53,472 bases of DNA. Origin: an uncultured Prevotellaceae bacterium. Lineage in GTDB: Bacteria > Bacteroidota > Bacteroidia > Bacteroidales > Muribaculaceae. How positions within the stretch are numbered: position 1 is the first letter of the stretch; each line of letters begins with the position of its first letter. Position numbers and translations under genes: made by a program. The DNA lies in assembly GCA_900318335.1 (NCBI GenBank), contig ONKF01000018.1, positions 1-53,472 on the forward strand. Direction: 5' to 3'. Shown piece by piece: positions 1 to 53,472 of this stretch. The notes under the pieces were generated by a model that had not been told where the DNA came from, did no database searches, and saw only the letters and a program-made list of their open reading frames with translations.

Positions 1-537
1 GACATCAGGGAACTGTTCTTTCCACGTTGACAGTTCAGGCATTTCGGCACGACACGGTCCACAACCGGAATACCACAGGTTGAGCACCATCACATGACCT
101 TTGACACTGTCGTTAGTCCATCTGCGTCCCTCTAAATCTATTTCATTAAATGGAGGGAATGGCTCACCTGCCTTAGGCGAGTAGAAAGAGCCATCATCTT
201 TTACGCCTGCTTGAGCCAATTCCAACATCGTTGCCATCATATTGGCACCATTCAAGAACTGATTGGCATTGCGCACTTGTTCCCGAGGTATCGCCTTGCT
301 GATGACAGATTCAGGTAAATCTACATCAAGTCCAATAGCAAGTATCTTGTTTCCTTCTGAATCTTTCAGCCGTGTGTAACTTGGATTGGCATTTTCGGGG
401 AGTTTTGGTAACTCCTGAAAAAAATAGCCATTGATCAAGAACTTCGGGATAATTGTATCTGTTCTCTGCTCTTGTGCCATCGCCATGAAAGACGTCAGAG
501 CAATAAGGGCGATTATTGCAAATCTAAGTATCTTCAT
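1..537 (-). CDS. TlpA-like thioredoxin-fold protein, C-terminus cut by window edge
   Basis: Reading leftwards from an ATG at 537, an open frame of 179 codons runs off the window at base 1, so the C-terminal part is missing. Residues 1-22 form a signal peptide (MKILRFAIIALIALTSFMAMA then Q). A thioredoxin-like segment follows with NLWYSGCGPCRAEMPEL; the redox pair CGPC lies at about residues 159-162. Proteins of this kind act in the periplasm or at the outer face of the inner membrane, as thiol-disulfide reductases or as peroxiredoxin-like AhpC/TSA-Redoxin proteins. The roughly 130 residues between signal peptide and CGPC are longer than in minimal TlpA and resemble the N-terminal extensions of Bacteroidota TlpA relatives. 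It starts 39 bases after the DUF1016 gene on the same strand and may be its last transcriptional partner. Fold assignment is firm; substrate unknown. Confidence 0.85.
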   Translation of the reverse strand, partial: MKILRFAIIALIALTSFMAMAQEQRTDTIIPKFLINGYFFQELPKLPENANPSYTRLKDSEGNKILAIGLDVDLPESVISKAIPREQVRNANQFLNGANMMATMLELAQAGVKDDGSFYSPKAGEPFPPFNEIDLEGRRWTNDSVKGHVMVLNLWYSGCGPCRAEMPELSTWKEQFPDV

Positions 538-576
538 TTCAATAGATTACTATTATATTTGTTCTGATTCTTATCG

Positions 577-1656
577 TTAATCCTCATCTCTGTTATGCTC
601 GCTGTCCAATAAGGGGAATTCAGTTCGGGAGGGCAACTCTTTGCCGAACGCTTCAACTTCATCGGCAACCACACGTTTCAGCTCTTCCTGTGGGATAACT
701 AGCTGATAATCGGCCACTCCAATAGGCTTACCCATATCTTCAAGAGCCAGTTCAACCTCTACTTTATCCTTTTCTGCGCAAAGTATAATTCCGATAGACC
801 GGTTCTCATCGTCTTGCTTCTCAAGCCTATCCAGTAAAGAGAGATAGTAGTTCATCTTGCCCGCATATTCGGGCTTGAATTCGCCAATCTTCAGATCAAA
901 GGCAACCAGGCAACGCAATCCACGATGATAAAACAACATATCCACCCGGCTGACTTTTCCATTATACTCAAGTTCATGCTGGTTGCCAATGTATGTGAAT
1001 CCGCGCCCCAATTCCAACAAGAATTGCTTGACTTTATTGACAAGTCTCGTTTCTAGTTCCGTTTCTAGAATTGGATTGCGAACACCAAGGAAACCGAGGT
1101 TGTAGCTACTATGGAAGACTTCATCGGCAAGTTGAGCTTGTGCTTCAGACAATGTCAGCGAAAAGTTATTGTCTGTCGGCTCGCTTTTCTGCAAGTGCAT
1201 TTGCATGCTGATAGCATTTGTCAACAAGTCTCTGCTCCAGCCTTTTGCTATAACTTCCTGAGCATAATAGAGAATAGCCTCATCATCGTTTCCGAACTTC
1301 TGCATCAACTTCAAGGTATGCCCCCATGGCAAAACTGCAACAGCCTGTCGCAGTTTTGGATTACTATCGCAAAACCGTTCATAGAACTTTTTCATGTCCC
1401 ACAGGTTGCGCGGTGACATTCCCATTTGAGGAAAACGCTTTTTCAAATCCATGGATAGCCGATTAACGACACCGCTTCCATGTTTATTTTCCAATTTCTT
1501 GTCATGCAACAACTTGCCAAGTTCCCAGTGCGCAGACCCTATTGCCGATATGAGACTATAGGCCACAATGTTACGTGCTTTGTCTATAACTGCGACAGCC
1601 TGTCGCAGTATTGAGTTATATTCTGATTCGGGAACTTGAATTGTAATATCTGCCAT
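577..1656 (-). CDS. DUF1016/YhcG-family PDDEXK nuclease (copy 1)
   Basis: 359 residues with the two-part layout of the DUF1016 (YhcG) family: an N-terminal helical domain (about 10-175, with WELGKLL and the conserved PWGH at 110-113) and a C-terminal PDDEXK nuclease fold (about 180-330). Likely catalytic residues are D239 (VDMLFYH) and D254/K256 in AFDLKIG, so the active site looks intact. Family members are DNA-binding nucleases often found near restriction or defence genes; a role here is not known. Oddity: the heptapeptide LRQAVAV occurs at residues 17-23 and again at 102-108, and both copies are encoded by a DNA palindrome (see 1589-1609 and 1330-1358). It follows tsaD by 30 bases on the same strand. 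A second, divergent member lies at 26543-27661. Confidence 0.88.
   Translation of the reverse strand: MADITIQVPESEYNSILRQAVAVIDKARNIVAYSLISAIGSAHWELGKLLHDKKLENKHGSGVVNRLSMDLKKRFPQMGMSPRNLWDMKKFYERFCDSNPKLRQAVAVLPWGHTLKLMQKFGNDDEAILYYAQEVIAKGWSRDLLTNAISMQMHLQKSEPTDNNFSLTLSEAQAQLADEVFHSSYNLGFLGVRNPILETELETRLVNKVKQFLLELGRGFTYIGNQHELEYNGKVSRVDMLFYHRGLRCLVAFDLKIGEFKPEYAGKMNYYLSLLDRLEKQDDENRSIGIILCAEKDKVEVELALEDMGKPIGVADYQLVIPQEELKRVVADEVEAFGKELPSRTEFPLLDSEHNRDED
1330..1358. repeat. 29-bp coding palindrome, copy b, in DUF1016 copy 1
   Basis: Centred on 1344; 14-base arms pair at 13 of 14 positions (only 1339/1349 fails). Core arms are ACAG/CTGT flanked by AAAACTGC/GCAGTTTT. It encodes PKLRQAVAVLP directly before the conserved WGH of the DUF1016 domain. 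Its central 21 bases match the palindrome at 1589-1609 at 20 of 21 positions. Confidence 0.8.
1589..1609. repeat. 21-bp perfect coding palindrome, copy a, in DUF1016 copy 1
   Basis: Centred on base 1599 with perfect 10-base arms (ACTGCGACAG / CTGTCGCAGT). It lies near the start of the DUF1016 gene and encodes the first LRQAVAV peptide. Base pairing was checked position by position. Confidence 0.8.
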
Positions 1657-1686
1657 GATATGCTTGATTTGCAGTTGGAGGCTTTT

Positions 1687-2703
1687 TTAGATGATGACGC
1701 GCTGGAAGGGGGGCGCGGTGATGTCGCAGAATTCTTTATTCAGGTACTTGTAATGGCCTGCGATGGCTATCATCGCGGCGTTGTCGGTCGTGAAGACGCG
1801 CTTGGGGATGAATGCCTTGAGGCGGTGACGGCGGGCATAGTCCTCGACGGCAGCACGCATACCGCTGTTAGCCGAAACGCCGCCTCCAATGGCGATGGTC
1901 TTGATGCCGGTGTCCTTTATCGCCTTACTGAACTTGTCCATCAGGATTTCGATGATGGTGCGCTGCAGTGAAGCTGCCAGGTCCGCCTTGTTCTCCTCGA
2001 TGAAGTTGGGATTCTCCTTGAGGGCATCGCGCAGGGTGTAAAGGAACGAGGTCTTCAGGCCGCTGAAACTGTAATTGTAACCATCCACATGAGGCTTGGC
2101 AAACTTAAATGCCTGGGCGTTGCCCTCGGCAGCCAGACGGTCGATGACGGGACCTCCAGGATAAGGCAGGCCCATGACCTTAGCGCACTTGTCGAAAGCC
2201 TCACCGGCGGCGTCGTCGATGGTCTGGCCCAACACCTCCATATCACGGGGCGAATTCACTTTGATAATCTGGGAGTTGCCGCCGCTGATGAGCAGGCACA
2301 GGTAAGGGAAGTCAGGCACCTCGGCATCGGGTTCCTCCTTGACAAAATGGGAGAGCACATGGCCATGCAGATGGTTCACGTCAACCAGAGGGATATCGAG
2401 GGCCAGCGCCAACCCCTTGGCAAACGAGGTGCCCACATGGAGCGAACCCGGCAAGCCTGGGCCACGCGTGAAGGCGATGGCATCGATGTCCTTGCGGTCG
2501 ATACCCGCTTGACGTATCGCCTCGCTGACGACGGGAACAATGTTCTGCTGATGGGCTCGTGATGCCAACTCGGGCACCACACCGCCATAGGCCTCATGCA
2601 CCCGCTGGCTGGCAATGACATTGCTGAGCAGCACAGTGTCTCGCAACACCGCTGCCGAAGTATCGTCACACGACGACTCGATTCCTAATATCGTTACACT
2701 CAC
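1687..2703 (-). CDS. tsaD: tRNA N6-adenosine threonylcarbamoyltransferase TsaD
   Basis: 338 residues, the usual length. TsaD transfers the threonylcarbamoyl group from threonylcarbamoyl-AMP to A37 of ANN-decoding tRNAs, working with TsaB and TsaE in the cytoplasm. Seen here: the N-terminal GIESSCDDTSAAV signature of the ASKHA fold, the metal motif HLHGH with H111 and H115, the GPGLPGSLHVG stretch, YPGGPVIDRLA and the C-terminal CTD-like TTDNAAMIAIAG. The start is GTG at 2703, not ATG; it is supported by a strong Shine-Dalgarno GGAGG 9 bases upstream. A promoter-like element sits at 2735-2742. In many Bacteroidota tsaD is next to a TamB-like gene, as it nearly is here. Confidence 0.97.
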   Translation of the reverse strand: MSVTILGIESSCDDTSAAVLRDTVLLSNVIASQRVHEAYGGVVPELASRAHQQNIVPVVSEAIRQAGIDRKDIDAIAFTRGPGLPGSLHVGTSFAKGLALALDIPLVDVNHLHGHVLSHFVKEEPDAEVPDFPYLCLLISGGNSQIIKVNSPRDMEVLGQTIDDAAGEAFDKCAKVMGLPYPGGPVIDRLAAEGNAQAFKFAKPHVDGYNYSFSGLKTSFLYTLRDALKENPNFIEENKADLAASLQRTIIEILMDKFSKAIKDTGIKTIAIGGGVSANSGMRAAVEDYARRHRLKAFIPKRVFTTDNAAMIAIAGHYKYLNKEFCDITAPPFQRVII

Positions 2704-2734
2704 GATGATAATCCTCCTTTCTAAAAACAGGCTG

Positions 2735-2742
2735 CAAAGGTA
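2735..2742 (-). promoter_or_regulatory. Putative -7 element upstream of tsaD
   Basis: On the minus strand this reads TACCTTTG, matching the Bacteroidota TAnnTTTG consensus, about 32 bases before the GTG of tsaD. No convincing TTG was found at the -33 distance; the upstream stretch is A-rich. Confidence 0.55.
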
Positions 2743-2837
2743 GTCATTTTTTTCCTTATTACAGCCTCATGCGACTCCAGAATAGTCATTAATGCCTATT
2801 GAAGCCGAACTGAAAACGTGAGATGAGTCAAAATGCG

Positions 2838-2860
2838 GCTTGGGAAACACTGCGCCAAGC
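2838..2860 (-). terminator. Weak hairpin after DUF4421 gene
   Basis: GCTTGG and CCAAGC pair around an 11-base loop, 12 bases past the DUF4421 stop. There is no T-run, so it may be only a pause or mRNA-end structure. Confidence 0.25.
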
Positions 2861-2871
2861 GGGCGGTAGAA

Positions 2872-4038
2872 TCAGAAGCGGAAGCCCGCGGTGAGCTCAA
2901 AGTTATTGTAGCTGCTGTAGAAGCTGTGATTTTCGCTGGTGTACCAGTGTCCCTCGTGACAGCCTGTTAACGCGTAGAAGAAATTACCCGCCAAGCGCAC
3001 CAGCGCGATGCGGCCGTTGAGGTTGGTGGAAAGCAGCGATCGCTTGCCCTCAATGGAATTGGGAAAACTATGGCGGTAACCGATGCTGGGCGCCACGGTG
3101 ACATTAAATAGCCAACCATGATGGAACACCCAACTGTAGCCGTAGCCTGCAATCACTCCGAAATCACGGTAACGGAAACGGTAGTCGGTCACCTTGTTAG
3201 GCAAGAATTTCATGAATTCGTCAGGGAGGGTGCTCATGTCCATGACCACATCCTGGTGGGTCAGGTAGATGCCACCCAGCAAGGAGCCGGAACTACGCTT
3301 CTGGTGCTTAGAGAAACAATAGGCAGCGGCCTGGGAGTAATGGGTGTGGTTGAAGATGTAATAGGCATCGAGTCCGTAGCCCTCACGCTTGAGTCCATAG
3401 AAAATCTCACTGCCTATCCAGGGCCCCAGGCGGGTCAGATGCACCGTGCTCTCGTCATTCTTGCGGTAGTAGGCCTCGACAAAGATACGTGAGGTAGTGA
3501 ACGAGAATTCCAAGCGGCGGTTGCGGATGAACTTGCCTGCCAGCAGGTCACGGACATTAATCATATAAGAGAAACTCAATCCCATGCCGCAAATCTGGAA
3601 ACCGAACAACGACGTGACGTCACTGTTTAACTGGACTGCGGTTTCCCATTTGCCCAAGTGACCCGAATAGAAATCGAGCCAGTTGTTGTTCTTGAGCATG
3701 ATTTTCCACTTCTTGCCGCTGGTCTTGCCTGGATTAACGACATAGGCCGTGTCGTAGTAATTGAGGGCGTGATTGAGCCAGCGATAGGCTTTCGCTCCAA
3801 AATCCAGCACCCGAGGATACTTGATTGTCGTATCGTTGATACTCCAGCCACGACGAAAGATTTTCTTTTTCCACGCGTCCTTGGCATCGGCATCGGTAGA
3901 ATCAACGGGGAGTACAAATTCAACTATTTCCTGCCCCAACGGCTGCACGGTATCACTCGGCAAATCAACTCCCTCGGCTCGAGATAGCAAACTTACCATC
4001 CAAACAAGCAGCAGCAATATGGCAACACGCTTCATCAT
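2872..4038 (-). CDS. DUF4421 family outer-membrane-like protein
   Basis: About 388 residues with a signal peptide (hydrophobic ILLLLVWMVSLLSRA near the N-terminus). The body has the alternating aromatic pattern of a beta-barrel, with the family-like stretches KWKIMLKNNNWLDFYSG, GLSFSYMINVRDL and a C-terminus ending in Phe (ELTAGFRF), as expected for barrel insertion by the Bam complex. I recognise it as DUF4421, a Bacteroidota family of unknown function. The chosen start, ATG at 4038, shares its A with the TGA of the TamB-like gene (4038-4040), so the two are translationally coupled. GTG at 4041 and ATG at 4035 are alternatives. Coupling to a TamB-like gene suggests a role in outer-membrane biogenesis; that is inference. 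Confidence 0.8.
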   Translation of the reverse strand: MMKRVAILLLLVWMVSLLSRAEGVDLPSDTVQPLGQEIVEFVLPVDSTDADAKDAWKKKIFRRGWSINDTTIKYPRVLDFGAKAYRWLNHALNYYDTAYVVNPGKTSGKKWKIMLKNNNWLDFYSGHLGKWETAVQLNSDVTSLFGFQICGMGLSFSYMINVRDLLAGKFIRNRRLEFSFTTSRIFVEAYYRKNDESTVHLTRLGPWIGSEIFYGLKREGYGLDAYYIFNHTHYSQAAAYCFSKHQKRSSGSLLGGIYLTHQDVVMDMSTLPDEFMKFLPNKVTDYRFRYRDFGVIAGYGYSWVFHHGWLFNVTVAPSIGYRHSFPNSIEGKRSLLSTNLNGRIALVRLAGNFFYALTGCHEGHWYTSENHSFYSSYNNFELTAGFRF

Positions 4039-7000
4039 CACTTAGTCGTTTGAGGGTTATTGTGGGTGCTGGCAGAGCGCAGGGTCACCATGGGGACGGG
4101 CATGCGCAGGGCCGTATCATTGTTCTCGTCCTGAGAAGAGGGCACACGGCGGGGAATACTATCTTGGGCAGGCGCCACGGTGAATCTTGGCTTCTTACTC
4201 TTGCGGAGGAATTTGTCGAAGTCGTGTTTCCACACGATGCCCACACCCTGGGTCGTAAGGGCATTGCGCAGATAGTAGTTCTGGTCGTTGAAGTGGTTAT
4301 AGGCCTTGAGCCTCAAGGTGCCCTTGTTGTTGAGCAGGTACTCAATATCAAAATCACCGATGAAGTTGGTGTTGCTCGTGTTATAGGTATTGTCGCGGTA
4401 GCCGAAGTTACCGTTGAGCAACAACCTGTTGTTGAGCAACTGGCTGGACAGCATCACATCAACCTCCACGTCACTGAAGTCGCCCTTATTGGAGCGGACG
4501 TTAGGCACGATGGACAAGTTATCGGTCATCTTGCCCAAGATAGAACTCAGCTGGGCCGAGATGGTGGAGGACGCCACCGACGTGATGAGCTGTTCGTTCT
4601 GCTTGGCACCCGTACCCATGTATTCGGGTGTGTAGAAGCGGTTCAATGCCAAGAGGTAGATGATCTGGCGGTTCATCATCTCGTCGGTGCTGATGATACT
4701 CTTGACCTTGCGGTGGGCATCGGCAGTGAGTGACGGGAATTCCAGGTCAAATGAGATATCCGGCTGGCTGATGATACCTTTGGCATTCAACACCGCATGA
4801 ACAGGCACGCTGGTGCGGTTCAGGTCGGGATCAGCCGAGAAGGACTCATCCAGGTCCCTGATATTGGCATTGAGGGAATAGATGGCTGCCAAGTCAAGTA
4901 CAGCGGCATAGGGGTCCCCCTGGAAACTGATGCTACTGCCCTCACGGATGGTGAAGTCCTTGAGGATAAGGTCTTGAAGTGTGAAATTATAGGTACCCTT
5001 ATCGAGGGTGTACTTGCCATAGGTCGCCAACTCGCCGTTGTTATTGTAGGTGAGGCGGAGCGAGCCGTTACCCGTCGCCTTGATCTGGTCGCCACCCACG
5101 GGGTCCATAATGACAGTGAGGGCCAAATCGGGCGTCACGTCACCCTGCAAGTCGATAGTGTAGGCGCTGGGCTCAGAGTTCTCCTGAGGATTCTCCTTCT
5201 TGACGAGCATGCTCTTGATAAGTGCCAGCGAATCGACCTCCTCGACAACAGGAGGCGCCGAAACGGCATTACGGTCACGGAAGGTGATGAAATCATAATG
5301 GTCGGCCTGCTCGTTGTCGCTCATCACAAGCGTGAACTTGCTGTGGGGCGCCGAGGTCATGTTGACCCTGATGTTGACGATACCGGGCCCGCCATCGACA
5401 AAGCATGCGCCGTTGCCGTAGATGGTGCCATACCAGTCAGGATTGATCGAGGGGTTGGTGTCATAGGAGAGGAAATTGCGGGCATCGGTGATGGCAAAGC
5501 TGAACTCCGGATTATGGAAAGCGTCATGCTTGAGCCAACCGCCGAATTTTGCCTCATGACCCTCGCGGTCATGGATAGGAATATCCTTGAACTCGATCAA
5601 GTCAGGGACAATGTGGATGGGCACATTAGAGCACGTGTAGTAACAGTTCACATAGTCAATGAGGAAGCGCAACGAGTCGGCAACGACATCGCCCTTGAGG
5701 TTGATGGTGTGGAAGTTGCCAAAGAGGATGGCCTTGCCCGACATCTCGCCCTTGACATCGCCGGTGAAAGCCTCCATATAGGGCTTGAGGAACTCGACGT
5801 TGGCATGATCGGTGTTAAACTCAATATACAGCGAGTCATCGGCGATATAGATACCGCCGTCCAGCATGCTGTGGTGCCCGTTGGCCTGAGCAATATCGCC
5901 ATGGACCATCACACCGCGCGACTTGTTGTCAAACGAGGCATTGATGTCAATGTCGCCCATGACCGAACCGTTATAGGAAATGTTCTTGATGAACAGGCTT
6001 GGGGTGTATAGACGGGGAGCCCCAGACAAGAGGTCACTCGCATAGCACTTGCTCGTCGCCCTGCCACCAAAGTCCACATGGTCGATGGCCAAGGTCTCGA
6101 ACACATAGTCGAGGTTCACGTCCTGTAACTCAAGGCATAATTCGTCGTCAGGGTCATGGGAAATCCTGCCGTTGATGCGGATGAACTGGTCAGTGCGTCC
6201 TCCCGCGACGTTATCCACATCGATAACTCCGTTGTCGATATTGATGTGGCCCTTCTCTACCATCCATACGGTGTCATTGAATACCAGCCGTGAGGGATTC
6301 AGGTCGATGTCGGCCTTTATTTTGCCGTTGTCGCCTTTATCAAGCAGGGCATCCAAGTTGAGGTTGCCATAGAAATCATGCTCACCCGGCATGCGCCATG
6401 CCAGGTTGGCGGCAATACGGTTATCCTGGCCGCTGGCATCCATGTTCAGGTCTATCATGCCCTTCTTGGCCGGATACCGCGACTGGACATTCAAGGTAAC
6501 CCTGTTGGTGGCAGTATCCACCTCGGCGAGCAGGCGTGTCTGCTCGATGAGCTTGTTACCCTGCATCAGCAACGGGGCATCCACAACGAGGTTGAAAGTC
6601 GAGTCCACTTCACTCAGATTGCCCTCCACGATAGTGCGGTAAGCCAGATGAACGGGCAAATTGAGCATCTCGTGCAAATCATCATCGGGATTGATGACAA
6701 AGTTGAATCTCACGTCATTGGGCAAGCCGCCATGGCTGTAGTCGGCATAATCACCGAAGTATTGCGGGAACGCACGCGCCAGCATGTGCTTGACCGTGGG
6801 GACTATCGTATTGAAATCATATTGGCCCGAAATAAAGCCATCGATGTGGTCGCTGTCGATGCTGATTACCTTCTCATCACCATTGTTATCGGCATTCAAC
6901 TCCAACTGATTGAAGTGCACGCCCTTGCCATGATTATCGGCAAATCCGAATTCAGCGACCTCGACGTGGCCCGAGGCATTGTCCAGGGAGTTCCCCCAAA

Positions 7001-8666
7001 ACGAGGCAGTAGCCTTCAGGTTCAGCTTGTGGTCGGGATACTTGCTGAACAGCCCCAATTGAGCGAGATTCAGCCCATCGGTCGAGACATTGACATCGTA
7101 GGTCGAGTTGGCACCATCGAGCAAGGCGTTACCCTCGATGTTGACACGGCCATTGGGGTCATTCATCGATACCATACCCGTGAAGTTGTTACCCTGCTTA
7201 TCTACATTGGCGGTAATGTCATGGTACCGCCTCCCCTTGAAGTCCACAAAGGGGATATGGCCATCCAAGTGGCCCGACACGTCGCCGCCACGCAATACTG
7301 CGTCGATCTGGGCATCAAGGGCAACTTGGTCAACCAATTCACGCTTGGCGAGGAGGGTACCCAATTGCAGCCCGGGAGTCTTGACATGACCAGCAAACCG
7401 CGTTGTCCCCTGCTGGCTGGTCATCGTGCCATTGAGGTCGGCCGAACCTAACGCAGTCCCCACCCTGCCGTTGAAGTTGAGCTTGCCGGGCGTGCCGTGC
7501 AGGCTGCCGTCGAGAGCCACATTGCCGCACTTGGTGATGATGTCCCGCGCCTGGGGCGTGAGACCCGGTATGGCGCCCATCAACTGAGCCAACTGGCCTG
7601 CGGAGGCATCAAGGTCGATACGGTCCAGGTCAAACGAGGTGTAACCGCCCTGGGTGGGCATGGTGAAACCACCGTTGGCATTCAGCGCAAGACCGCTACG
7701 GTTGCTGCGCACACTAAGCACAGGGAACTCGATGCGGTTGCCGTCACGCACCACGGTAGTGGTAATCGCCAGCGGATCGGTGAATCTGGACAGTTGCGGA
7801 GCGAAGGGGGCAAAATCGGCTGGAGTGACAGTGCTGCCCGGCGTGCTTACACTCAGAGGCATATTGGCCAACTCGCTGCCAAGGTTCTTGAGCGACGAAT
7901 ATTCCAGATGCACGTCATCCAAGACGATATTGCTACCAGGCAACTGAACCTTGATATTGCGCACGTCGAGCATGTTGTCGGTCACATGGACATCAGACGA
8001 GAAGCGCCTGAGCGACAAGCCGCTGTGTTCATCAAACGAGAGACGCTTGATACGGACGTCAAAGTCGTTATTCTTGAGACGGGGCAAAGTCAGGTCGGCA
8101 CGCAGGTTGCTCACTGCCAAGTGATTGACGTCAAACCGACCAGGCTTCACTGGCTGGTCGAGCACGTCATAGGTCAAAGCCGACTTGCTCAGCACCACCG
8201 CCTTGACCTCGACATCGAAGGGCTTGGGCGGTTTTTCCCCTTTAGGCTTGAAGGCATCGATGATGAACTGCATGTTGGTCGGGCTGTCCTTATCGGGACG
8301 CGTCACATGGCCGGAGAGACCCATAATCTCTCCATAGGTGATGACGATGCGACGGTCGGACATCAGATGCTTAAGACTGATGCCTGCGCCCAACTTGTCA
8401 ATGGTGAGCAGCGAGTCGCCCTGCTGGTCGTTGATAAGGACATCGTAGAGCTGGACCTGGTTGAATGGCGATACCGACACCGAACCAATGCTGACCTCGG
8501 TATTCAAGAACTTGCCAAGCGCCTTTTCCCCCTCATGGCACAAGCGAGCCTGAACGGGAGGCAAGAGCAGCAGCAAGTAGAGCAGCGCCACTACAGCCAC
8601 GACTGTCACCAGTGCGGTCATCACCACACTGCGCAGCACGTTATATGTCCTTTTAGGGATGCTCAT
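4038..8666 (-). CDS. TamB-like translocation/assembly module protein (DUF490)
   Basis: 1542 residues. One N-terminal membrane helix (about 15-38, LVTVVAVVALLYLLLLLPPV) anchors a very long periplasmic body rich in short beta strands, typical of AsmA/TamB proteins that bridge inner and outer membrane and are implicated in lipid transport and autotransporter assembly. An AsmA-like start (EVSIGSVSVSPFNQVQL) and a C-terminal TamB/DUF490 domain (about 1150-1480; DLQGDVTPDLALTV, YTLDKGTYNFTLQDL, ISFDLEFPS, QLSSILGKMTDNLSIVPNV) are visible. In proteobacteria TamB pairs with the barrel TamA; the coupled DUF4421 barrel might be the local counterpart, though no homology to TamA is seen. It lies 75 bases downstream of nadE. 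Confidence 0.9.
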   Translation of the reverse strand: MSIPKRTYNVLRSVVMTALVTVVAVVALLYLLLLLPPVQARLCHEGEKALGKFLNTEVSIGSVSVSPFNQVQLYDVLINDQQGDSLLTIDKLGAGISLKHLMSDRRIVITYGEIMGLSGHVTRPDKDSPTNMQFIIDAFKPKGEKPPKPFDVEVKAVVLSKSALTYDVLDQPVKPGRFDVNHLAVSNLRADLTLPRLKNNDFDVRIKRLSFDEHSGLSLRRFSSDVHVTDNMLDVRNIKVQLPGSNIVLDDVHLEYSSLKNLGSELANMPLSVSTPGSTVTPADFAPFAPQLSRFTDPLAITTTVVRDGNRIEFPVLSVRSNRSGLALNANGGFTMPTQGGYTSFDLDRIDLDASAGQLAQLMGAIPGLTPQARDIITKCGNVALDGSLHGTPGKLNFNGRVGTALGSADLNGTMTSQQGTTRFAGHVKTPGLQLGTLLAKRELVDQVALDAQIDAVLRGGDVSGHLDGHIPFVDFKGRRYHDITANVDKQGNNFTGMVSMNDPNGRVNIEGNALLDGANSTYDVNVSTDGLNLAQLGLFSKYPDHKLNLKATASFWGNSLDNASGHVEVAEFGFADNHGKGVHFNQLELNADNNGDEKVISIDSDHIDGFISGQYDFNTIVPTVKHMLARAFPQYFGDYADYSHGGLPNDVRFNFVINPDDDLHEMLNLPVHLAYRTIVEGNLSEVDSTFNLVVDAPLLMQGNKLIEQTRLLAEVDTATNRVTLNVQSRYPAKKGMIDLNMDASGQDNRIAANLAWRMPGEHDFYGNLNLDALLDKGDNGKIKADIDLNPSRLVFNDTVWMVEKGHINIDNGVIDVDNVAGGRTDQFIRINGRISHDPDDELCLELQDVNLDYVFETLAIDHVDFGGRATSKCYASDLLSGAPRLYTPSLFIKNISYNGSVMGDIDINASFDNKSRGVMVHGDIAQANGHHSMLDGGIYIADDSLYIEFNTDHANVEFLKPYMEAFTGDVKGEMSGKAILFGNFHTINLKGDVVADSLRFLIDYVNCYYTCSNVPIHIVPDLIEFKDIPIHDREGHEAKFGGWLKHDAFHNPEFSFAITDARNFLSYDTNPSINPDWYGTIYGNGACFVDGGPGIVNIRVNMTSAPHSKFTLVMSDNEQADHYDFITFRDRNAVSAPPVVEEVDSLALIKSMLVKKENPQENSEPSAYTIDLQGDVTPDLALTVIMDPVGGDQIKATGNGSLRLTYNNNGELATYGKYTLDKGTYNFTLQDLILKDFTIREGSSISFQGDPYAAVLDLAAIYSLNANIRDLDESFSADPDLNRTSVPVHAVLNAKGIISQPDISFDLEFPSLTADAHRKVKSIISTDEMMNRQIIYLLALNRFYTPEYMGTGAKQNEQLITSVASSTISAQLSSILGKMTDNLSIVPNVRSNKGDFSDVEVDVMLSSQLLNNRLLLNGNFGYRDNTYNTSNTNFIGDFDIEYLLNNKGTLRLKAYNHFNDQNYYLRNALTTQGVGIVWKHDFDKFLRKSKKPRFTVAPAQDSIPRRVPSSQDENNDTALRMPVPMVTLRSASTHNNPQTTK

Positions 8667-8741
8667 TCTACCTCACTTTTGTACCCCATTGCAAATACAA
8701 TGCCACAATACCGTTATCAAGGATTAAATGATATTATTCTC

Positions 8742-10730
8742 TCAATCAGGCAGGTTGTCACACTGTGCAATCCATAATCTCGACGAGGCATCGCTGGGCA
8801 TGCGCCAGTCACCACGCGGCGAGAGCGACACGCTACCCACCTTGGGCCCGTCGGGCAGACATGAACGTTTGAATTGTTGGGCAAAGAAACGCTTGCAGAA
8901 GGTGCGCAGCCACTTCTTGATGGTCGCATTGTCATATGTCCCCTCGAAGGCCTTGCGGGCCAGCAGGTAGAGCTTGGCGGGAGTGAAGCCATACCTCAAC
9001 ATATTGAACAGGAAGAAATCGTGTAACTCATATGGTCCCACGATGTCCTCGGTCACCTGCAGGATGGTTCCGTCGCCGGCAGCAGGCGTCAACTCGGGGC
9101 TGATGGGCGTGTCGAGCACATCGATCAGGGTGTCATGAATGGCCTTGCCGCCAGGGGTGCCATCGTTCAGAGATGCCGCAAACCAGCGCACGAGGTGACG
9201 TACAAGGGTCTTGGGGATGCTCACGTTGACGTTATACATCGACATGTGGTCGCCGTTATAGGTCGCCCATCCCAGAGCCAGCTCCGACAAGTCGCCCGTG
9301 CCAAGCACGAGGCCATTCACCTTATTGGAGAAATCCATCAATATCTGGGTGCGCTCACGCGCTTGGCTGTTCTCATAGGTCACGTCGTGGTTCTCGGGGT
9401 CATGACCGATGTCCTTGAAGTGCTGAGTGACAGCTGCAGCGATGCTGATTTCATGGAGTGTCACACCCAACGAGCGGACCATCTCACAGGCATTGGTATA
9501 GGTGCGGTCGGTGGTGCCGAACCCCGGCATCGTGATGGCATGGATGTCCTTGCGGTCACGGCCCATGCGGTCAAACGCACGCACAGCCACCAGCAGTGCA
9601 AGAGTCGAGTCCAATCCGCCCGACACGCCCACGACAATCGTGGGAATGCCCGTGAAGTCCAACCGGCGCATGAGACCTCCCGTCTGGATGGCGATGATTT
9701 CCTCACAGCGCGAGTTCAAGCGGTCATCCTCGGCGGGGACAAAGGGCAGACGGCGCACAGGGCGCAGCAATTCCACTTTCTCGTAATCCAACGGGGGAGC
9801 CACTGACACGCCGACGTGCTCGAACGGCGTGCCGAACTGGACCATGCTGTCGGCAAAGCTGCCGTTGACACGACGCTCGTTCTCGAGAGCGGCGATATCG
9901 ATATCGGCAACAGACATCTGCGGTTGGGTGGTGAAACGCTCACCTTCGGCCAGCATCTTGCCATTCTCGGCAATAACGGCGTTGCCGCCAAAGACGAGGT
10001 CGGTCGTCGATTCACCGTAGCCACAAGAGGCATAAACATAGGCCGCGATGCAGTGGGCGCTCTGGTGCTTGATGAGGTCCATCAAGTAGGTGTGCTTGCC
10101 GATGAGCTCGTTGCTTGCCGACAGGTTTACAATCACATTGGCACCGTTGACGGCTGCGATGCTGCTGGGCGGAGCAGGAACCCACAGGTCTTCACATATC
10201 TCGACCGCCACCCGTGCACGGCCTGCCTCAAATATCATGTGGGTGCCGAATGGAACTTCCTCGCCCCCTACCATGATTGAGCTCTTGCCGGCGATAGCGG
10301 TGATGTTGCTCGTGGTGAACCAGCGTTTCTCGTAAAACTCCTTATAGTTGGGGATATAGGTCTTGGGTACCACCCACATCTCGCCGTGATTGATGACCAC
10401 AGCACAGTTGAACAGATGTCCACTGCAACGCAGGGGCGCTCCCACCACAGCCATCACGGGCGTATCCTTGTAACGGTCGCATAGCGTGAGCAGCGCCTGT
10501 TCGGCAGCGTCAAGCAGCAACTCGTTGCCAAATAAATCGGCACACGTGTAGCCTGTCACACACAATTCGGGCAGCGCCACAATGTGAGCACCCGCCTCGA
10601 CAGCCTTGTCAATACCCTCGATGAGGTGTGTCAAGTTGCCCTCAACGTCAGCTACATTAACCTCAGGCACAACGGCTGCCACACGCACCAGGCCATAGTC
10701 GGCCACAACCTTGTTTTTGTCTTTTGCCAT
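8742..10730 (-). CDS. nadE: Glutamine-dependent NAD+ synthetase NadE
   Basis: 662 residues from the ATG at 10730. It makes NAD from deamido-NAD, ATP and glutamine-derived ammonia in the cytoplasm. An N-terminal nitrilase/amidase domain (about 15-300) carries the triad E55 (LPELCVTGY), K123 (VPKTYIPNY) and C179 (EICEDLW). The C-terminal synthetase domain has the ATP-pyrophosphatase P-loop SGGLDS at 370-375 and the NKVNGLVLGTGDLSE motif. A longer frame reaches back to a TTG at 10766, but that lies inside the -7 promoter element at 10764-10771, so the ATG is preferred. Confidence 0.96.
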   Translation of the reverse strand: MAKDKNKVVADYGLVRVAAVVPEVNVADVEGNLTHLIEGIDKAVEAGAHIVALPELCVTGYTCADLFGNELLLDAAEQALLTLCDRYKDTPVMAVVGAPLRCSGHLFNCAVVINHGEMWVVPKTYIPNYKEFYEKRWFTTSNITAIAGKSSIMVGGEEVPFGTHMIFEAGRARVAVEICEDLWVPAPPSSIAAVNGANVIVNLSASNELIGKHTYLMDLIKHQSAHCIAAYVYASCGYGESTTDLVFGGNAVIAENGKMLAEGERFTTQPQMSVADIDIAALENERRVNGSFADSMVQFGTPFEHVGVSVAPPLDYEKVELLRPVRRLPFVPAEDDRLNSRCEEIIAIQTGGLMRRLDFTGIPTIVVGVSGGLDSTLALLVAVRAFDRMGRDRKDIHAITMPGFGTTDRTYTNACEMVRSLGVTLHEISIAAAVTQHFKDIGHDPENHDVTYENSQARERTQILMDFSNKVNGLVLGTGDLSELALGWATYNGDHMSMYNVNVSIPKTLVRHLVRWFAASLNDGTPGGKAIHDTLIDVLDTPISPELTPAAGDGTILQVTEDIVGPYELHDFFLFNMLRYGFTPAKLYLLARKAFEGTYDNATIKKWLRTFCKRFFAQQFKRSCLPDGPKVGSVSLSPRGDWRMPSDASSRLWIAQCDNLPD

Positions 10731-10763
10731 ATCCTCAATTATATTGATAAGCGTTTTAACTTG

Positions 10764-10771
10764 CAAAGTTA
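10764..10771 (-). promoter_or_regulatory. Putative nadE promoter -7 element
   Basis: The minus strand reads TAACTTTG, matching TAnnTTTG, giving a leader of about 30 bases to the nadE ATG at 10730. The -33 region is a weak TTTT-rich match. Confidence 0.6.
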
Positions 10772-10822
10772 CGTATTTTAACTGGAAAACTTGCTATTTT
10801 TAGGCATTTTCACTATAAATTC

Positions 10823-10853
10823 TTGCACAATTCATCTCACTTCTCTAACTTTG
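10823..10853 (+). promoter_or_regulatory. Putative promoter of lipoprotein gene 1
   Basis: TTG at 10823-10825 and TAACTTTG at 10846-10853 are separated by 20 bases, a full match to the Bacteroidota -33/-7 pair. The element is divergent from the nadE promoter. Confidence 0.75.
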
Positions 10854-10881
10854 TACCCTTGAGAAAAACGCCTAAAAACAA

Positions 10882-11349
10882 ATGATTATGAACAAGAAGC
10901 GCTTACTGTTGATGCTGCAACCGCTCTTCATCTCACTGCTGATGATAGGGTCTGCATGCGTCCTCCAGTCCTGTGGCGATGACGAGGAAGTCCTTATTGA
11001 CTATTACTTGAACGTAAGTTCCAAGGAAAGCCTCGGCGTGACCTCCGAGGACGAGTCCCAGGGCACGATGGGCCAACCCAACAGCAACGTCCTCGCCAAC
11101 ACCATCTGGAAGATGAAGAAAGCCCTGCGTGACATCTACCCCGAAGCCACCATCCAGGGCAACGACGTCGAGGTGATGTATTGCGTCGACAAGGTATACA
11201 GTGATTACAAAGCGATGTATGGCCAGCTCGAGCGCAACACGATATGTGTTGTCAAGCTCTTCCGTGTCAAGAAGGTCGACGGCATCATCAGGAGCAGCAC
11301 CACCTTGCAGACGTACCATTTCGGTGCCATCCCACCAGCACAGGAATGA
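10882..11349 (+). CDS. Small surface-type lipoprotein, member 1 of a tandem pair
   Basis: 155 residues. A hydrophobic signal (about 10-28) ends in a lipobox LQSC with C31, followed by the acidic run GDDEE; acidic residues just after the lipid cysteine resemble the export signal that sends Bacteroidota lipoproteins to the cell surface. The mature domain is about 120 residues. It is a paralogue of 11938-12375: both have CGDDE, DYY, a KxA...YPE...GND core, DK-Y-DY, and GII-S-TL-YF near the end. No known family is recognised. ATG at 10888 is an alternative start. It has its own promoter at 10823-10853; a dockerin-like gene follows after 115 bases. Confidence 0.75.
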   Translation: MIMNKKRLLLMLQPLFISLLMIGSACVLQSCGDDEEVLIDYYLNVSSKESLGVTSEDESQGTMGQPNSNVLANTIWKMKKALRDIYPEATIQGNDVEVMYCVDKVYSDYKAMYGQLERNTICVVKLFRVKKVDGIIRSSTTLQTYHFGAIPPAQE

Positions 11350-11381
11350 CGCTTGCCTGTCAAATAAATGTCAATTCTTTC

Positions 11382-11412
11382 TTGCAAATGTGATTTTCAT
11401 GAATTACCTTTG
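11382..11412 (+). promoter_or_regulatory. Putative promoter of dockerin-like gene
   Basis: TTG at 11382-11384 and TACCTTTG at 11405-11412, 20 bases apart. The element lies within the 115-base spacer, so the small gene at 11465 can be transcribed on its own. Confidence 0.72.
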
Positions 11413-11464
11413 CATGTGGAAAACGATTAATTAGAATTTTAACAATCAAAAAACAATAAACGAT

Positions 11465-11809
11465 ATGAAGAAGATTTTTACTCTGTTATTTTGTGCTATC
11501 GCATTATCGTTCACGGCCAGTGCCGATGACCTTGTTTCCGAGTGCATGAACACACTGTTGAGTGGCAATGGCACCAGGCTCATGGCTACCAATGTGAATG
11601 CCCAGCTTGACGCCAATCAGGACGGCGTCATCTCGATTGCCGATGTGGCCGCCCTCATCGACATGAAGCTCGAGCAGGAGAATGTCAACCGCGCCCCCAG
11701 GAATACTGATGTTGAGTCCCTCATCAATGACATCATCTCCAACGATCAGCCCAAGGCCAACATCGATGATGTGAACGAAGTCATCGAGCACAACCTGAAA
11801 AAGAAATAA
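11465..11809 (+). CDS. Small secreted dockerin-like protein
   Basis: 114 residues with a signal peptide (1-20, ending SFTASA). Residues 45-68 hold a dockerin-type calcium loop followed by a helix: LDANQDGVISIADVAALI, with ligand positions D49, N51, D53 and D60. A second, degenerate unit is seen at about 93-110 (PKANIDDVNEVIEHNL), which keeps the helix but not the loop ligands. Dockerins bind cohesins or fold as compact calcium modules at the ends of exported enzymes; a protein made almost only of one is unusual. No cohesin is seen nearby. It sits between the two paralogous lipoproteins, which may be its partners (inference). Confidence 0.78.
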   Translation: MKKIFTLLFCAIALSFTASADDLVSECMNTLLSGNGTRLMATNVNAQLDANQDGVISIADVAALIDMKLEQENVNRAPRNTDVESLINDIISNDQPKANIDDVNEVIEHNLKKK

Positions 11810-11937
11810 ACGCATCCTGCCCAACGATGGCACGGCAAACTGCAAGGGCACATTCACGGCAGCGGTAAAGCACTGCGCGTGATGTGTTATTGCAGTTTGT
11901 TGTTTGCTGTTGCGGCATGGACAAACACGACAAAACG

Positions 11938-12375
11938 ATGAAGAGATTGACTAAACAGACAGGCGCCTGGTGCATCGTGGTGTTGTCATTACTGATGGCT
12001 GCTTTTTTGACCTCATGCGGTGATGACGAGCCGGCAAACGGTGTAGTTGACTATTATATCGAGGTCGAAGAGCAGTTCCTCGTGAACGGTTCGACTGATG
12101 GCACGTCGCGATATGACAACCCCATCAACCTGATGAAAGATGCCATCACTAAAGCCTACCCGGAGAAGACCGAGAAAGGCAACGACAAGGCCGTGATCGA
12201 CGCATGCGACAAGGCCTATGAGGACTACGTGAAACTCTATGAGGGCGACTTGCGAGACGAGAACCTGACAGCCCTAATCCACCTCAAGCGAGCCGTCCGT
12301 CGGGGAGGCATCATCAAGGAGAGCGAGACGTTGAAGAGCTATCAGTTCAACATCAATTCTCACGAGCCAGAATAA
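11938..12375 (+). CDS. Small surface-type lipoprotein, member 2 of a tandem pair
   Basis: 145 residues from ATG at 11938, chosen because it puts a normal signal (KR-rich start, hydrophobic VVLSLLMAAFL) before the lipobox LTSC with C27; ATG at 11917 is possible. After the cysteine comes GDDE, again a likely surface-export signal. The mature part aligns with 10882-11349 (VDYYIEV, NLMKDAITKAYPEKTEKGND, CDKAYEDYVKLY, GGIIKESETLKSYQF). Function unknown. The gene ends about 100 bases before the convergent DUF1232 gene. Confidence 0.75.
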   Translation: MKRLTKQTGAWCIVVLSLLMAAFLTSCGDDEPANGVVDYYIEVEEQFLVNGSTDGTSRYDNPINLMKDAITKAYPEKTEKGNDKAVIDACDKAYEDYVKLYEGDLRDENLTALIHLKRAVRRGGIIKESETLKSYQFNINSHEPE

Positions 12376-12422
12376 ACATCCCCCTTACAACAATGATGTG
12401 TCATTAGCCTCTCGGTTTTTAA

Positions 12423-12438
12423 TCGGCCTAACGGCCGA
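12423..12438. terminator. Possible hairpin between convergent genes
   Basis: TCGGCC and GGCCGA pair around TAAC; an alternative TCTCGG/CCGAGA pairing overlaps it. It lies between the plus-strand lipoprotein and the minus-strand DUF1232 gene. There is no clear T-run on either side, so terminator function is uncertain. Confidence 0.35.
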
Positions 12439-12479
12439 GACATAATAACCGATTAGAGTTATGACACATTTCTGTATTG

Positions 12480-12779
12480 TTACTGGATAAAGGCCAACAT
12501 GATGACCCAACAGAGGGCCAGCAGGGCGAACAGTGATGACAGCATGTAGAGCTGACGGCGGATGTAGCGGCGCTCTGGACGCTGGAAACTGCCGTGGGCA
12601 AACGTGAAAGCTGCCATGAACACCATGAAATCATCCACATAGCCCACGATGCCCTTACCATCAAAGTCCCCGCCCCAGATGATATAAGCAATAGCTGCCA
12701 AAACGAGAATGACACCCAACGCGCGGCACAATTTCATGCCAGTGCTAACCTCTTGTTTCTCTTGATTCTTCTTTTCCAT
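12480..12779 (-). CDS. Small membrane protein, DUF1232/YkvA-like
   Basis: 99 residues. A first membrane segment (about 17-36, ALGVILVLAAIAYIIWGG), then the stretch GGDFDGKGIVGYVDDFMVFMAAF, which resembles the IPD...G..DD core of DUF1232 (YkvA), and a second membrane segment near the C-terminus (LSSLFALLALCWVIMLAFI). Role unknown. It follows tex by 41 bases on the same strand and is probably the last gene of that transcript. Confidence 0.6.
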   Translation of the reverse strand: MEKKNQEKQEVSTGMKLCRALGVILVLAAIAYIIWGGDFDGKGIVGYVDDFMVFMAAFTFAHGSFQRPERRYIRRQLYMLSSLFALLALCWVIMLAFIQ

Positions 12780-12820
12780 ATTTGATCTTATTTTTCAATT
12801 CCTGATAGTTGGTTCTGTGC

Positions 12821-14959
12821 CTATTTGGGCTGGTCAATACCCTTCATCGAGAGGGCAATGCGGCCACGCTCCATGTCGATGCCGCTGACGATGACACGCA
12901 CGTGCTGATGCACATGGACCTGCTTGGCAGGAGGCAAGCCACGCTTGGGCATCTGGGACACGTGAACGAGGCCGTCCTTGTGGATTCCCAGGTCAACGAA
13001 GGCGCCAAACTGGGTCACATTGGTCACAATACCGTTCAGTTCCATACCCTCACGTAAATCCTTGATATCGTTGACATTGTCGTCAAACTCCCATACTTGG
13101 ACGGTCGAACGCGGGTCACGCCCGGGTTTCTCCAGCTCGCTCATGATGTCGCGCAAGGTAGGTTCGCCGACATCCTGGGAGAGGTAGCGTTGCGGGTCAA
13201 TCTTGTCGCGCTGGGCCTTGTCCTGGATTAGGTCGGCAATGCTGCAGCCACAGTCCCGTGCCATCTGCTGCACCAGGGCATAGCGCTCGGGATGCACCGC
13301 ACTGTTGTCCAGCGGGTTGTCACTCTCGGGGACACGCAGGAAACCTGCTGCCTGTTCAAATGTCTTGGGACCCAACTTGGGCACTTTCAACAGCTGCTGG
13401 CGAGAGGTGAAATGACCGTTAGCCGCACGGTAATCAACGATATTTTGGGCCAGAGTGGGACCCAAGCCGGCAATATAGGTCAGCAGTTCCTTGGAGGCTG
13501 TGTTGACGTTGACGCCAACGCTGTTCACGCAACTCTGTACGGTGAAATCAAGCGCTTCCTTGAGTTTCGTCTGGTCCACATCGTGCTGATACTGGCCCAC
13601 ACCGATAGACTTTGGATCAATCTTCACCAGTTCGGCCAGTGGGTCGAGTAAACGTCGACCGATTGATACGGCTCCACGCACGGTCACGTCCTTGTCGGGA
13701 AACTCGTCACGGGCAATCTTACTGGCACTGTAGATGGACGCGCCGTTCTCGCTCACGACAAACACGTCGATGGGACGACGGTAGCGGATGCGCTTCAGGA
13801 AACGTTCGGTCTCACGGCTTGCCGTACCGTTGCCCAAGGCGATAGCGTCGATCTTATAGGACTCGGTGAGGTTATGTATTTTCTTGGTTGAGCCCTCGAT
13901 GTCGTTGTGAGGAGCGGTGGGGTAAATCACATCATTGTGCAACAGGTTGCCCTGCTCGTCCAGACAGACGACCTTACAGCCCGTGCGGAAACCAGGGTCA
14001 ACAGCCAACACGCGCTTGTGGCCCAATGGCGGGGCGAACAACAACTGACGCACATTCTGGGCAAAAGTATCGATGGCCTCGTCATCGGCTTTTTCCTTGG
14101 CAGCAGCGGCAAATTCGGTCTCAATCGAGGGCTTGATCAGTCGCTTGAAGCTGTCCTCGGCAGCCTCCTCGACCAGTTGAGAGGCCTCGCTGTTACCCTT
14201 GACGACAATGCGCGCAATATTGTCGAGGGTGCGGTCATCATTGATCTCGATACCCACCTTGAGGAAACCTTCTTTCTCGCCACGGCGGATAGCAAGCAGC
14301 TGGTGGGAGGAAATGCGCTTGAGCGGAGCCGAGAACTCATAGTAGTTCTCATAGTTGCGGCCCTCGATTTCCTTGCCCTTGACGAAGTGGGACACAAGCC
14401 GCGCGTCATACTTGAAACCGCGTCTGACGGCGTTACGCACCGCCTCGTTCTCACTCACCCACTCGGCAATGATGTCCTGGGCGCCAGCAATAGCGGCATC
14501 GGCGTCAGGCACCTTGTCACCGTCAACAAACTGGCGAGCACGTCCCTCAATATCGCCACCATGCTGCGACATGATGATCTTGGCGAGCGGCTCAAGGCCC
14601 AGTTGCCTGGCAGCCTCGGCACGCGTCTTACGCTTGGGTTTATAGGGCAGATAGATATCCTCGAGGGTTGTGGCATCCCAGCAGTTGTTGATGCGGTCGG
14701 CCAGTTCGGGAGTGAGCTTGTCCTGTGCCTCGATGGTCTTGAGGATGGTGGCACGGCGCTTCTCCAATTCACGGTAATAGCGCAGCCGCTGGTCAATGGA
14801 CTGGATAGAAAGTTCGTCGAGGTCACCTGTTGCCTCCTTGCGGTAACGGCTGATAAACGGGATGGTTGCGCCGTCATCAAGAAGATTGACGGTGCCTGCC
14901 ACTTGATTGATGGGGATATTGAGCTCTTGGGAAATGAGCGTCGAGAGTTGAGTTGCCAT
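12821..14959 (-). CDS. tex: Tex-family RNA-binding transcription accessory protein
   Basis: 712 residues, typical for Tex. Expected order is seen: the N-terminal Tex domain with ATIPFISRYRKEATGDLDE (about 30-48) and EDIYLPYKPKRKTRAEAA; a YqgF-like RNase-H fold starting at VLAVDPGFRTGCK; a helix-hairpin-helix region (NTASKELLTYIAGLGPTLA); and a C-terminal S1 RNA-binding domain (about 640-708, GIVTNVTQFGAFVDLGIHKDGLVHVS). Tex is a nucleic-acid-binding cytoplasmic protein linked to transcription and stress tolerance. A heptamer repeat array fills the spacer on its 5' side. Confidence 0.95.
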   Translation of the reverse strand: MATQLSTLISQELNIPINQVAGTVNLLDDGATIPFISRYRKEATGDLDELSIQSIDQRLRYYRELEKRRATILKTIEAQDKLTPELADRINNCWDATTLEDIYLPYKPKRKTRAEAARQLGLEPLAKIIMSQHGGDIEGRARQFVDGDKVPDADAAIAGAQDIIAEWVSENEAVRNAVRRGFKYDARLVSHFVKGKEIEGRNYENYYEFSAPLKRISSHQLLAIRRGEKEGFLKVGIEINDDRTLDNIARIVVKGNSEASQLVEEAAEDSFKRLIKPSIETEFAAAAKEKADDEAIDTFAQNVRQLLFAPPLGHKRVLAVDPGFRTGCKVVCLDEQGNLLHNDVIYPTAPHNDIEGSTKKIHNLTESYKIDAIALGNGTASRETERFLKRIRYRRPIDVFVVSENGASIYSASKIARDEFPDKDVTVRGAVSIGRRLLDPLAELVKIDPKSIGVGQYQHDVDQTKLKEALDFTVQSCVNSVGVNVNTASKELLTYIAGLGPTLAQNIVDYRAANGHFTSRQQLLKVPKLGPKTFEQAAGFLRVPESDNPLDNSAVHPERYALVQQMARDCGCSIADLIQDKAQRDKIDPQRYLSQDVGEPTLRDIMSELEKPGRDPRSTVQVWEFDDNVNDIKDLREGMELNGIVTNVTQFGAFVDLGIHKDGLVHVSQMPKRGLPPAKQVHVHQHVRVIVSGIDMERGRIALSMKGIDQPK

Positions 14960-14965
14960 AGGGAA

Positions 14966-14993
14966 AATTAGGAATTGGGAATTGAGAATACTG
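14966..14993. repeat. Heptamer-phased intercistronic array (4 units)
   Basis: Four consecutive 7-base units beginning with AAT (AATTAGG, AATTGGG, then AATTGAG and AATACTG) between the metallophosphoesterase stop (15012) and the tex start (14959). One of several spacer arrays with a period of seven. Confidence 0.65.
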
Positions 14994-15011
14994 CGGATTC
15001 CAATCTTGAAA

Positions 15012-16187
15012 CTATGATTTTTTCTTCAGTGTGATGACTGTAATCTCGGGGGTGGCGCCAATGCGCATGGGTGGGCCCACCATGCCCGTTCCGATGTTGA
15101 CATACAGCCAACGGCCGCCCTCGTTGTATGCCCCACCCCATTCAGGATAATGCATACTTGCCGGAGACCAGCGCCAGTCGCCCAACTTGATCATGAACTG
15201 CCAGGCATGGGTATGTCCTGCGAGCATCAGGTCGATATTGCTGTTGGTCAAGGTGTTGGCACGCCAGGCATAAGGGTTGTGCTGCAACTGGATCTTGAAG
15301 TTCTGGTCATTCAAGCCGCCATAGGCCCGCACGAGGCTGCCCCGTTTCTCTCCCACCCGGTCACCGAAATTCTCGGTCCCGATGAGCACCAGCTGGGCAT
15401 CGCCACGCTTGATGAGGGCATAGTCATCGTTGAGCAATCGCCATCCCGCTTCGGTTTGCAGGTCGCACAAGGCCTTACGGTCGGCAAGCTTGGCCTGTTC
15501 ATCGTCCCATGTCACGTAATTGTCGTAGTCATGGTTACCCAGCACCGAGAATACCCCATCGGGGGCATGGAGCGAGGCCAGTAGGTCGCGGTAGGGCAAA
15601 GCCTCGCTGGTCTCACGGCTCACCAGGTCGCCAGTGAAGCAGATCATGTCGGGATGCAGGCTATTGATGGTCTTGATCTGTCTCTCGACTATGGCCCTGC
15701 GGCCGCCATAAGTGCCCAAATGGGCATCGCTCCATTGCACGATGCGATAGCCGTCGAAGACCTGAGGCAAGCGCTCAAACTCCAATTCCACCTCACGCAC
15801 CTCGAGCGTGCCTGGTGTGACGATTGCACCCCACCACATCACGCCGAACACCAGTGCCGCTACCACAAACGCGCACAAGGCTGCCCAGCGGCGCTTGGCC
15901 CAACGCCCGATGCCATAGACCAGCATGCCTATCGCCTTGGGGGCCACAATGGCAAAGAATGTGTAAAGCATGTACTGGCAGGTGACGAAGGTAGCATTAG
16001 AGAGCGAAGCCTTGGACATGGGCAACACACCGAGTGCGATGACCAAGCCACCCGACAAGAGAGCCAACAGCGCGTTAAAACGCATGGCCCAGCGGTAGCC
16101 GTTGCGGCTCAAGCGACGGCAGATATAAATGTCTATGGCGATGCAGAGCACCGCCATGACAATGAGTCCGACCCAGTTAATCTTCAT
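15012..16187 (-). CDS. Membrane-anchored metallophosphoesterase (YkuE/YaeI-like)
   Basis: 391 residues. About four N-terminal membrane segments (5-25, 37-57, 68-90, 101-122) are followed by an extracytoplasmic calcineurin-like phosphoesterase domain. Dinuclear metal motifs are complete: D154/H156 in SDAHLGTYGG, GD at 186-187, GNHD at 217-220, and LAGHTHAWQF near residue 330. Relatives act on cell-envelope lipids such as UDP-diacylglucosamine or on phosphodiesters; the substrate here is not determined. Lies 46 bases downstream of the acyltransferase gene and 52 upstream of tex. Confidence 0.9.
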   Translation of the reverse strand: MKINWVGLIVMAVLCIAIDIYICRRLSRNGYRWAMRFNALLALLSGGLVIALGVLPMSKASLSNATFVTCQYMLYTFFAIVAPKAIGMLVYGIGRWAKRRWAALCAFVVAALVFGVMWWGAIVTPGTLEVREVELEFERLPQVFDGYRIVQWSDAHLGTYGGRRAIVERQIKTINSLHPDMICFTGDLVSRETSEALPYRDLLASLHAPDGVFSVLGNHDYDNYVTWDDEQAKLADRKALCDLQTEAGWRLLNDDYALIKRGDAQLVLIGTENFGDRVGEKRGSLVRAYGGLNDQNFKIQLQHNPYAWRANTLTNSNIDLMLAGHTHAWQFMIKLGDWRWSPASMHYPEWGGAYNEGGRWLYVNIGTGMVGPPMRIGATPEITVITLKKKS

Positions 16188-16233
16188 CTGTTTTTAACCT
16201 GTATGAATACAGATGCCAGCTCTTGGCACCAAA

Positions 16234-17415
16234 CTACTTGATGGCTTCAAGATAGTTGGAAAGGGGGTTGCTGTACATCTGCAACATCTTGTTGTACATG
16301 TAGAAACGGTCCGCCTCGCTCAACTTGATACCCTCGGTCTTGTCAATCTGGCTGGAGAGGTACTGTTCAAATGCCTCACGTTCCTCCTGACTGTACTTGT
16401 CGGCAAAATGCTTGTCGTCGTACAGGATGTCGTGGGCGATGTAGTTGGTCTTGAAGATCTTGTAGTTCTGATGGATGGCATGGTCGATGATGGCGCACAC
16501 TCGGTCCACCTCCAGGAACTTGTCCAGACCCTCGGGAATCTTGTCCAGTTCCTCGTTGATACAGGGTGAGAAGGCATAGTGCACTTCTCCCTTGTGACCG
16601 ATAATGCCCGTCTTCATGCTGATGAGGTCATCCTCGGGTGCCTTGCGCCAGTTGGGATTCTTACTCTTGCAGAGGAACTCTTTGGCCTTGAGGTAATCGT
16701 TGGGATCATACTCATAGCTCAGTGAGATGGGAGCGATGTTAAGCTCCTTAAGGCTCTCGATGAATGACTTGTCACGGTTGCCGTAGGCGAGCATCTTGAT
16801 CAGGCTCTCCTGTGTGCGGTCGTTACTGTCCTTGCAACGTCCCTCACGCTGTGCAATCCACAGCGATGCATGCTTCTGCTGCACGGCAAAGTGCATATAG
16901 CCCGACAGCTGCACAGCGGCGGTCAACGTCTGAATGCGGCCCAGGTTGCGCTTCACGATAAAGCTCTTGTTCAAACGCACCAACTTGGTAATCCAGTCAT
17001 AGATGAGCAGGTTATTGCCGATGGCAATCTCGCACGCGTCACGACCGCCCCTGATGAGCAGGTAGCTGAGTTGTGCCGAGTCGAGTACGATGTCGCGGTG
17101 GTTGGTGACAAAGGTGTAAGGCATTTCTTTGTCCAGGTTCTCGAGGCCACTTACGGTGAGCGAGGTACCAGTCTTGGCCATCAGGCCTTCCATAAAGGGC
17201 CTCATCACCTTGACCTGGAACTCGTGCTTGGAGTTGAGGCCAAGCAACACGTTCTTCAACTGTGAGTACTTGTAGTTGGGCAAAGCCATGGCCACAATCT
17301 TCTGGAATCCAGGTTCTTGCACCAAGATAGTCATTGCGGTTTGGAAATCCTTGTCAGGAATCGGGCAAATGTCCTGATATTCCACTGGAATGGGTATGTT
17401 CTCGTTCTCTATCAT
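16234..17415 (-). CDS. 1-acylglycerol-3-phosphate acyltransferase-like (LPLAT) protein
   Basis: 393 residues, longer than simple PlsC. The acyltransferase block is NHRDIVLDS (H106, D112), an HX5D spacing instead of the common HX4D, followed by FIVKRN and the EGRCKDSNDRTQ block, an EGxR-type substrate motif. It likely acylates a phospholipid precursor or another polar head group at the inner membrane, but no clear membrane helix is visible. An approximately 60-residue C-terminal extension (VDRVCAIIDHAIHQNY onward) has no recognised motif. A -7 element lies 70 bases upstream. Confidence 0.82.
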   Translation of the reverse strand: MIENENIPIPVEYQDICPIPDKDFQTAMTILVQEPGFQKIVAMALPNYKYSQLKNVLLGLNSKHEFQVKVMRPFMEGLMAKTGTSLTVSGLENLDKEMPYTFVTNHRDIVLDSAQLSYLLIRGGRDACEIAIGNNLLIYDWITKLVRLNKSFIVKRNLGRIQTLTAAVQLSGYMHFAVQQKHASLWIAQREGRCKDSNDRTQESLIKMLAYGNRDKSFIESLKELNIAPISLSYEYDPNDYLKAKEFLCKSKNPNWRKAPEDDLISMKTGIIGHKGEVHYAFSPCINEELDKIPEGLDKFLEVDRVCAIIDHAIHQNYKIFKTNYIAHDILYDDKHFADKYSQEEREAFEQYLSSQIDKTEGIKLSEADRFYMYNKMLQMYSNPLSNYLEAIK

Positions 17416-17484
17416 AGTGGTTTGATTGATTTAGTGGAGACGCCTCGACGTCCCTCGGTTTATTGTCAATTCTTCTTCAAACCA

Positions 17485-17492
17485 CAAAGATA
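17485..17492 (-). promoter_or_regulatory. Putative promoter -7 element of acyltransferase gene
   Basis: The minus strand reads TATCTTTG (TAnnTTTG), 70 bases before the ATG at 17415. No TTG at the -33 distance; a T-run is there instead. Confidence 0.55.
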
Positions 17493-17563
17493 GTCATTTT
17501 CTTGTAAAAATGTGGTGCTCGTTCACATTTTCACCTTTTTTTGTACAAACGACTGATAACAGT

Positions 17564-17947
17564 TCAATAACTATGGTATTCCCACCGATTCATATACTTA
17601 TCCCACTTGTAGTACATGATCATTTTCCCGTCTTTGTTGTACACTTCCCATCGGTTCATATATTTGTCCCATTTCTTGTAACCAATGCGATTGAAGTCCG
17701 TGTCAATGATGTCCACCCGATTCATGTAAGGGTCCTCTTTTTCATATTTCACGATGTTGCCACCATTGTCATAATACACGGTGCGTTTCATGTATTTGTC
17801 ATATTTGGCATAACCGATGCGGGCGCCGCTACTGTCAAAGAATTCATCCCGATCCATATATTTATCGTACTTCCGATAAGCGACCTCGCTCATCGACAGC
17901 AATGAGACACATAACGCCATCAAGCAGATTATCAACCTTTTCATCAT
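17564..17947 (-). CDS. Secreted protein of tandem 22-residue DKYM repeats
   Basis: 127 residues: a signal peptide (about 1-20, CLMALCVSLLSMS) and then almost nothing but a tandem repeat. Four full 22-residue units and a partial fifth start with (Y/E/W)D(K/P)YMxR and continue with an aromatic-rich strand, a G/D turn and IxYxK. The pattern of short strands split by a turn with G/D is like YD/RHS- or MORN-type repeats, but no family is recognised. Expected location is periplasm or cell exterior. The gene stands alone, 80 bases before the pseudouridine synthase stop on the same strand, and ends about 80 bases from the acyltransferase promoter. Confidence 0.75.
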   Translation of the reverse strand: MMKRLIICLMALCVSLLSMSEVAYRKYDKYMDRDEFFDSSGARIGYAKYDKYMKRTVYYDNGGNIVKYEKEDPYMNRVDIIDTDFNRIGYKKWDKYMNRWEVYNKDGKMIMYYKWDKYMNRWEYHSY

Positions 17948-17984
17948 AATATCTATTGTGTTTTTTAATTCAAAAAATCCATTC

Positions 17985-18034
17985 CCCCGAAATTTTTTGG
18001 GCCAAAATATCCGCTGACCCCGAAATTCTTAGGG
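17985..18034. repeat. Two 17-bp direct repeats at 33-bp spacing
   Basis: Copies at 17985-18001 and 18018-18034 share CCCCGAAATT and a terminal GGG, differing at two inner positions. Each is also loosely self-complementary (CCC...GGG). The second copy overlaps the stop codon of the pseudouridine synthase gene (18029-18031). Confidence 0.55.
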
Positions 18035-19132
18035 TTTGGTGGCGAGGTTGCGGGCGTAATCTTCCCACTTGGTGATGAGGGCGGCCATGTCGGCAGGAAG
18101 GTCGCTGTCGAAGTCCATCTGCTGACCTGTCTCCGGATGCACGAAGCCCAGCGTCTTGGCGTGAAGGGCTTGACGAGGGCACAACTCGAAGCAGTTGTGA
18201 ATGAACTGGGCATAGCTGGATGAACGGTTACCGCGCAGGATCTGATCGCCGCCATAGCGGGCATCGTTGAACAACGGGTGACCGATGTGCTTCATGTGGA
18301 CACGAATTTGGTGGGTGCGGCCTGTCTCTAACTGGCAACGCACGACAGCCACATGGGCAAGGTTCTCCACGGTATGCCAGTGGGTGACAGCGTGCTTACC
18401 CTGTTCACCGTCGGGGAAAACCTTCATCAGCACGCGGTCGCGCGGGTCACGCCCGATGTTGCCAGTGACGGTGCCGTCCTCCTGCTTCATCTCGCCCCAC
18501 ACGACGGCGATATACTGTCGCTTGGTGGTCTTCTTGAAGAACTGGGCGCCGAGAGATGTCTTAGCATTAGGTGTCTTGGCAATGACAAGCAGTCCGCTGG
18601 TGTCCTTGTCGATACGATGCACCAAGCCCAGGCGCGGGTCGGTCACATCATAATCGGGATTGTCCTTGAAATGCCAGGCCAGTGCGTTGACCAAGGTACC
18701 ATCGAAATTGCCGTGGCCCGGGTGCACCACCATGCCTGCGGGCTTGTTAACCACCATCAGGCTGGCATCCTCATAAACAATATTCAAGGGTATGTCCTGA
18801 GCGACAATCTCGCACTCATATCGTGGACGGTCCATCACGACGCTGATGACGTCGCCGGGATGCACGCGGTAATTGCTCTTGACAGGGCGTCCGTTCACGC
18901 GGATGCACTGCGCCTCGGCAGCGTTCTGAACGCGGTTGCGGCTGGTGCCCTTGATACGCTCTACCAAATACTTATCTATGCGCAGCAACACCTGCCCGGG
19001 CTCCACCACATAGTGGTAGTGCTCCCAGTAGTCACGCCCATCCTCAGTGAAGTCGGGCTCGCTGTAGTCATATTGAATTTCGTGGCCGCCAGCCTCCAGT
19101 TCGGCATCAAGCAGCTCGTCGTCCAGCGCCAT
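18029..19132 (-). CDS. RluA/RluD-family 23S rRNA-type pseudouridine synthase
   Basis: 367 residues. An N-terminal S4 RNA-binding domain (about 47-100, LLRIDKYLVERIKGTSRNRVQ) is followed by the synthase domain with the signature GLVHRIDKDTSGLLVIAK; D175 is the catalytic aspartate. The C-terminal part has HQIRVHMKHIGHPLFND, typical of RluD. It should isomerise uridines in ribosomal RNA in the cytoplasm; RluD-like specificity (helix 69) is likely but not proven. The first 40 residues are acidic and not part of S4. It follows the PASTA gene by 9 bases, so the two are co-transcribed. Confidence 0.92.
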   Translation of the reverse strand: MALDDELLDAELEAGGHEIQYDYSEPDFTEDGRDYWEHYHYVVEPGQVLLRIDKYLVERIKGTSRNRVQNAAEAQCIRVNGRPVKSNYRVHPGDVISVVMDRPRYECEIVAQDIPLNIVYEDASLMVVNKPAGMVVHPGHGNFDGTLVNALAWHFKDNPDYDVTDPRLGLVHRIDKDTSGLLVIAKTPNAKTSLGAQFFKKTTKRQYIAVVWGEMKQEDGTVTGNIGRDPRDRVLMKVFPDGEQGKHAVTHWHTVENLAHVAVVRCQLETGRTHQIRVHMKHIGHPLFNDARYGGDQILRGNRSSSYAQFIHNCFELCPRQALHAKTLGFVHPETGQQMDFDSDLPADMAALITKWEDYARNLATKP

Positions 19133-19141
19133 TGTGCAGTT

Positions 19142-19969
19142 TTATTTCTTCTTGTCCTTGTCAGACTTCTTATCCTGGTCTTTTTTCTTGTCTTGATCCT
19201 TCTTTTTATCCTGGTCTTTCTTTTTGTTATCGTCGCGCTTTTCCTCGGCAGCCTGGTTTTTGCGTTCCTGCTCGGCACGCGCCTGGGCCTCCTTGAGTTC
19301 CTGCTCATAGGTCTCCTGGGCGTCCTTATAGTTGGCCTCGTCGATGGAGTCCATCATTTCGGGATCAAGGATTTGCTCAGGGTTAAGGTCAACAATAGAG
19401 CCATCACCCACGGTAATCTTCACCTTGCTGTTCACACTCACGGGAGTACCGGGTGCCACAGAGTGTCCGTCAACGGTCACTTTCAGAATCAGACCATCCA
19501 TCTCACTGGGCACGCTATCCATTGTGACGTTCTTGAAGCCCATTGCCTTGAGCGTAGCCATACCCTGGCGACCAGGCAGGTCAACCAGCTTGGGCAGGGA
19601 GATGATGGGCGCATGCATCGCATTGACGCTCAAATAGATGATACGGATTTTCTTGATATAGGACTTGGCTTTAGGATCCTGGTCAATGACCGTGCCAGGC
19701 TTGTAGTTCTCGTAGAAGGTGGTGGAGTCGCTGATTTCCCAGCGCAGGCCAGCATCCTCGAGAATGCCGATGGCCTTCTCCAATGGCATGTTGCGCACAT
19801 CGGGCACCTGCACCTGCTGACCATGGGAAGTGAACACGTCGATAAACAGCAAGGCGATATAGCCTAATGCCACCAGCGCCAGCGCCATCAGTGTGGAGTT
19901 CACCAAGATGGGGTGGCGGTCACGAAAGCGGTCAAATCCGCCCCTATTGTTGTCGTTATTATTGCTCAC
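19142..19969 (-). CDS. PASTA-domain membrane protein with charged C-terminal tail
   Basis: 275 residues starting at GTG (19969). A short cytoplasmic N-terminus, one membrane helix (about 25-46, NSTLMALALVALGYIALLFI), then two to three PASTA modules outside (QVPDVRNMPLEKAIGILEDAG near 52-72; ISLPKLVDLPGRQGMATLKAMG near 122-143; a third near 170-190). PASTA modules bind peptidoglycan or act as spacers, usually on Ser/Thr kinases or PBPs; here there is no catalytic domain. The last 55 residues are a helical, charged tail of KKDQD repeats. Promoter at 19998-20028. It precedes the pseudouridine synthase, a pairing I have seen in other Bacteroidales. Confidence 0.88.
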   Translation of the reverse strand: MSNNNDNNRGGFDRFRDRHPILVNSTLMALALVALGYIALLFIDVFTSHGQQVQVPDVRNMPLEKAIGILEDAGLRWEISDSTTFYENYKPGTVIDQDPKAKSYIKKIRIIYLSVNAMHAPIISLPKLVDLPGRQGMATLKAMGFKNVTMDSVPSEMDGLILKVTVDGHSVAPGTPVSVNSKVKITVGDGSIVDLNPEQILDPEMMDSIDEANYKDAQETYEQELKEAQARAEQERKNQAAEEKRDDNKKKDQDKKKDQDKKKDQDKKSDKDKKK

Positions 19970-19997
19970 GGATATTCTATTGATTGGTTACAACCTG

Positions 19998-20028
19998 CAA
20001 AGGTAGTGAAAGACACGCATCGAACCAA
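19998..20028 (-). promoter_or_regulatory. Putative promoter of the PASTA/pseudouridine synthase transcript
   Basis: Minus strand: TTG at 20026-20028 (overlapping a second TTG at 20029-20031) and TACCTTTG at 19998-20005, 20 bases apart. The leader to the GTG start is about 25 bases. Confidence 0.72.
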
Positions 20029-20053
20029 CAAGTTCGCCTGTTTTTTTCGGATA

Positions 20054-20086
20054 TTTGGTTTTTCCTTTGTTTTTTAGTTAACTTTG
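20054..20086 (+). promoter_or_regulatory. Putative promoter abutting the next start codon
   Basis: TTTG at 20054-20057 and TAACTTTG at 20079-20086 with 21 bases between. The ATG at 20091 begins only 4 bases after the -7 element, so the transcript would start at or beside the start codon. Confidence 0.7.
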
Positions 20087-20090
20087 TGGG

Positions 20091-20540
20091 ATGAAAATGG
20101 ACGTGATTCTTGATGAAATAACAGAACGGCTGCTTTTGCGCCCCTATTGGGTGATTGACTTCCTGCCAAAGCAAGTGCCTGAACAAAGTGACGGGCAGTT
20201 CTTCGCTGTGGAGAAATACTACCAGGAGGAGCCACAACGCGAGCGGATGTGCCGCCAGTTTGCCGATGTGTTGCTAAAGCTGAATTGCTATCATGACCTG
20301 CTGGTCAACCGCAATACCGGCGATAAATGGGTCAAGAATCCCGGGCCTGAGGCCTTGGTCGCTTGGCTCAACGAGGCCCTGCGGCATAGCCACCTGTGCA
20401 TCTTGATTGACGAAGGCGATGCCCTCATCACCGCCAGAGGTGGCGACATGAATCTCACCATCTACAGTCCCTCTCCCGCCCTGCTTGAATTGGTCCGCAC
20501 ATTAGCATCCGCCACGGGTCTATTCCTATGGAAGCCCTAA
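20091..20540 (+). CDS. Unrecognised 149-residue cytoplasmic protein
   Basis: 149 residues with no signal peptide or membrane segment. It looks like a compact mixed alpha/beta protein: YWVIDFLPKQVP near residue 20, an alternating acidic/hydrophobic middle, LCILIDEGDALITARGGDMNLTIY at about 102-125 and a C-terminal helix ending GLFLWKP. I do not recognise a family. ATG at 20091 lies 4 bases after a strong promoter element; ATG at 20097 is an alternative. It is divergent from the PASTA transcript and separated from the downstream transporter by 267 bases that include a hairpin, so it is probably monocistronic. Confidence 0.7.
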   Translation: MKMDVILDEITERLLLRPYWVIDFLPKQVPEQSDGQFFAVEKYYQEEPQRERMCRQFADVLLKLNCYHDLLVNRNTGDKWVKNPGPEALVAWLNEALRHSHLCILIDEGDALITARGGDMNLTIYSPSPALLELVRTLASATGLFLWKP

Positions 20541-20606
20541 GGAAGCCCATTAAATGGTTAAGTATTCAGCCAAAATTGTGGATTCAAGACAACTTTTTTC
20601 ACCCGA

Positions 20607-20630
20607 TTTTGTTGGTTGGAATCAACAAAA
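20607..20630 (+). terminator. Possible hairpin after the 149-residue protein gene
   Basis: TTTTGTTG and CAACAAAA pair perfectly around an 8-base loop, about 70 bases past the stop at 20540. No T-run follows on the plus strand. The rest of the 20541-20807 spacer holds only a short palindrome ATCAGCTGAT at 20741-20750. Confidence 0.35.
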
Positions 20631-20807
20631 AGAGATTTGAGCCATCAAACGCTTGATGAAGATGGGATATGCCATTCGCAGTGAAAACATGAGATTGAGG
20701 ACCCGTTTTTCAAGCATTGGTTATCGATAAACATCTGTAAATCAGCTGATATTTCATTGCAAACAATTTCGCAACAGTAAGGAAGACTAAAGAAAACAGA
20801 AAATAAT

Positions 20808-21911
20808 ATGGATCGATCTTCACAGATTATCAGAACCAGTTGGATTGGCATCATCGCCAACGTATTTTTAGCAGCATTCAAGGCTGGAGTGGGCGTTTTG
20901 GCCAGTTCGGTGGCCATCGTCATGGATGCGGTGAACAACCTGAGTGACGCGCTCTCGAGCGTCATCACCATCGTGGGCACGAAGCTCTCGCAACGGCCTG
21001 CCGACAGGAAACATCCGTTCGGGTTTGGGCGCATTGAGTACTTCAGCGCCATCATCATTGCCGTGATTGTGCTCTCGGCAGGTGTGACATCGCTCATTGA
21101 GTCGGTCAAGAAAATCATCGAGCCGACCGAGCCCAGTTACACCACCGTCACCCTCATCGTCATTATTGTGGCTATCGTCGTGAAACTTGTGCTTGGCAGA
21201 TATGTCAAGTCACAGGGCGAGAAACTCAAGAGCGATGCGCTGATTGCTTCGGGCTCCGATGCTTTGTTTGATGCCATCATCACGCTGGCGACCCTCGTCT
21301 CGGCGGGTGTGATGCTGCTGTGGCATGTCTCACTTGATGGCATCCTGGGTGCCCTCATCTCGCTGGTTATCATCAAAGCCGGTATAGAGATGCTCGCCTC
21401 GCCTGTCAACGAACTGCTCGGTGCCAAGATTTCTCCCGAACTGTTGTCCCAGATTAAGAAAGAGGTCAATGGTTTTGATGGGGTCCATGGGGTGTTTGAC
21501 ATCATCGTCCACAACTATGGCCCCGATGTGCAGATTGGGTCCTTGCATATCAACGTCGTGGACACAATGGACGCCCACCAGATCCACGGCCTCACCCGAC
21601 GCATCAGCGAGGAGATGTTTGACCGCCACGGCATTATTATGACTGTCGGTGTGTATGCCATCGCCACGGGCGAGAATAAGCGCGCCCAGCTGCAGCACAC
21701 CCTCATGCAGGCTGCAGCAGCCCACGAGCACGTCGAGCAGGTTCATGGCTTCTACTACTTTGAGGATGAGCACCGCGTTTCCATCGATGTGGTGCCCGAT
21801 ATCACCATCCACGACGATGGCGCCTTCATCCAGGAATTAGTCAACGAGTTGCAGCCCCTCGTACCCGATGACAAAGTTTCAATCGTCATCGACCATAACT
21901 ACAGCGAGTAG
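20808..21911 (+). CDS. Cation diffusion facilitator (CDF) metal exporter
   Basis: 367 residues. The N-terminal half has six predicted membrane segments starting at WIGIIANVFLAAFKAGVGVL. Metal-site motifs are DAVNNLSD in the second segment and SDALFDA in the fifth. The first site has D in place of H in the (H/D)xxxD pattern, which in this family often goes with Fe or Mn rather than Zn. The C-terminal half (about 205-300) is the cytoplasmic dimerisation domain (VHGVFDIIVHNYGPDVQIGSLHINV). It probably exports a divalent metal by proton antiport across the inner membrane; the metal is not determined. Confidence 0.92.
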   Translation: MDRSSQIIRTSWIGIIANVFLAAFKAGVGVLASSVAIVMDAVNNLSDALSSVITIVGTKLSQRPADRKHPFGFGRIEYFSAIIIAVIVLSAGVTSLIESVKKIIEPTEPSYTTVTLIVIIVAIVVKLVLGRYVKSQGEKLKSDALIASGSDALFDAIITLATLVSAGVMLLWHVSLDGILGALISLVIIKAGIEMLASPVNELLGAKISPELLSQIKKEVNGFDGVHGVFDIIVHNYGPDVQIGSLHINVVDTMDAHQIHGLTRRISEEMFDRHGIIMTVGVYAIATGENKRAQLQHTLMQAAAAHEHVEQVHGFYYFEDEHRVSIDVVPDITIHDDGAFIQELVNELQPLVPDDKVSIVIDHNYSE

Positions 21912-21925
21912 TGCAGCATCAATCA

Positions 21926-21971
21926 AATAAAAGAGGAATTGTGGATTTCAATCCACAATTCCTCTTTTATT
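21926..21971. terminator. Strong bidirectional terminator hairpin
   Basis: A perfect 21-bp stem (21926-21946 with 21951-21971) around the loop TTCA. The stem has A-rich and T-rich ends (AAAAGAGG/CCTCTTTT), so on each strand it ends in a T-run. It sits between convergent genes ending at 21911 and 21977 and serves both. Confidence 0.93.
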
Positions 21972-21976
21972 ATCGC

Positions 21977-22633
21977 TTACTCGGCTATGATTTTCTCGGC
22001 CATTCGGCGGCCGGCATCACTGGCATTCTGCAGATCCTGCTGCCAGTGCTCTTCCCGCCACTGCTGCTTAGCTTCGGCCGAGAAGCCCGCCATATCATAG
22101 CGGCTGTAATCCTTGACCTGGACAGTGTTGAGCGCCTCGATGCGCTCGGGCTGCTGTAGGGCTCTTCCTATTATACCCTCGATATGCTCTTGGTTGGGTG
22201 CCACGGTATTGGCAAATTGCGGTCCTGCGTTCATCGTGTAGATGATGGCCGTGGGAATGCGCTTGGGTGGCGTGATGCTGTAGTCGTTATAGGAGAGCCA
22301 TGGGAATATCAGGCGCTCGATAAAAGCACGCAGCTGGGCCGTAATCTGACTGAAGTAGATAGGCGATGCCAGCACCAGTCCATCAGCATAGGCCGATTCC
22401 CTCAGCACCTCGGTCATACCGTCCTTGCGGGCGCACACGTCGGTGTATTTGCTGTTCTTCACCTTACACGCCAGGCATGACACACAACCCGTATAGTCCA
22501 GGTCGTAAAGCCTCACGTGCTTCACTTCAATCTCATCACTCACCGACCTTGCCCCATTAGCAAAGGCCTCTATCATGGCAGCCGTGTTCATGTTCTTGCG
22601 CGGCCCACCGTCTACAATCATTATCCTCTTCAT
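21977..22633 (-). CDS. Flavodoxin-like NADPH-dependent FMN reductase family protein
   Basis: 218 residues. The N-terminal GGPRKNMNTAAMIEAF is the FMN phosphate-binding loop of the flavodoxin-fold reductases. The cysteine segment GCVSCLACK followed by a C-x-R-K-D-GM motif is typical of the iron-sulfur-flavoprotein/WrbA-related oxidoreductases of anaerobes; LVLASPIYFSQITAQLRAFIERL is the second FMN loop. It likely reduces quinones or other electron acceptors in the cytoplasm. It ends 5 bases past the shared terminator, and the beta-galactosidase ends 21 bases upstream of its start region on the same strand. Confidence 0.85.
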   Translation of the reverse strand: MKRIMIVDGGPRKNMNTAAMIEAFANGARSVSDEIEVKHVRLYDLDYTGCVSCLACKVKNSKYTDVCARKDGMTEVLRESAYADGLVLASPIYFSQITAQLRAFIERLIFPWLSYNDYSITPPKRIPTAIIYTMNAGPQFANTVAPNQEHIEGIIGRALQQPERIEALNTVQVKDYSRYDMAGFSAEAKQQWREEHWQQDLQNASDAGRRMAEKIIAE

Positions 22634-22654
22634 TGTATCTATATACTAAGTTAA

Positions 22655-25741
<3,087 letters not shown>

Positions 25742-25746
25742 TTAGG

Positions 25747-25774
25747 AGTTAGAAGTTAGGAGTTAGGAGTTGCG
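25747..25774. repeat. Heptamer-phased array between kdsB and beta-galactosidase genes
   Basis: Units AGTTAGA, AGTTAGG, AGTTAGG and AGTTGCG in strict 7-base register, preceded by a shortened AGTTAG. The array covers the kdsB stop (25763-25765) and the last codons of kdsB. Confidence 0.7.
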
Positions 25775-26524
25775 TAGGTATTCTTCGGCTCGGGCCAGGT
25801 CTTCGGGGGTGTCGATGCCGATGGTGGCGGTAGTGGTGACTCCCGCCTTGATGGTATAACCGTTCTCCAGCCAGCGAAGCTGTTCCAGCGATTCTGCAAG
25901 TTCCAGCGGCGACTGCGGCAGACGCGTGATTTCGGCTAATACGGCTGCACGGTAGGCATACATGCCCACATGGGTATAGTACTGTGTCGCTTTAGGCCAC
26001 TCGTCACGCTCCCGACCACGGATGTAGGGGATTACCGAGCGAGAGAAGTAACGGGCGCGCATCTGGCTGTCCAGCACCACCTTAGGCGAATTTGGATTCT
26101 CCAACTCGCTATAGGGGCGGCCGGGGTCAAACGGACGCACCAGCGTGGCGATATCGGTCCCATCATCCTCAAAGCAAGCCATGATAGCTTGCAACTGATC
26201 AGGTTGGATAAATGGCTCATCGCCCTGGATGTTGATGATGACATCCTCGCCGCCACCATTCTTCAGGTAGGCTTCCTGGCAACGGTCGGTGCCGCTACGA
26301 TGCTCGGTGCTCGTCATCACCGCTTTGCCGCCAAAGGCCTCCACCGCTGCCATGATGCGGTCATCGTCGGTAGCGACCACCACACGGTCCAGCGCCTTGC
26401 TTACCTGACGGTAAACCCGCTCTATCATCGTTATGCCGCCCAGCATAGCCAACGGCTTCCCGGGGAACCTCGTCGAGGCATACCTCGCCGGTATAATCCC
26501 AATAAAACTCAAATCCTTACTCAT
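25763..26524 (-). CDS. kdsB: 3-deoxy-manno-octulosonate cytidylyltransferase KdsB
   Basis: 253 residues, full length. KdsB activates Kdo with CTP to CMP-Kdo for lipopolysaccharide core synthesis in the cytoplasm. Seen: N-terminal IIPARYASTRFPGKPLA (nucleotide loop), VATDDDRI, TSTEHRSGTDRCQE, the NIQGDEPFI motif with the magnesium aspartate, and HVGMYAYR near residue 185. Start is ATG at 26524. Its last codons lie inside a heptamer repeat array. Confidence 0.96.
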   Translation of the reverse strand: MSKDLSFIGIIPARYASTRFPGKPLAMLGGITMIERVYRQVSKALDRVVVATDDDRIMAAVEAFGGKAVMTSTEHRSGTDRCQEAYLKNGGGEDVIINIQGDEPFIQPDQLQAIMACFEDDGTDIATLVRPFDPGRPYSELENPNSPKVVLDSQMRARYFSRSVIPYIRGRERDEWPKATQYYTHVGMYAYRAAVLAEITRLPQSPLELAESLEQLRWLENGYTIKAGVTTTATIGIDTPEDLARAEEYLRNS

Positions 26525-26542
26525 ATATTTTAGTTCTAATTA

Positions 26543-27661
26543 TTATAATCTCTCACTCAATTTTGCCTCTATCTCTTTAATTGTGGGAATTGTACCCTCA
26601 ATCTTCTCAGGATAGAATTTCTCAAGTTCATATTCCGAAATCCCTATAGGTTGACTACTCGATTCCAGCGCATACTGCGCTTGAATGCGGTCTTTCTCTT
26701 TGCAGATAAGCAATCCGATAGTTGGGTTATCGCGTCCTTCTTTGCGTAGTGTATGGTTGCAAGCAACAATATAGCCACCCAATTGCCCCACATCGGCAAA
26801 CTCAAATTTGCCGATTTTCACCTCAATGACCACATAACAAGACAGATTGAGATTATAAAACAGCAAATCAATGAAATTCTCAGTTGATCCAACTTGTATC
26901 CTATATTCTTTGCCCACATAGGCAAAGCCTGTGCCGAGTTCCACGAGAAATTGCGTGATGTTATTCAGCAGGCTATCTTTGAGCAATCGCTCATTATACC
27001 TTCCAGTAATCCCTGTAAAAGCAAAATTATAAGGATCTTTGGTCAGTTCCTGAGCCAAATCGCTCGTTTCTTCGGATAGGGTTCTTGTGAAATTGGTCAG
27101 AGCCCTACCTTGTCGCTCATAAAGATCAGTATCCAGAAAATTAAGTAGCATATTACGGCTCCAGCCGTTTACTACCGTTTGATGAACAAAAAAAAGCGCC
27201 TTCTGTGGCTGGTCTTTACACTTGTCTATAATTCTTATTTGGTGTCCCCAAGGCACAGAAAAAATGTCTTTTTGAATTTGCTCAACAACTTGTTGAGTAA
27301 TTAAAGACTGATTCTGCTCAACAAGTTGTTGAGTAATATGCTCCTCAAGTTGTGGAGTGATTTCTGTGCATGGTTGATATAGCTGATAGAAGTTTTTCAT
27401 ATACAGCAGGTTCGTCTGAGAAAAGCACGTCGCATCAGGATTCAATTCCTTTAAATCTTTGCTCAGATTCTTCATGAACCCACTCCCCCAGCGGCTTTCG
27501 GCTTTCATTTCGGTAATGTCCCTGCCCAACTCCCAGTAGAAGCGCAGCATCTCCTCGTTCACTTTCACAGCTGCCTTTATCTGGCTCCTGCGGTAGCGAC
27601 TGCTCAATTCTTTAATCCACTGTAGATACTCTTTATCTATTATAGTAATCGGCTTATTCAT
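26543..27661 (-). CDS. DUF1016/YhcG-family PDDEXK nuclease (copy 2)
   Basis: 372 residues from ATG at 27661 (TTG at 27667 is less likely). Same layout as 577-1656 but only distantly similar: N-terminal helical domain with FYWELGRDI and PWGH at 137-140, then the PDDEXK domain with D265 (FIDLLFYN) and E280/K282 in VIEVKIGKF, apparently active. The segment before PWGH (about 102-128) is a short repeat, TQQLVEQ then TQQVVEQ, preceded by a diverged TPQLEEH; each is encoded by a 17-bp palindrome (27281-27357). It lies 18 bases upstream of kdsB on the same strand, with no restriction or methylase genes nearby. Confidence 0.88.
   Translation of the reverse strand: MNKPITIIDKEYLQWIKELSSRYRRSQIKAAVKVNEEMLRFYWELGRDITEMKAESRWGSGFMKNLSKDLKELNPDATCFSQTNLLYMKNFYQLYQPCTEITPQLEEHITQQLVEQNQSLITQQVVEQIQKDIFSVPWGHQIRIIDKCKDQPQKALFFVHQTVVNGWSRNMLLNFLDTDLYERQGRALTNFTRTLSEETSDLAQELTKDPYNFAFTGITGRYNERLLKDSLLNNITQFLVELGTGFAYVGKEYRIQVGSTENFIDLLFYNLNLSCYVVIEVKIGKFEFADVGQLGGYIVACNHTLRKEGRDNPTIGLLICKEKDRIQAQYALESSSQPIGISEYELEKFYPEKIEGTIPTIKEIEAKLSERL
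27281..27357. repeat. Three tandem 17-bp coding palindromes in DUF1016 copy 2
   Basis: 27281-27297 and 27317-27333 are perfect (arms CTCAACAA/TTGTTGAG with one central base); 27341-27357 has one mispaired position (arms CTCCTCAA/TTGTGGAG). Centres are 36 and 24 bases apart, multiples of 12 and of the codon. They encode TQQLVEQ-type heptapeptides just before the PWGH motif. Confidence 0.8.
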
Positions 27662-27721
27662 AATCAACCCGACTTTATGGATATCCTATACTAAATTTAC
27701 TATTTGTTTATGTTTATGATT

Positions 27722-28360
27722 TTAGTATCCCCAGTTCTCTCCTACGAGGATGACAGTGTGGCGGTGGGCCGGGAAACTGTTGCGGGTGAAATGAACGTAG
27801 TTGCAGATGCATTGCGGGCTGTTGCAGTTGTGACACACGCCATCGAGGCGGCAGGGCGTGTCGCATCCCAGACGGGCCGTGTTGATGGGGGCAGCGACGT
27901 TGCGGGCACGGGCAAGGGCGGCCTCGATGGTGGGAGCAACCTTGTTCATCCCGATGATGTGAATAACATTGTGAGGACCCCAAGTGATGGCGGCAACACG
28001 GTTGCCACGTCCGTCAATATTGACGATGACACCATCCTGGGTAATGGCGTTGGCACTGGTAAGGAAGTAGTCCACGTCCATCGCGTCAAGATAGCATTGG
28101 CGTTTCTGTTCGGGGGTTTCGGCTTTGTCTCGGTCAATGACTTTATACTTGCCACTCTCGATGAGTTCACCCGTCAATCCCATCTCACGGATGGTTTGCG
28201 AACCACCCCATGTGACGCTGCTGCCCTCGGGCATGAGTGACTTGACAAGTGCGATGGCTTCTCTGGCGGTGGCGCAATAGTGCGCCTTGAAGTTGCGGCG
28301 TTCCAGATGCTTGATGATGCGGCCGCTCAGCAGTTCGTTATGGATTTCAATCGGTGTCAT
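27722..28360 (-). CDS. LUD-domain (lactate-utilisation type) protein with cysteine tail
   Basis: 212 residues from ATG at 28360; a longer frame to 28441 runs through a heptamer array and into the DedA gene, so it is not used. The LUD/DUF162 domain shows VTWGGSQTIREMGL, VDYFLTSANAITQDGVIVNIDGRGNR and GPHNVIHIIGMNKV. Near the C-terminus six cysteines follow in a C-x3-C-x5-C-x2-C-x4-C-x-C pattern (GCDTPCRLDGVCHNCNSPQC, then IC), suited to an iron-sulfur cluster. LutB/LutA partners are not present, so lactate oxidation by a Lut complex is not supported here. Cytoplasmic. Confidence 0.85.
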   Translation of the reverse strand: MTPIEIHNELLSGRIIKHLERRNFKAHYCATAREAIALVKSLMPEGSSVTWGGSQTIREMGLTGELIESGKYKVIDRDKAETPEQKRQCYLDAMDVDYFLTSANAITQDGVIVNIDGRGNRVAAITWGPHNVIHIIGMNKVAPTIEAALARARNVAAPINTARLGCDTPCRLDGVCHNCNSPQCICNYVHFTRNSFPAHRHTVILVGENWGY

Positions 28361-28364
28361 TTTT

Positions 28365-28399
28365 AGTAAATAGTTAATAGTTAACAGATAATAGTTAGA
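28365..28399. repeat. Heptamer-phased array between DedA and LUD genes
   Basis: Five consecutive 7-base units beginning with AG (for example AGTTAAT then AGTTAAC), filling the space between the LUD start (28360) and the end of the DedA gene (28395-28397). Confidence 0.7.
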
Positions 28400-28862
28400 A
28401 CAGGTCGATGAGTTTAAGGGACCCCCAGATGATGACCGCATAGCGTAGCAGCTTGCCGATGGTCATCGTCAAGAGCACAATCCACACATTAGAACGCACA
28501 TAACCCAACGCTACACTGATGGCAGTGCCAAGCATGGGAATAAAGGCGAAAAAGCCCATCCACGCTCCACGATTGTGCATGAATTCTAAGGCCCGGTTGA
28601 GTTTTTCCTCACTCACACGGGCATATTTTTCAATCCACTCAATTTTACCCAAATGGCCGATATAATAGCACGTCATGCCACCGCTCACGTTACCCGCCAG
28701 CGCCACAAACAGGCAAGTGACGGGACTCATGTGCAGTGCGCCCACACAGGCGATGACCAGCGCCTCGCTACTGAACGGGACAATACTACCTGCCAGGAAC
28801 GACCCCAGGAATAACCCGAAATAGCCCCACTGGGTAAAAAAATGAATGAGTGTCTCGAGCAT
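28395..28862 (-). CDS. DedA/YqaA-family membrane protein
   Basis: 155 residues with four to five membrane segments. It has the DedA/SNARE-associated pattern of the short YqaA subfamily: FLAGSIVPFSSEALVIACVG near the N-terminus and FMHNRGAWMGFFAFIPMLGTAISVALG in the middle. DedA proteins are thought to act in phospholipid or undecaprenyl-phosphate recycling across the inner membrane; the substrate of YqaA types is not settled. It is followed by the LUD gene across a heptamer array. Confidence 0.88.
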   Translation of the reverse strand: MLETLIHFFTQWGYFGLFLGSFLAGSIVPFSSEALVIACVGALHMSPVTCLFVALAGNVSGGMTCYYIGHLGKIEWIEKYARVSEEKLNRALEFMHNRGAWMGFFAFIPMLGTAISVALGYVRSNVWIVLLTMTIGKLLRYAVIIWGSLKLIDLF

Positions 28863-28909
28863 TTTTCAGACAGTTCTCTGTGCCGTGGTTCTGCCACAGC
28901 TATTAATTA

Positions 28910-30121
<1,212 letters not shown>

Positions 30122-30137
30122 CTACGATAAGACAGCA

Positions 30138-31139
30138 TCAGGGAAGGTATTCCAGCAGCCTTTCTATCAATCGAGGTTGGGCATAGATTCCTAAATCCTG
30201 CTCTTTAATCCAGATGTACCCATCTGGAAGGTGAGGCCGCGTCATGGGTTCGGCAAGGTAGAAATCGGCAAGCAGGACCCGATGGGTGAGCACATGTTTC
30301 ACGCCAGTGGCCAGCAGCGTGAGTTGGCACCCCAGGTCAGGCATTGGGGCGTTCTCGACCAGCAGCGGCTCCCACAATCCCTGCCAGATGTCTCCAGCGG
30401 GGCGCCGCCTCAGGGCGGTATAGCCCTCGTGGCGGATGTAGATATAAGTCATGTGGCGTTCCCGCACCTTGAGTTTCTTCTCCTTGACGGGCAGTTCATT
30501 GATGCGGCCGGTGCGACGAGCCTCGCAGGTCTCGGCAACCGGGCAATCGATGCAACGCGGTGACTTGGGAGTGCACCACGTGGCCCCAAAGTCCATCATC
30601 GCCTGATTGAATGCCGATGCTTCACCCACGGGCAACAGTTCATGGGCTAACGCATCAAAGGTGCGTTTCCCCTTTACCGTGTTAATGGGAACGTCGATGC
30701 CATAGTGGCGGGAAAGCACACGATAGACGTTACCGTCAACGGCAGCAGCAGGCAAGCCGAATGCCATCGAGCCCACAGCGGCAGCCGTATAATCCCCTAC
30801 CCCCTTCAATGCACGCAACCCTTGGATAGTGCGCGGGAAACCGCCCTGCTCAACAATCTGACGGGCCGCTGCGTGCATGTTGCGAGCACGGCTGTAATAA
30901 CCTAATCCCTGCCACAACCGTAGCACCTCGTCTTCGCTTGCAGCGGCAAGCGCCTCGACTGTAGGAAAACGCTCCATGAAGCGCAGCCAGTAGTCGCGGC
31001 CCTGCTCGATGCGCGTCTGCTGCAGGATAATCTCACTCACCCAGATACCATAGGGGTCACCGATGCCCCGCCATGGCAATTCGCGCCCATGCTGCGCAAA
31101 CCACCTCAACAACGCCATTGTGAACGAAGACGACTGCAT
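30138..31139 (-). CDS. mutY: A/G-specific adenine glycosylase MutY
   Basis: 333 residues. MutY removes adenine mispaired with 8-oxoguanine. Catalytic E36 (WVSEIILQQT), the helix-hairpin-helix LKGVGDYTAAA with G113 and G115, D135 in VDGNVYRVLSR, and the [4Fe-4S] cysteines in the exact C-x6-C-x2-C-x5-C spacing (CTPKSPRCIDCPVAETC) are all present. The C-terminal NUDIX-like domain that recognises 8-oxoG runs from about 225 to the end. It ends about 100 bases from the esterase start and begins 70 bases after the LRR gene on the same strand. Confidence 0.96.
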   Translation of the reverse strand: MQSSSFTMALLRWFAQHGRELPWRGIGDPYGIWVSEIILQQTRIEQGRDYWLRFMERFPTVEALAAASEDEVLRLWQGLGYYSRARNMHAAARQIVEQGGFPRTIQGLRALKGVGDYTAAAVGSMAFGLPAAAVDGNVYRVLSRHYGIDVPINTVKGKRTFDALAHELLPVGEASAFNQAMMDFGATWCTPKSPRCIDCPVAETCEARRTGRINELPVKEKKLKVRERHMTYIYIRHEGYTALRRRPAGDIWQGLWEPLLVENAPMPDLGCQLTLLATGVKHVLTHRVLLADFYLAEPMTRPHLPDGYIWIKEQDLGIYAQPRLIERLLEYLP

Positions 31140-31208
31140 GATTGTAGCGGTTAACCTTTGGTTTCCAGCGGTTTTGAATGATTTAACAAACTTCCAACCG
31201 ATAATGGT

Positions 31209-33050
31209 TCACTCGAGCGGAAGGATGTTTTTAAAGCTTTTCCAATTCTTTGCACTGCGGTAGGCACTGACCGATGTGGCCGGAACGCGGAGTTCAATCT
31301 TGCTGTTGCTCTCTTTATCGAGCGTCGGGGGCAAGACGGCATGGCTCTCGATGCGCGTCAATTCCTTGCACTTCTCGGCCACTTTCTTGCCCAGATGGGT
31401 AACGCTCTCGGGCAACACGAGAACGGTGATGGCTGTCTCGCGCAGCGCATTATCCCCCAGCGAGGTGACATTGCCCAGCTCAACATGAGCGAGGGCAGTA
31501 CATTCGCGGAAGGCTTCCTTGTCCAACGTCTTGCAGGCTTCGGGCAGTGACACACTGGTCAATCCCCGGCAATTCTTAAAGGCACGTTCGCCAATAGACT
31601 TCAGAGCCGAGGGCAGATCAATGGCCGTCAGGGCCTTGCAACCCTCAAAGGCTTCCTTGCCAATCTCGGTCAGACCGATCGGAAACTCCACATCGGCAAT
31701 AGCCGGGCAGTTTTTGAAAGCCCGCATCGTGATAGTGGTCACCGAGGCAGGCAACTTGACTGACGTCAAACTCCTGCACTCCTCAAACGCCTCTTGAGGA
31801 ATGACCGTGATGTCGGGACTGGTCGTGAAAGACTTGAGTGAGCCACAATGCTTAAAAGCACACTTGCCCATAGCCTTTACTCCAGGCATTTCGGCACGCT
31901 GCAGACGGGAACAGCTTTCAAAGGCGGACTCGCCCACCGATGTCACACTTAAGGGAAGAATAACCGATTCGATGCCACTCTCGGCAAATGCCCTATAGCC
32001 GATTGTGCTGACTGTTGCAGGCATATCGACGGCTGCTATAGCGCTGCCGGCAAATGCGTATTTCCCTATTGTCTCCACACCATCGGGCACCACAGCGACA
32101 CCATTACGTCCTGCAGGATAGAGCAACAGTGCACTACCAGTGTTGTCATAGAGGACCCCGTCCTCATAGGTATAGTAGCGGCTGCCATTCTCGACTCTAA
32201 TTTCCTGTAACTTGGGCATATATCCCAGATAATCGTCGCCGATTCGGGTCGCTGCGGGAAGATCAAGCTCTATGAGTGCCGTTTTGTCAAACGCACCTGA
32301 GCCTAACGAGGTCAATCCGTAGGGCAAAGTGACATGTTGCAGAGCCGTGCCCTTAAATGCCTTTTCGCCTATCTCGAGCACACTACGCGGTATCGTGATG
32401 TTGCGCAGCTTCTCGCAACCCGAAAAACACTCCACACCGATTTCCTGCAAGCCTTCAGGAAGAACGATAAATTCCAGTCGATGGCAGCCCGAAAAAGCAT
32501 CGTTGCCCAATGAGCGTACGCCTGGAGGCATAATGACCTCCTCGAGCTGGCTGCAACCGTGCAGGGCATTGTTGCCGATGCGCTTGAGGCGCTCGGGCAG
32601 GACAATTGAGCGCAGATGGCTGGAATAGGCCAAAGCATCATCGAGCACATCGTGAGAGCCGGTGCTGCCGAAGAGCCCCGATGAGCCCGCACTCATGATG
32701 CGCACGCGTTCCAGTTCCACGTCGATGTAATTGTCCACCGACTTGTCACGGCCATCTACACATCGCGAACGGTCGCAAATCTTTTTCAAGAACTTGAAAT
32801 CCCTGGAATCCATTGGTCCCTCGATGTGCAGGAGCCTCACCTTGTTTACCATTTCAGGTGGCATCTTGGACTCCAGGGTGCCTGGTTCGCTCAACCTGAT
32901 TTCGACCACGTCACCATAGGTGTTAGTGCGGCTATAGCGGTCACGATAGCGCTTGTCTCCACGGCTGCCATACTGGGCTCCAGCGGGCAAAACAGTCACG
33001 ACTGCGAGTAGCATTGCCACTGCCCATTGCAATATGTGCCTTGATTTCAT
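31209..33050 (-). CDS. Secreted BspA-type leucine-rich-repeat protein
   Basis: 613 residues from ATG at 33050; the frame extends 67 codons further but that stretch lacks a signal and spans the promoter at 33082-33112. Signal peptide 1-25 (AVAMLLAVVTVLPAGAQ). Residues about 40-130 are an N-terminal domain with EIRLSEPGTLESKMP that I do not recognise. From about 140 to the end run at least 18 LRR_5 (BspA/TpLRR) repeats of about 23 residues with the IxxxAFxxCxxLxxVxLPxxVxxI pattern. Such proteins are surface or secreted and bind host or matrix proteins. There is no visible sortase or type IX C-terminal domain. Confidence 0.88.
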   Translation of the reverse strand: MKSRHILQWAVAMLLAVVTVLPAGAQYGSRGDKRYRDRYSRTNTYGDVVEIRLSEPGTLESKMPPEMVNKVRLLHIEGPMDSRDFKFLKKICDRSRCVDGRDKSVDNYIDVELERVRIMSAGSSGLFGSTGSHDVLDDALAYSSHLRSIVLPERLKRIGNNALHGCSQLEEVIMPPGVRSLGNDAFSGCHRLEFIVLPEGLQEIGVECFSGCEKLRNITIPRSVLEIGEKAFKGTALQHVTLPYGLTSLGSGAFDKTALIELDLPAATRIGDDYLGYMPKLQEIRVENGSRYYTYEDGVLYDNTGSALLLYPAGRNGVAVVPDGVETIGKYAFAGSAIAAVDMPATVSTIGYRAFAESGIESVILPLSVTSVGESAFESCSRLQRAEMPGVKAMGKCAFKHCGSLKSFTTSPDITVIPQEAFEECRSLTSVKLPASVTTITMRAFKNCPAIADVEFPIGLTEIGKEAFEGCKALTAIDLPSALKSIGERAFKNCRGLTSVSLPEACKTLDKEAFRECTALAHVELGNVTSLGDNALRETAITVLVLPESVTHLGKKVAEKCKELTRIESHAVLPPTLDKESNSKIELRVPATSVSAYRSAKNWKSFKNILPLE

Positions 33051-33081
33051 CTGTTGTCTCCTTATTTTTATTAATTGACTG

Positions 33082-33112
33082 CAAATATATGAAATCCGTC
33101 TGATAGTAGCAA
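33082..33112 (-). promoter_or_regulatory. Putative promoter of the LRR protein gene
   Basis: Minus strand: TTG at 33110-33112 and TATATTTG at 33082-33089, 20 bases apart, about 30 bases before the ATG at 33050. It supports the shorter start. Confidence 0.7.
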
Positions 33113-33261
33113 ATAGGACCCTTTTTCCACTAATGGCCACACGCAGTTTTATTCTGCGCATCAGCCCAAATGCCTGCAGTGAACAATGACTGAACTTGAC
33201 AAGAATCCCAAAAAAATGAGAAATAATTGGCACTTTATTCCATTTATACAAGAAATAGTAT

Positions 33262-33269
33262 TAATTTTG
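33262..33269 (+). promoter_or_regulatory. Putative porin promoter -7 element
   Basis: TAATTTTG (TAnnTTTG), 47 bases before the ATG at 33317. No TTG at the -33 spacing. Confidence 0.5.
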
Positions 33270-33316
33270 TCACAAACTATTAACACAATCATTAACCTCC
33301 AAACCGATTTAAAAAT

Positions 33317-34438
33317 ATGATAAGAAGATTACTTTTGACCCTGTTGGGGTTGATACTATTGTTCCCTGCTCTGGCTCAGGGCGACAGTAATAACGCTATT
33401 TTCACCAAGCCCAAGTTCAGCGGTTTTGCCATGGCATCCTATCAAGCGACGTTCCAGAACGGCAATAACAGCAACTCATTTGACCTGAGGCTCGTCAGGG
33501 CGTCAATCGAGGGCCGCATCCTGAACGACTTCTACTACAAAATCCAGGGACAGATCAACGGCAACACGTCGACCCTGGGCAGCAGTCCCAGGCTGGTGGA
33601 CTACTTCATGGAGTGGCAGAAACTGGACTTCTTCCGTGTGAAGTTGGGCCAGTTCAAGCGCCCTTTCACCTATGAGAACCCGATGAACCCCATTGATCAG
33701 GGCTTCATGGGCTACTCTCAACCCGTGAGCAAGCTGGCAGGTTTCAGTGACCGCACGGGAATGCATGCGAGCAACGGTCGAGACATCGGTCTGCAGTTCC
33801 AGGGCGATTTCCTCAAGAACAGCCAAGGCCGCAACCTGCTCCACTACCAGGTGGGTGTGTTCAACGGCCAGGGTATCAATGTCAAGGATGTGGATGAACG
33901 CAAGGACATCATCGGCGGTGCATGGGTGATGCCTATTGAAGGCATGAGACTTGGCGCATTCGGCTGGGAAGGTTCGTATGCCCGCAAGGCCGGCGGTCAG
34001 ACTGTGAGCCTGCGCCAGCACCGATATGCGTTCAGCGCCGAGTACAAGAAAGGCGACCTGCAGCTGCGTGCCGAGTACATCCACTCGACAGGCCGCGGCT
34101 TTGCCACCACCTATCAGAAACCTGGCGATGCCACCGACCTCACCATCAAGACCTATACCGACAAGGACGGTAACGAAGTCGCTAACGACAAGAGTGACGG
34201 TGTGTATGCCCTCGCTATCGTTCCCGTCGTCAAGAACAAACTGATGGCCAAGGCCCGCTATGACCTCTACCGTCCGACGGCCTCGAGCGTTGCCGCTAAG
34301 ACCAACTATGAGGTGGGTCTGAATTACCGCTTCTGTAAATATCTGGAGGTGCAGACCGAGTACTGCCTGACTAATGACAAAGCGCTGGCCAAGCACAACT
34401 ACAGCACCGTGTTTGTGCAAGTGAGCATCAGGTATTGA
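33317..34438 (+). CDS. Outer-membrane porin, Porin_O_P family
   Basis: 373 residues with signal peptide (1-20, GLILLFPALAQ). Beta-barrel pattern throughout with Porin_O_P landmarks: FDLRLVRASIEGRILNDFYYKIQGQ, VKLGQFKRPFTYENP, GRDIGLQFQGDF, LQLRAEYI and the C-terminal strand ending FVQVSIRY with terminal aromatic Tyr. Called phosphate-selective from OprP, but family members in Bacteroidota vary. The next gene, 44 bases on, is a C4-dicarboxylate transporter on the same strand, so it may supply dicarboxylates (inference). Confidence 0.9.
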   Translation: MIRRLLLTLLGLILLFPALAQGDSNNAIFTKPKFSGFAMASYQATFQNGNNSNSFDLRLVRASIEGRILNDFYYKIQGQINGNTSTLGSSPRLVDYFMEWQKLDFFRVKLGQFKRPFTYENPMNPIDQGFMGYSQPVSKLAGFSDRTGMHASNGRDIGLQFQGDFLKNSQGRNLLHYQVGVFNGQGINVKDVDERKDIIGGAWVMPIEGMRLGAFGWEGSYARKAGGQTVSLRQHRYAFSAEYKKGDLQLRAEYIHSTGRGFATTYQKPGDATDLTIKTYTDKDGNEVANDKSDGVYALAIVPVVKNKLMAKARYDLYRPTASSVAAKTNYEVGLNYRFCKYLEVQTEYCLTNDKALAKHNYSTVFVQVSIRY

Positions 34439-34482
34439 TTCTTCCCTAATCATAAAATTAAATTCTTAACAAGTATACTACT

Positions 34483-35946
34483 ATGTCATTGATTATGATT
34501 TTACAGCTCTGCATTGTACTTGCAGCGTTGTGGCTGGGTTCCCGATACGGTAGCCTGGCGTTAGGAGCGATTTCGGGCATCGGCCTGGCCATCCTCGTGT
34601 TTGGCTTCGGCATGAAACCCGGCTCGCCTCCCACCGATGTTATTTACATCATCATCGCAGCCGTCACCTGTGCTGGCATCATGCAGGCTTCGGGCGGTAT
34701 GGACTGGCTCATCCAATTGGCCGAAAAGATGCTGCGCAAGCATCCCGACCGCATCACATTCCTCGCCCCGCTGACCACTTTCTTCTTGACGGTGCTCGTT
34801 GGTACGGGTCACGTGGTCTATACGCTGATGCCCATCATCTGCGACATCGCGATTAAGAAAGGTATCCGTCCTGAAAGGCCTTGCGGTATCGCTAGTATCG
34901 CCTCACAGATCGGTATCACCTGCTCACCTATTGCAGCAGCGGTTGTGGCATTTATCACCATCTCGGGAGCTAACGGTTATAACGTTACCATCCCCCAGGT
35001 GCTTATGGTGACCATTCCCGCCTGTCTGTTGGGTATCCTCATGGCTTCGATCGCTTCCTACAAGCGCGGTAAGGACTTGGACAAGGATCCCGAGTTCCAG
35101 AAGAAGATCGCCGATCCCGCCCAGCGTGAGTACATCTACGGCAGTAATGCCACCACCCTCGACAAGAAGATTGCTCCCGAGAGCAAGCGCGCCGTGTACA
35201 TCTTCTTTGGAGCCCTGCTGGTCATCGTGTTCTTTGCTATCTTCCAGGATCTGCTGCCCTCTTACGACACCATCAAGGCCATTGACGGTGATGCTACTGT
35301 TGAGCTCATCGGCTCGCGCGTGACCATCACCGCCGACCAGTTGGCCAAGTTGGGTATCGCTGTTGACGGTCTGACCAAAACGCATCCCACCCCGCTGAAG
35401 ATGAACCTTGTCATCCAGATTGTGATGATTACCGCTGCAGCCCTGATGATTATCTTCTGCAAGGCATCGCCCAAGAAGGCCATCTCCGGTCCCGTTTGGC
35501 AGAGCGGTATGGTGGCCGTAGTCGCCATTTATGGTATCGCATGGCTTGCCGACACCTACTTCGCCAACTATCTGGGTGAAATCCAGCAAATGCTGGCTGG
35601 CATGGTTGAGAAATACCCGTGGTCGATCGCGTTTGCGTTCTTCCTTGTGTCGGTGCTCGTCAACTCACAGGGAGCCGTTGTCGTGTCCATGTTGCCGCTG
35701 GCCTATGGACTCGGCATTGACAGCTGGATCCTGTTGGGCGTGCTTCCCTCGGTATATGGTTACTTCTTTATCCCCAACTACCCCTCGGATATCGCCACCG
35801 TCAACTTCGACCGCACGGGTACGACAGTCATCGGCAAGTATCTATTGAACCACTCATTCATGATGCCTGGTCTCGTTCATACCATTGTCGCCTGTATCGC
35901 CGGCTATCTCATCGCCTTCCTCTACCACTCGATGGGCTGGATCTAA
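34483..35946 (+). CDS. dcuB: Anaerobic C4-dicarboxylate transporter, Dcu family
   Basis: 487 residues with about 11-12 membrane segments. DcuA/B family landmarks: LGAISGIGLAILVFGFGMKPG, VTCAGIMQASGGMDWLI, TGHVVYTLMPIICDIAIKKGIRPERP, IASQIGITCSPIAAA and NYPSDIATVNFDRTGTT near the end. It exchanges fumarate, malate, aspartate or succinate across the inner membrane, which fits fumarate respiration and succinate export in a Bacteroidales anaerobe. DcuB rather than DcuA is a guess. It carries an unusually long central loop (about 195-330). Likely co-transcribed with the porin; a hairpin follows at 35978. Confidence 0.9.
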   Translation: MSLIMILQLCIVLAALWLGSRYGSLALGAISGIGLAILVFGFGMKPGSPPTDVIYIIIAAVTCAGIMQASGGMDWLIQLAEKMLRKHPDRITFLAPLTTFFLTVLVGTGHVVYTLMPIICDIAIKKGIRPERPCGIASIASQIGITCSPIAAAVVAFITISGANGYNVTIPQVLMVTIPACLLGILMASIASYKRGKDLDKDPEFQKKIADPAQREYIYGSNATTLDKKIAPESKRAVYIFFGALLVIVFFAIFQDLLPSYDTIKAIDGDATVELIGSRVTITADQLAKLGIAVDGLTKTHPTPLKMNLVIQIVMITAAALMIIFCKASPKKAISGPVWQSGMVAVVAIYGIAWLADTYFANYLGEIQQMLAGMVEKYPWSIAFAFFLVSVLVNSQGAVVVSMLPLAYGLGIDSWILLGVLPSVYGYFFIPNYPSDIATVNFDRTGTTVIGKYLLNHSFMMPGLVHTIVACIAGYLIAFLYHSMGWI

Positions 35947-35977
35947 ACGACAACAACCGATACATCTGAATCCCTCA

Positions 35978-36019
35978 AATAGCACGAGCCGACACCCCCA
36001 TCGGCCCGTGCTATTAGTT
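35978..36019 (+). terminator. Terminator hairpin after the Dcu gene
   Basis: 15-base arms 35978-35992 and 36001-36015 pair at 14 positions (one A-C mismatch) around an 8-base C-rich loop, followed by AGTTTTG. Confidence 0.8.
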
Positions 36020-36090
36020 TTGCAAAAAAGCCACACAAAACTCACCATCAACCCAACACATCCACTGCCCCTGATAGACAACCTTTTCCA

Positions 36091-36150
36091 TGGCGCCAAT
36101 AAAGCGTCCAACGGCGCGGAAAGACGTTGAACGGCGCAAAAAGGGGGAGC
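36091..36150. repeat. Degenerate 20-base tandem repeat, three units
   Basis: Units 36091-36110, 36111-36130 and 36131-36150 each start with NGGCGC, then an A-rich run; the first two end in GCGTCCA and ACGTTGA. No function recognised. Confidence 0.5.
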
Positions 36151-36309
36151 GCACGCACCCCCCAAAATCACACCTTTTCAGTGCTTGTTCAAGTGAATTA
36201 CCCATTAATGACCTTTTTGTTATTTAAATGACTGTAAATCAATCTATTTAATTCCAAGAAATGACCTTCGAATGTTAGCATTTTTCGGTGTTATTTCAAT
36301 AATCGGTTG

Positions 36310-36317
36310 TAACTTTG
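36310..36317 (+). promoter_or_regulatory. Putative serpin promoter -7 element
   Basis: TAACTTTG (TAnnTTTG), 48 bases before the ATG at 36365. The -33 region is T-rich (36280-36286) but without TTG. Confidence 0.6.
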
Positions 36318-36364
36318 CAGACGAGAGTTAACCCGTTTTTATCAACCTGAAAAATTTGACTGAT

Positions 36365-38017
36365 ATGAAACGATTTTGGAAATATGTAATAATACTTACC
36401 ATGGTGCTGATGAGTGGCCTACTAACGTTCGGCCAGGTCAGCGCACCGACCGTAACTCAAGGCAAGATAGCTGAAGGCAACAATGATTTTGCTTGCAACC
36501 TGTTCCGCACCATCTACGAGCAGAAAAAGGGTAGCACCATCGTGTCGCCCATCAGCGTGGGCTATTTGCTAGGCATGCTTAACGAGGGTGCTGATGGCGA
36601 GACTCGCCGGCAGATTACCGATGTACTTAGACTGGGCGGCTCGGTGCAGGAGATCAACAAGTATTTCAAGAAGATGATGGATGATGCCCAATCTATTGAC
36701 CCAAGCGTGACATTAAAAAACGCTAACTGCATCTACTTCAAATTGGGAAAGAGCATCAACCCGAAGTACAAAGCTGACATGCAAAACTATTATGACGCCA
36801 ATGTTGAAGCGATTAACTTCAACTCAAGCAACATTGTGAACAAAATCAACAATTGGAGCAAGACCCATACCGACGGCTTGATACCAGAACTTGTAACCAA
36901 AGGCGAACTTAACCCCCGCGCCGTAATGTATCTGTTGAACGCCGTCTATTTCAAGGCTTCATGGACCGATCAATTTGACCCCTGGAGCACTCGAGACATG
37001 GACTTTATTACGCATGACGGCAAAACCGTTAAGCTACCGATGATGAATCGTGAAGGTATGGCCGCCTACGGCAAGAACGACCTGTGCAAAATGCTGTGCC
37101 TGCCCTACGGCAACAAAGCCTACAGCATGGTTGTGCTGCTCCCCAACGAGGGTAAGACGACCGACGATATCATCCGTAATCTCTCGGCACAAAAACTGAA
37201 GGAGTGGCAGTCACAAATGTGGACAGAGGACGTCGATATCCTGATACCTCGCTTCACTACTGAAAGCGAGACACATCTTGAGGCTATTCTCTCGTCGATG
37301 GGTATGCCACGTGCATTCGGAGGTAACGCTGAGTTCCCCAACATGCTCAAGGGCCATCATGACGACCTGTATGTGTCAATGATGAAGCAGAAGGCTAAAA
37401 TCGAGGTCAACGAAGAGGGAACCAAAGCCGCTGCAGTAACGGTAGCTGAAGAGGTATCAATAGGAATAGTAGAGCACTTTTATAAGTACTTCTACGCTAC
37501 GCGGCCATTTGTATATTACATCATGGAAAAAAGCACTGGCGCCATCTTCTTTATGGGAACCTATTGTTTTGACGATACTGGTGAAACGGTGACCATAAAA
37601 GAACCACTTGAGGAGCCTGAACCAACATTTGGTAGATATGATCTTGTAGTTGAAAAACCTAAGCGAAATGAAAATGATATCTTCAAGTCAGTAGAGCAGA
37701 TGCCTCTATTTCTCGGTGGTGAGGCTGCATTGATAAAGTATATCGACAGTCACATTCAGTATCCTCCCGAAGCTGTCAAAAATAATATTCAGGGACGTGT
37801 GGTTGTTCAGTTTGTTGTTGACAAGACTGGTGAAATTGGCGAAGTAAAGGTCGTCCGCTCGGTGGACAAGGACCTTGACGAGGAGGCCGTTCGCATTGTT
37901 AAGACGCTACCCAAATTCATTCCAGGTCGCCAGAATGGTCAAGCCGTTGCCGTGTGGTATACCCTACCCGTCACGTTCAAATCACCTCGAAAAGGCAATA
38001 AAGGATTGAACAATTAA
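36365..38017 (+). CDS. Secreted serpin fused to a TonB C-terminal domain
   Basis: 550 residues from ATG at 36365 (a TTG at 36356 also reads in frame). Signal peptide 1-23 (VIILTMVLMSGLLTFG, then Q); no lipobox. Residues about 35-405 are a full serpin: GSTIVSPISVGYLLGMLNEGA, the MYLLNAVYFKASWTDQFD breach region, and the hinge NEEGTKAAAVTV (350-360) followed by RPFVYYIMEKSTGAIFFMG. The small-residue hinge fits an inhibitory serpin; counting from G352 as P15 puts P1 near I366, though the loop is about four residues longer than in alpha-1-antitrypsin. Residues about 443-540 are a TonB C-terminal (energy-transducer) domain (FLGGEAALIKYIDSHIQYP, GRVVVQFVVDKTGEIGEVKV, FIPGRQNGQAVAVWYTLPVTF). No TonB-type membrane anchor and no ExbB/D are near. 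Confidence 0.92.
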   Translation: MKRFWKYVIILTMVLMSGLLTFGQVSAPTVTQGKIAEGNNDFACNLFRTIYEQKKGSTIVSPISVGYLLGMLNEGADGETRRQITDVLRLGGSVQEINKYFKKMMDDAQSIDPSVTLKNANCIYFKLGKSINPKYKADMQNYYDANVEAINFNSSNIVNKINNWSKTHTDGLIPELVTKGELNPRAVMYLLNAVYFKASWTDQFDPWSTRDMDFITHDGKTVKLPMMNREGMAAYGKNDLCKMLCLPYGNKAYSMVVLLPNEGKTTDDIIRNLSAQKLKEWQSQMWTEDVDILIPRFTTESETHLEAILSSMGMPRAFGGNAEFPNMLKGHHDDLYVSMMKQKAKIEVNEEGTKAAAVTVAEEVSIGIVEHFYKYFYATRPFVYYIMEKSTGAIFFMGTYCFDDTGETVTIKEPLEEPEPTFGRYDLVVEKPKRNENDIFKSVEQMPLFLGGEAALIKYIDSHIQYPPEAVKNNIQGRVVVQFVVDKTGEIGEVKVVRSVDKDLDEEAVRIVKTLPKFIPGRQNGQAVAVWYTLPVTFKSPRKGNKGLNN

Positions 38018-38079
38018 ACCGATGGTAAACACATCAAAGAAATCGTTTTGATGTAACGCATTTCAATAGGTTCAGTTTC

Positions 38080-38096
38080 ATTTTAGGGCCTAAAAT
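38080..38096. repeat. 17-bp perfect palindrome upstream of the serpin terminator
   Basis: Arms ATTTTAGG and CCTAAAAT around a single G. The word TAACGCAT occurs on both sides (38054 and 38096). Could be an operator or a secondary hairpin. Confidence 0.5.
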
Positions 38097-38103
38097 AACG
38101 CAT

Positions 38104-38136
38104 GAAGCCCGCTGGAATTCAGCGGGTTTTGTTTTT
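38104..38136 (+). terminator. Rho-independent terminator of the serpin gene
   Basis: CCCGCTG / CAGCGGG stem around GAATT (38108-38126) followed by TTTTGTTTTT. Confidence 0.9.
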
Positions 38137-38356
38137 CTGTGCGCCTGATTGAAGTTGAACCGTATAGGGGTAATTCATGTTTTGGGCATTGTGGGAGCGG
38201 CATTATTTTTGCTGGACATCATCTCTTTTATACCCAAATCGGTTGGCAGAAGATGAGAAGCTGACTATGCGTATGGCCACATTAACCCACATCGATGTAG
38301 TGCCTCATTCCCTCATCCGCTTTGATAACGGAGAATTGGGTTGTGGTAGCCTGTGC

Positions 38357-38545
38357 TTAGTCGTCGACGATGGTGCGGGTGACGATGGGGTTACTGTCAG
38401 CGTCGAGTAGCGGGGTCAATCCTCCGGCATACCCCTCGTGCACAAAAAGGTAGTTTACACCTGTAACCGTGTCCACAATAATCCTGGATTCCTTGAGAAT
38501 TCCCTCTGACTCTCGCCAAACAAATCTTTTCGGTGACTTGCCCAT
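38357..38545 (-). CDS. DUF6440 family small protein
   Basis: 62 residues, full length for the family. TGVNYLFVHEGYAGGLTPLL and the start KRFVW match DUF6440, a family of small proteins found in Firmicutes and Bacteroidota with no known function. No signal peptide or membrane segment. It is alone on the minus strand, divergent from the DUF169 gene 100 bases away. Confidence 0.85.
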   Translation of the reverse strand: MGKSPKRFVWRESEGILKESRIIVDTVTGVNYLFVHEGYAGGLTPLLDADSNPIVTRTIVDD

Positions 38546-38603
38546 ATTGATTGATCATTTAATTATTGGCTACAAAAATACATCAAATTATTTGATTTCT
38601 TGG

Positions 38604-38611
38604 TATCTTTG
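38604..38611 (+). promoter_or_regulatory. Putative DUF169 gene promoter -7 element
   Basis: TATCTTTG (TAnnTTTG), 33 bases before the ATG at 38645. TTTG at 38591 is too close for -33; the true upstream element is unclear. Confidence 0.55.
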
Positions 38612-38644
38612 CCATTGATAATTATATAAAAAACAGGATGAGAT

Positions 38645-39349
38645 ATGGAATTGAGGGAATTTATTCAGAGTTATCGTGAAGCGTTCGGAGAAGGCGCACA
38701 GTTGCCTTTGTTGTTTGGATACAGTGACACTCCGGTGGCCGATACCGCTAAGATTGGCGGATGCTTCTTCAAGGGGCTGCAGGCGGCACGTGAGGGCACG
38801 CCAGTGGCTCTTAGTGCCGAGGTGATAGGCTGTGGTGGCGGCAAATTGTACACGGGCTTCAGCGATATGCCTGAACGGGTGCCTAACTTCGTCTCATTGA
38901 CCGAGAAATACAAGCAAACGCCCGAGATGGTCGCCGATTACGTCAAGAGTCTGGAAATGCCACGTGCCACCAAGCCTTACCTGAACTTCGTGAGAATCGA
39001 TAAGGCGGATTCCTTTGAGGGCTATGAGGGGGTGATGTTCTATGCCACGCCCGATGTGCTGTCGGGCCTGTGCGGTTGGGCCTTCTATGACACCAATGAG
39101 CCCGATGCCGTGGCCGCCCAGTTCGGATCGGGCTGCAGCACTGTGGTGTCGATGACTGTTGTCGAGAACGCCCGCCGGGGGCATCGTTGCTTCCTCGGCC
39201 TGTTTGACCCGTCGGTGAGGCCGTGGGTAGGCAAGGATGAACTGAGTTTCACCGTACCCATGAGCCGATTCACGGTCATGATGGACACGATGAGGGAGTG
39301 CTTCCTGTTCGGGTCACACGCGTGGGAACGGATAAAAGCCCGTTTGTAA
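38645..39349 (+). CDS. DUF169 family protein
   Basis: 234 residues, no signal peptide. Recognised as DUF169 by AEVIGCGGGKLYTGFSDMP, the VMFYATPDVLSGLCGWAFYD stretch and GSGCSTVVSM with a conserved cysteine. DUF169 proteins occur widely in anaerobes; function unknown. It ends 1 base from the convergent universal-stress gene with no terminator between them, so the two transcripts must overlap at their 3' ends. Confidence 0.85.
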   Translation: MELREFIQSYREAFGEGAQLPLLFGYSDTPVADTAKIGGCFFKGLQAAREGTPVALSAEVIGCGGGKLYTGFSDMPERVPNFVSLTEKYKQTPEMVADYVKSLEMPRATKPYLNFVRIDKADSFEGYEGVMFYATPDVLSGLCGWAFYDTNEPDAVAAQFGSGCSTVVSMTVVENARRGHRCFLGLFDPSVRPWVGKDELSFTVPMSRFTVMMDTMRECFLFGSHAWERIKARL

Positions 39350-39350
39350 A

Positions 39351-40454
39351 TTACACGGGAACTACCAGCATGGGCGTGTCGGTCTGGAAGAGGACGCGAT
39401 GGGCGATGCTGGGATTGAACAAGCGCGAGAAGATGCTGGACTTCTTGTTGGGGACAGCGATGAGCTGCACGTTCTCGTCCTTGGCAAACTGTGCAAAGCT
39501 GTCCATGAAGGTCTTGGCAGCGATGCGCTTGGTCTTGAAGGTGCATTCGGGATAGTGCTCACGGCAATACTGCACGAGCTGCTGCAACGACTGGTCCACC
39601 AGTCGACGGTCCTTCTTATCCACCACAGGGATGATGGTGACCTCCACGCCACGCATGTTGAACAAGCGCGCAAAGCGGTCAAACGAAATCAAGTCCTGCT
39701 GAATGAGGTTGGAGAAAAACGCCACATGGGTGATATCGGTCAAGCCCACGTCTGGCATGCCGATAGGCACCGTAAATATGGGAAATTTGCAGGCATCCAT
39801 CACCTCACCCGCCACACTGCCGATGAGGTTTTGACGGCGACGGTTGGTGCCACTGGTGCCCATCACGATGAGCGAGACGTCATACTTCTGGGCATAGTGC
39901 AGAATCTGCTCCTCGGGGATGCCTTCGGTCACCTTGGTCTCAATCTTCACCTTGGGCAACTCACCGGCTGCGATTTTGTCCATGAGCATTTTCTTGAACT
40001 CATCCATCTGCTCACGGGCATTCTTCTTGATAGCCTTGAAGTTGTCCTCGGGGCTCTCATAGCGGTCGCTGCCAAAGGGCAACGACATCGTGTGGCGCTC
40101 ATTAATGTAACTGTGCAGCAACAGGACCTTGCCACGGCTGCGGCGGGCATATTCCATACCCAACCTGACCGACTTGAGCGAATACTTGCCGAAGTCCACC
40201 GGCAGCAAGACGCAGCACTTGTCGCTGGTGGTGCTCTCGGGCGACTCAATGATCTGGAGAGCCTGCGGCAGGTCACGCTCACGGATGCGTACCCTCACAC
40301 CCGAGCCAAGCACCTTCTCGTCGAGGTTGACGTTGTGCAACTTCACCTCGATACCTTCTTCCTCAAGGGTATTTTTCAACTCCACCGCACGGTCAAACGT
40401 GTGGATGGCGACAGTGATCAGTCGATTGGGGTCATTGCTGTTCTTGTTATCCAT
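39351..40454 (-). CDS. Tandem universal stress protein with N-terminal DUF2007-like domain
   Basis: 367 residues. Residues 1-70 (TVAIHTFDRAVELKNTLEEEGIEVKLHNVNLDE) look like a DUF2007-type signalling module. Two Usp folds follow: about 80-235 (CCVLLPVDFGKYSLKSVRLGMEYARR with the nucleotide motif GTSGTNRRRQNLIGSVAGEVM) and about 245-367 (HVAFFSNLIQQDLISFDRFARLF ... VPNKKSSIFSRLFNPS). The first has the GTSG...G(S)VA pattern of ATP-binding Usp; the second is diverged. It lies 20 bases after a small DNA-binding protein gene in one transcript. Confidence 0.87.
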   Translation of the reverse strand: MDNKNSNDPNRLITVAIHTFDRAVELKNTLEEEGIEVKLHNVNLDEKVLGSGVRVRIRERDLPQALQIIESPESTTSDKCCVLLPVDFGKYSLKSVRLGMEYARRSRGKVLLLHSYINERHTMSLPFGSDRYESPEDNFKAIKKNAREQMDEFKKMLMDKIAAGELPKVKIETKVTEGIPEEQILHYAQKYDVSLIVMGTSGTNRRRQNLIGSVAGEVMDACKFPIFTVPIGMPDVGLTDITHVAFFSNLIQQDLISFDRFARLFNMRGVEVTIIPVVDKKDRRLVDQSLQQLVQYCREHYPECTFKTKRIAAKTFMDSFAQFAKDENVQLIAVPNKKSSIFSRLFNPSIAHRVLFQTDTPMLVVPV

Positions 40455-40474
40455 TGTAGTGGAGAGATTAAGTA

Positions 40475-40726
40475 TCAGGAATTCTGCTCGAGTATCTCGA
40501 TTGCCATGTCAAGAATCTGAGGGTCGTCAAGCACGACAAGTCCGCCATCAGGACCAGGCTCCAGATGGAAACCCATATTGGTCCCGAACTCATAATTTGA
40601 CCCGCCAAAATAGTTTCTCACCGACTGAACCGGCAGGTTGAGTTTGTCGGCGATATTGTGGATGGAGCCTTCGGGCAGACGATTCTTGATGCGTCTCAGC
40701 TCATTGAATGTTATAGTTCTCGACAT
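40475..40726 (-). CDS. Small DNA-binding-like protein preceding the Usp gene
   Basis: 83 residues. The first half has a helix-turn-helix look (TFNELRRIKNRLPEGSIHNIADKLNLPVQSVRNYFGG), suited to a transcription factor; the second half is acidic (EPGPDGGLVVLDDPQILDMAIEIL). A similar small protein occurs before universal-stress genes in other Bacteroidales, from memory. It may autoregulate the pair from the promoter at 40781. No family name is certain. Confidence 0.75.
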   Translation of the reverse strand: MSRTITFNELRRIKNRLPEGSIHNIADKLNLPVQSVRNYFGGSNYEFGTNMGFHLEPGPDGGLVVLDDPQILDMAIEILEQNS

Positions 40727-40780
40727 AGGCTATACTTGGTGTTTTATTGAGTAATAAATGCGGTATATCGGTAATTTCCA

Positions 40781-40810
40781 CAAAAATACGACATTTTACC
40801 CAAATCACAA
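40781..40810 (-). promoter_or_regulatory. Putative promoter of the HTH/Usp pair
   Basis: Minus strand: TTG at 40808-40810 and TATTTTTG at 40781-40788, 19 bases apart; leader about 50 bases. Confidence 0.65.
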
Positions 40811-40919
40811 AAAAATCTAAAGAAAAAGCGCCATCAAAACCATAAAAGCCAACAATTCACAATCCTAAGGGCCAATCACTGTTCCCGCATCGCCACCGCA
40901 CAAGTTATCGGGCGCATTC

Positions 40920-40951
40920 TTGTAAAGAATCCCGAAAAAGTATTACTTTTG
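40920..40951 (+). promoter_or_regulatory. Putative promoter of the MBOAT/SGNH pair
   Basis: TTG at 40920-40922 and TACTTTTG at 40944-40951 with 21 bases between, 46 bases before the ATG at 40997. Confidence 0.72.
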
Positions 40952-40996
40952 TGCTCGTGAAGTTAGTAATCAACGAGACAACACGTGTAAAGAGAG

Positions 40997-42442
40997 ATGC
41001 TTTTCAATTCGTTTGAATTCCTCGTTTTTTGTCCCATTGTGTTCCTGCTCTACTGGTTTGTGTTTCGCGGACACAAGTGGCAGAACCTGCTAATTGTCGC
41101 CGCCAGCTACGTCTTCTATGGCTGGTGGGACTGGCGCTTCCTGGGACTGATTGCCCTCACCTCGCTGCTCAGTTATGGCAGCGGGTTGCTGATTGAGCGG
41201 TATGAAGGCCATCGGGGAAAGCAACGGGCGGTCAGTGCGGCCAACATCGTCGTCAACCTCTTGATTCTGTTCATTTTCAAGTATTACAACTTCTTTGCCG
41301 ACAGCCTGAACACGCTGCTCCACTCGGCGTTTGGGTACGAGCTGGACTGGGTGACCATGAACATCATCCTGCCCGTGGGTATCAGTTTCTACACTTTCCA
41401 GGCGCTGAGCTACACGATTGACGTGTATCAACGCAGGCTGAGCGCCACCCATGATGTCGTGGAACTGTTTGCCTACATCAGTTTCTTTCCCCAGCTTGTG
41501 GCAGGCCCCATCGAGAGGGGCACCAATCTGCTACCCCAATTCCAGCGTGAGCGCCGGTTTGATTATGGCCAGGCTGTGGACGGTATGCGCCAGATACTGT
41601 GGGGCCTGTTGAAGAAACTCGTCATCGCCGACAACTGCGCCCTGCTGGTGGACGAGAAATGGAATTACTATCACAACATGCCAGGATTGTCGTTGCTGTT
41701 GCTGGGCGTGCTGTTCACCCTGCAGATATACTGCGACTTCTCGGGCTACTCCGACATTGCCATCGGCTGTGCGAGACTGTTCGGGTTCAATCTGATGAGG
41801 AATTTCAATTTTCCCTATTTCTCGAGGAGCATCCCCGAATTCTGGCGCCGGTGGCACATCTCGCTCACCACGTGGTTCCGTGACTACATCTACTTCCCGC
41901 TGGGCGGCAGCCGCCATGGGAAGGCCAAGACCATCCGTAACGCTTATATCGTATGGGCCCTGAGCGGATTGTGGCACGGGGCGAACTGGACTTTTGTCTG
42001 CTGGGGCATCTACCACGCCACGCTATTGGCCATCTACAACCTATTGGGCATCAACACCAAGTACAGCCATGCTGTGGCCTACGGCCGCCTGCTGCCCAGC
42101 ATCAAGGAAGTGTTGCAGATCTCGCTGACATTCCTGCTCGCGGTCATGGGTTGGATCATCTTCCGCTGCGAGTCGATGGAGCAGGCCGTGGGGTTCTTCA
42201 AGGCCATGGTGGTCAACGATTTCTACAACAGCTCGGTAGTGACTGGAGGAACCTACTTGTTGTTTGGCTTTGTCATGCTGGCTGTCGAATGGCTGCAACG
42301 CGAGAAACAACACGCCTTGCAATTTGCCGACATCAAGCCATTCTGCTACCGTCCTGTGCGATGGTGTGTTTATTACGTGATCATCATGATAATGTTCATC
42401 TATTCAGGAACAGGCCAAACGTTTATCTATTTCCAATTCTGA
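40997..42442 (+). CDS. MBOAT-family membrane O-acyltransferase (AlgI/DltB-like)
   Basis: 481 residues with about 11 membrane segments. AlgI/DltB landmarks: FPQLVAGPIERG (about 164-174), CDFSGYSDIAIGCARLFGF, the substrate-tunnel block EFWRRWHISLTTWFRDYIY with H287, and the catalytic H327 in LSGLWHGANW. MBOAT proteins of this branch move acetyl groups across the inner membrane to an extracellular polymer, with an SGNH-fold partner that completes transfer; that partner is the next gene, 5 bases on. The acceptor (capsule, exopolysaccharide or peptidoglycan) is not known. Confidence 0.92.
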   Translation: MLFNSFEFLVFCPIVFLLYWFVFRGHKWQNLLIVAASYVFYGWWDWRFLGLIALTSLLSYGSGLLIERYEGHRGKQRAVSAANIVVNLLILFIFKYYNFFADSLNTLLHSAFGYELDWVTMNIILPVGISFYTFQALSYTIDVYQRRLSATHDVVELFAYISFFPQLVAGPIERGTNLLPQFQRERRFDYGQAVDGMRQILWGLLKKLVIADNCALLVDEKWNYYHNMPGLSLLLLGVLFTLQIYCDFSGYSDIAIGCARLFGFNLMRNFNFPYFSRSIPEFWRRWHISLTTWFRDYIYFPLGGSRHGKAKTIRNAYIVWALSGLWHGANWTFVCWGIYHATLLAIYNLLGINTKYSHAVAYGRLLPSIKEVLQISLTFLLAVMGWIIFRCESMEQAVGFFKAMVVNDFYNSSVVTGGTYLLFGFVMLAVEWLQREKQHALQFADIKPFCYRPVRWCVYYVIIMIMFIYSGTGQTFIYFQF

Positions 42443-42447
42443 ACCGC

Positions 42448-43392
42448 ATGAAGAGATTCATCAAATACTGTTTGCTCTTTACATTGCCAGCCTATCTGCT
42501 GCTGACAGTGGTGGATTACAGGTTCAGCCAGATGGCCAAGCACTCAAGCGATTACTCAATCGAGGCCTGGTATGACATCATGAATGGAGTTATCGATGCC
42601 GATGTGGTGGTCATGGGTAGTTCCCGGGCCTGGGAACACGTCAATCCGCTGATTCTTGACAGTGTCCTGGAGGTGAACAGCTACAACCTGGGCATCGACG
42701 GACGCTCATTTGACAGCCAGATCCTGAAGTACCACCTGTACCGAGAGCGCAACACCAAGCCGCAACTGATTATCCAGAACGTAGATATCTTTTCACTCAT
42801 CCACAGGGTGGGCATCAAGAAGATTCAGTTTTTCCCCTATTTCTGGGACAAGCCTATCAGGGATACATTTTTCCCGGTCGAGCCCTTCACCGTTTGGGAA
42901 AAATACCTGCCGATGTACCGGTTTCTCCATGTCAACGCAAGAAGCGACATGCCAGGGCTGAGCGTTTTCCTGCCTGACGGCACCAAGACGTTGACCAAGG
43001 GGTATAAAGGTGAGGAACTATCGTGGAATGGCCGTGCCCTATCGGCCGTGGATTCCATCCCGTTTCTCGTGAATGACACCACGGCACGGATGTTTAAAGA
43101 TTACCTGGCCGAGGTCAAAGCCGACGGGATTAAGATGGTGTTTGTTTTTTCCCCGTTATACATCGAAGCCACCAAGAAGATATCGGGCATGAAAGATGTC
43201 TATGCCTATTTTCAAAAGATAGCCAGCGAATATGATATCCCGATTCTCGATTATACCTACATGGGCCTGTGCAATGACACGACCTACTTCTATAACGGGA
43301 TGCACTTGAACAAGAGAGGGTCTGACATATTCTCAGACAGCCTGGCCTGTGACATCAAGAGATTAGGAGTCTTGAAAGAAAAGAAAAAATGA
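42448..43392 (+). CDS. SGNH/DltD-like partner of the MBOAT acyltransferase
   Basis: 314 residues from ATG at 42448, 5 bases after the MBOAT stop; a longer frame runs through the MBOAT gene and is not used. One N-terminal membrane anchor (7-24, YCLLFTLPAYLLLTVVDY), then an extracytoplasmic SGNH-like domain: VVVMGSSRAWEHVNP (S58 as likely nucleophile), an IQNVDIFS block and the C-terminal YNGMHLNKRGSD with H286. The usual Asp three residues before the His is Asn here (NGMH). Similar to AlgJ/AlgX and DltD partners of MBOAT proteins. Confidence 0.85.
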   Translation: MKRFIKYCLLFTLPAYLLLTVVDYRFSQMAKHSSDYSIEAWYDIMNGVIDADVVVMGSSRAWEHVNPLILDSVLEVNSYNLGIDGRSFDSQILKYHLYRERNTKPQLIIQNVDIFSLIHRVGIKKIQFFPYFWDKPIRDTFFPVEPFTVWEKYLPMYRFLHVNARSDMPGLSVFLPDGTKTLTKGYKGEELSWNGRALSAVDSIPFLVNDTTARMFKDYLAEVKADGIKMVFVFSPLYIEATKKISGMKDVYAYFQKIASEYDIPILDYTYMGLCNDTTYFYNGMHLNKRGSDIFSDSLACDIKRLGVLKEKKK

Positions 43393-43402
43393 GGCGATGA
43401 GG

Positions 43403-44065
43403 TCACATCGTCTGGACCAGCGCTGCGACAAGAAGTCCAACGGCTGTCACGGCAAATGCCGATGCCATCACCACCGCATCACTGCGGGTATAATGGCCCT
43501 CGGGCAGGCGCCAGCGATACTGAATCCAACACATCAACCTCCACACGAGCCAACCCGCCAAAACGCCCACGATGATACCACCCAGAATATCGCCAGGATA
43601 ATGCACACCCAGATACATGCGGCTGTAGCATTGCGCGAGCCCCCATCCATATAATGCTATCACAACCAGACGGTGGCGCATGATGAAAGAGACGAGCGTG
43701 GCGATGGCAAAGAAATTGGCAGCATGGCTCGACACGAAGCCATACATACCTCCCCGGTAACCGTTGACGATGTGGACAGCATTCTCCAGTGATGGGTCAT
43801 GGGTGGGACGCAGACGCTCAACCAGATGCTTGATAAGTCCCGATGACACCTGGTCGGCAAGCAGGACTGCCAGTGCGACCATCGCCAGCACGAGCAAGGC
43901 ATGTCGGCGGTTCTTGTGTACCAGTATCCATAACAGCGACAGCACCAGCAATGCCGACGACCACTTGGCCGAAACCATCCACCACAACGCGTCCTGGAAT
44001 GAGCTGTACATCCCGTTGACGGCAAGCAGAGCCTCGGCATCTATGTCCATCAGATAATCAATCAT
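43403..44065 (-). CDS. PAP2-family membrane phosphatase
   Basis: 220 residues with five to six membrane segments. All three PAP2 motifs are seen: KX6RP (K79...R86P87), SSH at 112-114 (a variant of PSGH), and SRX5HX3D (R149, H155, D159). Likely dephosphorylates undecaprenyl pyrophosphate or a related lipid phosphate at the periplasmic face. It converges on the SGNH gene (10 bases between stops) and lies just after the end of the bat operon, 45 bases from batE. Confidence 0.92.
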   Translation of the reverse strand: MIDYLMDIDAEALLAVNGMYSSFQDALWWMVSAKWSSALLVLSLLWILVHKNRRHALLVLAMVALAVLLADQVSSGLIKHLVERLRPTHDPSLENAVHIVNGYRGGMYGFVSSHAANFFAIATLVSFIMRHRLVVIALYGWGLAQCYSRMYLGVHYPGDILGGIIVGVLAGWLVWRLMCWIQYRWRLPEGHYTRSDAVVMASAFAVTAVGLLVAALVQTM

Positions 44066-44110
44066 CTGTAATCTTTTTTAGAGGAATAACATGGCGAATA
44101 CCAACATGAA

Positions 44111-44881
44111 CTAAATCACTTCCACATCCTTTGCCCTGAGCCAAGCCTTGTGGCCGCCCGCCGTGGAAACTTGCAGCCACTTACCGCTCGACTTGTCGGC
44201 AATGGAATCGATAATCTCGACTCGTGTGCCCTGCTGGAGACTGAAGGCCTCTTCTTCCTTGTCACGGGGTTCGCGGGGCGCTGTGCTCAAGGTCACACGC
44301 TCGGGCATGACAATGGCACCGTTGCCGCTCGTCGCCTTGTGATAGACGTGGAAAGCAGCCAGATTGGCCAGAATCGTGGCCACAATCATGACCGCGCCAC
44401 CAAAGAAGCCTATTTTCCTCATCAGCACATTGTCCAGGAACAGATAGGCGGCAACACCAGCCAAAAGGAGGAGGAAAGTCACAATAGCTAAGATGGCCCA
44501 CGTGTTGCTGGACAGGCGGCTCACCGTCTGGTCCACCCAGTTGCTGAACCACGAGTCACCGGCATCATCGGGCAACTGCATCTTGCCACGCACAAACTCC
44601 AGGTTGAAGCGCGCGTCACTGTTCGACGGGTCAAGCAACAAGGCCCGCTCATAGTAGAGCACGGCATGCACGTTGTCCTTGAGGCGGTAGTAGGTGTCAC
44701 CGATGTTGCAATACAATGCCGACGACACACCCGTATGCCGGGCCTCCTGCAGGTAGAGTTTCAACGCCTCGTTATAGAGTTCCTGCTTATAGGCCTGGTT
44801 GGCACGGTCGATATTGACATTGTCTGCCAGCAACGGCAGTGCCAATACGGCTAATATGATGGTGATGATGACTTGTTTCAT
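44111..44881 (-). CDS. batE: BatE: TPR and SH3-like membrane protein of the aerotolerance operon
   Basis: 256 residues. Signal peptide 1-19, then TPR repeats (about 22-100, IDRANQAYKQELYNEALKLYLQ and YCNIGDTYYRLKDNVHAVLYYERALLLDPSN), two membrane segments (about 130-180) and a C-terminal bacterial SH3-like domain (VEIIDSIADKSSGKWLQVSTAGGHKAWLRAKDVE). Typical of BatE. Its ATG overlaps the batD stop (ATGA). The last gene of the operon. Confidence 0.88.
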   Translation of the reverse strand: MKQVIITIILAVLALPLLADNVNIDRANQAYKQELYNEALKLYLQEARHTGVSSALYCNIGDTYYRLKDNVHAVLYYERALLLDPSNSDARFNLEFVRGKMQLPDDAGDSWFSNWVDQTVSRLSSNTWAILAIVTFLLLLAGVAAYLFLDNVLMRKIGFFGGAVMIVATILANLAAFHVYHKATSGNGAIVMPERVTLSTAPREPRDKEEEAFSLQQGTRVEIIDSIADKSSGKWLQVSTAGGHKAWLRAKDVEVI

Positions 44882-46698
44882 GACTGCACGTTAGTTTTGC
44901 GTTTCACACTTTCCAATCGGTCGATGATGCCAGCAGCCTCGTCGAGCACCGCATTCATGTCATCGGATGCGAGTTCAGGAGCATACTGGGCAAACTCGCA
45001 CTTGTCGATGAGATCTATTGATGACTTGCGCAGCTGTTCATCGATGCCATATTGCTCCAGCTCGGCATTGATGTTTTCCTTGCTCAACTCGCTCACAGGG
45101 ATGGACAACTTGTCACTCATGTAGCCCCACAGGGCATTCAGCATCTCGGCGTAGAAACCACTGCGGTCGCCACGCGAAGCAAAGCCACGTGCGGCCTTGA
45201 GACGGCGCTGAGCCACCTTGCTGGCGCGCTTGGAGCGCATGCGGCGCACATCGGCACGTTCCTTGAGCTGCTTGCGGTAATACAGCAATAGAGCCACCAG
45301 GGCCAGCAGCGGCAGGATGAACCACAGCCAATAGGTCCAATTGTCCACGATATAGCCGTGGGCTTTCTTCAGCCCCAGGTCACCGCTCTTGATGGGACGG
45401 ATGTCCATATTCTTCATGCGGTAGTGGTTGCTGGGCTGGCCCTCACCCTTGGCTACGGAGAGATGACGACCCGGGACGGGGACGGTCACATACTTGCCCG
45501 CTTCGGGGTCAAAGTAGGTGAACTCACCGGCAGGAATATCAAACTCGCCGACATACTGCGGAATGAAGGTGTAATCCATCACCACCTTGCCGCTCATGTC
45601 GCCAGAGCCATCGTTGACCTGGACATCAGTCTTGGGATCATAGACATCAAACTGGTCAGGGAAGTTGACCTCGGGCGCCTTGATATACTTGATGTTACCC
45701 GTACCGCTGATGATATAGCGGTAGGTGGCAGCGCTATAGGTCTTGAGACCCGTGGCGGGCTTGAGGTCGGTCGTGACATTGAAACGTCCGACGGCGCCCG
45801 TAAACGAGGCGGGCTTGGGCTCGGGCAGTGGCAGGATGTTGACGGTGGCCTTGTTGCTGGTCACCTTAAGGTCCTTCTCGACAGGCTTGGAGATGGTGCC
45901 GAAGATGCTGCGGAAAGTATCGAACTGCACCACACTCACGTCATAGTTACCCGACGTGATGGTCAACTTGCCGCTCTGTTGGGGATACAGGATACACTGC
46001 TTGAGGATTGCCGTCATGTAGCGTTCCCCATTCAGGGTTTCCACCTTGTTCAGACTGGGCTGCACGGGAATCTCCTCGATGAGGAATCCGTCAAACGAGG
46101 GCTGAATGGTGGGCAAGAACTGCGAAATCTGGTACTTGGTGTACAACTTGATGGTGCACACAACGGCCTGCTGCTCATAAACATGCGGCTTGGACAACTC
46201 AATACGCACAAACAGGTCCTTGCCACTCACGGCCTTGTCGGCGCTCTGCGTCATGGGATCACTGTAGGGCGTGGGGGCACCGGGAGTGGTCTGTTGCTGC
46301 GGCTGCGAATTGGCATGGCTGCCCGACGGCAGTACTTCAATCGTGAAAGGCTTGGTTGCCATGCGCTTGCCACCCACGACAATCGAGGCCGCACCGATAT
46401 GGCATTTGCCTGTCGCCGTGGCCTTGTAAATCATCGTGTACTCCTCGCTCGAGCTACTGCTTGACTTGCCGTTGACCCACGATGAGCTATAACTGTGGGA
46501 CACGCTGGGACCGTAGATGAGTTTGGCACCGCTCACCTCGGGCGGCGAGAAACTGCTGCCCTCGCCATTGCTGAGCACAAACGTGACATTAAACTTGTTG
46601 CCCTCAATCACCTGGTGTGGCGCCTGGACGGTAAATGATGCCGCTTGGGCCACCATCACGGTCAAGAGCAGGATTGCTATATTGATAATTCGCTTCAT
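44878..46698 (-). CDS. batD: BatD: membrane protein of the aerotolerance operon
   Basis: 606 residues. Signal peptide (1-19), then several immunoglobulin-like BatD repeats (VQAPHQVIEGNKFNVTFVL... PEVSGAKLIYGPSVSHSYSS) up to about 430, one membrane helix near 440-460 (NWTYWLWFILPLLALVALLLYY) and a cytoplasmic helical tail. BatD is the large periplasmic scaffold predicted to work with the VWA proteins BatA and BatB. Overlaps batE by 4 bases. Confidence 0.88.
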   Translation of the reverse strand: MKRIINIAILLLTVMVAQAASFTVQAPHQVIEGNKFNVTFVLSNGEGSSFSPPEVSGAKLIYGPSVSHSYSSSWVNGKSSSSSSEEYTMIYKATATGKCHIGAASIVVGGKRMATKPFTIEVLPSGSHANSQPQQQTTPGAPTPYSDPMTQSADKAVSGKDLFVRIELSKPHVYEQQAVVCTIKLYTKYQISQFLPTIQPSFDGFLIEEIPVQPSLNKVETLNGERYMTAILKQCILYPQQSGKLTITSGNYDVSVVQFDTFRSIFGTISKPVEKDLKVTSNKATVNILPLPEPKPASFTGAVGRFNVTTDLKPATGLKTYSAATYRYIISGTGNIKYIKAPEVNFPDQFDVYDPKTDVQVNDGSGDMSGKVVMDYTFIPQYVGEFDIPAGEFTYFDPEAGKYVTVPVPGRHLSVAKGEGQPSNHYRMKNMDIRPIKSGDLGLKKAHGYIVDNWTYWLWFILPLLALVALLLYYRKQLKERADVRRMRSKRASKVAQRRLKAARGFASRGDRSGFYAEMLNALWGYMSDKLSIPVSELSKENINAELEQYGIDEQLRKSSIDLIDKCEFAQYAPELASDDMNAVLDEAAGIIDRLESVKRKTNVQS

Positions 46699-46747
46699 TA
46701 CATTTGACAGTTTTCAGTCCCTATAGTCTATTGACGGCCTAAAGCCT

Positions 46748-47656
46748 CTACCACTTCTTGTTGGTGCGCTGGCGTTCGTGACGCTGTTGCTGGGCCTGCT
46801 GGGCGTTGATGCGCTGTTGCGTGGCGCGTTCGCGGTCTTGCATGGCCTTGAGCACCTGCTCGGCATTCTGCTGGCTCATGCCGCCCTGCTGTTGTTGCTG
46901 TTTCTGCTGGTCCTGTTTATCCTGATTATTCTGGTTGTTCTGATTCTGATCTTGCTTGTCCTGGTTCTGCTTATCCTGGTCCTTGTTTTGGTCCTTGTTT
47001 TGGTCCTTGTTTTGGTCCTTGTTTTGGTCCTTATTCTGGTCTTGGTTCTGATCCTTGTTTTGATCTTTGTTCTGGTCCTTATTCTGGTCTTTATTCTGAT
47101 CCTTGTTCTGGTCCTTATTGTTCTTGTCCTGTTGCTGCTTCTTGAGCTGAGCCAGGCGCAGGTTGTGACGTGCCTGCTCGTCATCGGGGTTGCAGCGCAG
47201 GGCGTGCTTATAGAATTCTACCGCCTTGCCGTAATCCTGACGGCCATAGGCGATATTCCCCAAGTCATAGGAGGCCTTGCCACGCAACTGCTTGTCCTGA
47301 GCGCCCTTGGCCAGATTGGTGAGGATGCCCTCGGCCTGGTTCATCGGGTTCTTCTCGTCGTCCTGCTGGGCGGTAGCGCTGCCCTGGCGCATGAGGGCGG
47401 TAGCGAGGTTGAATTGAGCCTTCTCGCTGGCCGGGTTGGCCTGCAACGCCTTGCGGTACTCGACCTCGGCCTCGGCATAGCGTTTTTTCTCATACAGTTT
47501 GTTGCCGTTGCGCAGACACACACGCTCCTGCTTGTTCATCTTGGGAGCCTTGGACTGGGCTTGAGCCAAGTTACCCATTGCCAACAGGGCCACAATGGCC
47601 ATGACAATGAGCCTACTGCTGCGTGACCTCATTATTGTTGTTTTTATCTTTCTCAT
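46748..47656 (-). CDS. batC: BatC: TPR protein with a long KDQN repeat
   Basis: 302 residues from ATG at 47656 (ATG at 47632 is possible); either way the start lies inside the 3' end of batB. Signal peptide (LIVMAIVALLAMGNLAQAQ). TPR repeats at about 50-85 and 125-165. Then eleven consecutive (K/Q)DQN units and KDQD (about 180-228), a poly-Q/N run, and a basic C-terminus. The repeat is a 12-base DNA tandem and can vary by slippage in steps of four residues without a frameshift. TPR and low-complexity tail are common for BatC, but the exact repeat is lineage-specific. Confidence 0.85.
   Translation of the reverse strand: MRKIKTTIMRSRSSRLIVMAIVALLAMGNLAQAQSKAPKMNKQERVCLRNGNKLYEKKRYAEAEVEYRKALQANPASEKAQFNLATALMRQGSATAQQDDEKNPMNQAEGILTNLAKGAQDKQLRGKASYDLGNIAYGRQDYGKAVEFYKHALRCNPDDEQARHNLRLAQLKKQQQDKNNKDQNKDQNKDQNKDQNKDQNKDQNQDQNKDQNKDQNKDQNKDQNKDQDKQNQDKQDQNQNNQNNQDKQDQQKQQQQQGGMSQQNAEQVLKAMQDRERATQQRINAQQAQQQRHERQRTNKKW
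46973..47116. repeat. 12-base tandem repeat inside batC
   Basis: Twelve 12-base units encoding (K/Q)DQ(N/D). Four consecutive units near the left end are identical (GTCCTTGTTTTG in plus orientation); the others differ at third codon positions. Confidence 0.85.
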
Positions 47657-48704
47657 CTTTTATGGTGTTCTCTTTCTTTTCCTTAGTAAAGAAATTATAT
47701 TTCTTGAGCCACGGGTTCTTGCGCTCGAGCAACAGCAAGAGCCCTAACAATAACAGCAGGGCGATGGTGGCAAACACGGGGAATTGCTCATCGTGCTGGG
47801 TGTAGCTCACGGCAGCCAAGTCGCTCTTGGCGAGTTTGTCGAGGGTCTCCTGAAGGGTCGAGACGGCATCGGCGGCGGTACCCGAGATATAGACGCCGTC
47901 ACCGGCATCGGCAATCTCCTGGGCCATCTTCTCGTTGAGGTAGGTGGTCACGGGCTCGCCGTTATCATCGGTGAGATAACCTCCCTCAACAGGGATGGGG
48001 GCTCCGGTTGTCGAGCCCACACCGATGACGTTAACATGGACGCCCATCTTGGCGGCATTCTTGGCAGCGCTCACGGCATCGTCCTCAAAGTTCTCGCCGT
48101 CGGTGATGATGATAATCGCCTTCTGGGACTTCTTGCTCTGGGAGAAGCCGTTGAGGGCCAGATTGATGGCGGCGCCGATGGCGGTACCCTGGGTGGGCGC
48201 CATGTTGGTATTGATGCCGTTCAGGAAGAGTTTAGCCGATGCGGCATCACTCGTCATGGGCATCTGCATGTAGGCATTGCCGGCAAACACGATAAGACCC
48301 ACCTTGTTGTTATCGAGGCGGTCAATGAGTTTCTGCAGGATCATCTTGGAACGCTGCAATCGGCTCACGTCCTGCGGATTATCGGTGCTTGATGCGTTCA
48401 TCGAGTTGGACACATCGACAGCGACCATCACCTCGATGCCATGCACCTGGGTCGTTGTCTTGCTCGTGCCAGCACGGGGGCGGGCCAGCACCACGATAAC
48501 CATCGTGAGCAACAGCAACTCTATAGTGAGACGTATCCATGGCTTGTATCGCGAGACCTCGGGCATCAACGGCTCGATAGACGCGCGCTTGCCATAGCGC
48601 TCCAAGCGGCGCCGGCGGTCGCGGCGGTTCCATAGGAACAGCAGCACCAGCATGGGCAGCAGGAGCAGCAGATAGAAATATTGTGGATGAGCGAAATTAA
48701 TCAT
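47613..48704 (-). CDS. batB: BatB: VWA-domain membrane protein
   Basis: 363 residues. Two N-terminal membrane segments (about 9-26 and 58-76), a VWA domain with the MIDAS motif D97-x-S99-x-S101 (VDVSNSM), IITDGENFEDD, a C-terminal membrane helix (about 318-335, ATIALLLLLGLLLLLE) and a short charged tail. Paralogue of batA. Overlaps batC by 44 bases (20 if batC starts at 47632). Confidence 0.9.
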   Translation of the reverse strand: MINFAHPQYFYLLLLLPMLVLLFLWNRRDRRRRLERYGKRASIEPLMPEVSRYKPWIRLTIELLLLTMVIVVLARPRAGTSKTTTQVHGIEVMVAVDVSNSMNASSTDNPQDVSRLQRSKMILQKLIDRLDNNKVGLIVFAGNAYMQMPMTSDAASAKLFLNGINTNMAPTQGTAIGAAINLALNGFSQSKKSQKAIIIITDGENFEDDAVSAAKNAAKMGVHVNVIGVGSTTGAPIPVEGGYLTDDNGEPVTTYLNEKMAQEIADAGDGVYISGTAADAVSTLQETLDKLAKSDLAAVSYTQHDEQFPVFATIALLLLLGLLLLLERKNPWLKKYNFFTKEKKENTIKDEKDKNNNNEVTQQ

Positions 48705-48705
48705 A

Positions 48706-48734
48706 ACTCTTAATTCTCTAATCTTTAACCTCTA
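48706..48734. repeat. Loose heptamer array between batA and batB
   Basis: Units of 7, 8, 7 and 7 bases ending in TTA or CTA (ACTCTTA, ATCTTTA, ACCTCTA and one 8-base unit) in the 46-base spacer. Weaker than the other arrays. Confidence 0.45.
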
Positions 48735-48750
48735 AACGGTGCGCGGCACA

Positions 48751-49746
48751 TCATGGTATGTGCCTTAACAGGGTGTAATCCAGCAACAGGCTGAGCAGCA
48801 GCAAGCCAAGCAACAGCAGTGCCCAGGGCTCATAGTGGTCCTCGGTGTGGGTGAAGCGCTGCACGTCCATGTGGGTCTTCTCCATCCGGTCGATTTCCTT
48901 GAAGACGTCGCTCAGCACATTGCCTGACGTGGCACGGAAGTACTTACCGCCCGTGCTGGCGGCAATGTTCTTGAGGGTAGCCTCGTCGATGACAACGGGC
49001 ATGCGCTGATACTGGATATTGCCGGCATAATCGATGGCAACGGGATACTCGGCAGTGCCATTGCTGCCAACGCCGATGGTGTAAATCTTGATGCCAAACT
49101 TGCGGGCGATGTCGGCAGCGGTGTTAGGCGCCACGACACCGGTATTGTTGGAGCCGTCGGTGAGCAGGATGATGCTCTTGCTCTTTGCCTTGCCGTCACG
49201 GATGCGGTTGATGGCGGTGGCAATGCCGTCGCCGATGGCCGTTCCATCTTCAAGGGCGCCAATCTCGGTTTGCCCGATGGCATTGACCAGCGTGGCGTTG
49301 TCCATGGTCATGGGCACCTGGGTAAAGCTCTCGCCGGCAAACAGCACCAGGCCGATGTTGTCGTGGTCACGGCCACTGACAAATTGGGTCGCCACCCTCT
49401 TGGCGCTCTCAAAGCGGTTAGGCGAGAAATCCTTGGCAAGCATACTGGTGGACACGTCGAGCGCAATCACTATGTCGGTACCCTCGACGTCGCTGGTGGA
49501 CCAGCTGTCCTTGGTCTGCGGGCGGCACAGGATGACAATCAGGCAGGCCAGCGCACCCAGTTTGAGGGCAAACGACAGATGCTTTAGCCACACCTTCCAA
49601 CTCGTGCCCAGGCTGTCAAACGCACGGGTTGACGAGATATTCATCTCGGGCTCGTTCTTATCCTGGCTGTAGATATACCAGGCGATGAGCGGAATGATCA
49701 GCACGGGGAGCAGCCACAGCCATCCCGGATGGGCAAGGTTCATCAT
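48751..49746 (-). CDS. batA: BatA: VWA-domain membrane protein
   Basis: 331 residues. Two N-terminal membrane segments, MIDAS D97-x-S99-x-S101 (IALDVSTSM), LLTDGSNNTG, and a C-terminal helix (YEPWALLLLGLLLLSLLLDYTLL). BatA and BatB are thought to form a VWA pair acting on exported substrates with MoxR as the ATPase. Start ATG at 49746 overlaps the previous stop by ATGA. Confidence 0.9.
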   Translation of the reverse strand: MMNLAHPGWLWLLPVLIIPLIAWYIYSQDKNEPEMNISSTRAFDSLGTSWKVWLKHLSFALKLGALACLIVILCRPQTKDSWSTSDVEGTDIVIALDVSTSMLAKDFSPNRFESAKRVATQFVSGRDHDNIGLVLFAGESFTQVPMTMDNATLVNAIGQTEIGALEDGTAIGDGIATAINRIRDGKAKSKSIILLTDGSNNTGVVAPNTAADIARKFGIKIYTIGVGSNGTAEYPVAIDYAGNIQYQRMPVVIDEATLKNIAASTGGKYFRATSGNVLSDVFKEIDRMEKTHMDVQRFTHTEDHYEPWALLLLGLLLLSLLLDYTLLRHIP

Positions 49747-50702
49747 TTCTTCACCTCCTCCTTCTTTTCAGGTTGTTCAACAACAGGGCGAGTGGCCTCG
49801 ACGAAGTTCACAGCACGCTGATAGGCGACCTCGTTGTCGTCGGCCAGCGGGCGGGCGTTGGCAAATTTCACGATGTCGGCCACCTCGAGAATCATCTCGA
49901 GCTGCTCGTTCACGGCACGGGTCTCGTCGTTCTTCTTCAGGGTGTCGATAATCTGTGACGAGGTCATCTCCACAGCGTTGATGTCAAAGCGGCGGTCAAT
50001 ATAGACCCTCAAGATGTCGGTCAAGCCTGTGAAGTATTCCTTCTCTTGGCTTCGCTGCCACAACTGGGCAGCCTTGAGGTTCTGCAGGTTGATCATGGCC
50101 TCCTCGTAGGGCGGCAAGCGCTTCCTGCTGGGCTTCAACGGGTTGATACCCTTCTTGTAATACTTGCGATAGACCCAGATGCCGCCACCGATGAGCAGCA
50201 GCGCCAACAGCCATGCCCACCAGTAGTTGGGCAGCCAGTCCAACAGATTAAAGGGGACATCCTCGACGGGCTTGATGTCATGGATGTCCTTCATCTGGCT
50301 CACGTCAACGGGCAGCACCTTGAGGCTGAGCTGGTTGCAATAGGCGGTATCGCCATTCACCACATAGGGGATGGGCTTGATGACCCACATGCCCGAGTCA
50401 AAGCTCTGTATAATAAGGTCTCGATTGATCTGGATGCGGTTGTTGCCCAGGTCTGTCGTGTCGGCCTTGGGGCGCTCGGCAATCTCGACCATGGCGTTAA
50501 GCGTGTCGGCCTGCTCGCCGGGGAAGAAGCCACGAGCGTCCTTGTCCTGGGTGATTTCCAGGTGCAGCGCCGTGGTCTTGCCCATGAGCAGCGTGGCACT
50601 GTCGAGCTTGGCCTTGAACGTGACATTACCACCCCAGGCACCCATGGCAGTAGCCACAAGCACCACGGCGGTCATCACGATATGTCTCACGTGTTGTGAC
50701 AT
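49743..50702 (-). CDS. Conserved membrane protein of the bat operon
   Basis: 319 residues. Signal peptide (MTAVVLVATAMGAWG), a BatD-like immunoglobulin domain (about 27-130, TFKAKLDSATLLMGKTTALHLEITQD), one membrane helix (about 160-180, WWAWLLALLLIGGGIWVYRKYYKKG) and a cytoplasmic helical domain. It fills the constant slot between the DUF58 gene and batA. No formal name is known to me. Overlaps batA by 4 bases. Confidence 0.82.
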   Translation of the reverse strand: MSQHVRHIVMTAVVLVATAMGAWGGNVTFKAKLDSATLLMGKTTALHLEITQDKDARGFFPGEQADTLNAMVEIAERPKADTTDLGNNRIQINRDLIIQSFDSGMWVIKPIPYVVNGDTAYCNQLSLKVLPVDVSQMKDIHDIKPVEDVPFNLLDWLPNYWWAWLLALLLIGGGIWVYRKYYKKGINPLKPSRKRLPPYEEAMINLQNLKAAQLWQRSQEKEYFTGLTDILRVYIDRRFDINAVEMTSSQIIDTLKKNDETRAVNEQLEMILEVADIVKFANARPLADDNEVAYQRAVNFVEATRPVVEQPEKKEEVKK

Positions 50703-50711
50703 TTCTATTAT

Positions 50712-50762
50712 CTTTAAACTCTAAACCCTAAACTTTAAACTTCAAGTCGCACGTGACTTGAA
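50712..50762. repeat. Composite element: heptamer array plus stop-codon hairpin (copy A)
   Basis: Plus orientation: four units CTTTAAA, CTCTAAA, CCCTAAA, CTTTAAA, then CTTCAAG leading into a hairpin with 8-base arms TTCAAGTC/GACTTGAA (50741-50762) around a 6-base loop. The hairpin covers the stop codon of the DUF58 gene. A near copy is at 51666-51717. Confidence 0.75.
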
Positions 50763-51614
50763 TAGACCCATCAGGGCAGTCACATAGTCCTCGTCGGTCG
50801 CCACGGTGGCGAGATCGACGTTGCAGCGCTGCAGGGTGCCGTTGACGGCCTGCTGCTGGTTGTACCACCAGCGGCTGTAAGCGTCACGCACGCGCTTGCT
50901 GGAGGTGTCCACCCACTTCATGGTGCCTCGCTCGGCATCACGCACGCGCATCAGCCCGACGTTAGGCAACTGGGCTTCACGCTTGTCATACACCTGAACA
51001 GCGATGACGTCGTGCTTGTGGTTGGCGATGGACAGCGACTTGCTGTAATCGTGCTCATCGATAAAGTCGCTCACCAGGAAGGTGGTGCACCGTTTCTTCA
51101 GGGCGCTGGTCATGTATTCCAGCACCATATTGATGTCGGTGCCGGTACCCGTGGGCTGGAAATCGAGCAACTCGCGGATGACCAGCAGGATGTGTTTGCG
51201 GCCTTTCTTGGGGGGAATAAACTTCTCCACCTTGTCGCTGAAGAAGATCACGCCCACCTTATCATTGTTCTGGATAGCCGAGAACGCGATGGTGGCACCT
51301 ACCTCGGCCATCATCTCGCGCTTAGCGACACCCACAGCGCCAAAGTCCTTGCTGCCGCTCACGTCCACGAGCAGCATCACCGTGAGTTCTCGCTCCTCCT
51401 CATAGACCTTGACATAGGGGCGGTTATAGCGGGCCGTGACATTCCAGTCGATGTCGCGCACGTCGTCACCATACTGGTACTCGCGCACCTCGCTGAAGGT
51501 CATACCCCTACCCTTGAAGGCCGAGTGGTATTCGCCGGCAAATATGTTCTGCGACAGGCCCTTGGTCTTGATTTCGATCTTGCGGACCTTACGCAACAGT
51601 TCGTTAGTATCCAT
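50742..51614 (-). CDS. DUF58 protein (VWA-like) of the bat operon
   Basis: 290 residues, soluble. DUF58 core EVREYQYGDDVRDIDWNVTAR at about 42-62, then a VWA-like fold with LLVDVSGSKDFG (MIDAS-like). Cytoplasmic partner of MoxR in this operon type. Its last codons and stop lie inside the hairpin of composite element A. Confidence 0.92.
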   Translation of the reverse strand: MDTNELLRKVRKIEIKTKGLSQNIFAGEYHSAFKGRGMTFSEVREYQYGDDVRDIDWNVTARYNRPYVKVYEEERELTVMLLVDVSGSKDFGAVGVAKREMMAEVGATIAFSAIQNNDKVGVIFFSDKVEKFIPPKKGRKHILLVIRELLDFQPTGTGTDINMVLEYMTSALKKRCTTFLVSDFIDEHDYSKSLSIANHKHDVIAVQVYDKREAQLPNVGLMRVRDAERGTMKWVDTSSKRVRDAYSRWWYNQQQAVNGTLQRCNVDLATVATDEDYVTALMGLFKSRAT

Positions 51615-51621
51615 TTCTGAA

Positions 51622-51717
51622 AGTTGTCAGTTTTTAGTTTTAAGTTGTTAGCTCATGATGCTAACGCCTAAACTCTAAACCCTAAACTCTAAACTTCAAG
51701 TCGCCTTGCAACTTGAA
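51622..51717. repeat. Fold-back spacer: two opposed heptamer arrays and hairpins (copy B)
   Basis: 51622-51656: five AG-starting 7-base units (AGTTGTC, AGTTTTT and so on). 51647-51665: hairpin GTTAGC/GCTAAC. 51666-51700: GCCTAAA, CTCTAAA, CCCTAAA, CTCTAAA, then CTTCAAG. 51695-51717: hairpin TTCAAGT/ACTTGAA ending 3 bases from the moxR stop. The two arrays face each other, so most of the 105-base spacer can fold into one imperfect stem. Confidence 0.72.
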
Positions 51718-51719
51718 TA

Positions 51720-52715
51720 TCAAGGCACAGCAATCTTGTCCAGGATGTTGCTGATGATCTCGTCGGCAGTGATGTTGTTGGCCTCGGCCTCATAGGTCAG
51801 TCCCAAACGGTGGCGCATCACGTCATGACACACGGCACGCACGTCCTCGGGGATGACGTAGCCGCGGTTACGCAGGAATGCGTAGGCCCTCGATGCCAGT
51901 GCCATGTTGATCGACGCACGGGGTGAAGCGCCAAATGAGATCATGCTCTTCAAGTCGTTCAAGCCATAGTCGCCGGGGAAACGGGTGGCGAACACGATGT
52001 CCACGATATATTTCTGGATTTTCTCGTCGATATAAATCTGCTGGACCACCTTGCGGGTGTCGACGATGTCGGCGGGCGACACCATGGGACGCACCTGAAC
52101 GGGGTCGGGAGCAATGTTCATCTTGATGATCTCGCTCTCCTCGCTCTTGCTGGGATAGCCGATGATGACCTTCATCAAGAAACGGTCCACCTGGGCCTCG
52201 GGCAACGGATATGTGCCCTCCTGCTCGATGGGGTTCTGGGTAGCGAGTACCAGGAAGGGATCGTCAAGTTTAAAAGTCTGCTCACCGATGGTCACCTGGC
52301 GCTCCTGCATGGCTTCGAGCAGGGCGCTCTGCACCTTGGCGGGTGCACGGTTGATCTCGTCGGCAAGGACAAAGTTGGCAAATACCGGGCCCTTCTTGAC
52401 CTCAAATTGCTCTTTCTTGATACTGTAAATCATGGTACCCACCACATCGGCGGGGAGCAAGTCGGGAGTGAACTGGATGCGCGAGAAGCGGGCATCAATC
52501 AGCGATGCCAGAGTGCTGATGGCCTTGGTCTTGGCCAGACCAGGCACACCCTCGAGCAGCACGTGCCCATTGGCGAGCAACGCGATGAGCAACGAGTCCA
52601 CGAGATGCTTCTGCCCCACGATGGTCTGGTCCATACCCTGACGGATCATGTTCACAAAATTACTCTTACTTGCAATCAGGTCGTTCAATTCCCTGATATT
52701 GACTGTTTCTGCCAT
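51720..52715 (-). CDS. MoxR-family AAA+ ATPase
   Basis: 331 residues from ATG at 52715 (a TTG at 52721 also reads in frame). Walker A GVPGLAKT at 56-63, Walker B LADEIN at 117-122, sensor motif ATQNP and the MoxR stretch EGTYPLPEAQVDRFLMK. MoxR ATPases act as chaperones for VWA-domain partners, here DUF58, BatA and BatB. First gene of the operon. Confidence 0.94.
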   Translation of the reverse strand: MAETVNIRELNDLIASKSNFVNMIRQGMDQTIVGQKHLVDSLLIALLANGHVLLEGVPGLAKTKAISTLASLIDARFSRIQFTPDLLPADVVGTMIYSIKKEQFEVKKGPVFANFVLADEINRAPAKVQSALLEAMQERQVTIGEQTFKLDDPFLVLATQNPIEQEGTYPLPEAQVDRFLMKVIIGYPSKSEESEIIKMNIAPDPVQVRPMVSPADIVDTRKVVQQIYIDEKIQKYIVDIVFATRFPGDYGLNDLKSMISFGASPRASINMALASRAYAFLRNRGYVIPEDVRAVCHDVMRHRLGLTYEAEANNITADEIISNILDKIAVP

Positions 52716-52777
52716 AATCAATTATTGTATATATAATTAGTCTAACTCTTAAGGCCTAATGCCTATCTTACAACGTG

Positions 52778-52785
52778 CAAAAATA
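52778..52785 (-). promoter_or_regulatory. Putative moxR/bat operon promoter -7 element
   Basis: Minus strand reads TATTTTTG (TAnnTTTG), about 63 bases before the ATG. No TTG at the -33 spacing. Confidence 0.5.
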
Positions 52786-52956
52786 CATCTTTACCCAACA
52801 CCCACGCGTGAAAATCACGTTAATTTAACAAATATATTGTTAAAAGATTAACACACCCAGGTGTAGCGCATTACCATTCAGCCCAATACCCGCCTCGATA
52901 TCCCACATCAAGCCCTGAGCAAAAGTCAAAAACATATAGTATCTGCCCTAACGCTA

Positions 52957-52993
52957 CAGCGATGAAAGTTTATTCATCAAACTCTCATCGCTG
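52957..52993 (-). terminator. Hairpin after the gene at the right edge
   Basis: 9-bp stem CAGCGATGA/TCATCGCTG, one mismatch, then a further 5 bp, 7-base loop; 27 bases past the stop of the edge gene. No T-run, so termination is probable but not certain. Confidence 0.6.
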
Positions 52994-53020
52994 CAATGTT
53001 AGTCAGACAACAATGAAAAA

Positions 53021-53472
53021 TCAACGGTAGTTGTTGACGAAGTCGTCGAGGTTGTTGACGCCGAGTTTCTTGGCTATCTGGATTTTTTTGTTGGAAACGG
53101 TGCCCAGGCTGCTATATTTCATGCAGATCATGATGACAGTGCGTGAGAAACCGTAGCAGTACAGGGCCAGGAAGTTCATCTCGCTCTCGTTAAGCGTGCC
53201 CCCGGCGATGCGCTGTGCCTCGTCGAGCACGCCGCTGTGCAGCTCATTGGTCAGGCTGTGCAGATTGCTCCAGTAGGAGTCGGTGGGGATGGCACCCTCG
53301 ACGGGCAATGTCATTACTTCGTTGAACTTGCGGGTAAAATTCGTCTCGTTGGGCTGATAGGACAACTCCAGCAGCTGGCGAATCACCTGTATCTGGTTAT
53401 CGACGATGCTGCGCATCTCGTCACTCTTGTGCTGCTTGGCTTCCAGGGCCGCAAGTTCCTCGCCCATGCGCG
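53021..53472 (-). CDS. C-terminus of a regulator-like protein, cut by window edge
   Basis: At least 148 residues; the frame continues past the right edge, so the ATG at 53467 is probably internal. The N-terminal part is coiled coil (EELAALEAKQHKSDEMRSIVDNQ). The C-terminus GTLNESEMNFLALYCYGFSRTVIMICMKYSSLGTVSNKK resembles the LuxR-like helix-turn-helix that ends many Bacteroidota TPR/sensor regulators. Identity beyond that is not clear. Confidence 0.65.
   Translation of the reverse strand, partial: RMGEELAALEAKQHKSDEMRSIVDNQIQVIRQLLELSYQPNETNFTRKFNEVMTLPVEGAIPTDSYWSNLHSLTNELHSGVLDEAQRIAGGTLNESEMNFLALYCYGFSRTVIMICMKYSSLGTVSNKKIQIAKKLGVNNLDDFVNNYR

What the first reader, a model, noticed from the sequence alone, without database searches (positions are those of the whole stretch)
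36365..38017. Secreted serpin fused to a TonB C-terminal domain
Seen: one uninterrupted 550-residue frame with a signal peptide, a full serpin including a small-residue inhibitory hinge (NEEGTKAAAVTV), and a complete TonB C-terminal domain after a roughly 35-residue linker. Known: serpins trap proteases by inserting the reactive loop; TonB C-terminal domains contact the TonB box or plug of outer-membrane receptors, or in Bacteroidota occur as modules on BlaR/M56-like proteins. Inference: the TonB module could dock the inhibitor on the periplasmic face of an outer-membrane protein, guarding it or the periplasm against proteases. I know of no characterised protein with this order.
Basis: partly seen in the sequence, partly recalled or inferred. 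Interest (0 to 1): 0.78.

Follow-up and report, generated by a model that had tools for sequence, protein, structure and literature searches.

The report
Serpin carrying TonB's docking domain
A gut bacterium of ruminants makes a protease-trapping protein (a serpin) joined to a near copy of the part of TonB that grips outer-membrane transporters, so the inhibitor may be stationed at the cell's nutrient gates; many related species of the same genus have it too, which makes it a real and apparently undescribed protein design.

Summary
Window 36365-38017 is one open frame: signal sequence, full serpin (PF00079, 331 bits, residues 38-400), linker, full TonB_C (PF03544, 80 bits, 463-539; cut-off 24.6). 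It is no artefact: 29 of 101 genomes of the genus hold an in-frame serpin-TonB_C gene (26 main type, 3 a distant lipoprotein type), and the window's genome holds two. No fusion appeared outside the genus in capped samples of family, order and phylum. Plain serpins sampled from family and order have a lipobox in 26 of 27 rows; main fused ones in 0 of 34. The TonB_C is as close to the C-terminal domain of the genus's own TonB (mean 75.1% identity) as to other fused serpins (72.9%), and its model best matches TonB domains, several from receptor complexes. The inhibitory hinge is conserved, the reactive loop hypervariable. TonB's motor-coupling features are missing. Most likely: a periplasmic protease trap docked on outer-membrane transporters through a borrowed TonB domain. 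Docking and inhibition are inferred, not shown. New domain architecture of known families.

The parts
36365..38017 (+). serpin-TonB_C fusion gene, 550 aa (possible TTG start at 36356)
36365..36433 (+). N-terminal hydrophobic signal sequence (residues about 1-23), no lipobox, no His in the hydrophobic segment; cleavage was not predicted by any tool here
36476..37564 (+). serpin domain (residues 38-400)
37412..37501 (+). hinge and reactive centre loop (residues 350-379); conserved hinge, hypervariable loop
37565..37675 (+). linker (residues 401-437); DNA identity to the G289 copy drops here (97% in the 100-base bin before, 70% in the bin from 37565)
37676..37981 (+). TonB C-terminal domain module (residues 438-539; Pfam match 463-539)
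38106..38136 (+). terminator-like hairpin followed by a T-run, read by eye
   Evidence: sequence; not scanned with a tool

Best explanation
It is an exported trap-type serpin that, instead of the lipid anchor of its Bacteroidales relatives, carries a copy of the bacterium's own TonB C-terminal domain. SHOWN by sequence: the architecture, its conservation in the genus, the inhibitory hinge with a hypervariable loop, absence of a lipobox, closeness of the TonB_C to the C-terminal domain of the genus's TonB, absence of TonB's motor-coupling features. INFERRED: the protein stays in the periplasm; its TonB_C pairs with TonB boxes or plugs of TonB-dependent (SusC-type) transporters by strand addition without using energy; the serpin is thereby held at the transporter's inner mouth, where it traps proteases that enter the periplasm or the cell's own proteases on their way out. 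Cleavage of the loop would lock the protease to the docked serpin.
Against: No binding, localisation or inhibition was measured. TonB_C also ends a kinase, proteins with two TonB_C domains and, by eye, an M56-like membrane protein, whose use of it is unknown, so it need not mean transporter docking. 3 of 3 fusions of the second type keep the lipobox, and 9 of 16 plain rows of the genus's main clade were scored without one (8 if L178, which looks like a lipobox by eye, is moved), so anchor loss and TonB_C gain are not strictly tied. The full-length model is poor (mean pLDDT 61.4, pTM 0.45), so the domain arrangement is unknown. Where miropin has His before the hinge strand (alignment; the name shutter histidine is recalled) the window protein has Gln. 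The own assembly (92.9% complete) shows no full-length TonB of the genus type. Cleavage versus membrane anchoring of the N-terminus is open.
Confidence: 0.45

Rival explanations
1. The TonB_C is a general periplasmic adapter or retention module, not a transporter clamp: it binds peptidoglycan, other TonB_C domains or the products of neighbouring TonB_C genes, and keeps the serpin in a periplasmic assembly.
For: 15 of 35 fetched loci with a fused serpin have another TonB_C gene (in 14 of these 15 all on the serpin's strand), against 1 of 14 loci with plain serpins only, and that one (L103) is a split fusion (locus lengths differ and some end at contig ends). TonB_C is appended to unrelated proteins in the family. 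A TonB-like protein with a cell-wall role is known in Anabaena (PMC8262864, abstract).
Against: Main-type serpin TonB_Cs group with the genus's TonB domains, not with the TonB_C domains of the proteins encoded beside them (few columns, modest support).
Confidence: 0.25
2. A protease sensor: cleavage of the loop changes the serpin's shape and with it the availability of the TonB_C, so that protease attack closes, frees or signals through transporters (competition with TonB).
For: Serpins change shape on cleavage (established knowledge); the TonB_C is close enough to real TonB to compete; TonB_C on a kinase and on an M56-like protein (by eye) hints at signalling roles.
Against: A linker of about 37 residues may decouple the domains; none of the 10 neighbouring window proteins scanned is a recognisable regulator of this kind.
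Confidence: 0.12
3. The N-terminal segment is not cleaved: the protein is an inner-membrane TonB-like rod with a serpin in place of the spacer.
For: In several fused relatives the hydrophobic stretch is strong (17-residue means of 2.5-2.85) and followed by a long polar stretch before the serpin.
Against: The window protein has a weaker stretch (mean 2.05) ending LLTFG-QVSA, like a cleavable signal by eye; 37 of 37 lack SxHxLxS and a His in the segment.
Confidence: 0.12
4. Assembly or annotation artefact.
For: Most of these genomes are drafts; some copies are split by frame breaks (L103, L195) or contig ends.
Against: 29 of 101 genomes of the genus, several with two or three different copies, carry in-frame fusions.
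Confidence: 0.01

Closest known systems
Miropin (Tannerella forsythia serpin; PDB 5ncs, 5nct, 5ncu)
   Same: Best sequence match among solved serpins, loop of equal length, similar hinge; Bacteroidales origin (recalled); proposed to prevent damage from secreted serine proteases (PMC4404884, passage)
   Different: No TonB_C. Ksiazek et al., as cited in PMC4604654 (passage), place miropin at the cell surface with a fraction in the periplasm. Plain serpins sampled from family and order mostly have a lipobox, the window protein does not; miropin's own N-terminus was not examined here
TonB of the same genus (frames of 291-297 aa with EWCDLVFEG at the N-terminus; e.g. L108 5041-5922)
   Same: C-terminal domain mean 75.1% identical to main fused serpins, 80.4% between L108 and the window
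   Different: Has a long N-terminus, RHNKAV before a membrane helix and a long charged spacer, and an ExbB gene about 1.5 kb away in the one locus tested with Pfam (L108, PF01618)
Other TonB_C-tailed proteins of Bacteroidota (e.g. G000:C42, 467-aa frame, M56-like by eye; kinase L056)
   Same: TonB_C as a C-terminal module on an unrelated protein
   Different: Membrane or kinase proteins rather than an exported inhibitor
FusB (TonB homologue; PDB 7zc8, 9hi3)
   Different: No serpin; its role in ferredoxin import is recalled, not read

Membership tests
Inhibitory serpin (PF00079) | complete serpin domain and fold | tested here: met
Inhibitory serpin (PF00079) | P17-P8 hinge of small residues | tested here: met
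   EEGTKAAAVT; conserved in 36 main fused sequences; published consensus P17-P9 ExGTEAAAA (PMC8233489, passage)
Inhibitory serpin (PF00079) | covalent trapping of a protease | not testable with these tools
   needs an assay
Lipoprotein serpin of Bacteroidales | lipobox at the N-terminus (a feature of plain serpins sampled here, not a published definition) | tested here: not met
   0 of 34 main-type fusions, window included, by a simple rule
TonB energy transducer | TonB C-terminal domain | tested here: met
TonB energy transducer | N-terminal helix with motor-binding motif (SxHxLxS, PMC12204202 passage; RHNKAV in this genus) | tested here: not met
   0 of 37 fused proteins have SxHxLxS or a His in the segment; 0 of 6 genus TonBs have SxHxLxS either, but 6 of 6 have RHNKAV
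TonB energy transducer | long periplasm-spanning spacer; exbB/exbD nearby | tested here: not met
   linker about 37 residues; no ExbB or ExbD among 10 neighbouring window proteins scanned
TonB-box/plug binder | binds TonB-dependent receptors | not testable with these tools
   similarity only

The most novel reading that the evidence does not exclude
Serpins that mimic TonB: a class of periplasmic protease traps addressed to outer-membrane transporters by a borrowed TonB domain, arisen at least twice in one genus, with serpin and TonB halves able to be exchanged by recombination, possibly gating transport when a protease springs the trap.
Probability: 0.35. Interest if true: 0.8.

Novelty: new variant of a known kind. 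Interest (0 to 1): 0.62.

Why it matters
Few bacterial serpins are characterised and their targets are mostly unknown. A serpin addressed by TonB's own domain would be, as far as my searches show, the first protease inhibitor stationed at transporters, and would suggest that TonB_C can serve as a portable address tag in Bacteroidota, where TonB_C is found on several kinds of protein without an assigned role. One pair of constructs (the serpin's TonB_C against TonB's own domain) makes the question testable.

Tried and rejected
C10 peptidases as genetic partners: the own genome has 24 matches and in L117 a C10 gene lies between the second and third of three fused serpins, but the fetched serpin loci (547 kb) held 6 C10 genes against 4.2 expected from the genome's density, so linkage is rejected. 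Genomes with main fusions have more C10 genes (median 24, n=26, against 9, n=75), but this is not corrected for kinship, and no more than 28 candidates per genome were scored.

Cassette flanked by repeats: window 36070-36168 and 38060-38149 match the other side of the G289 gene, but (repeats of 20 nt or more) found no direct repeat pair flanking the gene, and the upstream piece has one other copy in the genome; read as common intergenic elements.

TonB_C remnants behind plain serpins (loss after fusion): apart from hits of 16-20 residues at E about 0.75, none was found, except behind two copies that are fusions split by frame breaks, L103 and L195; eight of the downstream stretches were shorter than 700 bases, four of them empty.

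The full-length model is too poor to place the domains; only the C-terminal model (pLDDT 83.5) is used for the TonB part. In one search the serpin filled the list; the C-terminal model was therefore searched alone. A plain sequence search of the C-terminal part against solved structures gives TonB chains only weakly (best E=1.8e-4).

A 719-residue serpin frame in G935 was a long open frame with no TonB_C behind the serpin (by eye).

Literature: the searches for serpin with TonB, TonB domain fusions and serpin with rumen and lipoprotein listed no paper on this fusion, judged from titles and starts of abstracts. PMC6434023 (passages) reports a TonB-dependent transporter needed to export a protease in Myxococcus; it is background only.

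Full report
CHECK. The frame 36365-38017 is open for 550 residues and holds a complete serpin and a complete TonB_C, both well above Pfam cut-off. By sequence the nearest solved serpin is miropin of Tannerella forsythia (5ncs, E=5.5e-61), and the loop aligns to miropin's without a gap.

NOT AN ARTEFACT. The same genome (3.15 Mb, 70 contigs, 92.9% complete) has three serpin matches. The second is also serpin-TonB_C (G000:C30, 69% identical over residues 35-547); the third (C36) has no TonB_C and a frame that starts inside the domain. Of 101 genomes of the genus, 56 have a match to the window's serpin part. I fetched stretches around all listed matches with frames of about 490 residues or more and some shorter ones and found in-frame serpin plus TonB_C in 29 of 101 genomes (26 main type, 3 second type). 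In a few copies the TonB_C or the serpin is incomplete (e.g. L096 5757-7457, L116 4923-6410, L101). The number is a lower bound: in L103 and L195 the two parts are split by frame breaks, and some serpins end at contig ends.

DISTRIBUTION. With a second-type fusion as query, 34 of 397 family genomes passed E<=1e-65, all in the same one of 30 genera (three candidates scored). In 393 genomes of the order (50 besides the own with a match at E<=1e-58) and 395 of the phylum (9 besides the own at E<=1e-65), no match outside the genus extended to the TonB_C (none beyond query residue 428). Named relatives are uncultured Bacteroidales, many labelled RUG, others from goat omasum, roe deer abomasum and sheep; that RUG means rumen is recalled. 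The record titles disagree on the family name.

TWO TYPES. In a tree of 100 serpin domains (quick method) the fused rows fall in two distant clades, each on a starred branch of 100. The main clade has 60 rows, 38 fused, with plain lipoprotein serpins of the genus at its base. The second clade (12 rows) has 3 fused (G251, G308, G296) among plain ones; G251's fused serpin is 86% identical to a plain one in G296. The label needs at least 11 changes on the tree (9 forced by starred branches), but some rows count as unfused only because the contig ends or the frame breaks (L014, L106, L193, L090), so the true number is lower. The TonB_C domains of the second type form their own branch (99). Fusion thus most simply happened at least twice; within the second type one gain with losses or several gains cannot be told apart.

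LIPOBOX. By a simple rule, over 89 of the 100 tree rows: main fused 0 of 34; plain in the genus's main clade 7 of 16; second-type clade fused 3 of 3, plain 7 of 9; family plain 11 of 12 (the twelfth, L024, looks like a lipobox by eye); order plain 15 of 15. Eleven rows with a missing N-terminus, a contig end or a frame break were left out. The family and order rows are the best matches to the window protein, not a random sample. Plain rows without a lipobox exist inside the main clade, so loss of the lipid anchor and gain of TonB_C went together only in outline.

ORIGIN OF THE TonB HALF. The genus has TonBs in frames of 291-297 residues with a membrane helix and a charged spacer; in L108 an ExbB gene lies about 1.5 kb away (PF01618, 104 bits), in L107 a similar one is seen by eye, and the other four of the six TonBs compared were recognised by their N-terminal motif alone. 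The 37 main-type serpin TonB_Cs group with these six and nine further TonB_Cs (support 86, not starred; few columns) and are on average 75.1% identical to the six against 72.9% among themselves. The C-terminal strand VWYTLPVTFK is the same in both consensus sequences. The six other genomes with full-length main fusions also list a separate TonB-sized frame matching the TonB_C; the window's own assembly shows no full-length TonB of this kind, perhaps a gap.

MOSAIC. Against the G289 copy the DNA is 97-100% identical in 100-base bins from 36165 to 37564, then 70% in the next bin and 89-95% to 38064, while the flanking sequence is unrelated beyond about 36070 and 38160. The break lies at or near the end of the serpin domain. 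The closest other TonB_C DNA is 91% identical. The two halves can thus have separate histories; a mis-assembly between near copies in these drafts is not excluded.

REACTIVE LOOP. In 36 main fused sequences the hinge is conserved and the loop is the most variable stretch (2.35 bits; best other window 1.58). pN/pS is 0.94 in the loop, 0.20 in the hinge, 0.27 elsewhere (113 pairs at 78% identity or more, not independent, loop alignment uncertain). This fits inhibitors with changing targets; it does not prove positive selection.

NEIGHBOURHOOD. The window gene stands between a DcuA/B-type transporter and a DUF169 gene. Elsewhere 15 of 35 fused loci have other TonB_C genes near, including single and double TonB_C proteins and one kind with a CarboxypepD_reg domain between two TonB_Cs.

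MECHANISM. TonB's C-terminal domain binds the TonB box by adding a strand at beta-3 (PMC11658791, passages). The serpin's copy keeps that fold, and its model's best matches are TonB domains, several from receptor complexes. Without motor-coupling features it should bind passively. A trap held at transporters would meet proteases entering the periplasm, or the cell's own on their way out; miropin has been given a self-protection role (PMC4404884, passage). Docking, location and target remain inference.

VERDICT. Known families in an order for which my searches listed no paper: a new variant of a known kind, real, restricted to one genus in the samples searched, and testable.

Noticed in passing
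G000 whole genome; L197-L216: 24 Peptidase C10 (streptopain-like) matches in the window's genome, most in frames of 440-1200 aa; 99 of 101 genus genomes have some.
   Followed up: partly
L043 4173-9323; L118 4169-7773; L095 3962-8983: Clusters of co-directional TonB_C genes around the fused serpin, including proteins with a Cys-rich N-terminus (HEGDC..CPAC) and, in L095 and L049, two TonB_C domains in one protein; the L049 one has CarboxypepD_reg between them.
   Followed up: partly
L056 4192-5928; L057 5913-7808; L044 4676-6079: TonB_C also ends a Ser/Thr kinase, an otherwise unassigned 630-aa protein (both in other genera of the family), and in the window's genome an M56-like membrane protein, the last named by eye.
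   Followed up: no
L047 5259-6314 (G000:C36): The third serpin of the genome has a frame starting inside the domain and no TonB_C: a broken or mis-assembled copy, left as it is.
   Followed up: no
G000 whole genome: No full-length TonB of the genus type in the window's own assembly, although the other genomes with fusions list a TonB-sized frame.
   Followed up: partly
L117 11129-12793: C10 peptidase with Spi inhibitor domain and Dockerin_1 C-terminus, between two of three fused serpins.
   Followed up: partly
window 36070-36168: Upstream repeat-like element with one more copy in the genome (G000:C5) and copies in the G289 stretch.
   Followed up: partly
window 31209-33251: BspA-type leucine-rich-repeat protein, 680 aa.
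   Followed up: no
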